A DNA stretch of 23,651 nucleotides from positions 1-23,651 of IMG/VR virus record IMGVR_UViG_3300044614_001392. One strand, given 5' to 3'. Position 1 is the first letter of the stretch. The number at the start of each line of letters is the position of its first letter. Source of the stretch: a virus. The position numbers and the translations under genes are program-made. The notes below the pieces were generated by a model. It made no database searches and was not told where the DNA came from. It saw nothing but the letters and a program-made list of their open reading frames with translations. Positions 1-23,651 of this stretch are shown one piece after another.

Positions 1-18
1 TAAGATTAAAGAAACTTT

Positions 19-297
19 ATGAACCAAGACATAGCGCAAGCGCATAGCACAGTTACCGACTTGTTTGGCGGTACTATTATGGGTGCTATACTGCAAGTAA
101 TTATAGGCACAACTACTTTATTTGTAGAGGTGTACACAAGTGGAGTTGATATGGATGAATTTACCAAATGGGCAATTAAAATCGGTTCGCTAATCGTGGT
201 CATTCTCGGTATTGTTAACGGTTGGCTTGCGTACAAGAAGAACAAGATTGAGTTAGCCAAACTGCAGAATGAGCAACGAACTAATAACAATAGTTAA
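19..297 (+). CDS. Small two-helix membrane protein, holin candidate
   Basis: A 92-residue protein with two hydrophobic stretches (about residues 20-40 and 50-70) separated by a short acidic turn, followed by a charged, Lys/Glu-rich C-terminal tail. This is the general build of a small phage holin, but I recognise no family. It is the first gene in the window and lies upstream of a DUF5675 lysis-type gene, which fits a role in the inner membrane during lysis. The start at 19 follows an A-rich leader. The next small gene begins inside its 3' end. The membrane call is firm; the holin role is inference from size and position. Confidence 0.7.
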   Translation: MNQDIAQAHSTVTDLFGGTIMGAILQVIIGTTTLFVEVYTSGVDMDEFTKWAIKIGSLIVVILGIVNGWLAYKKNKIELAKLQNEQRTNNNS

Positions 298-418
298 GCC
301 ATTCATTGCGGTTATTATCGTAGCCGTTGCCTTTGTTATCGTTATGCGTGCCGAGTATCGCAGGGCAGTCAAAACGGTGCTTGGGGCGGTGTTGGTTTGG
401 TTAGGTTTGCGAGATTGA
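269..418 (+). CDS. 49-residue single-span membrane peptide
   Basis: An ATG at 269, inside the end of the preceding gene in another frame, opens a 49-codon frame ending at TGA 416-418. The peptide begins MSNELITIV, has one strong hydrophobic segment (about residues 9-24, rich in Val, Ile and Ala) and a basic stretch (RAEYRR) after it. The 29-base overlap with the gene before suggests translational coupling. The core of the next promoter starts within its last codons. It could be a second holin or antiholin partner. The frame is clean and the composition typical of a membrane peptide, but no family is recognised. Confidence 0.6.
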   Translation: MSNELITIVKPFIAVIIVAVAFVIVMRAEYRRAVKTVLGAVLVWLGLRD

Positions 419-436
419 AATTTATTACTATATTTG
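406..436 (+). promoter_or_regulatory. Bacteroidetes-type promoter
   Basis: TTTG at 406-409, a 19-base spacer, and TATATTTG at 429-436, an exact match to the Bacteroidetes -33/-7 pattern. Transcription would begin near 441 and give a leader of about 20 bases before the gene at 460. It would drive the run of overlapping genes to at least 1669. Confidence 0.75.
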
Positions 437-459
437 CGGCTGAACTAAAACATTAACCT

Positions 460-678
460 ATGAGCCGAAATCAAAAGAAACTATTTCAAACGACCATATT
501 TGCGGTCGTTTCAATCGTGATTAATACTGCGGTATTATCCGATATTAAGAACATTGCGTTAGAGATTGTCACAATGGAAAGCCGAGTGCTTCAAGCGTTT
601 GTTTGCTTATCATTAAGTGCTGTGCTTGCTACGTTGCCGATTACATTATTCACTTGGTATAAAAGTATAAAGGAATGA
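460..678 (+). CDS. Small membrane protein, unknown
   Basis: A 72-residue protein with two hydrophobic helices (about residues 10-28 and 45-66) and basic ends (SRNQKK at the N-terminus, YKSIKE at the C-terminus), so both ends probably face the cytoplasm. It follows a promoter with a short leader and overlaps the next gene by four bases (ATGA). I recognise no family. Position and topology fit a holin or other lysis accessory protein, but that is inference. Confidence 0.65.
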   Translation: MSRNQKKLFQTTIFAVVSIVINTAVLSDIKNIALEIVTMESRVLQAFVCLSLSAVLATLPITLFTWYKSIKE

Positions 679-857
679 AACAGACCGCAGTACAATGGTT
701 GGTAGATAAATTAATGAAAGGTGATTTTGTAAACAATCCCGATGAACTAATCGACCAAGCCAAAGCAATGGAAAAGGAGCAGATATGCACCGCCTACCTC
801 GCTGGTGATTGCCAAAATATGTTACCACACGAATATTTTAAAGAAACCTATGATTGA
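675..857 (+). CDS. Small soluble protein, common in Bacteroidetes phages
   Basis: A 60-residue protein opening with MKQTAVQWLVDKL and containing IDQAKAMEKEQI, a pattern I know from many short proteins of unknown function in Bacteroidetes and their phages. It is predicted to be helical with no membrane segment or catalytic motif. It starts in the four-base overlap with the preceding gene, and its last codons overlap the start of the DUF5675 gene, so the three are probably co-translated. Confidence 0.65.
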   Translation: MKQTAVQWLVDKLMKGDFVNNPDELIDQAKAMEKEQICTAYLAGDCQNMLPHEYFKETYD

Positions 858-1281
858 AGCAACACTCACCCGCATCCCGCAGCGCACGCAAACGCTCGGC
901 AAACTGATTGTAAGGCGAAATAACGCAGTAATATTTGAATGCGACACGATTGAACTGCCGTGGCTGAATAACCAACCGCAAATATCCTGCATACCTATTG
1001 GAGCTTATAACGTTGTTTACAGAGAAAGTGCAAAATACCCAAGGCATTATCACATTCAAAACGTTCCCGCTCGCAGTTGGATATTAATACATCAAGCCAA
1101 CTATGTCGGCAGTAAGAACCCACGCACACGCAAAGCAGACCTATTAGGGTGCATCGGTGTTGGGCGTGGCTATGCTGACCTCAACGGTGATGGCATCGTA
1201 GAACTAACACGCTCAAATGCAACGCTAAAACAAATGCTTGCGGTTATTGGTACTAACTCTTTTAGATTGACAATACTATGA
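850..1281 (+). CDS. DUF5675 family protein, lysis candidate
   Basis: A 143-residue protein matching the DUF5675 pattern: an early strand with TLGKLIV, then CDTIELPW, a conserved ISCIPIGAYNV core, a VPARSWILIHQANY segment, and LLGCIGVGRGYADLNGDGIVEL near the end. DUF5675 proteins are common in Bacteroidetes phages and prophages. Their enzymatic role is not established, and lysis or peptidoglycan processing is suspected from gene neighbourhood. I chose ATG 850 rather than an in-frame ATG at 805, because the homologous region begins at MIEATLTRI and 805 lies deep in the preceding gene. The stop overlaps the next start. Confidence 0.8.
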   Translation: MIEATLTRIPQRTQTLGKLIVRRNNAVIFECDTIELPWLNNQPQISCIPIGAYNVVYRESAKYPRHYHIQNVPARSWILIHQANYVGSKNPRTRKADLLGCIGVGRGYADLNGDGIVELTRSNATLKQMLAVIGTNSFRLTIL

Positions 1282-1454
1282 TAAAAGGCAAACGCTACAA
1301 CTATTCGGGTAAGGTCATTACTTACCTACGCATGATAACTATACCCATTGCAGGACACATGATGCCACACATGGAATTTATGGCTGAAAGCGGTGCGAAG
1401 TTTACCATGACTATCAAAGAATTTGAACGGTTGAATTTAAAAGAAGTGATATGA
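1278..1454 (+). CDS. 58-residue protein, unknown
   Basis: The ATG at 1278 overlaps the stop of the DUF5675 gene and the frame ends at TGA 1452-1454, overlapping the ATG of the next gene. The product begins MIKGKRYNYSGK, is rich in Met and basic residues, and ends in a helical KEFERLNLKEVI. There is no membrane span and no recognised family. The overlaps on both sides and the basic, regular composition support a real gene. Confidence 0.6.
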   Translation: MIKGKRYNYSGKVITYLRMITIPIAGHMMPHMEFMAESGAKFTMTIKEFERLNLKEVI

Positions 1455-1669
1455 GCGAAGCAGTTAATCATCCAAAGCATTACGGTGGCAAGGACAACCC
1501 GCTCGAAGTCATTAACATCATCAATCATTACAAGTTAAACTTTGAATTGGGCAACTTGATAAAATACGTGTTACGTGCCGATAACAAGGGCAACCGTAAA
1601 CAAGACTTGCAGAAAGCATTGTGGTACTTGGAATATGAAATTAACAAAGACAGTAGTGCTTGCGGCTAA
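1451..1669 (+). CDS. DUF3310 family protein
   Basis: A 72-residue protein with the DUF3310 signature: VNHPKHYGG at the start, then EVINIINHYKLNFELGNLIKYVLRA and DLQKALWYLEYEI. This small helical family is widespread in phages and is often annotated as a putative nucleotide kinase, without good functional proof. Its stop codon TAA lies inside the first box (1664-1670) of an attC-like palindrome, just as the stops of the cassette genes further on do. The gene may therefore have been the last element before a cassette insertion. Confidence 0.85.
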   Translation: MSEAVNHPKHYGGKDNPLEVINIINHYKLNFELGNLIKYVLRADNKGNRKQDLQKALWYLEYEINKDSSACG

Positions 1670-1792
1670 CGTGCCGATGCTTTACGAAGGCGGGTTTAAC
1701 CGATAAAATATATTTGAAAAATGATACACTCAAAAAAACGACAACTGATTATTAAAAGCACTTACCCCGCTTTTGTAAAGCATTTGTTATAT
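1664..1792 (+). repeat. attC-like palindrome A
   Basis: GGCTAAC (1664-1670) opens the site and GTTATAT (1786-1792) closes it. Between them, arm 1677-1694 (ATGCTTTACGAAGGCGGG) pairs with arm 1766-1783 (CCCGCTTTTGTAAAGCAT) at 16 of 18 positions, the two exceptions being G-T pairs. The arms are offset from the outer boxes by unequal unpaired stretches, and the loop is about 71 bases. This is the general plan of an integron attC site. The loop holds a TATATTTG element (1709-1716) and the start codon of the next gene. Confidence 0.75.
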
Positions 1793-1966
1793 GTAGTATT
1801 TACCGTATTCAAGGCACTACATTGGCAACACTTTAAACAGGAATGGAATGGTAAAAAGCGATTAAAATTGATAGCGATTACAGGACTAAGAAGTGCCTTA
1901 GTTGACGATGTTGGGCAAAGGGCAAGAGTTTCTTTTTACTGTAAGGTAGGCAAATATTACATATAA
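1721..1966 (+). CDS. Cassette I gene, 81 residues, unknown
   Basis: A basic protein (begins MIHSKKRQL, ends CKVGKYYI) with one moderately hydrophobic stretch (LLYVVFTVFKAL, about residues 22-33). No family is recognised. The only plausible start is ATG 1721, because after the palindrome the frame holds no Met at all. The first 22 or so residues are therefore encoded by the loop and right arm of palindrome A, and translation runs through the GTTATAT box. The stop TAA lies within the ATATAAC box that ends the cassette. A TATATTTG element precedes the start, but no -33 element is visible. It may be a degenerate remnant. Confidence 0.5.
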   Translation: MIHSKKRQLIIKSTYPAFVKHLLYVVFTVFKALHWQHFKQEWNGKKRLKLIAITGLRSALVDDVGQRARVSFYCKVGKYYI

Positions 1967-1967
1967 C
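1786..1967 (+). mobile_element. Single integron-like gene cassette (cassette I)
   Basis: The segment opens with GTTATATGTAGTA (1786-1798) and closes with TATTACATATAAC (1955-1967), which are reverse complements at 12 of 13 positions. In integron cassettes the first bases of the inserted cassette match the R'' box of its own attC, because both come from one circular molecule. The same rule holds here and in the five cassettes downstream. Palindrome A lies on the left and half-site F on the right. No integrase gene is visible. Mobility is inferred from structure only. Confidence 0.6.
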
Positions 1968-1994
1968 TACCCGCTACTCGCTACAAAAATTCGC
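1961..1994 (+). repeat. attC-like half-site F
   Basis: ATATAAC (1961-1967) is followed by TACCCGCTACTCGCTA. I find no matching right arm or GTT box downstream before ordinary phage genes resume. The run ATAACTACCCGCTAC recurs in half-site G (7006-7020), which ends the second array. After both half-sites comes a similar A-rich leader into a phage gene. Confidence 0.5.
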
Positions 1995-2014
1995 AAACAC
2001 AACAAAAAACAAAC

Positions 2015-2059
2015 ATGAAAATACTTGATAGCTTTAAGAATATAAAGGAAGTAATATGA
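2015..2059 (+). CDS. Possible 14-residue leader peptide
   Basis: ATG 2015 opens a 14-codon frame (MKILDSFKNIKEVI) whose TGA (2057-2059) overlaps the ATG of the next gene in an ATGA arrangement. The A-rich leader before it is typical of starts in this genome. It may serve only to couple translation to the membrane protein downstream. A frame this short can arise by chance. Confidence 0.35.
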   Translation: MKILDSFKNIKEVI

Positions 2060-2316
2060 ATTTAAAAGAAAAATTTACAAGCCCAGACAACAAGCAGTTA
2101 AAAAAAATTGCTGATTACTTAATCTATGTATTGCTGCCATTCATTCAAACATCATTAGCACTTGCTCAATCGCAAGGTTTGATAACAATTAAACAAGCGT
2201 ATTGGTATGGCTTGGCAGCTACATTCGTGCTGATTAATGCGAAATTCTTATCGAAGTTTACAACAGATAAGCCAATTGTTAGTGATAACAACATAATAGA
2301 GGGGGCAGGATGCTAA
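2056..2316 (+). CDS. Small membrane protein, holin-like
   Basis: An 86-residue protein: a charged start (MNLKEKFTSPDNKQLKKIAD), then a hydrophobic segment (about residues 21-39, YLIYVLLPFIQTSLAL), a short polar turn (SQGLITIKQ), a second hydrophobic segment (about 48-62, YWYGLAATFVLINA) and a hydrophilic tail. Two helices with cytoplasmic ends fit a class II-like holin. I know similar proteins only as unannotated genes in Bacteroidetes phages. It lies in a lysis-type neighbourhood before a spanin-like gene. Confidence 0.65.
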   Translation: MNLKEKFTSPDNKQLKKIADYLIYVLLPFIQTSLALAQSQGLITIKQAYWYGLAATFVLINAKFLSKFTTDKPIVSDNNIIEGAGC

Positions 2317-2732
2317 TACTCAACCCAAGAATAATGACCTTTAAGTTTACCGTTCCCGATATGCAACCGAGCGAGGGCGTTCAAAAGATTGCAGGGTTTA
2401 GCCGTGGGCATCATCATGTTGACAGCGTACGCATAGGCATCAATCGAAGTGAGGATACAAGTACGTGCAGATTGTTTCTTTACACCTATTTAAACGGCAA
2501 ACAGATAAGCAAGTATATTGGTGAGGTGCAAGTGGGTGAGTTGTGCTACGTAACATTAAAGATGGCACGTTACGAATACTATTGCATTGTCAATGATATG
2601 ACACAAGGGTTTAGCTTCCCGAGCCGTAGAACATTGCCAATCGGTTATACTTTGAAGCCGTATGCAGAGGAAGATCATACCGGCAAACGCATACCATTCA
2701 AAGTAAAAGTTGAAAACATTATATTAGTATGA
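2310..2732 (+). CDS. 140-residue phage protein, unknown
   Basis: A soluble, beta-rich protein with evenly spaced aromatic and Val/Ile residues, a GFSRGHHHVDSV stretch near residue 30 and a basic segment (GKRIPFKVKVENIILV) at the C-terminus. I recognise no family. The start at 2310 overlaps the previous stop and is preceded by the purine-rich GAGGGGGCAGG; an alternative in-frame ATG at 2334 would drop eight residues. It overlaps the spanin-like gene by four bases, so it belongs to the same unit. A role in lysis or as a structural accessory is possible, but nothing in the sequence decides it. Confidence 0.6.
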   Translation: MLILNPRIMTFKFTVPDMQPSEGVQKIAGFSRGHHHVDSVRIGINRSEDTSTCRLFLYTYLNGKQISKYIGEVQVGELCYVTLKMARYEYYCIVNDMTQGFSFPSRRTLPIGYTLKPYAEEDHTGKRIPFKVKVENIILV

Positions 2733-3169
2733 GGGTATATTTGCAACTTGCCGCCTTGTTACTTGTGTTGGTAGCAATGACTTATAGAACGTGCCACAGA
2801 ACGAACATTGAGCCATTTAATGTCGGCCATAACCTTGATAGTTTACTCAATCAAACCGAAGTGTTACGTGAACGTGCAAGGTTGGCCGAAAGCCAAAGTA
2901 GAATACGAGATACCGTTTATGTTACAAGGGTTAAGTACATTCGCACCATTGCACCTGCGGAATGTGATACTTTTATTCAGTTGGTGGTCCAAGAGTGCGA
3001 TACATTGATACAGATTAAAGAAGTTGAGATTGCGGTTAAAGATAGCGTAATTGTTGCCGATAGCACGCTCATTGTAGCGCAACATAAAGAGATTAAAAAA
3101 CAGCGCAGGCACAAGCGCATTGCGGTATTGGGGGCGGTTATGATATTTATTTTGTCAATATTAAATTAA
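2729..3169 (+). CDS. Spanin-like membrane protein with coiled coil
   Basis: A 146-residue protein with an N-terminal membrane segment (about residues 3-18, LQLAALLLVLVAMTY), a long middle rich in Glu, Arg, Gln and Ser that should form helices or coiled coil (LRERARLAESQSRIRDTVYVTRV and KEVEIAVKDSVIVADS), a basic KKQRRHKR patch and a C-terminal hydrophobic stretch (about 130-145). The N-terminal anchor plus periplasmic coiled coil resembles Rz-type spanins, which help fuse inner and outer membranes at lysis. Two membrane segments differ from classical Rz, so the assignment is tentative. It is the last gene before a terminator. Confidence 0.55.
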   Translation: MRVYLQLAALLLVLVAMTYRTCHRTNIEPFNVGHNLDSLLNQTEVLRERARLAESQSRIRDTVYVTRVKYIRTIAPAECDTFIQLVVQECDTLIQIKEVEIAVKDSVIVADSTLIVAQHKEIKKQRRHKRIAVLGAVMIFILSILN

Positions 3170-3181
3170 TTACTATATTTG
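3151..3181 (+). promoter_or_regulatory. Bacteroidetes-type promoter before a terminator
   Basis: TTTG at 3151-3154, a 19-base spacer, and TATATTTG at 3174-3181. Transcription should start near 3186. A terminator hairpin follows about 25-60 bases downstream with no coding sequence between, so this promoter would make a very short RNA unless readthrough occurs. Confidence 0.65.
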
Positions 3182-3201
3182 AGCACGTTTTCATAGGCGT
3201 T

Positions 3202-3258
3202 AAATTTGTTTTAAAGGGCAGTTCAGAAATGGGCTGCTTTTTTTGTTTTAACAAATTT
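3202..3258 (+). terminator. Intrinsic terminator with nested inverted repeats
   Basis: AAAGGGCAG (3213-3221) pairs with CTGCTTTTT (3234-3242), using two G-T pairs, and runs into a seven-T tract. An outer pair, AAATTTGTT (3202-3210) and AACAAATTT (3250-3258), encloses it. It ends the spanin-containing operon and also any RNA from the promoter at 3151-3181. Confidence 0.6.
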
Positions 3259-3271
3259 TAACAAAATAAAG

Positions 3272-3302
3272 TTTGCAGGTATGAAAAATAGGTTGATATT
3301 TG
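3272..3302 (+). promoter_or_regulatory. Bacteroidetes-type promoter, near consensus
   Basis: TTTG at 3272-3275, a 19-base spacer, and GATATTTG at 3295-3302, one base from TAnnTTTG. It would start transcription about 20 bases before the gene at 3328, just after the terminator that ends the previous unit. Confidence 0.55.
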
Positions 3303-3327
3303 TGCCAACAAATTAAAACAAATAACT

Positions 3328-3513
3328 ATGACAACAGCAAACAACAAATTAGAGCAAAAAATTAAAACTGATTTCATTGCATACTTTGGTAACGAGCCAA
3401 AAGAAATTAAAATAGAAAATGAATATGCTTATGCAGATGGTTTCTATTGCAGAATATTAAACAACAAATCAATTAAAAAAACTCACGGTATAGCTTGGAG
3501 AAGAGATAATTAA
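3328..3513 (+). CDS. 61-residue protein, unknown
   Basis: A small Lys- and Asn-rich soluble protein (begins MTTANNKLEQK, with NEYAYADGFYCRILNNK in the middle). No family is recognised. Its start sits in TTAAAACAAATAACTATG (3313-3330), which is repeated exactly in front of the gene at 3591, evidence that both are genuine starts. It has its own promoter, and the base composition is more AT-rich than the lysis genes upstream. Confidence 0.55.
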   Translation: MTTANNKLEQKIKTDFIAYFGNEPKEIKIENEYAYADGFYCRILNNKSIKKTHGIAWRRDN

Positions 3514-3590
3514 AAAAAGTAAAGTGTGGTTGTAAAATAACCTCACGGGGCGCAGTATCATACACTGCATTAACTTTAAAACAAATAACT

Positions 3591-3674
3591 ATGGCAACAA
3601 TCCTATTACTAATCTTCACAACAGCCACGCTCACTTGGGCAGCAACATCACAACGTAATAACGCAAAGAAATGA
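3591..3674 (+). CDS. 27-residue hydrophobic peptide
   Basis: ATG 3591 follows the same 18-base leader as the gene at 3328 (here 3576-3593). The 27-residue peptide is a single hydrophobic helix (MATILLLIFTTATLTWAA) with a polar, basic tail. Its stop overlaps the start of the next gene (ATGA). It could be a small membrane peptide or a translational coupler. The shared leader and overlap raise confidence above that of a chance frame. Confidence 0.45.
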   Translation: MATILLLIFTTATLTWAATSQRNNAKK

Positions 3675-3841
3675 GACCACACTCCGACCGAAACCAAGGG
3701 CGCAAATTAGAGCCGCCTGCCGTGCGCATACGAATACCCGAAATGTACCGAGCGCAGATAAAACAATACGTTAAAAAACTCAAAGCAACTGCCGAATATA
3801 AGGCGGTTGTTAAGCGGATAAATGATGAGGATGGGGATTGA
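3671..3841 (+). CDS. 56-residue basic protein, unknown
   Basis: A short basic protein with VRIRIPEMYRAQIKQYVKKLKATAEYKAVV, which looks like one or two amphipathic helices, perhaps a small nucleic-acid-binding or ribbon-helix-helix-like protein. It starts in a four-base overlap with the peptide before. Its stop (3839-3841) touches the GATTAAC box that opens palindrome B, the same stop-to-site spacing as in the cassettes. No GTTA-type left boundary fitting it is visible, so it is probably the resident phage gene next to the array. Confidence 0.55.
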   Translation: MRPHSDRNQGRKLEPPAVRIRIPEMYRAQIKQYVKKLKATAEYKAVVKRINDEDGD

Positions 3842-3925
3842 TTAACGATTTGCAGATAAGCGAAGGCACAAATAGCGTTGGTATTGTGCGGTTGGATTTG
3901 GGCTTTTGCTTATGTGCTGTTATCA
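3840..3925 (+). repeat. attC-like palindrome B
   Basis: Opens with GATTAAC (3840-3846) and closes with GTTATCA (3919-3925). Arm 3856-3867 (ATAAGCGAAGGC) pairs with the arm ending at 3913 (GCTTTTGCTTAT) with two G-T pairs. An inner stem, GCACAAATA (3866-3874) with TATTGTGC (3882-3889), has one extra unpaired A, reminiscent of the extrahelical bases of attC sites. Shares TAACGNTTTGCAG on the left and GTGCTGTTA on the right with sites C and H. Confidence 0.7.
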
Positions 3926-3960
3926 GCAGTTCTTTTTTTCACACTTAAATAATTATCAAA

Positions 3961-4362
3961 ATGAAAACATTAAAATTAACACTAAAAAAACAATGGTTTG
4001 ACCTTATCAAAGAAGGTATCAAAACCGAAGAGTACAGAGAAATAAAGCCTTATTGGTTTGAAAGATTAGTTTTTCAATATGAAAAGGCTTTTAAATATTG
4101 CACTGGATATGATTACAAGCAACAACTTTATGTAAACGAAGGAATACAACATACTCTTTCTGAAAGTAAAAAATCAATGGTTGCAATGAAACCTTTTGAC
4201 TTTGTAGAATTTACAAATGGATATAATTCTACAAGCCCAAAAATCACTTTAGAGTGTCAAAATATTATAATTGGGCAAGGATTAGAAGAATGGGGAGCAG
4301 TCAAGGGCGAAAGATATTTTATAATCAAACTCGGTCGTGAGGTTGGTCGGCAGAATTGCTGA
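3961..4362 (+). CDS. ASCH-like domain protein (cassette II)
   Basis: A 133-residue protein whose first 35 residues (LKLTLKKQWFDLIKEG, then KTEEYREIKPYW) match the small phage and bacterial ASCH-like proteins, a PUA-related beta-barrel fold thought to bind RNA. The C-terminal half, with GLEEWGAVKGERYFIIKLG, has the expected strand pattern. The substrate is unknown; family members have been linked to RNA or modified-nucleoside metabolism. It sits alone in its cassette, with an A-rich leader before the ATG and its TGA inside the ATTGCTGATAAC end box. The family call rests on the N-terminal pattern only. Confidence 0.65.
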   Translation: MKTLKLTLKKQWFDLIKEGIKTEEYREIKPYWFERLVFQYEKAFKYCTGYDYKQQLYVNEGIQHTLSESKKSMVAMKPFDFVEFTNGYNSTSPKITLECQNIIIGQGLEEWGAVKGERYFIIKLGREVGRQNC

Positions 4363-4491
4363 TAACGTTTTGCAGCTACAAGAAGTTGGCGATTTCGGAG
4401 ACGAAAACTGTCTGCCAGCACTGAACTTGATACGAAGCACAAAACTTCATATGACCACTGAACCGCCAATTTCTTGTAGGTGCTGTTAGCT
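4360..4491 (+). repeat. attC-like palindrome C
   Basis: Opens with TGATAAC (4360-4366) and closes with GTTAGCT (4485-4491). Arm 4376-4391 (CTACAAGAAGTTGGCG) pairs with arm 4464-4479 (CGCCAATTTCTTGTAG) at 15 of 16 positions plus one G-T. TAACGTTTTGCAG on the left and GTGCTGTTA on the right are shared with sites B and H. The loop is about 72 bases and holds no gene start. It is the clearest palindrome of the set. Confidence 0.8.
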
Positions 4492-4539
4492 GTAGGTTTT
4501 CTTCAATCAATTAGTTATAAACTTTAAATATTAAATATT

Positions 4540-4713
4540 ATGTCAAACAACAAAAAAATGCCTGAACAATTATTGTCGGACTTAAAAACAAATGTTTCTG
4601 AGCCTTCAAAAATTATTATCGAACAATTTCAGATTTTGTCTGAATTTGATTTAAACACAGCTACTGTATTAGCTAAATCAATTCTTGATGCGTTGATTAA
4701 TGATGCTTCCTAA
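4540..4713 (+). CDS. 57-residue protein, cassette III, unknown
   Basis: A small acidic, mostly helical protein (begins MSNNKKMPEQLL, with SEFDLNTATVLAKSILDALIND near the end). No family is recognised. The start has a long A/T-rich leader like other starts in the array. Its last 36 bases overlap the 3' end of a gene on the other strand in the same cassette. Two small convergent genes in one cassette can be a toxin-antitoxin or immunity pair, but neither product shows a known toxin motif. Confidence 0.5.
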   Translation: MSNNKKMPEQLLSDLKTNVSEPSKIIIEQFQILSEFDLNTATVLAKSILDALINDAS

Positions 4714-4962
4714 CTCATTCTTTACCTTTTCAAATAATTCAATGTCGTCATTAATGTTTAAAGTTTTATACTCGTCTTTATTTGCTAATTGGTTTAGTAA
4801 TTCAATACTTTCGTTACTTAGAATTTCAATTGTCGAGCCTCTTTCTGCTAAAGATTTTAAGTCGCCCCACTTTCCGTTTTTTACAGATGGTCTTGTCGAC
4901 TTTTCTAAATCATTTAATGATTGTCGAAATTCATTTAAAAATTGTTCTTTAATGTCAGTCAT
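4678..4962 (-). CDS. 94-residue protein on the minus strand, cassette III
   Basis: This is the only convincing minus-strand gene of the window. The product (begins MTDIKEQFLNEFRQSL) is Lys-, Glu- and Asn-rich and probably all helical, with a middle segment KNGKWGDLKSLAERGSTIEIL and a C-terminal ELFEKVKNELGSIINQ. Its start at 4962 has an A-rich leader on the minus strand. It converges on and overlaps the 57-residue gene. No family is recognised. Integron cassettes sometimes carry such reversed genes with their own promoter, but I see no clear promoter here. Confidence 0.55.
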   Translation of the reverse strand: MTDIKEQFLNEFRQSLNDLEKSTRPSVKNGKWGDLKSLAERGSTIEILSNESIELLNQLANKDEYKTLNINDDIELFEKVKNELGSIINQRIKN

Positions 4963-5021
4963 TGTTTTATGTTATTAATTAATGTCAAATTGTGTCGACT
5001 TTGCTGTGTCGCTAAACTTAC

Positions 5022-5147
5022 AGCTAACGGTTTCGGGCTTGGCGAAGTGGCTGAACCCGAAGTTAAATAGAATTACTAAACTTTAAAATTAAAAACAAAT
5101 GTCAAATAGAATTACTGAACAGCCATTTTGCCAAACCCGTGTTATGC
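5022..5147 (+). repeat. attC-like palindrome D
   Basis: Opens with AGCTAAC (5022-5028) and closes with GTTATGC (5141-5147). Arm 5034-5053 pairs with arm 5120-5139 at 17 of 20 positions, the exceptions being two G-T pairs and one C-A mismatch. The loop is 66 bases and contains an A-rich leader and the ATG at 5099 of the methyltransferase frame. The closing box itself contains an in-frame ATG (5144). Confidence 0.75.
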
Positions 5148-5830
5148 GTAGTGTTTTGGTTAATGCTGATAGTTTAGATTATATGCCAACGATACAAGAT
5201 AAAAGCATAGATTTTGTATGTATTGACCCACCTTATGAACTTGATAATCACGGAGGAGTTGTGAATGGACACGATTTAACAAGAAAATTAAATAGAGATA
5301 AACATATAAATTTTATTTCAAATGGTTTTGATATTGAAAAAGTATTTACTGAAATTGAAAGAGTAAGCAAGGTTATGAATATGGTTTGCTTTTGTTCTAA
5401 TAAGCAAGTTTCTAAAATTATGAATTATTGGGAACAAAAAAAGTATTCAGTTACATTGCTTGTATGGGATAAACCAAACCCTATTCCTTTTGGAAACGGA
5501 AAGCATATAAGCAATTTAGAATTTATGGTTTATGTTCGTGGCAAAGGTGCAACTTTTAATAATTTAGGAGTTAATGAGCAAAAGAAAACTTTTAATTACC
5601 CAAGTCCGAGTAGTTCAAAAAGATTGCACCCAACAGAAAAACCGATTGAATTACTTGAAAGATTAATTAAACTGCATACAAAAGAAGATGATATTGTATT
5701 AGATTGCTTTGCAGGTAGTTTTTCAACTGCTGATGCTTGTAAGCGTTTAAATCGTCAATGTATAGCAATAGAATTAGAAAAAGAATATTATGATAAAGGC
5801 GTAAATCGTTTGAGTGGTTCGCTGTTCTAA
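5099..5830 (+). CDS. DNA methyltransferase, N6-A/N4-C type (cassette IV)
   Basis: A 243-residue SAM-dependent DNA methyltransferase. The catalytic DPPY motif is at residues 43-46, early in the chain. The SAM-binding motif comes near the C-terminus in DIVLDCFAGSFSTADA, after the HPTEKPIELLERLI segment. The DPPY-first order is that of beta-class enzymes. The usual FxGxG reads FAGSF here, an unusual change. No specificity domain or restriction partner is adjacent, so it may protect phage DNA or act alone. Two starts are possible: ATG 5099 in the palindrome D loop, with a good A-rich leader, or ATG 5144 in the closing box, giving 228 residues from MRSVLVNADSLDY. The second keeps the whole catalytic fold. 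Confidence 0.85.
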   Translation: MSNRITEQPFCQTRVMRSVLVNADSLDYMPTIQDKSIDFVCIDPPYELDNHGGVVNGHDLTRKLNRDKHINFISNGFDIEKVFTEIERVSKVMNMVCFCSNKQVSKIMNYWEQKKYSVTLLVWDKPNPIPFGNGKHISNLEFMVYVRGKGATFNNLGVNEQKKTFNYPSPSSSKRLHPTEKPIELLERLIKLHTKEDDIVLDCFAGSFSTADACKRLNRQCIAIELEKEYYDKGVNRLSGSLF

Positions 5831-5836
5831 CATTAC

Positions 5837-5967
5837 GCATAACGGAAAACGGCTTTGCGTAGTGCCGACTTAGAACTACGAATTATCAACTTAAAACAAA
5901 TTTAAAATGAGTGCAAAAATTATAACTGAAAAACTAACTAAGGCATTACGCAAAACCGATGTTAGCA
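5837..5967 (+). repeat. attC-like palindrome E
   Basis: Opens with GCATAAC (5837-5843) and closes with GTTAGCA (5961-5967). Arm 5850-5866 (CGGCTTTGCGTAGTGCC) pairs with arm 5942-5958 (GGCATTACGCAAAACCG) at 15 of 17 positions. The loop of about 75 bases holds the leader and the ATG at 5907 of the next gene. Confidence 0.75.
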
Positions 5968-6161
5968 GCAGTTTTATTCCCCCCGATAACGGTGATGTGT
6001 GTTGGCAAGCAGGTTCAGAAACATTTACAAGGGAAGAAGTAGCTTTTTTGTTATGGACACAAATTGCAATGATAAGTAATGACCTAAGAACCTGCTGTGG
6101 GAAGGACTTAACGAAAGATATGTATGAAGTGATAGATGACCCTCGAATACCAGAGTTTTAA
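5907..6161 (+). CDS. 84-residue protein, cassette V, unknown
   Basis: The frame starts at ATG 5907 in the loop of palindrome E and reads through its right arm and the GTTAGCA box. Residues 1-18 are thus encoded by the upstream site and the rest (VSSSFIPPDNGD onward) by the cassette. The cassette part has a conserved-looking core, CWQAGSETFTREEVAFLLWTQ, and ends EVIDDPRIPEF. No function is recognised; similar short proteins occur in Bacteroidetes without annotation. The first in-frame Met inside the cassette lies only at MISNDLRTCC, which would lose half the protein. The stop lies 8 bases before the TGCTAAC end box (6169-6175). Confidence 0.55.
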   Translation: MSAKIITEKLTKALRKTDVSSSFIPPDNGDVCWQAGSETFTREEVAFLLWTQIAMISNDLRTCCGKDLTKDMYEVIDDPRIPEF

Positions 6162-6222
6162 AAATTGCTGCTAACGGTTTGCAGATTGGCGGTCGTTTTA
6201 ATTATAAATTGGTAGAATATTA

Positions 6223-6254
6223 TTTGTTTATTTAAAATCAATTTTGTATCTTTG
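6223..6254 (+). promoter_or_regulatory. Promoter of the endonuclease gene
   Basis: TTTG at 6223-6226, a 20-base spacer, and TATCTTTG at 6247-6254. The transcription start would fall near 6260, about 10 bases before the ATG at 6271. It lies inside the loop of palindrome H, so the inserted gene carries its own expression signal. Confidence 0.7.
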
Positions 6255-6270
6255 TTAAAAAATAAATGTT

Positions 6271-6660
6271 ATGATTTGCAGAAGGTGTAAAATAGAAAAA
6301 CAAGACAGGTTTTATAAAAATCAAAAAGATTGTAAAGACTGTTGTAACAATAGTGTAAAGTTAGCTAAAGCAAAGAAACCTAATTTGTATAACAAGATAG
6401 ATAAAGCATCAAAATTAAGAAGATTGTATTCTATATCAATAGAACAATACAACGAAATGCTTATAGAACAAAATTATTCTTGTGCTATTTGTGGCTCAAA
6501 AGAAAGCGGAAGAAAAGATGTTTTATCATTTGCTGTTGACCATTGCCACGATACAAATAAAGTAAGGGGATTGCTGTGTATGAAATGTAATACAGCAATA
6601 GGAAAGTTAAAGCACGATGTTGAATATTTAAAGAAAGCTATTGAATATTTAACCATTTAA
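6271..6660 (+). CDS. Endonuclease VII / HNH-type nuclease
   Basis: A 129-residue protein of the recombination endonuclease VII (HNH) group. It has zinc ligands C71-x2-C74 and C103-x2-C106, the catalytic D90-H91-C92-H93 stretch, then GLLCMKCNTAIG, all typical of this family. A second Cys cluster at the N-terminus (C3, C6, C21, C24) may form another zinc knuckle. T4 endonuclease VII cuts branched DNA such as Holliday junctions, while many small relatives act as homing or nicking enzymes. The gene, with its promoter, lies wholly inside the loop of palindrome H, as expected of a homing-type insertion. Branch or cruciform cutting at the palindromes is an attractive but unproven idea. Confidence 0.85.
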   Translation: MICRRCKIEKQDRFYKNQKDCKDCCNNSVKLAKAKKPNLYNKIDKASKLRRLYSISIEQYNEMLIEQNYSCAICGSKESGRKDVLSFAVDHCHDTNKVRGLLCMKCNTAIGKLKHDVEYLKKAIEYLTI

Positions 6661-6721
6661 TGCCGCCAATGTGCTGTTATAACCAGTGCTTTTAATTAAT
6701 TAACTTAAAAAAAATAACAAT

Positions 6722-6997
6722 ATGGAATACCAAAAATACATTGATTTAGGATTTGAAAGAACCGATATGAGTTGTAATGTCGAGTTCAAACAAACAGGCT
6801 ATCACGGATTTGCTTTAGAGAAAAAAGTAAATAAAAAACAAATGGTTTGTGTAACGAGTGGTGAACTTGATAAACCCAAACTATACATTAAAAAACGGAA
6901 TAGTGAAACATATCACATTATACCAATTTCAACAGAAGCGGTTATTGATTTGTTCAGCAAGTCCGAAAATATTGATTATATGACTTCTGCTTGTTAG
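6722..6997 (+). CDS. 91-residue protein, cassette VI, unknown
   Basis: A soluble alpha/beta protein (begins MEYQKYIDLGFERTD) with FKQTGYHGFALEKKV and ELDKPKLYIKKRNSETYHIIPIS. I recall similar hypothetical proteins in Bacteroidetes, without known function. It follows the GTTATAACCAG boundary with an A-rich leader, starting after the palindrome rather than inside it. The TAG stop (6995-6997) directly precedes the ATTGGTTATAAC end box. No catalytic motif is visible. Confidence 0.6.
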   Translation: MEYQKYIDLGFERTDMSCNVEFKQTGYHGFALEKKVNKKQMVCVTSGELDKPKLYIKKRNSETYHIIPISTEAVIDLFSKSENIDYMTSAC

Positions 6998-7003
6998 CAT
7001 TGG

Positions 7004-7027
7004 TTATAACTACCCGCTACCCGCTAA
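7004..7027 (+). repeat. attC-like half-site G
   Basis: TTATAAC (7004-7010) followed by TACCCGCTACCCGCTA. It shares ATAACTACCCGCTAC with half-site F at the end of cassette I. No right arm or GTT box follows; phage genes resume at 7059. It therefore marks the right end of the second array. Confidence 0.5.
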
Positions 7028-7058
7028 TTATTAACGCTTATACAACAATAAAACTAAA

Positions 7059-7274
7059 ATGATGAATAACTTTACAGATAAACAAAACGAAGTGTTTTCG
7101 GCATTGTTTGATGCTTTAAAACAAAAAGGTGCAGAATTTAAAACACAAGCGCATACGCTAATCGACCTTGATGATGATAATTTTAAGAAGGTATTTAAAT
7201 CATCAAAAATTATTGGTAGCGATTATGAAGTTGGAAAAGTTTATGAAAGAGCTAAACTATTGGGACTGATTTAA
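7059..7274 (+). CDS. 71-residue protein, unknown
   Basis: A small helical, Lys/Asp-rich protein (MMNNFTDKQNEVFSALFDALKQKG) with an acidic LIDLDDDNFKKVFKS middle. Two adjacent Met codons (7059 and 7062) make the exact start uncertain. No family is recognised. It lies just beyond half-site G, with an A-rich leader that resembles the one following half-site F. Confidence 0.55.
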   Translation: MMNNFTDKQNEVFSALFDALKQKGAEFKTQAHTLIDLDDDNFKKVFKSSKIIGSDYEVGKVYERAKLLGLI

Positions 7275-7299
7275 TTCACATTTTAAAATACATAACCCT

Positions 7300-7494
7300 A
7301 TGAACCTACTAACAGAAATCCGCGCTCAATTCAGCGCAAAGGAATGGATGCAAGCTATCTTCTTTCACATTCCAACGGCATCGGCTATTAAACCCAAAGC
7401 AGGTGCGAAACTAACACAACCACGTAGATGCCACAACTTTAATGAGTTGCATCAGCACTTAATCAATTGGAGAAAGGAGGTTGCCAATGACTAA
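7300..7494 (+). CDS. 64-residue basic protein, unknown
   Basis: A short basic protein (MNLLTEIRAQFSAKEWMQAIFFH) with a Pro/Lys-rich middle (IKPKAGAKLTQPRRCHNF) and a helical end. No known domain. Its 3' end contains a strong Shine-Dalgarno sequence for the next gene, and the two reading frames overlap by 8 bases. It is probably a small early-region regulatory or accessory protein. Confidence 0.55.
   Translation: MNLLTEIRAQFSAKEWMQAIFFHIPTASAIKPKAGAKLTQPRRCHNFNELHQHLINWRKEVAND
7473..7480 (+). promoter_or_regulatory. Strong Shine-Dalgarno sequence
   Basis: AAAGGAGG, six bases before the ATG at 7487. Most starts in this window have A-rich leaders with no such sequence. It fixes the start of the next gene at 7487 rather than the in-frame TTG at 7481. 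Confidence 0.7.
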
Positions 7495-7828
7495 ACCTAA
7501 AACACGTAAAGCAATCCGAGTGGTGTCCGATGCGTACCGTGATAGCATCCGACCTGCAACAATTGAAATTAAACATTGGGATATGTGGCTACAATACAAC
7601 AACGGCTTAACCACAACCGAAATCGCAATGGTACACAACACAACTGTTCACGATGTCGTGGATATTATCAGCGATGTTGTCGAAAGGTTAAAGCGCAAAG
7701 TGTCAAAGTTAGATGATGATTTTACAAGCGTACACCAAGCCGAAGCGTTCCGCAACAGAATAAAGCAGAATGTTGAATTGGCAATGTTGTCGGGTAGGCG
7801 AGTGGTGACTATAATGAGTGAGGTTTAA
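7487..7828 (+). CDS. Predicted helix-turn-helix DNA-binding protein
   Basis: A 113-residue basic protein (MTKPKTRKAIRVV). The segment WDMWLQYNNGLTTTEIAMVHNTTVHDVVDIISDVVERLKRK (split here by residues 35-75) resembles a sigma-region-4-like or terminase-small-subunit-like helix-turn-helix, in which LTTTEIA leads into a recognition helix. The C-terminal part is helical. It may regulate the early region. The start is set by the AAAGGAGG at 7473-7480. The fold call is inference from pattern only. Confidence 0.55.
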   Translation: MTKPKTRKAIRVVSDAYRDSIRPATIEIKHWDMWLQYNNGLTTTEIAMVHNTTVHDVVDIISDVVERLKRKVSKLDDDFTSVHQAEAFRNRIKQNVELAMLSGRRVVTIMSEV

Positions 7829-7848
7829 CATTTAAAAATTAATAAAAA

Positions 7849-8169
7849 ATGATAACAGAAGAAGAATTTTTAAAAGCAATAGAAACAGTTAACAATTATA
7901 AAAAACAAGTTTATTTGAAACTTGATAGAATGAAAACAGCATTGGATGATAAGAAGTTTACTCATTTGATTTTGGATGAAAATACTTATATTTATGACGC
8001 AGGTTTGTGCTCTAAAATTACTAATATTATGAAACAAAATAATATTAATAAACTTGGTGATTTAAAAAATTATACCAGAGCCGATTTGCGCAATTTTAGG
8101 CATATTGGCAAAAAAGGAATTGATGAAATTGAGCAATGCTTATTGCAAGCAGGTATAGTTTTAATTTAA
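7849..8169 (+). CDS. Protein with RNA polymerase alpha-CTD-like domain
   Basis: A 106-residue protein. After a helical N-terminal half (about residues 1-50) comes a segment matching the C-terminal domain of the RNA polymerase alpha subunit: CSKITNIMKQNNINKLGDL, then TRADLRNFRHIGKKGIDEIEQCL. In RpoA the NxGxKSLxEI-type helix contacts DNA and activators. A stand-alone phage copy could redirect host transcription by imitating alpha, or simply bind DNA through its helix-hairpin-helix. It is more AT-rich than its neighbours and is followed within 400 bases by a second such protein. Confidence 0.65.
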   Translation: MITEEEFLKAIETVNNYKKQVYLKLDRMKTALDDKKFTHLILDENTYIYDAGLCSKITNIMKQNNINKLGDLKNYTRADLRNFRHIGKKGIDEIEQCLLQAGIVLI

Positions 8170-8242
8170 CCTTTTAACAAATCTTAACAAATACATATTA
8201 AATTAAACCCCATATTTGCACCCTAAACAAAAACCAACCCCT

Positions 8243-8512
8243 ATGAACATTACAACAATCACAACAACACTAACAACGTGGCTCAATGCAGACACGGGCG
8301 AGAAAATTCAGTACGAAAGCGATACTGATACTTATTACTATTATGATAGCGATGGCGAACTCACAGCATCGTGGGAAACCAAAGAAAACGAGGACATCAT
8401 TAAGCTATGTGCAAGCGGTGTTAAAGTCATACACCTTGCAGGTAAAGATTACATTAATAACCCTAAATTCGTTCACTTTATTCTAACAAACAATGAAACC
8501 AATAACCGATAA
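8243..8512 (+). CDS. 89-residue acidic protein, unknown
   Basis: A Thr-rich, acidic protein (MNITTITTTLTTWLNADTGE) with repeated Tyr and Asp (SDTDTYYYYDSDGEL) and no known motif. I start it at ATG 8243, after an A/C-rich leader; an in-frame upstream start at 8216 would lie over a -7-like CATATTTG (8211-8218). Its end overlaps the next gene by 20 bases. Confidence 0.55.
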   Translation: MNITTITTTLTTWLNADTGEKIQYESDTDTYYYYDSDGELTASWETKENEDIIKLCASGVKVIHLAGKDYINNPKFVHFILTNNETNNR

Positions 8513-8753
8513 ACAATACCACAAGGCACTTCTTATCTGCCAACAGTACAAAGCACAACAGCACGGAACACCGCTTAAATCATTCATCGAATACAACAAG
8601 CACAGGATGAGCAGACGGTTAATCAATATCTTATACAAGGCGATTGAAAACGGACACGAAACCGTTGAGGAGTTGACCGAGCGTGAGCTCATGCGCATTA
8701 ATATGTGCGGAGTTAAAACTATTGTTGAATTTAATGAACTTGTGAAGCCATGA
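8493..8753 (+). CDS. Second alpha-CTD-like helix-hairpin-helix protein
   Basis: An 86-residue protein whose C-terminal half reads SRRLINILYKAIENGHETVEELTERELMRINMCGVKTIVEFNELV (split at about residues 40-84). It follows the alpha-CTD plan: a helix with xRxxNxL, then TVEELTERELxxI, a turn, GxKTIxEF. The N-terminal 35 residues are helical and basic. The overlaps with both neighbours point to one operon. Together with the gene at 7849 it makes a pair of separate alpha-CTD-like proteins, so a role in transcription control is plausible. The sequence does not rule out a general DNA-binding hairpin. Confidence 0.6.
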   Translation: MKPITDKQYHKALLICQQYKAQQHGTPLKSFIEYNKHRMSRRLINILYKAIENGHETVEELTERELMRINMCGVKTIVEFNELVKP

Positions 8754-9019
8754 AAGAAATTATAATCAAATTCAACAGCGAATGTGAAATCATCGAGTTA
8801 AGTGATGATGCCGAGTCGTTACCGTGGGCGTTATTAGATGCGATATGCGAGCATTTCAATTACAGCGACATCAATATCACCTACGAAGCGGTTCCAAAGC
8901 ATTACAGCAACCCAAATGGCGAGGAATGGACAGAGCATGAATACAAACATACATCGGAACAATTCGATGCGTTACCCGAAGCATTAATAAGTGAAATACT
9001 AATCAATTTAAACAATTAA
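8750..9019 (+). CDS. 89-residue acidic protein, unknown
   Basis: An acidic alpha/beta protein (MKEIIIKFNSECEIIELSDD) with a DAICEHFNYSDINITYEAV core and an acidic C-terminus (FDALPEALISEILINL). No family is recognised. The start is in a four-base overlap with the preceding gene. It precedes the DUF3127 ssDNA-binding gene, so a role in the early DNA-metabolism unit is likely, but nothing in the sequence shows which. Confidence 0.5.
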   Translation: MKEIIIKFNSECEIIELSDDAESLPWALLDAICEHFNYSDINITYEAVPKHYSNPNGEEWTEHEYKHTSEQFDALPEALISEILINLNN

Positions 9020-9023
9020 AACA

Positions 9024-9350
9024 ATGACAAACACAATCACAGGAACAATTAGAGAAATCTACAACACGCAGCAGGTAAGCGACAACTTCGCAAAGCGTGA
9101 AATGGTCATCACCGTGGCCGACAAGTACCCACAACACATCACTATTCAATTCACACAAGATAAATGCACCATGCTTGACAAGTACATGGTAGGCGACAAC
9201 GTAACCGTTTGCTATAACCTACGAGGTAAGCAATACCAAGGCAAGGATGGTTCAGTTAAGTATTTCAATAGCATTGAGGGATGGAAGATTGACAGGACAG
9301 AGAATGTGCCGTTAAGTGACAAAGGATTGAGTGATGATAATTTATTTTAA
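9024..9350 (+). CDS. DUF3127 single-stranded DNA-binding-like protein
   Basis: A 108-residue OB-fold protein of the DUF3127 type: TGTIREIYNTQQVSDNFAKRE, then YPQHITIQFTQDKCTMLDKY, GDNVTVCYNLRGKQY and KYFNSIEGWKI. The order and spacing match this Bacteroidetes family, which is taken to bind single-stranded DNA. The acidic C-terminal tail (GLSDDNLF) resembles the partner-binding tip of bacterial SSB. It lies just before a putative recombination module, as expected for a phage SSB. Confidence 0.8.
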   Translation: MTNTITGTIREIYNTQQVSDNFAKREMVITVADKYPQHITIQFTQDKCTMLDKYMVGDNVTVCYNLRGKQYQGKDGSVKYFNSIEGWKIDRTENVPLSDKGLSDDNLF

Positions 9351-9362
9351 TACTTGGAAGCT

Positions 9363-9590
9363 ATGGAACTACAATTAATTACCTCAATAGTTGAAAGCAA
9401 TAATGCAGGCGCATTTGAAGATGATGCATTTATTGATTTAGAATTTACAAAAAATCCAACTGAAATAAATTTAATTATAAAAAAACGTTCGGATGCAAAA
9501 TCATACCTTGCTATCGATTTGAACAAGGAAAAAGCATTGCATTTGCTTAACTTTCTAAAAGCATCATTGCCTTATATGACAGATTTTTAA
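9363..9590 (+). CDS. 75-residue protein, unknown
   Basis: A small acidic protein (MELQLITSIVESNNAGAFED) ending in a hydrophobic helix (KALHLLNFLKASLPYMTDF). I chose ATG 9363; an in-frame TTG at 9354 is a weaker candidate. The base composition is more AT-rich than the genes on either side, suggesting a late addition between the SSB-like and recombination genes. No family is recognised. Confidence 0.5.
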   Translation: MELQLITSIVESNNAGAFEDDAFIDLEFTKNPTEINLIIKKRSDAKSYLAIDLNKEKALHLLNFLKASLPYMTDF

Positions 9591-9616
9591 TAACCCCCTA
9601 AAACAAACAAAAAACT

Positions 9617-10081
9617 ATGAACACAAAAACACATTACAAAATCCTACGCAACCCCAACTACATTGGCGGGTGGGATTTAATCGACCAAAACAAGACCGTA
9701 ACCATCACAAAAGTCACCAAGGAAATGGTACATGATGGCAAGGGTGGCGAGTCCGAGTGCTGCACCATTCACTTTGCCGAGTGCAAGCCGATGGTGGCTA
9801 ACGCTACTAACTTGAAGCGCATTGCCAAGCTACACAACTCGCCATTCATTGAGGAATGGATTGGCAAGCAGATAGTGCTTACAACCGAAAAAGTCCGTGC
9901 GTTTGGCGAGGTACACGATGCCGTTAGAGTATCAACAAAGCCAGCGACCAAACCGACAATGACTGCCGACACTTTATCGAAAGCCAAGGCGGCTATCGCT
10001 GCGGGTTCGGTTACGCTTGATGCCATTAAGAAGAAGTACACTTTAACTGCGGAAATGGAGGCCGAACTGACCAATGGATAA
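9617..10081 (+). CDS. Phage recombination-associated protein
   Basis: A 154-residue protein with YKILRNPNYIGGWDL, ITKVTKEMVHDGKGG, then FAECKPMVANATNLKRIAK and WIGKQIVLTTEKVRAFGEVHDAVRV. I know this as a frequent but unnamed phage protein lying directly upstream of YqaJ-type nucleases; the strand pattern suggests an OB-like fold. The C-terminal 40 residues are helical (LSKAKAAIAAGSVTLDAIKKKY). The overlap of 8 bases with the nuclease gene supports a shared job, perhaps as a single-strand-binding partner of the exonuclease. Function is inferred from neighbours. Confidence 0.65.
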   Translation: MNTKTHYKILRNPNYIGGWDLIDQNKTVTITKVTKEMVHDGKGGESECCTIHFAECKPMVANATNLKRIAKLHNSPFIEEWIGKQIVLTTEKVRAFGEVHDAVRVSTKPATKPTMTADTLSKAKAAIAAGSVTLDAIKKKYTLTAEMEAELTNG

Positions 10082-10700
10082 GCTATTTCAAATACATTGC
10101 AGCCAAATAGGTAAGATAATGAGCAACTCCCGCACCAAGGGCGAGTTATCCCAAACCTGTCAAACGTTCCTGCGCGAATGGTACGCAAATGACCGCGAAG
10201 AAATACGAAGCAAGTACATCGACAAGGGTAATATGGTTGAACTTGACCTTATTGACTTTATGGCCGAGCAGTTGAACCTCGGAATGGCCGAGAAGAACAC
10301 CATTACGATGCACAATGAGTATGTTGTTGGTACGGCTGATGTTGTGACACGCGACACAATCATCGATGTTAAAGCCGCGTGGAGTATCAAGACCTTGCAC
10401 GATGCCGTTACGAGTGGCATCAATTCCGACTATGAATGGCAAGGGCGCGGTTATATGATGCTATGGGATAAGCCGAAATTCGTGGTGTTTCACGGCCTGC
10501 TCAATACACCAGAGGAAGCTAACTACGGAGTGGAGGTCAGTTACGATGATATACCTGCGGAACATCGTTGGGTAGCGTATAAGGTGCAACGTGATGTTAC
10601 CATTGAGCAACAGATAATACAGAGGGTGATTGAGTGCCGGGAGTGGTTGGAGCGGTATGATGAGGCGGTGCGAAATTCGATAGGCCGCTTGCATACTTAA
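10074..10700 (+). CDS. YqaJ / lambda-exonuclease-like recombination nuclease
   Basis: A 208-residue PD-(D/E)XK nuclease. E56 lies in GNMVELDLIDFM, D89 in YVVGTADVV, and D98-V-K100 in IIDVKAAWS; these are the catalytic acid, second acid and D-x-K of the YqaJ viral recombinase group. A Gln-rich helix follows (WQGRGYMMLW), as in lambda exonuclease relatives that line the channel. Such enzymes chew double-stranded ends 5' to 3' for single-strand annealing. No Bet/RecT-type annealase is obvious in the window; the protein upstream may substitute. Confidence 0.8.
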   Translation: MDKLFQIHCSQIGKIMSNSRTKGELSQTCQTFLREWYANDREEIRSKYIDKGNMVELDLIDFMAEQLNLGMAEKNTITMHNEYVVGTADVVTRDTIIDVKAAWSIKTLHDAVTSGINSDYEWQGRGYMMLWDKPKFVVFHGLLNTPEEANYGVEVSYDDIPAEHRWVAYKVQRDVTIEQQIIQRVIECREWLERYDEAVRNSIGRLHT

Positions 10701-10718
10701 AATAAATTAGTATATTTG
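10688..10718 (+). promoter_or_regulatory. Promoter of structured RNA 1
   Basis: CTTG at 10688-10691, a 19-base spacer, and TATATTTG at 10711-10718. The -33 element lies within the last codons of the nuclease gene. Transcription should begin near 10723, right at the structured RNA. Confidence 0.7.
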
Positions 10719-10722
10719 CAAC

Positions 10723-10821
10723 ATTGTTACGGTTCGACATTAAAGTAACATAACCTTATTGACCCATTTAACCGAGTACAGAAGTCGAACCCTGTACGAA
10801 GTTAGATGGGTTTTATTTTTT
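10723..10821 (+). ncRNA. Structured RNA 1 with kissing loops and U-tract
   Basis: A region of about 100 bases. Hairpin 1 is GTTAC (10726-10730) with GTAAC (10745-10749). An 11-pair stem, ACCCATTTAAC (10762-10772) with GTTAGATGGGT (10801-10811), carries at its tip a second hairpin, GTACAG (10776-10781) with CTGTAC (10792-10797). The two loops are complementary over 8 of 8 bases: GGTTCGAC (10731-10738) with GTCGAACC (10784-10791). A T-rich run (10812-10821) follows directly. It could be a small RNA ending here, or a leader controlling the gene at 10822 by attenuation. I cannot match it to a named RNA family. Confidence 0.6.
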
Positions 10822-10971
10822 ATGAAATCCTACATCATTTACTCACCCAACGGTAAGAAACACACACTAACTGCCGAAAGTTTCTACCATGCGGTTCAAA
10901 TCGCAAAAAAATCAGATAATTATCTATTTGCAGAGGCCGATTATTTTAAACTTAATACCGAACGCAAATGA
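10822..10971 (+). CDS. 49-residue protein below structured RNA 1
   Basis: A small protein (MKSYIIYSPNGKKHTL, then AESFYHAVQIAKKSDN) with a short beta-alpha pattern and no known family. I start it at ATG 10822, directly after the T-run, because an in-frame start at 10759 would make the structured RNA coding. The lack of a normal leader is odd: if the RNA upstream terminates, this gene needs readthrough. It overlaps the next gene by four bases (ATGA). Confidence 0.55.
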   Translation: MKSYIIYSPNGKKHTLTAESFYHAVQIAKKSDNYLFAEADYFKLNTERK

Positions 10972-11522
10972 AACAGGAAGAAAATTTTGTCAATCAACTG
11001 CACCTTAAATTTGCAAACTTTTTTGAGGTGCAACGCGAAGTTTGGAGCGAATGCGGTACAAGGCGCATTGATATGTTATTGTCAATACAAGGAAAATATC
11101 ATTTCGGTATTGAATGCAAAGCACCCGACAAAAAACGAGGTGAGCAAATAGGCAGATACATTCAACAAGCGCATAGTTATACACACCTAAAATGGAAGTA
11201 TCGCAATGACATTAGCGTACAAGTGCCGGTGTTTATTTGCCCTGCGCTATCTTACAAATATTTTATATTAAACGAACATGAGGTTGTTATTGATGGCAAA
11301 AAATATCATCAAGACCGACACTCACAACTGCATTCACACCACACAATTAACGGTATGCTTGGAGTGTGGAATGTTGGCGAGGTGCGCAAAACTGAACTTG
11401 GTTTTCAATTTTCAATGAACAATAAGCCGTTTTATGAGCATAAGTCATACAATAACACCATCATATCGAGAGTACACGAAATCAACTACAACACCTACAT
11501 CGAACGGCTATGCAACCAATAA
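10968..11522 (+). CDS. PD-(D/E)XK nuclease-like protein
   Basis: A 184-residue protein whose first third shows a nuclease core: a helix, RRIDML with D35, then a strand ending in IECKAPD with E49-C-K51, and a helix KRGEQIGRYIQQA. This D...ExK order is the restriction-endonuclease-like fold. The middle and C-terminal parts (DRHSQLHSHHTI and the Asn-rich end) have no known motif. The strand before E-x-K and the Gln-containing helix after it support a DNA-cutting role. It lies between the recombination genes and the primase-like gene. The target structure is unknown. Confidence 0.65.
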   Translation: MKQEENFVNQLHLKFANFFEVQREVWSECGTRRIDMLLSIQGKYHFGIECKAPDKKRGEQIGRYIQQAHSYTHLKWKYRNDISVQVPVFICPALSYKYFILNEHEVVIDGKKYHQDRHSQLHSHHTINGMLGVWNVGEVRKTELGFQFSMNNKPFYEHKSYNNTIISRVHEINYNTYIERLCNQ

Positions 11523-12385
11523 CATTCAACTATTACGATGCCGACATCAAGAGCAGCATACCGCTTGGCAATGTTACGCTTGAATATTTTATTAATGCTA
11601 TACGCAATCCAAAGATAGACATTAAGCACATTTTTGAGCGCATACGAATAGCCGAGGAAGTTGGTGACATGGCAACAAAGCAAGCATTGAAATCAAAGCT
11701 ATATTCATTCACTCCGTGCGTTTATGTACAAGGCGCGCGAAAGTATGAAAACATCAAGCATTGGACTGGGTTACTTGTGTTGGACTTTGACCACTTGGAA
11801 GTTGATTACGCGGTTGAGTTTAAGTCATACTTGTTTGATGAGTACAAATTCATCATTGCTGCATGGCTATCGGCATCACGGCATGGTGTGAGGGCATTGG
11901 TAAAAATACCGCAAGCGAAATCGGTTGAGGAGTTCAAGCAATACTTTGCTGCGATTGAGCGACACCTTAACTGCTACAATGGTTTTGATAAAGCACCAAA
12001 AAATTGTATTTTGCCCCTCTTTTTTTCTTACGATGCTGAAATTTTACACCGTGATAACGCTCAAACTTGGGATGAGAAGTACATTGAACCAATACCGCCA
12101 CCTGTTAAGCAGTATATTATCAATGACAAAACATCGGCAGTTGAGCGCATCATTGCCAAGAAAATAAACATCATAGTTGATAGCGGACATCCTCAACTAC
12201 GTGCCGCAGCGTATTTACTTGGAGGTTATGTGGGAGGAGGCCACATAGACCATTCGGATGCGGTAAGTATTATTCACAACTTAATTGAAAGCAACGCATA
12301 TTTGAGCCAAAAAGCAAGTATTTACAAAAAAACTGCGGTACAAATGATAAACAAAGGAGTTAACCAACCAACTTATATTAAATGA
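11510..12385 (+). CDS. BT4734-like primase / VirE-N-type protein
   Basis: A 291-residue protein. The N-terminal domain (about residues 50-190) has YENIKHWTGLLVLDFDHLE followed by FIIAAWLSASRHGVRALVKI, the pattern of BT4734/VirE-N-like domains related to archaeo-eukaryotic primases: an acidic LDFDH pair, then S-x-S-x-x-G-x-R-x-L-V. The C-terminal third (HPQLRAAAYLLGGYVGGGHIDHSDAV) resembles the PriCT helical domain that follows such primases. It is followed by a primase-helicase gene, so the two probably prime and unwind the phage origin together. It overlaps the nuclease gene by 13 bases. Confidence 0.75.
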   Translation: MQPITFNYYDADIKSSIPLGNVTLEYFINAIRNPKIDIKHIFERIRIAEEVGDMATKQALKSKLYSFTPCVYVQGARKYENIKHWTGLLVLDFDHLEVDYAVEFKSYLFDEYKFIIAAWLSASRHGVRALVKIPQAKSVEEFKQYFAAIERHLNCYNGFDKAPKNCILPLFFSYDAEILHRDNAQTWDEKYIEPIPPPVKQYIINDKTSAVERIIAKKINIIVDSGHPQLRAAAYLLGGYVGGGHIDHSDAVSIIHNLIESNAYLSQKASIYKKTAVQMINKGVNQPTYIK

Positions 12386-12386
12386 T

Positions 12387-12417
12387 TTTGAATATTGAAA
12401 TATAAATTATACATTTG
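12387..12417 (+). promoter_or_regulatory. Promoter of structured RNA 2
   Basis: TTTG at 12387-12390, a 19-base spacer, and TACATTTG at 12410-12417, all just after the stop of the primase-like gene. Transcription should start near 12422, at the first hairpin of the structured RNA. Confidence 0.75.
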
Positions 12418-12421
12418 CAAG

Positions 12422-12550
12422 CATCGGAGTAACGAACCGATTTTACATAGATTGATATAAAACATTAGAAGTCCTAATAGTTAAGTGCAAGGTGTCAATC
12501 CCTTGCTTGCTTCGTAAGCAAACTTAACTAATAGGACTTTCTTATTTTTT
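12422..12550 (+). ncRNA. Structured RNA 2, perfect three-way junction
   Basis: A 17-base outer stem (12470-12486 with 12522-12538, a single A-A mismatch) encloses two hairpins with no unpaired base at the junction: GCAAGG (12487-12492) with CCTTGC (12501-12506), and TTGCTT (12507-12512) with AAGCAA (12516-12521). The first loop, TGTCAATC (12493-12500), is complementary to GATTGATA (12450-12457) upstream, eight pairs with one G-T. A leading hairpin, ATCGG (12423-12427) with CCGAT (12437-12441), comes first, and a T-run ends the region. The plan repeats that of RNA 1: promoter, hairpin, long stem with a loop that pairs upstream, T-run, small gene. Confidence 0.65.
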
Positions 12551-12558
12551 AAAACATT

Positions 12559-12744
12559 ATGAAAAATACAAAAACAAAACAACAAAGATTAGATTATTTT
12601 GCTGGGTTAGCAATGCAAAGTTTGATTTTAAAATCAAAAGAAAACGCCCATTTGTTAGACAAAGTCAGCATAAAACAAATATGTTTTATGTCAATTCAAT
12701 TTGCAGAAGAAATCATTAATCAAATCGACAATGGAAAAATTTAA
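12559..12744 (+). CDS. 61-residue protein below structured RNA 2
   Basis: A small Lys-rich helical protein (MKNTKTKQQRLDYFAGLAMQSLI) with no recognised family. It starts 8 bases after the T-run of the structured RNA and overlaps the helicase gene by 14 bases. It may be a regulated leader gene of the replication operon. Its position parallels the 49-residue gene below structured RNA 1, although the two proteins are not visibly alike. Confidence 0.55.
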   Translation: MKNTKTKQQRLDYFAGLAMQSLILKSKENAHLLDKVSIKQICFMSIQFAEEIINQIDNGKI

Positions 12745-14305
12745 AAAACCCGAATCAAACCCATTGCTTAACCCTGTTGACTACTTCAACTTTCACGGCT
12801 CATTCGTGTCAATATTTGATGGGGTAAAAAAAGTAAACATCAAGTCCGAAACTGAAATATGTTTGCAACACCCAGACAACCTCGACCCAAATGAACTGAA
12901 TAAAGTCACGTTTACACTTAACAAAAACAATGTTGTTGAGGTGGTCAAAAAAAACGATTATCAACTTGCCGTGGGTGCGAAGTTGTCAAAGTTTATGTTG
13001 CTATCTGCCGTTAAATTCAAAGGTGATAATTTCGCAGCTATGTCATACGTTCACTTTACGCTGATGAAATCCGAAATACCTTACATTCGGGTAGGTACTG
13101 ATTATTTTAAATTGATTGATAAAAAAGACCGATTTGGCTCACACAATCGATTGCTCAAACCTTGGAAGAAAGATGAAATCAAACAAGACCACGGAAAGCA
13201 ATTGTTGAACATGATTTTTAAATTTGATGATTTCACTATTTACCCAGATAACATCACTTACAAACCTGTGCTTAACAACTGCTATAATTTATATGCAAAA
13301 TTTGCACACGATAAAGCTATTGATGATATTGAACAAAATAACATTCCTGTTACAATGGGATTGATGAACCATATTTTTGGCGAACATTTAGAACACGGTT
13401 TGAAATACATGAAAATTTTGTATCAGTACCCGCGACAAATTGCACCTGTATTGGCACTTGTTTCTTCGGAGCGTGAAACAGGTAAGACCACATTTTTAAA
13501 TTGGATACAGATGTTATTTGGCGAAAATTCAACACTTATTAACCCATCCGACTTAACATCGAATTTTAATGATGCGTATGCGACAAAAAACATCATTATG
13601 ATTGATGAAACTACCATTGACAAAGTGCATGCTATTGAAAAATTAAAATCATTGGCAACGGCAAAAACAATATCGGTGTCGCAAAAGTTTGTGAGTCATT
13701 ACTCCGTACCTTTTTACGGCAAAATTATTCTTTGCACGAATAAAGAAAGTGATTTTATGCGTATAGATGAAGAAGAAATACGTTTTTGGGTGCGAAAAAT
13801 TAAACCTATTACCGGGAAGAAAAACACCAACATCGAAAATGACCTTAAAAACGAAATACCAAAATTTATTAAATACTTATTGCAACTGCCTGAAATAGAT
13901 TTTAGCAAATCGCGCATGGTATTCACCAAGGAAGAAATAATGACCGAGTCGTTAGAAATAGTTAAGGAAGAAAGCAAAAGCCAATTACGCAAAGAAATCG
14001 AATATCTATTTATTGATTGGTTTGCTAACAATGACAATATCGATATGGTTGAAGTAACGGCAAAGGACATTAAAGAAAAATGGTTTGGCACTAACAATCA
14101 AATTTCAATCAGTTACATCCGCAAAGTTTTAAAGGATGAAATGAAAATGGTCAATTTGGAAACAAAAAAGTACAAAGGGTTTCCAGATGCCAATTCGACC
14201 TCGCAAAAGACAGGATTGCCGTTTGTGTTCACAAATCCTTATCGAGTTTATAATGAGGATGTTAGGAAAAATAAGGCATCAATCGAGGATGCTGTTGATT
14301 TCTAA
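12731..14305 (+). CDS. Phage replicative primase-helicase, DUF5906 type
   Basis: A 524-residue protein. The ATPase core includes a Walker A-like ERETGKT (residues 247-253), Walker B IIMIDET with D292 and E293, and a sensor strand GKIILCTNK. This pattern is that of superfamily 3-like helicases (DUF5906) that follow primase domains in phages and plasmids. The first Walker A glycine is replaced by Ser (246), which I believe is common in this branch. The C-terminal part resembles a winged-helix DNA-binding domain (DIKEKWFGTNNQISISYIRKVL). I chose ATG 12731; an upstream in-frame start at 12701 lies in the 61-residue gene. It would unwind DNA, perhaps at the AT-rich region just downstream. Confidence 0.8.
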   Translation: MEKFKKPESNPLLNPVDYFNFHGSFVSIFDGVKKVNIKSETEICLQHPDNLDPNELNKVTFTLNKNNVVEVVKKNDYQLAVGAKLSKFMLLSAVKFKGDNFAAMSYVHFTLMKSEIPYIRVGTDYFKLIDKKDRFGSHNRLLKPWKKDEIKQDHGKQLLNMIFKFDDFTIYPDNITYKPVLNNCYNLYAKFAHDKAIDDIEQNNIPVTMGLMNHIFGEHLEHGLKYMKILYQYPRQIAPVLALVSSERETGKTTFLNWIQMLFGENSTLINPSDLTSNFNDAYATKNIIMIDETTIDKVHAIEKLKSLATAKTISVSQKFVSHYSVPFYGKIILCTNKESDFMRIDEEEIRFWVRKIKPITGKKNTNIENDLKNEIPKFIKYLLQLPEIDFSKSRMVFTKEEIMTESLEIVKEESKSQLRKEIEYLFIDWFANNDNIDMVEVTAKDIKEKWFGTNNQISISYIRKVLKDEMKMVNLETKKYKGFPDANSTSQKTGLPFVFTNPYRVYNEDVRKNKASIEDAVDF

Positions 14306-14440
14306 AAGTAATCTTACTAAAATTACTATTACTAACTAACTATATGATAATCAGCAAAGTAATAAATTCGCAAAAAGTGAACATAACTACGGTGTTTTTT
14401 CGCAATATAAGAAACGTGGGAGTTTTCCGTATTTCTTTAT

Positions 14441-14557
<117 letters not shown>

Positions 14558-14561
14558 TTTT

Positions 14562-14590
14562 CTTGACATTCAAAACAATGCTTATATTTG
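14562..14590 (+). promoter_or_regulatory. Promoter giving a near-leaderless mRNA
   Basis: CTTG at 14562-14565, a 17-base spacer, and TATATTTG at 14583-14590. The ATG of the next gene begins at 14597, six bases on, where transcription itself is expected to start. Confidence 0.6.
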
Positions 14591-14596
14591 CAACCG

Positions 14597-15067
14597 ATGA
14601 CAATCAAAGACCTCAACACCTACCTATTTGAAATCAAGCGCAGGGACAACCCAAACTTCCCCGAGCATGCACTTGTACCGGTGAAACATTCGGACAAAAC
14701 TGCCAACGGTTTAGAAAAAGCCATTGTAGCATTCCTGCAAGCGGAGGGATGGCAAGCCGAACGTATAAAGAACACAGGCCGATATGTTGATGAAAGCTAT
14801 ACCTATGTGAACGTTATGGGTCAAACACGCAAGGCGGGAACGGGGCGGTATATTAAAGGTACGGGAACGAACGGAAGCGCAGACCTATCAGCAACAATCA
14901 AAGGCCGCGCGGTCAAGGTGGAAGTCAAAATAGGCAAGGACCGACAATCCGAAGTGCAGAAGAAGTACCAAGCCGATATCGAACGCGCTGGTGGTGTGTA
15001 CGTGATAGCCAAGGATTTTGAAACGTGGCATGGGTGGTATTTGGATTTTATCGGAAATAATTTGTAA
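14597..15067 (+). CDS. VRR-NUC-like nuclease
   Basis: A 156-residue protein with the VRR-NUC nuclease core: GSADLSATI with D96, then VKVEVKIGKDRQS with E109 and K111, followed by a helix containing Q (EVQKKYQADIERAGG) and the strand VYVIAKDF. In this family these are the catalytic D, ExK and a Q-containing helix. The family is frequent in phages and acts as a structure-specific or general nuclease. The start is ATG 14597; a TTG at 14588 lies inside the promoter. The promoter places transcription start at the start codon. It lies at the junction between replication and packaging modules. Confidence 0.7.
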   Translation: MTIKDLNTYLFEIKRRDNPNFPEHALVPVKHSDKTANGLEKAIVAFLQAEGWQAERIKNTGRYVDESYTYVNVMGQTRKAGTGRYIKGTGTNGSADLSATIKGRAVKVEVKIGKDRQSEVQKKYQADIERAGGVYVIAKDFETWHGWYLDFIGNNL

Positions 15068-15072
15068 CTTTG
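15040..15072 (+). promoter_or_regulatory. Promoter giving a near-leaderless mRNA
   Basis: TTTG at 15040-15043, a 21-base spacer, and TAACTTTG at 15065-15072. The ATG of the next gene is at 15078, five bases later. The promoter overlaps the end of the upstream gene. Confidence 0.55.
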
Positions 15073-15077
15073 CCGAC

Positions 15078-16229
15078 ATGCAAACCGTACCTATAAACAA
15101 AATAAAGCCAAACCCGCGCAATCCTCGATTGATTAAGGATGAAACGTTTGAGAAACTATGCAAGTCATTAACCGAGTTCCCCGAAATGTTGGAAAAGCGA
15201 CCTTTGGTTTGCTTTACTGATATTGATGGTAAGTATGTTGTATTGGGTGGCAATATGCGATTAAAAGCAGCGAATGAGGTTGGATTGAAGCAGTTGCCTA
15301 TATTACTTGCAGATGATTGGACAGAGGAACAAAAGAATGAGTTTTTAATTAAAGATAATGTTGGCTTTGGCGAATGGGATTGGGAGCAGATAAAGAATGA
15401 TTGGGATGTTGAGAAGTTAGATGAGTGGGGATTGGATGTTCCCGACTTCGCAGCAACGGTGTTAGAAGCCGAAGAAGATGATTTTAGCGTTCCCGATGGC
15501 GGTATTGAAACGGATATTGTACTTGGGGATTTGTTTGAGATAGGGGAACATAGATTGCTTTGTGGGGATAGTACGGATAGCGACCAAGTGTCTAAGTTAA
15601 TGAACGGACAAAAGGCTGATATGGTATTTACTGACCCACCTTATGGAGTAGATTATAAGGGAATAAATAATGATGATAGAGGTGGCCTAAAAGATTTATT
15701 AACAGCAGCTTTTTCAAACTACAAAATAAATAGTAAAAGTGGCGGTTCTGTTTATTGTTGCCATTCAGACAAGTGCAGTGATATTTTTAACGAAGTATTT
15801 AGAAGCGTTTGTCATTTTAGTTGCCAAATTATATGGGTGAAAGATAGTTTGGTTATGAGCAGAGGCGACTATCATTCCAAGCATGAACCAATATTTTACG
15901 GATGGTTTGAAGGTGGTAGCCATAAGTTTGAAGGAGACAGAAAACAAACATCTGTTTGGGAGTTTGAAAGACCAAAGAGAAGCGAAGGACACAGCACCAT
16001 GAAGCCAGTAGGTTTAGTGGCAAAAGCAATCGGCAACAGCAGCAAAGGAGAAGACTTGATTTTAGATTTATTCATAGGCAGTGGCACTACAATGGTAGCC
16101 GCACACCAACTCAAACGCAAATGTTACGGAATGGAATTAGACCCTAAATACTGCCAAGTAATAATTGACCGAATGCGCAAACTTGACCCGAATATACCAA
16201 TCAAGAAGAACGGAGTTGAATTAAAATAA
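15078..16229 (+). CDS. ParB-like domain fused to DNA methyltransferase
   Basis: A 383-residue fusion. Residues 1-110 form a ParB/sulfiredoxin-like domain (VPINKIKPNPRNPR, then VVLGGNMRLKAANE). A linker leads to a beta-class DNA methyltransferase with DPPYG at residues 186-190 and, near the C-terminus, HSTMKPVGLVAKAI and the SAM motif DLFIGSGTTM (FxGxG at 332-336). This fusion is common beside phage terminase genes. It methylates adenine N6 or cytosine N4 and may mark phage DNA for protection or packaging. I start it at ATG 15078; a longer in-frame start at 15018 lies within the previous gene and precedes the promoter. This is the second methyltransferase in the window. Confidence 0.9.
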   Translation: MQTVPINKIKPNPRNPRLIKDETFEKLCKSLTEFPEMLEKRPLVCFTDIDGKYVVLGGNMRLKAANEVGLKQLPILLADDWTEEQKNEFLIKDNVGFGEWDWEQIKNDWDVEKLDEWGLDVPDFAATVLEAEEDDFSVPDGGIETDIVLGDLFEIGEHRLLCGDSTDSDQVSKLMNGQKADMVFTDPPYGVDYKGINNDDRGGLKDLLTAAFSNYKINSKSGGSVYCCHSDKCSDIFNEVFRSVCHFSCQIIWVKDSLVMSRGDYHSKHEPIFYGWFEGGSHKFEGDRKQTSVWEFERPKRSEGHSTMKPVGLVAKAIGNSSKGEDLILDLFIGSGTTMVAAHQLKRKCYGMELDPKYCQVIIDRMRKLDPNIPIKKNGVELK

Positions 16230-16246
16230 ACAGCGACAAATCAGCG

Positions 16247-16543
16247 ATGCCAAAGCCAGAGAATATAATACCTCATAAATTCAAGAAAGGTCAGTCAGGC
16301 AACCCCAAAGGCCGCCCAAAATTGCCCGATTTAAAGGAAGCAATGGCCAAGATATTGGGTGAAGAGAAAGATGGCAAGATTGCACTTGAAGCGATATTGG
16401 CAGGGTTAAGAGCCAAAGCGGTAAGGGGTGATGCAAGGGCAGCGGAGTTGTTGTTGAAGTACACGTATCGGCAACCGACACAAGAGGTTGATATAACCAC
16501 GAATGGCAAAGAGATTAGGTCATGGACGGTGAAATCAGTGTAA
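16247..16543 (+). CDS. Small terminase-like protein, DUF5681 type
   Basis: A 98-residue protein with the FKKGQSGNPKGRPK motif at residues 12-25, typical of DUF5681 proteins that lie just upstream of large terminase genes, followed by an Ala/Glu/Leu-rich helical region (KIALEAILAGLRAKAVRGDARAAELLLK, about residues 43-70). By position and size it is the likely small terminase subunit, recognising phage DNA. It overlaps the large subunit gene by 22 bases. Function is inferred from position and motif. Confidence 0.7.
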   Translation: MPKPENIIPHKFKKGQSGNPKGRPKLPDLKEAMAKILGEEKDGKIALEAILAGLRAKAVRGDARAAELLLKYTYRQPTQEVDITTNGKEIRSWTVKSV

Positions 16544-17895
16544 ACAACTGCTACATACCTTTTTTACATAACGAAAACAGATATGCAGTACTCAAAGGTG
16601 GCGCAGGTAGTGGCAAATCAATCGCAGCTATCCAAAAGATAATCTTGCGAACCACAACAGAGCGCAATCATCGTATATTGTGCATCCGTAAAGTAGCCAC
16701 TACGATACGTAATTCAATATATCAGTTGTTGATTGATAAGCTACTTGAATACGATATTTATTCCGAGTTTGTCATCAACAAGTCCGAAATGCGCTTTACT
16801 CATACACCAACAGGCAACGAGATACTTTGTGCAGGGATGGATGATGCCGAGAAAATCAAATCTATTGCAGGTATTACTTCGGTTTGGTGCGAGGAAGCAA
16901 CCGAGTTAGATGAATTGGACTTCAACCAATTAGAGTTAAGGGTAAGGGGCGAAACAAGTAACTACAAACAATTCATAATCACATTCAACCCAATAAGTGA
17001 ACAGCATTGGTTAAAGCGCAGGTTCTTTGATGCTCCCGATGATGATACTTATGTGTTGCATACTACGTACAAGGACAATGCTTTCCTTGATGCTGATTAC
17101 ATCAAGCACTTAACCGAGCGAGTAAAAGCAAACCCAAACCTGCATAAAGTTTATGTGCTTGGCGAATGGGGTAAAGTCGATTTCGGTGGCGAGTTCCTCA
17201 AAAGTTGGTCAACCATCAAACACACGCGCCAAGTAAGCTATGACCCAACATTAGCCGTTTGGTTGTCATTCGATGAAAATGTTAACCCTTACTTCCCATG
17301 TGGAGTGTTCCAAATTTCGGATGATAATGAGGTGCGAATGTTGGACTGCTTGGCATTGAAAAATCCCGACAACACGGTCAAAGCAATGGCGCGGGCAATA
17401 CTGCAACTGCTACGACATTGGAAGCACACAGGGCATGTGTACGTTTGTGGCGATAGCACATCGCAAAAGGATGATGTGAAGCAAGAAAAGGGATTTGACT
17501 TATTCCGCTTGTTAATAACTGAACTTGATGAGGTTAAACCGATTAGGCGCGTGAGCAAGTCCAACCCGAATGTTCGCCCGAGTGCTGATTTCTTCAATGC
17601 TATATTAGCGTACAATGAGCAGGGTATTAGCTTTGTTGCAGATGAAAGTTGCCGAGTAGCAATACTTGACTTTGAAAACACAAAAGAAGACAAAAACGGC
17701 AAAGTGGATAAAAAGACCGTATTAGACCCCGTTACCAAAGTAAGTTATCAACCATTTGGCCACATTGTTGACTTAACACGCTACTTAATCACATCAGTAT
17801 TCCCATCGCAATACACACGCTTCCAAACGGGCATCATTAAACCGCTTGTTGTTGTTGGTAAGGATGCAGAGTGGAAGCAAGCATCACGTTTCTAA
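16522..17895 (+). CDS. terL: Terminase large subunit
   Basis: A 457-residue packaging motor. The ATPase has Walker A GGAGSGKS at residues 26-33 and a Walker B-like stretch SVWCEEA with E124 and E125. The C-terminal nuclease is marked by the acidic LSFDEN strand, VCGDSTSQ and GHIVDLTRYLI. The layout fits the PBSX/Terminase_3 group. It cuts concatemeric phage DNA and pumps it into the prohead through the portal encoded three genes on. The start is in the overlap with the TerS-like gene. Confidence 0.92.
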   Translation: MDGEISVNNCYIPFLHNENRYAVLKGGAGSGKSIAAIQKIILRTTTERNHRILCIRKVATTIRNSIYQLLIDKLLEYDIYSEFVINKSEMRFTHTPTGNEILCAGMDDAEKIKSIAGITSVWCEEATELDELDFNQLELRVRGETSNYKQFIITFNPISEQHWLKRRFFDAPDDDTYVLHTTYKDNAFLDADYIKHLTERVKANPNLHKVYVLGEWGKVDFGGEFLKSWSTIKHTRQVSYDPTLAVWLSFDENVNPYFPCGVFQISDDNEVRMLDCLALKNPDNTVKAMARAILQLLRHWKHTGHVYVCGDSTSQKDDVKQEKGFDLFRLLITELDEVKPIRRVSKSNPNVRPSADFFNAILAYNEQGISFVADESCRVAILDFENTKEDKNGKVDKKTVLDPVTKVSYQPFGHIVDLTRYLITSVFPSQYTRFQTGIIKPLVVVGKDAEWKQASRF

Positions 17896-17951
17896 AATAA
17901 TTTTAGTTACATTTTACCACCATATCGAAATTTTTGTTACAATTTCGCATC

Positions 17952-18626
17952 ATGGCACGATTTCTCAAAACCTCCGACTATCTTTCAATAATTCAAACGG
18001 TTGACCTCAATCAAATTACCGAGAACAACCCACAAAACTTGTACGATAGCGAGGTTAAGGCCATAAGTAGAATGAGGACAAAATTAGTCCAAAGGTACAT
18101 GGTTGACATTGAACTTGGCACGATGGATGCCTATTCAAACAGCCGCCACTACCGTACACGTGACCGAGTGATAGCAGGCGAAGTGATTACACACGTTAAT
18201 GACTTTAACCGCTGGGATAAGACAACCGAATACGCAAAGGATGATATTGTTACCGATAACAATGGCTTTGTTTACACGGCATTAGTAGCCAACACAAACA
18301 AAGCATTGACCTTAACAGCATATTGGACACCGATGATAGGTTATGCCACAACTAACGCAACTTATTGGACAGTGGGCGATAACAGATACCCGATGTTTGT
18401 TGAGTTGGCAATGGACATGACCTTGTATAACTTGCATGCACGAATTAACCCGCGTAACATTCCCGATTTGAGAATTGAGCGCAACAGAGAAGCATTAGAC
18501 CAACTTGATAGATGGGCAAGCGGTACAGATACGGCCGAGGTGTTGAACATTAACACAGCAGATAGTGAGGGCTTTAGCATCCGTTACGGCAATAGTTTGG
18601 ACAAACAAGATAATTTCTTTAAGTAA
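17952..18626 (+). CDS. Head-tail connector-like protein with inserted module
   Basis: A 224-residue protein. The ends resemble the gp36-type connector family (DUF1320): SDYLSIIQTVDLNQI and a helical middle (DSEVKAISRMRTKLVQRY), then ELAMDMTLYNLHARINPRNIP and RREALDQLDRWA-like helices near the C-terminus. Between about residues 86 and 130 is an insertion with the look of a chitin-binding CBM5/12-type module (W-x5-Y-x3-D-x-V-x5-G-x-VY). I start at ATG 17952; an in-frame ATG at 17934 is possible. It is placed before the portal, and its last base overlaps the portal start. Confidence 0.65.
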   Translation: MARFLKTSDYLSIIQTVDLNQITENNPQNLYDSEVKAISRMRTKLVQRYMVDIELGTMDAYSNSRHYRTRDRVIAGEVITHVNDFNRWDKTTEYAKDDIVTDNNGFVYTALVANTNKALTLTAYWTPMIGYATTNATYWTVGDNRYPMFVELAMDMTLYNLHARINPRNIPDLRIERNREALDQLDRWASGTDTAEVLNINTADSEGFSIRYGNSLDKQDNFFK

Positions 18627-19846
18627 TGGCATGGTATAACGATATATTCAACTTTAATAAACCTCAACCTCAAAAGGCCAACATCCGCAAAACGATTGAC
18701 TTTGAGCAGCAGTTGCAACGTGTTCGCCAAGATGCGACAAAGTTCAACATTGCGGTTCAAGCGGCTGAAAGTCCGATGTACCCAAACCGCTTTTTATTGA
18801 TGCAGACCTATCAACAAATCGTACTTGATGGGCAAGTTCAATCAGCCATGTTGCAGCGCAAATCAAAGGTGTTGTGCAAGCGTTTTATGGTGTGCAACCC
18901 CGATGGTGAAATGGATGAAACCAAAACCGCCTATTTCAATCAAAAGTGGTTTTATGACTTCCAAAGTTTAGCACTTGATAGTATTTTTTGGGGTTTCAGT
19001 TGTGTTCAATTTGGCGCAATAATTAACGACAAGTACACATCAGTCGAACTAATCCCGCGCATTTATGTAGTGCCTGAATTTAGTTTAGTACGCACCAACA
19101 CTGCAACGGTAACAGAGGGCAAGCACTTTGATGAAGCACCGTATAATAATTGGTGCATCGGTGTTGGCGAAAAGAAAGATTTAGGACTGCTTATGTACCT
19201 TGCACCATACGTGATTTGGAAGAAAAACGCCATGGCAGCGTGGGCAGAGTTTGCAGAGGTGTTTGGTTCACCTATTAGAATAGGCAAAACCGATGTGCGC
19301 GATGAATTGACCCGCAAAAATATGGAAAATATGCTGCGTAATATGGGTGTGGCTTCGTGGGCGGTGTTGGACTTAAACGATAACATCGAGTTGATGCAAG
19401 CGAGCCGTACCGATGCCTATGCGGTGTTTGATAAAATGGTGGAGCGTTGCAACAGCGAAATCAGCAAAATAATATTAGGTCAAACAGGCACAACTGATGA
19501 AAAGTCGTACAGCGGAAGTGCGAATGTACACGAGTCAGTTGCCGAAATGATTGCAAAACAAGACACGTTAAAAATGCAGTTCATCATCGAAGACCAACTT
19601 GTGCCAATGATGATTAGAAACGGCTTTGACCTCTCTGGGTGTACGTTCAAGTATGATGAAAGCGAAAGTTTGCCGTTAGCAGAGCAAGCCAAAATAGATG
19701 TATCATTCTTACAAGCGGGCATCAAGTTAGAGCATGAATATTTAGAACACAAATATGGTGTTGAAATAGCAGATGAAATGGAGGAAGCCGATGAAGAAGA
19801 AGAAGTAATCGAGATTGAAAACAAACTGCGTAACCTATACAAATAA
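18626..19846 (+). CDS. Portal protein, DUF935 / Mu gp29-like
   Basis: A 406-residue protein of the DUF935 family. It shows YQQIVLDGQVQSAMLQRKSKV near the N-terminus, WGFSCVQFG, APYVIWKKNAMAAWAEFAEVFGSPIRIGK in the middle, ISKIILGQTGTTDE, and a very acidic C-terminal stretch (EEADEEEEVIEIE). DUF935 proteins, including Mu gp29, form the ring through which DNA is packaged. The gene order TerL, connector, portal, Mu F-like is that of Mu-type heads. The acidic end may bind the next protein. Confidence 0.9.
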   Translation: MAWYNDIFNFNKPQPQKANIRKTIDFEQQLQRVRQDATKFNIAVQAAESPMYPNRFLLMQTYQQIVLDGQVQSAMLQRKSKVLCKRFMVCNPDGEMDETKTAYFNQKWFYDFQSLALDSIFWGFSCVQFGAIINDKYTSVELIPRIYVVPEFSLVRTNTATVTEGKHFDEAPYNNWCIGVGEKKDLGLLMYLAPYVIWKKNAMAAWAEFAEVFGSPIRIGKTDVRDELTRKNMENMLRNMGVASWAVLDLNDNIELMQASRTDAYAVFDKMVERCNSEISKIILGQTGTTDEKSYSGSANVHESVAEMIAKQDTLKMQFIIEDQLVPMMIRNGFDLSGCTFKYDESESLPLAEQAKIDVSFLQAGIKLEHEYLEHKYGVEIADEMEEADEEEEVIEIENKLRNLYK

Positions 19847-19847
19847 C

Positions 19848-20648
19848 ATGTGCGGGTATTGCGACATACTGAATATTGATAAGGAAGTTGACCCCCCGAC
19901 ACCGTTTGATGAAAACGACTTCAATCGTTTGAGCAACGATGTATGGATAGGTGCCGTAACACCTGCTCAACTTCCGCAAGGTATTTATTTGAAAACTGCG
20001 AAATATTTAAAGGATGGCATCGACCTTGCACCAGTTGTGGATGAGGTGTTGACTGCCGACTTGTTGAATAATATTTATGTGTTTAGCGGTGCGAAAACGT
20101 ATCAGCAAACACGAGCATTAACCGCCCTGTTAGCCGTTGATGAGTACAAGTCAAACTTTTACGCATTTAAGCGGGCAGCCGAGCCGATATTTGGCACGTA
20201 CAACCAAGATTATTTACAAGCCGAGTATCAAACGGCCAAAGCATCGGCACGTATGGCCTCGGATTGGAAGCGCATAGAAATAGACAAAGATGTGTTGCCG
20301 TTGTTGAAATATCAAACGGTTGGCGATGGCAGAGTAAGGCCAACGCATCAGCAACTTGACAATATCGTGCGACCTGTAAACGACCCGTTTTGGAAGCAAT
20401 ACTACCCGCCAAACGGTTGGAGGTGTCGTTGTACCGTTGCGCAGTTAGCAGAGGATGAAGAACCGTTAACGGATATGAGTGGGTTTACACCGCCAGATGA
20501 TGTACCGCCATTGTTTCGTATGAATGCGGGCATTGATGGCTATGTGTTTAAGACCAAGGGCAAAGACAAGCACCCGTATTTTGATATAGCGAAAGATGAT
20601 AAAGCGAACGCAAAAGTGAATTGGAATTTACCACCGTTATCATCTTAA
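19848..20648 (+). CDS. Mu F-like head morphogenesis protein
   Basis: A 267-residue minor head protein of the Mu F / SPP1 gp7 type. The family's typical end motif is present in PFWKQYYPPNGWRCRCTVAQL. Upstream, AYQQTRALTA-like and DYLQAEYQTAKASARMASDWKRI helices match the family. It is packaged in small numbers and helps assembly of the portal-containing head. I start at ATG 19848, next to the portal stop; an in-frame ATG at 19815 lies within the portal gene. The first residues (MCGYCDIL) carry a Cys pair. Confidence 0.85.
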   Translation: MCGYCDILNIDKEVDPPTPFDENDFNRLSNDVWIGAVTPAQLPQGIYLKTAKYLKDGIDLAPVVDEVLTADLLNNIYVFSGAKTYQQTRALTALLAVDEYKSNFYAFKRAAEPIFGTYNQDYLQAEYQTAKASARMASDWKRIEIDKDVLPLLKYQTVGDGRVRPTHQQLDNIVRPVNDPFWKQYYPPNGWRCRCTVAQLAEDEEPLTDMSGFTPPDDVPPLFRMNAGIDGYVFKTKGKDKHPYFDIAKDDKANAKVNWNLPPLSS

Positions 20649-20651
20649 ACC

Positions 20652-21110
20652 ATGGCAAAGCAAAATAAATTCAACCTAAAAGGAGCAGAAAAAAAAGCGC
20701 GCAAAGCGTTGGAAAATGCCGTGGTTGAAATAGGCAACACGGCCAAAAACTTCTTTGTTGAGAATTTTAGAAAGCAGGGGTTTGATGACAAAACGGTTGA
20801 GAAGTGGAAAGCGAGAAAGAAAAAAACATACCGAACCAAAAGCGGTAAGGTAGTTGATGACACAACACGCGCAATACTTGTAAAAACGGGCGATTTGAGG
20901 CGGTCAATTATACGTGTTCCAAACAGGTCGGCATTGAATGTTAAAATCCAAACAGATTTGATTTATGCAAAGGTTCACAATGATGGGTTAAGAGCAGGGC
21001 GCGGCAAGGGTTTTAAAATGCCCAAGCGACAATTCATCGGTGACTCATACAACCTAAACGAGAAAGTAAAAGCGGTAATAGTTAAACGATTAGACAAGGT
21101 ATTTACATAA
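20652..21110 (+). CDS. gpG-like virion morphogenesis protein
   Basis: A 152-residue basic protein of the phage virion morphogenesis (Mu gpG / P2 tail completion) type. It has an N-terminal helical part (RKALENAVVEIGNTAKNFFVENF), a basic FDDKTVEKWKARKKKTYRTK segment, ILVKTGDLRRSI, then IYAKVHNDG and the MPKRQFIGDS signature near the C-terminus. The family helps finish heads or tails. It follows the Mu F-like gene, its normal place. Confidence 0.85.
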   Translation: MAKQNKFNLKGAEKKARKALENAVVEIGNTAKNFFVENFRKQGFDDKTVEKWKARKKKTYRTKSGKVVDDTTRAILVKTGDLRRSIIRVPNRSALNVKIQTDLIYAKVHNDGLRAGRGKGFKMPKRQFIGDSYNLNEKVKAVIVKRLDKVFT

Positions 21111-21685
21111 TGCAATTACAAATCTATAACCAATTAAAGGCACGTATAAGCACACTTCAAGCATTGAAGTATGTTGCCTTGTGGAATAATCAATTTGAGC
21201 GTGAGGATGTGAACGTGCCATTTAATTATCCGTGTTGCTTCATTGAGTTTGCAAGTGCCGACTACATTGAAAACTTACAAGGTCAACAACAAGGCACTTT
21301 AAGTATTGCATTGCATTTAGGTTTTGAAAGCTACAAGACCGAGGACACGGCAGTATTGCAACTAAAACAAGACCTTAACGCACTTGTACACAATTGGTCA
21401 ACACCGTATAATAGCAGGTTCTTGCGTAGAAGCGAAATTCAATCAGCCGACCACACCAACATACAGGAGTTTATAATTACGTACACAATGCAAGGGTTTG
21501 ACTACTCGGCAAGCAGCGCACCAACAACAGAAGCATTGGTTGCAACGCTTATCACTAACAATGACCCGCAAATGGATGATGATGTTATCCGCAGCGGAAG
21601 CATACCCGATGCCGTTGTATTGGCATCCGAATTAGGTTACGAATTATTATCAGAACAAGGTTATCAACTTATAATACAACAATAA
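21110..21685 (+). CDS. Tail terminator-like protein
   Basis: A 191-residue protein with a strand/helix pattern (YNQLKARISTLQALKYVALWNNQFERED, then FNYPCCFIEFASADY and GTLSIALHLGFESYKTED) common to tail terminator / neck proteins of siphophages and Mu-like phages. A C-terminal segment of about 50 residues (after ASSAPTTEALV) is Leu-, Asp- and Gln-rich and looks like an added tail. The start is in the one-base overlap with the gene before. The assignment rests on position and general pattern. Confidence 0.55.
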   Translation: MQLQIYNQLKARISTLQALKYVALWNNQFEREDVNVPFNYPCCFIEFASADYIENLQGQQQGTLSIALHLGFESYKTEDTAVLQLKQDLNALVHNWSTPYNSRFLRRSEIQSADHTNIQEFIITYTMQGFDYSASSAPTTEALVATLITNNDPQMDDDVIRSGSIPDAVVLASELGYELLSEQGYQLIIQQ

Positions 21686-21686
21686 A

Positions 21687-21890
21687 ATGGCAGAGCAAAA
21701 AATATCAGAGTTACCAGCGGCAACAACGCTAACGGGAACAGAGAAAGTAATCGTAAACCAAAACGCACAAACATCATTGACCGATGTGAATGCAGTTGCA
21801 ACCTATGTTAAACAAGGCGGTGTGAGTGGTACGTTTACCAACCCAACAAGCATTACCGTAGTTAATGGCATTATAACTGCAATCAGCTAA
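21687..21890 (+). CDS. Small tail-associated protein
   Basis: A 67-residue protein starting MAEQKISELPAATTLTG, a motif familiar from the N-terminal attachment parts of phage tail fibre and baseplate proteins (ISxLPAATxLTGxE). The rest, SGTFTNPTSITVVNGIITAIS, resembles a beta-solenoid repeat. It lies between the terminator-like and baseplate genes. It could be a small spike or adaptor. Confidence 0.55.
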   Translation: MAEQKISELPAATTLTGTEKVIVNQNAQTSLTDVNAVATYVKQGGVSGTFTNPTSITVVNGIITAIS

Positions 21891-22729
21891 TGGCACGCAC
21901 CGTACAGCAAATAAAACAACAGATGTTGGATGCGAAAAACGCAGACCCGACATTGTCAACTTTGACCTCAACAAGTCAAACCGCAAAGTGGAATTTATAC
22001 TACTTCATTGTGGCATCATGTATTGCAGTGTTTGAGCAGTTGCAAGACTTGTTCAAAGTTGATTTAGAAGCCATAGCAAGCACCGCAGCACCAAGCACAC
22101 CACAATGGACACGTAACAAGGTGTTGAAATTCCAAACAGGCGATGTGGCAGCACTAAACACAACAACGTTCGTTATCGAATATCCAACGGTGAACGTGGC
22201 CAATCAAATCTTAACACGATGCGCAGTGGTAACAGCACCAAACAGAACGGTATTGATTAAGGTTGCAAAGAATGACCCGCCAGAACCTGTATCAGTTGGT
22301 GAATTAGCCGAATTGCAAACGTATGTTGAAACATTCAACCCCGCAGGCATAGCGTTTACTTTGATTAATGAGGATAGCGATAAAATGGAAGTGGCAGCAA
22401 CGATATACTTTAACGGTCAATATTCATCAGTAATAGATGCCAACGTTAAAGCAGCATTGAACGCATACATGGCTAACTTGCCGTTTAATGGCCGTATAAC
22501 TACGCAGGCCGTTGTCGATGCGATACAAGGCGCAGAGGGCGTTATCACAGCATCATTGACACGTATATTAGTAAGGCGTGACACCGTTGCTTATGGTGCA
22601 GGTGTAACATTGTTTAACCTATCAACAGGTGTGGATAGTGTTACTTATGATACCTATTCAGGTTACGTTGTGGAAGAAACCACTACCAGCCACACCTTTG
22701 ATGATACCTTAACTTACATTGTGCAATGA
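21890..22729 (+). CDS. Baseplate J-like protein
   Basis: A 279-residue protein resembling the Mu gp47 / P2 J baseplate family. It has a helical N-terminus (VQQIKQQMLDAKNADPTLS), a conserved middle with VEYPTVNVA-like strands and PVSVGELAELQTYVETFNPAGIAF, and a C-terminal domain with ATIYFNGQYSSVIDANVKAALNAYMANLPFNGRI (split at residues 166-200). The family forms the wedge ring of the baseplate. Its start overlaps the preceding stop by one base. Confidence 0.65.
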   Translation: MARTVQQIKQQMLDAKNADPTLSTLTSTSQTAKWNLYYFIVASCIAVFEQLQDLFKVDLEAIASTAAPSTPQWTRNKVLKFQTGDVAALNTTTFVIEYPTVNVANQILTRCAVVTAPNRTVLIKVAKNDPPEPVSVGELAELQTYVETFNPAGIAFTLINEDSDKMEVAATIYFNGQYSSVIDANVKAALNAYMANLPFNGRITTQAVVDAIQGAEGVITASLTRILVRRDTVAYGAGVTLFNLSTGVDSVTYDTYSGYVVEETTTSHTFDDTLTYIVQ

Positions 22730-23427
22730 GTAGCATAATCAATACAGACTCGTTTGCGGTAAACTTCTTGCCACCAAAGAAGCGGTTGCCGATATACAAG
22801 GCATGGGTAAAAACGCTTGTGAAACCGTTGCAAGTGCTATACAATACCATGTTTGGCACGTTCAAAGATGGCAACAATGCTCCGTTATGGGTAACAGCCA
22901 CAGCATATGGAGTTGGTGACCAAGTGCAATATGAGGATAAATCGGTGTATGAATGTTGGGTAGCGAACACAGGCGAGTTGCCGACTAATACAGATTATTG
23001 GTTTAAGATACAAGATAAATTCGTAGGCATTGAGCCACGATGCAAGTACAACGCACAGCACTTGTTGTTTGAATGGGCATTAAACGAATGGTTTGGTACT
23101 ACGTTCGTGAATACACCGGGAGCGAGTGATATTTATATTGATATAACAGGAGCCAACACAGGTGCTTTTTTGGTTGGCTACACACCAACAGAGAGCAGTT
23201 ATGTTGTTTTTGATGAACCCGAAGCGAGCGGTTATATTCAAGCCGAAAATCTTACAACCGTTGCAATATCATTCACAATACATGTACCGCTTGCTGTTGC
23301 TAATGCACTAACAAATGAACCATTGAACACCGTGCCAAACATAAGCACAAACAGAGAGAATATTATTAGGCAGATTGCCGATTTGTACACATACGCAGGA
23401 ATTAATTATAACGTAATAACATACTAA
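22726..23427 (+). CDS. Tail/baseplate protein with CBM5/12-like insert
   Basis: A 233-residue protein following the J-like gene, in the place where a gp48-like baseplate protein is expected. Residues 54-92 hold a chitin-binding-type motif (LWVTATAYGVGDQVQYEDKS then VYECWVANTGELPTNTDYW), like the insert seen in the connector at 17952. The C-terminal half is beta-rich (IYIDITGANTG and VAISFTIHVPL), ending in a helix (ENIIRQIADLYTYAG). A carbohydrate-contacting role at the tail tip is suggested but not shown. Confidence 0.55.
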   Translation: MSSIINTDSFAVNFLPPKKRLPIYKAWVKTLVKPLQVLYNTMFGTFKDGNNAPLWVTATAYGVGDQVQYEDKSVYECWVANTGELPTNTDYWFKIQDKFVGIEPRCKYNAQHLLFEWALNEWFGTTFVNTPGASDIYIDITGANTGAFLVGYTPTESSYVVFDEPEASGYIQAENLTTVAISFTIHVPLAVANALTNEPLNTVPNISTNRENIIRQIADLYTYAGINYNVITY

Positions 23428-23651
23428 TGAAAAAAATAAAAACAACAGACATCATTGCAGGAAGCGCAATGCCATTAAAATCGGGTAGTTTAGACCATTT
23501 ACAATCAGCGTATCAAGAGCCATTAATCGATATAATTCAAACCTTTGAAGCAAAGAACGATACAGAGGCATTTCCTAATTATAGCACACCTATTATTATG
23601 TATGGTTGCAGGTGGACTGGACTTGGTGTAAGTCAAGGTGTGCTTGTTTAT
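23427..23651 (+). CDS. Truncated tail-region gene (runs off the window)
   Basis: ATG 23427 overlaps the previous stop by one base and opens a frame of 75 codons that is still open at the window's end. The visible part begins MKKIKTTDIIAGSAMPLKSG, then LDHLQSAYQEPLIDI, and resembles starts of phage tail or fibre proteins with no named domain in view. The position suggests a tail fibre or baseplate accessory protein. Confidence 0.6.
   Translation, partial: MKKIKTTDIIAGSAMPLKSGSLDHLQSAYQEPLIDIIQTFEAKNDTEAFPNYSTPIIMYGCRWTGLGVSQGVLVY

Follow-up and report, generated by a model that had tools for sequence, protein, structure and literature searches.

The viral sequence analysed here, a 23651-base record that we refer to in its entirety as the window, carries between positions 10688 and 10821 an RNA element (RNA1) in which the loops of two hairpins contain complementary eight-base segments, K1 and K2. 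Comparison with sequences from related phages indicates that this loop pairing is real, the eight-base match of one leader being replaced by another eight-base match elsewhere. Our findings suggest that phages possess a family of control RNAs that has so far gone undescribed, and we give an even chance to the reading that RNA1 is a terminated leader, or attenuator, from which an RNA of ~100 nt is released while some transcripts pass, with the loop pairing steering the choice. It adds to the known structured RNAs a family that Rfam does not contain, in phages in which gene timing is poorly known; its carriers are many uncultured phages, distant kin of Flavobacterium and Cellulophaga phages.

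Anatomy of RNA1

An earlier note on this DNA had described a promoter followed by two hairpins, an eight-base match between their loops, an 11-pair stem and a T-run ahead of an ATG at 10822, and all of these parts are present in the sequence:

10689..10718, + strand: promoter, with a -33-like TTG at 10689-10691 and a -7 box, TATATTTG, at 10711-10718; 19 nt between
10725..10750, + strand: 5' hairpin H1, TGTTAC/GTAACA at 10725-10730 and 10745-10750; read from sequence, fold and covariation
10731-10738, + strand: loop segment K1, GGTTCGAC, in the H1 loop
10762-10772 with 10801-10811, + strand: terminator stem T, ACCCATTTAAC/GTTAGATGGGT, 11 pairs including one G-U; encloses H2
10776-10797, + strand: inner hairpin H2, GTACAG/CTGTAC at 10776-10781 and 10792-10797
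10784-10791, + strand: loop segment K2, GTCGAACC, in the H2 loop; the K1-K2 match is kept in relatives
10812..10821, + strand: terminator T-run, TTTATTTTTT, directly before ATG 10822; a T-run is common in the family
10822..10971, + strand: 49-aa ORF, starting right behind RNA1; without a Pfam, PHROG or PADLOC match

The Bacteroidetes promoter consensus, as given in the part of the source available to us, is TTTG at -33 and TAnnTTTG at -7 (PMC7366714), and the RNA1 promoter fits it except at one position of the -33 box. The nested fold of RNA1, computed without the loop pairing, has a predicted energy of -31.9 kcal/mol as compared with a mean of -18.98 for shuffled sequences (z -4.63, with 0 of 200 shuffles as good). 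The K1 and K2 8-mers each occur a single time on the + strand of the window, and no other (antisense) partner for either of them was found within the window.

No part of the window matches Rfam at the gathering score, and searches with RNA1 and with RNA2 (a second leader, described below) up to an E of 5 returned only matches far below that score, such as mir-4081 and snoR31. These searches bear out the view that the element belongs to no named family; a literature search, thin on subscription papers and made without preprints, found no description of such an element.

Gene neighbourhood

Phage replication and packaging genes surround RNA1, and the window virus is a phage of Bacteroidota-type bacteria. 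The genes are arranged in the order exonuclease-like gene (matching the exonuclease family phrog_5715, and lying 5' of RNA1), RNA1 leader, 49-aa ORF, PD-(D/E)XK-like gene, BT4734-like (primase-like) gene and RNA2, after which come the 61-aa ORF, and genes for a DUF5906 protein similar to phage primases, for a methylase and for a terminase. A search for tyrosine-type integrases detected none in 18 of 18 relatives' records, which are possibly incomplete, and among genomes taken one per species one of 79 matched stretches codes for a protein related to the primase-like one; by these two checks the relatives look non-temperate.

Several other features of the window lie apart from the leaders. Between 3919 and 6175 small-gene cassettes follow one another, and every one of them lies between the arms of an imperfect 15-nt inverted repeat of its own, written GTTA... 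/ ...TAAC (3919-3933/4352-4366, 4485-4499/5014-5028, 5141-5155/5829-5843 and 5961-5975/6161-6175). We take these ends to be reminiscent of integron attC ends, yet here they match cassette by cassette. Inside the cassette region lies a further 23-nt inverted repeat (4372-4394 and 4461-4483; 87% complementary, 66 nt apart). Within 3151-3240 a promoter match is followed by a short hairpin and a T-run, with no ORF start directly behind, and this stretch may specify another short RNA; an alternating TA/AT run at 14440-14480 lies 3' of the DUF5906 gene.

Loop complementarity in related phages

Relatives were collected by two protein searches (43 and 78 loci) and by a profile search from which 80 of 140 were kept, many of them overlapping earlier loci. 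We also searched with a loop-blind pattern that specified only the H1 stem and its flank and left the eight loop letters free. This pattern was found in 54 contigs, and all 44 of the 44 testable leaders contain, within the next 90 nt, an exact complement of their own eight letters; of the remainder, two leaders are cut short where their piece ends, and the other eight matches lie elsewhere and are due to chance. The 44 leaders comprise three loop types, GGTTCGAC (17 leaders), GGTCTCAC (14) and GATTCCAC (13), and the natural matched loop pair of one relative reads GGTCTCAC/GTGAGACC. A first pattern that held both loop sequences was too loose and was dropped; among the matches listed for it most were unrelated contigs, and the true elements were biased towards GGTTCGAC.

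The region 5' of relatives of the 49-aa ORF gave a similar picture. There are 41 distinct stretches of this kind, 35 of which possess both promoter and T-run and were selected independently of complementarity; five of the 35 were not fetched by relatedness, namely L044, L072, L099 and L117, which were fetched with loop letters, and L001, the window. When the first 40 nt after the -7 box were compared with the rest of each leader, an exact complement of at least eight bases was found in 33 of the 35, compared with 4.4% of shuffles, and the matches in these 33 are of several unrelated sequences. In the remaining two, L157 and L159, a six-base match between hairpin loops (GGGCAG/CTGCCC) can be seen by eye, the longest run reported by the script being a different, AT-rich one of seven bases. 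The six other stretches have no such leader directly upstream of the 49-aa relative.

An alignment of 24 leaders of the RNA1 type has 94.3% of its cells paired and two-sided changes in 20 of 31 pairs, with a covariation of 0.489 as compared with 0.190 in shuffled alignments (reached by 0 of 500) and at most 0.096 in slid versions. All four helices covary together in this alignment. The K1-K2 helix is paired in 24 of 24 rows, with four of its eight pairs changed on both sides; because the rows came from a scan that demanded loop complementarity (ten of them from loci fetched with loop letters), this complete pairing is in part so by construction, a constraint of which the loop-blind result is free. 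Matched swaps can also be seen within near-identical frames: L288 carries CTCTCAC/GTGAGAG where L361 carries CTACCAC/GTGGTAG, and only five of 85 other positions differ. The covariance search in related phages that the earlier note had proposed as a check has yielded compensating changes, those in the loops included, both in the alignments and in the two complementarity counts.

A second leader, RNA2, and a third type

RNA2 (12423-12551) has two loop-loop pairings and precedes the 61-aa ORF, and we treat it as a second member of the RNA1 family:

12387..12417, + strand: promoter, TTTG ... TACATTTG
12423-12441, + strand: first hairpin, whose loop ACGAA (12432-12436) matches TTCGT (12511-12515)
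12450-12455 with 12495-12500, + strand: second pairing, GATTGA matching TCAATC
12469-12486 with 12522-12539, + strand: terminator stem; T-run at 12540-12551
12559..12744, + strand: 61-aa ORF behind RNA2; without a Pfam, PHROG or PADLOC match

RNA2, aligned in nine sequences of which the window is one, has a covariation of 0.442 as compared with 0.160 when shuffled. Both loop pairings are 100% paired across the nine rows, with two-sided changes at one of five and four of six pairs, respectively, and a matched change distinguishes L140 (GATTGAC/GTCAATC) from L150 (GATTCAC/GTGAATC). A third leader type, GTAGGAG/CTCCTAC, is found on the minus strand in L254, L263, L278, L279, L282 and L340, and in some relatives begins the operon of the other strand, before a methyltransferase or other genes.

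Spread of the family and its position before genes

We scanned for elements with a promoter, a hairpin, a terminator with a T-run and a loop match of at least six bases, using reversed sequences as the null. The scan found 56 distinct elements in 247 sequences (2 in the reversed set) and 72 in 320 sequences (again 2 when reversed), with matches counted as distinct strings since the input sequences overlap, the same contig having been fetched repeatedly. From 79 elements of 32 loop types we kept 73 elements of 26 types, six types having been discarded as chance before this count. A looser early scan had a poor ratio of signal to noise and was dropped in favour of this stricter one.

When the T-run condition was removed and a loop match of at least seven bases was asked for, there were 83 matches as compared with 7 in the null; five or more of the nine bases behind the stem are T in 65 of the 83 and in 0 of the 7, so the terminator-like form ascribed to the stem beforehand holds up. 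In 72 of 72 testable elements (one is too short) the stem is followed, after 8-28 nt (median 19), by the start of an ORF of 30 codons or more. The genes that follow are unrelated to one another, the 49-aa ORF and primase-like, helicase-like, nuclease-like and methylase-like genes being among them, and across the 26 loop types the elements share shape and not sequence. No such leader lies right behind the exonuclease gene in four exonuclease-gene relatives (L289, L301, L304 and L309), and no convincing element was seen in the regions taken from six cultured Bacteroidetes phages.

A terminated leader as the proposed mechanism

Comparison of the related sequences shows a promoter motif, two hairpins, a stem with a T-run that resembles a terminator, a loop pairing and a fixed position before a gene. 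That the terminator is functional in the host we infer from its form, and read-through would be regulated. The order of promoter, folded RNA, terminator and gene argues for an attenuator, since the gene would be reachable only by read-through, whether from the leader promoter or from upstream.

According to this proposal RNA1 would head a phage operon as its leader and be transcribed from a promoter of the primary type used by its Bacteroidetes host. RNA polymerase would start at or just 5' of H1, and an intrinsic terminator some 100 nt further on would end part of the transcripts, freeing an RNA of ~100 nt, the rest reaching the gene 8-28 nt beyond. K1 in the loop of H1 would pair with K2 inside the terminator hairpin, and this pairing, which could form before the second terminator arm exists, may set the share of read-through. 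Pairing within one RNA would most likely delay closure of the terminator and favour read-through, and if K1 or K2 were occupied by another molecule of this RNA, termination would be allowed; the sign of both effects is a guess.

The idea that loop pairing competes with the terminator-like stem, and so makes a switch, was part of the original proposal, and it finds partial support. With one sequence per loop type, predicted folds of an RNA ending before the second terminator arm have the K segments paired in 20 of 26 types, and full-length predicted folds have the terminator stem closed in 26 of 26, which suggests that the loop pairing comes first and could affect the timely closure of the terminator; these predictions would suit a switch of timing. 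RNA1 is not a classical either-or switch, however, since the loop helix has no base in common with the terminator stem and the helices all covary jointly. The four helices can coexist as a pseudoknot, and the structure does not require a switch.

Loop types and action in cis or in trans

The loop pairing might also work between molecules. A possibility that we consider well less likely than not is that the terminated leader made by one copy of the phage forms loop-loop pairs with nascent leaders of the same type made by other copies. On this reading, each operon would sense the amount of its own RNA, such that a co-infecting phage of the same type would be shut off or switched on and other types ignored. 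Replacement of loop letters in matched sets would be expected if the letters carried a specificity, as described for the c4 RNA of P1 and P7 (PMC12197685), and here it is indirect evidence. If this were true, the loop types would amount to RNA-based compatibility groups among phages without a detected integrase. The matched loops found in nature are ready-made variant pairs, with which a simple reporter test could separate action in cis from action in trans.

The idea that the loop letters evolve unusually fast was not supported: between leaders that are close relatives, the loop arms show no significantly higher rate of change than other positions, and among the 45 closest of 377 leader pairs one reached p=0.021, uncorrected. 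Placed on the exonuclease tree, the loop types require 14 changes as compared with a shuffled mean of 15.3, and 59 of 200 shuffles are as low. The types thus look freely reshuffled with respect to the neighbouring exonuclease gene, on a tree in which 15 of 28 inner branches are open; because that tree is poorly resolved, the reshuffling does not demonstrate selection. Different loop types within one locus match each other in at most six bases (12 distinct loci with at least two matches, some of these doubtful).

Alternative explanations

That the element is a passive attenuator, with a fixed ratio of terminated to read-through RNA and a loop pairing that serves as a compact, nuclease-resistant 5' structure and senses nothing, strikes us as rather doubtful. 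It would accommodate the coexistence and joint covariation of the four helices, the lack of a trans partner in the window, and the unrelated downstream genes, which make no gene-specific signal evident, but on its own it leaves the repeated matched loop swaps unexplained. An unlikely reading is that the leader, once folded, remains attached to RNA polymerase and protects it against downstream pausing and termination, as put of phage HK022 does. Hairpins do lie at the starts of the transcripts of several operons, one of them on the other strand in relatives, and put consists, in the available part of the source, of two stem-loops 3' of the early promoters (PMC9378689). According to the same partial account putL and putR share sequence (PMC9378689), whereas the elements here do not, and the solid elements have a T-run terminator of their own. 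Slightly less probable again is a free-standing stable RNA, acting on host or phage targets as a decoy or regulator and standing before a gene by chance: the short promoter-to-terminator unit, its strong fold, and a shape kept while the sequence is free would suit such an RNA, but the ORF at 8-28 nt in 72 of 72 elements leaves no space for a second promoter, and read-through is needed.

Two further readings appear far less probable. If the hairpins acted as DNA, at a site of recombination or replication, one might point to inverted repeats near replication genes and to the reshuffling of leader types against the exonuclease gene (14 changes as compared with 15.3 in shuffles); the fixed order of promoter, element, T-run and ATG on the coding strand and the G-U pairs in the stems make this highly improbable. 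A type III toxin-antitoxin system, in which the RNA would be the antitoxin and the ORF behind the terminator the toxin, is barely plausible. The order of promoter, pseudoknotted RNA, terminator and ORF resembles that of ToxIN, but searches of Pfam, PHROGs and PADLOC assign the 49-aa and 61-aa ORFs to no toxin family, RNA1 has no repeat array, and the same leader type precedes unrelated genes.

Comparison with known systems

The terminated leader proposed here has its nearest counterparts among phage RNAs. In IsrK of the Salmonella prophage Gifsy-1, as far as the available text of the source goes, one promoter gives rise to a terminated short RNA and a read-through mRNA with a very short first ORF, and the short form acts on the long one (PMC4825925). 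RNA1 resembles this partial picture of IsrK, in anatomy only, in its promoter, short RNA with an intrinsic terminator, and short ORF behind. It differs in that no gene for a Q-family antiterminator lies upstream, where the phrog_5715 exonuclease is found instead, in that the loop complementarity lies inside the leader itself, and in the absence of an Rfam match.

The excerpts available on the c4 RNA of P1 and P7 describe complements, likely in loops, to sites in phage transcripts, which underlie the heteroimmunity of P1 and P7 (PMC12197685), and those on the CI RNA of P4 likewise describe a phage RNA with complementary sequences matching phage transcript sites (PMC4825925). Complementary segments in a phage RNA are common to these and to RNA1. 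Unlike in the C4 and CI RNAs, so far as these excerpts describe them, the complement of K1 is the loop of a terminator hairpin and not a ribosome site; K2 ends at 10791, 30 bases before ATG 10822. With the putRNA of HK022, as partially described, RNA1 has in common two hairpins close to where early transcripts begin that act, or here would act, on transcription, whereas the put features listed there, shared sequence and contact with the zinc domain of the RNA polymerase beta-prime subunit, include a sharing that is absent across the 26 loop types.

A metabolite riboswitch was considered and rejected, as there are no conserved binding-site letters (the 26 types have unrelated sequences) and no Rfam riboswitch match. 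In the kissing loops of RNA I and RNA II that control ColE1 copy number, complementary loops likewise have letters that can be changed in matched sets; there the loops belong to two separate RNAs from opposite strands, whereas RNA1 is one transcript. RNA1 agrees in part, and with none in full, with IsrK, C4/CI, put and type III antitoxin RNA, and we file it as a phage terminated-leader RNA whose defining feature, as yet unnamed, is a loop-loop pairing into the terminator.

Follow-up and report, generated by a model that had tools for sequence, protein, structure and literature searches.

A structured RNA between two phage replication-region genes belongs to a mobile, covarying RNA family and is a candidate promoter-plus-attenuator cassette

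A virus record of 23.65 kb (the window, by which the whole analysed stretch of DNA is meant) carries a strongly structured region, RNA 2, which lies together with a 61-aa small gene between a BT4734-like gene and a DUF5906 primase/helicase gene. The locus raises the question of whether this is a phage RNA in its own right and, if so, on what it would act. To judge from promoter type and from protein relatives in Flavobacterium and Cellulophaga phages, the source is a Bacteroidota phage. An earlier note, made from the sequence, had described here a promoter, a leading hairpin, a 17-base stem, two stacked hairpins, a loop complementary to an upstream strand, a T-run and a small gene, all of which are found in the sequence or its fold (Table 1). 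The unit occupies 12387-12551 on the + strand, with 8 nt between the end of the T-run and the ATG of the 61-aa gene. Its promoter elements are separated by a 19-nt spacer and match the Bacteroidota -33/-7 (sigma-ABfr) consensus (PMC7366714), the -7 box of which covers -12 to -5 in Flavobacterium (PMC9723704); transcription is expected to start near 12422. Each arm of terminator stem P2, AGTCCTAATAGTTAAGT/ACTTAACTAATAGGACT, has 17 nt, forming 16 pairs and one A-A mismatch in the window and 17 pairs in relative L020. In the predicted fold P2 closes a three-way junction, with P3 and P4 stacked and zero unpaired junction bases. The MFE is -38.5 kcal/mol (z = -5.4), and none of 200 shuffled sequences reached as low a value.

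Table 1. The two RNA units of the window, their neighbouring genes, and comparable units in cultured phages (positions are those of the window, or of the phage record named)
Feature	Position	Strand	Evidence or remark
RNA 1 unit, ending in a T-run	10711..10821	+	sequence, plan finder, A2 alignment
RNA 1 promoter box TATATTTG	10711-10718	+	
RNA 1 P1 leading hairpin GTTAC/GTAAC	within 10711..10821	+	
RNA 1 leader-loop helix, GGTTCGAC with GTCGAACC	10731-10738 with 10784-10791	+	
RNA 1 terminator stem	10762-10811	+	
49-aa small gene after RNA 1	10822..10971	+	variable slot
BT4734-like (VirE N-domain) gene, conserved upstream neighbour	11510..12385	+	PF08800, E 7e-14
RNA 2 -33 promoter element TTTG	12387..12390	+	sequence; consensus from PMC7366714
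RNA 2 -7 promoter element TACATTTG (TAnnTTTG)	12410..12417	+	sequence
RNA 2 P1 leading hairpin ATCGG/CCGAT, loop AGTAACGAA	12423..12441	+	A1 alignment: GC/AU/CG compensated pair within helix
RNA 2 leader-loop helix, 5' strand GATTGATA	12450..12457	+	complementary to 12493-12500; five compensated versions among relatives
RNA 2 A/U-rich linker TAAAACATTAGA	12458..12469	+	comparable linkers in 21/25 representative units
RNA 2 terminator stem P2, 5' arm	12470..12486	+	folding; 10/16 pairs changed on both sides, 100% paired
RNA 2 P3 hairpin GCAAGG/CCTTGC	12487..12506	+	folding, A1 alignment
RNA 2 P3 loop TGTCAATC, leader-loop helix 3' strand	12493..12500	+	pairs 8/8 with GATTGATA upstream
RNA 2 P4 hairpin TTGCTT CGT AAGCAA	12507..12521	+	folding, A1 alignment
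RNA 2 terminator stem P2, 3' arm	12522..12538	+	folding, A1 alignment
RNA 2 T-run, predicted intrinsic terminator	12537..12550	+	sequence; kept in relatives
61-aa small gene, optional neighbour	12559..12744	+	no family match; missing from RNA-only relatives
DUF5906 primase/helicase gene, next conserved gene	12701..14305	+	PF19263, E 4e-18; phrog DNA primase
Unit in Flavobacterium phage 11b (AJ842011.2)	33621		GTTATTA TT CGGGCAGG TC TAATAAC, terminator loop CCTGCCCG; before PHG11b_62
Unit in Croceibacter phage P2559S (NC_018276.1)	33901		GTGCAG/CTGCAC, weaker, 6 bp
Unit in Polaribacter phage P12002S (NC_028763.1)		minus	GGTCGTAG/CTACGACC; before annotated primosomal protein

The pairing that the earlier note had expected to persist in relatives clearly does so. 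In alignment A1, which holds 14 sequences of the RNA 2 class including the very different L060 and L062, 94.7% of cells are paired and 19 of 41 pairs are altered on both sides, a conservative count because MAFFT left some leader-loop rows slightly off register. The leader-loop helix itself occurs in five compensated versions: GATTGAT/GTCAATC, GATTCAC/GTGAATC, GCTCAATA/TGTTGAGC, GCTTAAC/GTTAAGC and CTCTAAC/GTTAGAG. The RNA 1 class (alignment A2, 26 sequences) is 98.1% paired, with both-side changes at 17 of 30 pairs, and its leader-loop helix of 8 bp, which comes in the three versions GGTTCGAC/GTCGAACC, GGTCTCAC/GTGAGACC and GATTCCAC/GTGGAATC, is 100% paired. For each alignment none of 500 column shuffles matched the covariation score, and sliding the partners out of register lowered pairing from 95-98% to 26-47%. 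In the paired columns of both classes G-U takes up 57 cells (19 + 38) against 4 (4 + 0) for A-C, so the structure was selected as RNA of the + strand. This tolerance of G-U speaks against a DNA element (a replication origin, cruciform or recombination site), a reading that the inverted repeats adjoining the primase gene might invite; the host-type promoter ahead of the unit, the T-run behind it and the many non-replication neighbours count against it as well, and it is hardly credible. The phage RNA class that had been suggested is strongly supported, its elements being conserved, covarying, strand-specific, phage-associated and of many members, and its existence is near certain.

RNA 1 is a separate class from RNA 2 built on the same principle. 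What had been called one plan for both extends to the promoter, the leading hairpin, the pairing of the terminator loop with the leader, the T-run and the following gene, but a three-way junction is missing from RNA 1, and the leader strand that pairs with the terminator loop is part of the leading-hairpin loop in RNA 1 and follows the hairpin in RNA 2. The two units, earlier described as flanking the primase region, lie on either side of the nuclease and BT4734-like genes, and the small gene and primase come directly after RNA 2. A joint covariance model, as once proposed, is unsuitable because the RNAs belong to two classes: searched against the record of the window, model R2 picks up RNA 2 and the reverse strand of RNA 2 alone, and in records with RNA 1 only it scores weakly or not at all. 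Models R1 and R2 each give one hit per record, not counting weak hits that are partial or on the reverse strand. A three-way junction together with loop-loop pairing is familiar from another phage RNA, the phi29 pRNA, where the pairing is intermolecular and works in packaging; here it lies within one RNA, and other classes have no junction.

A plan-finder script, which asks for nothing more than a TAnnTTTG box, a long terminator hairpin followed by a T-run, and a pairing of 7 bp or more between leader and terminator interior, picked out exactly RNA 1 and RNA 2 in the window when run in its MFE version. Its refined version gave 144 hits over all loci (1.45 Mb), a raw count inflated by overlapping loci; the number to use is 53 unique hits, against 3 in an equal amount of dinucleotide-shuffled sequence (an earlier version gave 124 against 9), with a few of the 53 visibly spurious; about 50 distinct units are represented. 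False positives such as TAATAGC, L167, with no ORF after them or on the non-gene strand, were discarded. Among the strong hits in long record stretches and the window, 25 of 28 lie directly 5' of a same-strand ATG ORF; this stricter run lists RNA 1 of the window and misses RNA 2, whose imperfect T-run and mismatch fail the cut-offs. Chromosome stretches fetched for comparison were unsuited as an AT-rich background. In 25 representatives, hand-picked so that their helix lengths describe the set and are not an independent test, the unit's own leader-loop helix has 6-12 bp (mean 8.1, against 4.7 across classes and 4.8 with shuffled leaders). In some rows of RNA 2 the pairing given by the script is CGAAGTAA/TTGCTTCG, an alternative complementarity that lies outside the covariation result.

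Further classes were seen. RNA 3, recognised by GTTGTGTAGGAGCAAC in 20 contigs, pairs GTAGGAG with CTCCTAC (L175, L178, L183, L198, L214-L231), and the slot behind it is exchangeable, taken by various DNA methylase-like and other small genes; in L215, from a 75-kb contig, the motif looks like a chance coding match, with neither promoter nor terminator around it. A fourth class (L036, L038, L040, L041) has a longer terminator, GCCCTGAGAGGGCTGCG...CGCAGC...TCAGGGC, which looks multi-branched, and the pairings GTGGAATC/GATTCCAC, GTCGAAGC/GCTTCGAC and CGGTTAGAG/CTCTGACCG. The units of L010, L046 and L044 have no leading hairpin, the 5' end itself pairing with the loop over 11-12 bp in L010 and L046 and 9 bp in L044. 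Leader-peptide attenuation is not general, a short leader ORF (MKIFKNPIIH...) being open in L010 and broken in L046.

The position of the units is fixed: they nearly always lie between one gene's stop and the following gene's start, the upstream stop, where found, 0-48 nt before the promoter and the T-run 9-26 nt before a same-strand ATG. The genes that follow are diverse. RNA 2 mostly precedes the primase, itself the next gene in L019, L022, L024, L030 and L034, or its small neighbour, and is also found before a GIY-YIG gene and before two further, unrelated genes. Family support exists for the downstream GIY-YIG gene (L192, PF01541) and a C5 methylase (L175, PF00145); the others include the 61-aa ORF, the primase, the 49-aa ORF and sub-cut-off hits to DnaJ (L021) and PDDEXK-like (L039) proteins. 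RNA 3 precedes many different genes, a large part of them DNA methylase-like (named from their N-termini, except L175). The proposal that replication genes are controlled therefore suits most RNA 2 units but not the varied neighbours of the other RNA 2 units, RNA 1 and RNA 3. The gap that follows the primase gene in the window contains, at 14440-14490, a nearly perfect palindromic AT repeat, TTACTATATATAATATATATATATATATATATATATTATATAGTAGTAG, which is possibly a replication origin or a very strong hairpin.

The diversity behind RNA 3, and the six downstream families of RNA 1 behind mostly one upstream family (24 of 33), would suit a promoter-terminator boundary used chiefly by homologous recombination as a landing site, for swapping the cargo genes behind it, the fold mainly insulating transcription. 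This has been proposed for PeSLs (promoter early stem-loops), which, as far as they are described in PMC4503421 (citing Arbiol 2010 and Comeau 2014), are mobile cassettes of T4-like phages with an early promoter and a terminator-like stem-loop, linked to gene swapping. The present units likewise are small and mobile, combine promoter and stem-loop between phage genes, and show varied downstream genes and presence or absence at one junction. They differ in their order (promoter, RNA, terminator, gene), in having a covarying leader-loop helix and several sequence classes, and in their sigma-ABfr-type promoter and Bacteroidota-phage relatives, in place of a T4-type phage and T4 early promoter. 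Recombination would leave unexplained why a compensated leader-loop helix is selected across unrelated sequences, and as the whole account it is improbable, though gene swapping and attenuation could both be functions of one cassette.

The mobility of the unit is seen directly at the junction between the BT4734-like gene and the primase, for which 78 relatives were fetched by primase (query: the part at 12731-14302) and 43 by BT4734-like protein. Four main states occur: nothing (7-8 nt), as in L004-L007, which are ~99% identical in their primase and BT4734-like proteins; the small gene only (L002, L003); RNA only (L019, L022-L025, L030, L034); and RNA with the small gene (the window, L020, L033 and others). 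The L002 junction reads TTAAATGATT-ACATTATG, and the window carries 166 nt more there. From these states it follows that promoter, RNA and terminator go together as a unit that does not depend on the small gene, and from the absence of this unit in the near-identical L004-L007 that control through it is dispensable. The small gene, earlier counted as part of the unit, is present in the window but is no fixed partner, since the two are gained and lost independently. A toxin-antitoxin pair of RNA and small gene was rejected on the same grounds, the downstream gene moreover not being constant. In L042 and L069 an extra ORF (~100 aa) stands between the BT4734-like gene and the RNA 2 unit, a further gene slot.

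Gain and loss without neighbour genes, and the single copy of each class per phage, would also fit an autonomous small RNA gene (an "RNA moron") between operon genes, whose stable, compact product would target RNAs or proteins of host or phage in trans, transcription of the downstream gene coming from promoters further upstream. Bacteroides does have intra-operonic sRNAs with their own start site and intrinsic terminator (e.g. BTnc069, PMC7366714), which differ from the present units in that the latter are phage-borne, hold a conserved leader-loop pseudoknot and recur before varied genes. A compact intergenic position would suit an independent sRNA too, and some unpaired segments of A2, around ACATTATAG, CATAA and TATTG, are strongly conserved. 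Its terminator would, however, cut an operon of replication genes; the units sit on the gene strand just before a start codon; and the pairing strands vary freely with compensation, so that these strands are not a conserved trans seed. Such a trans-acting RNA is the main and a serious rival to a cis-acting attenuator, possible but rather doubtful.

Between RNA and gene there is no TAnnTTTG box, so that the gene behind the unit, in RNA-only phages the primase itself, can be transcribed only by read-through from the cassette or from an upstream promoter, which favours a cis-acting attenuator. An intrinsic terminator is predicted between promoter and start codon, and cis control of the next gene appears the best fit to the position. 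The chances are about even that RNA 2 is a member of a mobile, phage-borne family of promoter-plus-attenuator cassettes in which the leader-loop helix tunes read-through. The host-type (sigma-ABfr) promoter, if active, would give a leader of 90-130 nt folding into a long intrinsic terminator, which would halt most transcripts 10-26 nt before the next start codon. Pairing of the terminator's apical loop with the 5' part of the leader would make the defining pseudoknot or kissing helix; in the emerging RNA it could form ahead of the terminator's 3' arm and then enclose the 5' arm, and the share of transcripts reading through into the next early gene could then depend on folding order, on the speed of RNA polymerase or on a bound factor. 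When prefixes were folded without pseudoknots, the leader-loop helix was best at 82-92 nt for RNA 2 and 76-82 nt for RNA 1, and the terminator won once its 3' arm was complete, which suggests that folding order may set the outcome. Prefixes from the window also form a weak predicted hairpin, ATTAG/CTAAT, over the 5' arm, which is not common to the L060 and L062 rows of A1.

In their promoter, structured leader and intrinsic terminator before a start codon the units are like transcription attenuators and other cis-regulatory leaders, but they have no universal leader peptide, no known ligand and no clear antiterminator of the mutually exclusive kind: it is the 5' leader with which the terminator loop pairs, compatibly with the terminator, and a ligand or protein site shared by all was not found. 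A structured RNA right after an early phage promoter also recalls HK022 put, which suppresses pausing and termination (PMC9378689) and is a nascent-RNA antiterminator acting on polymerase for downstream terminators. The conserved element here has a terminator of its own at the end and pairs with the loop of that terminator, and Rfam 15 finds no family above gathering threshold in the whole window (a permissive search of 12300-12650 raised just two hits far under the cut-offs, snoR31 with 23.9 bits on the opposite strand and SIB with 14.8 bits); a put-like role is very unlikely. As for the cassette reading, it may tentatively be extended to a widespread, undescribed class of control RNA in Bacteroidota phages, in which a helix between leader and terminator loop would form first and enclose one terminator arm, so that termination depends on folding order, and which would use many unrelated, mostly non-matching pairing sequences and travel as a ready-made cassette. 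If the leader-loop helix does set termination, this would be a new way of building an attenuator. How Bacteroidota phages control their early genes has, to our knowledge, received little study, and a cassette that is defined by its structure and recurs ahead of genes for replication, nucleases and DNA modification offers a direct handle on it.

BLASTN of RNA 2 against 50,697 phage records gave no DNA match, tblastn of the primase against phages none, and the exact RNA 2 motif was absent from 84,980 genomes. Models R1 and R2 hit none of 198 genomes from the phylum of a distant relative, weak evidence as the sampled stretches are GC-rich, and a tRNA/tmRNA search gave none. The plan finder detected no unit in Flavobacterium 6H, Bacteroides B40-8 or Cellulophaga phi18:1 and phi12:1, unconvincing hits only in lotta8-1 and none with pairing in FPSV-S1; a low-threshold run on isolate phages gave mostly noise. 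The plan is present in three cultured phages, Flavobacterium 11b, Croceibacter P2559S and Polaribacter P12002S (Table 1), which makes it testable at once. In P2559S (L234, NC_018276.1, 33901-34000) the annotated start of gp48 (33955) falls within the cassette RNA, and an in-frame ATG just past the T-run, giving a 64-aa protein, is the likelier true start.
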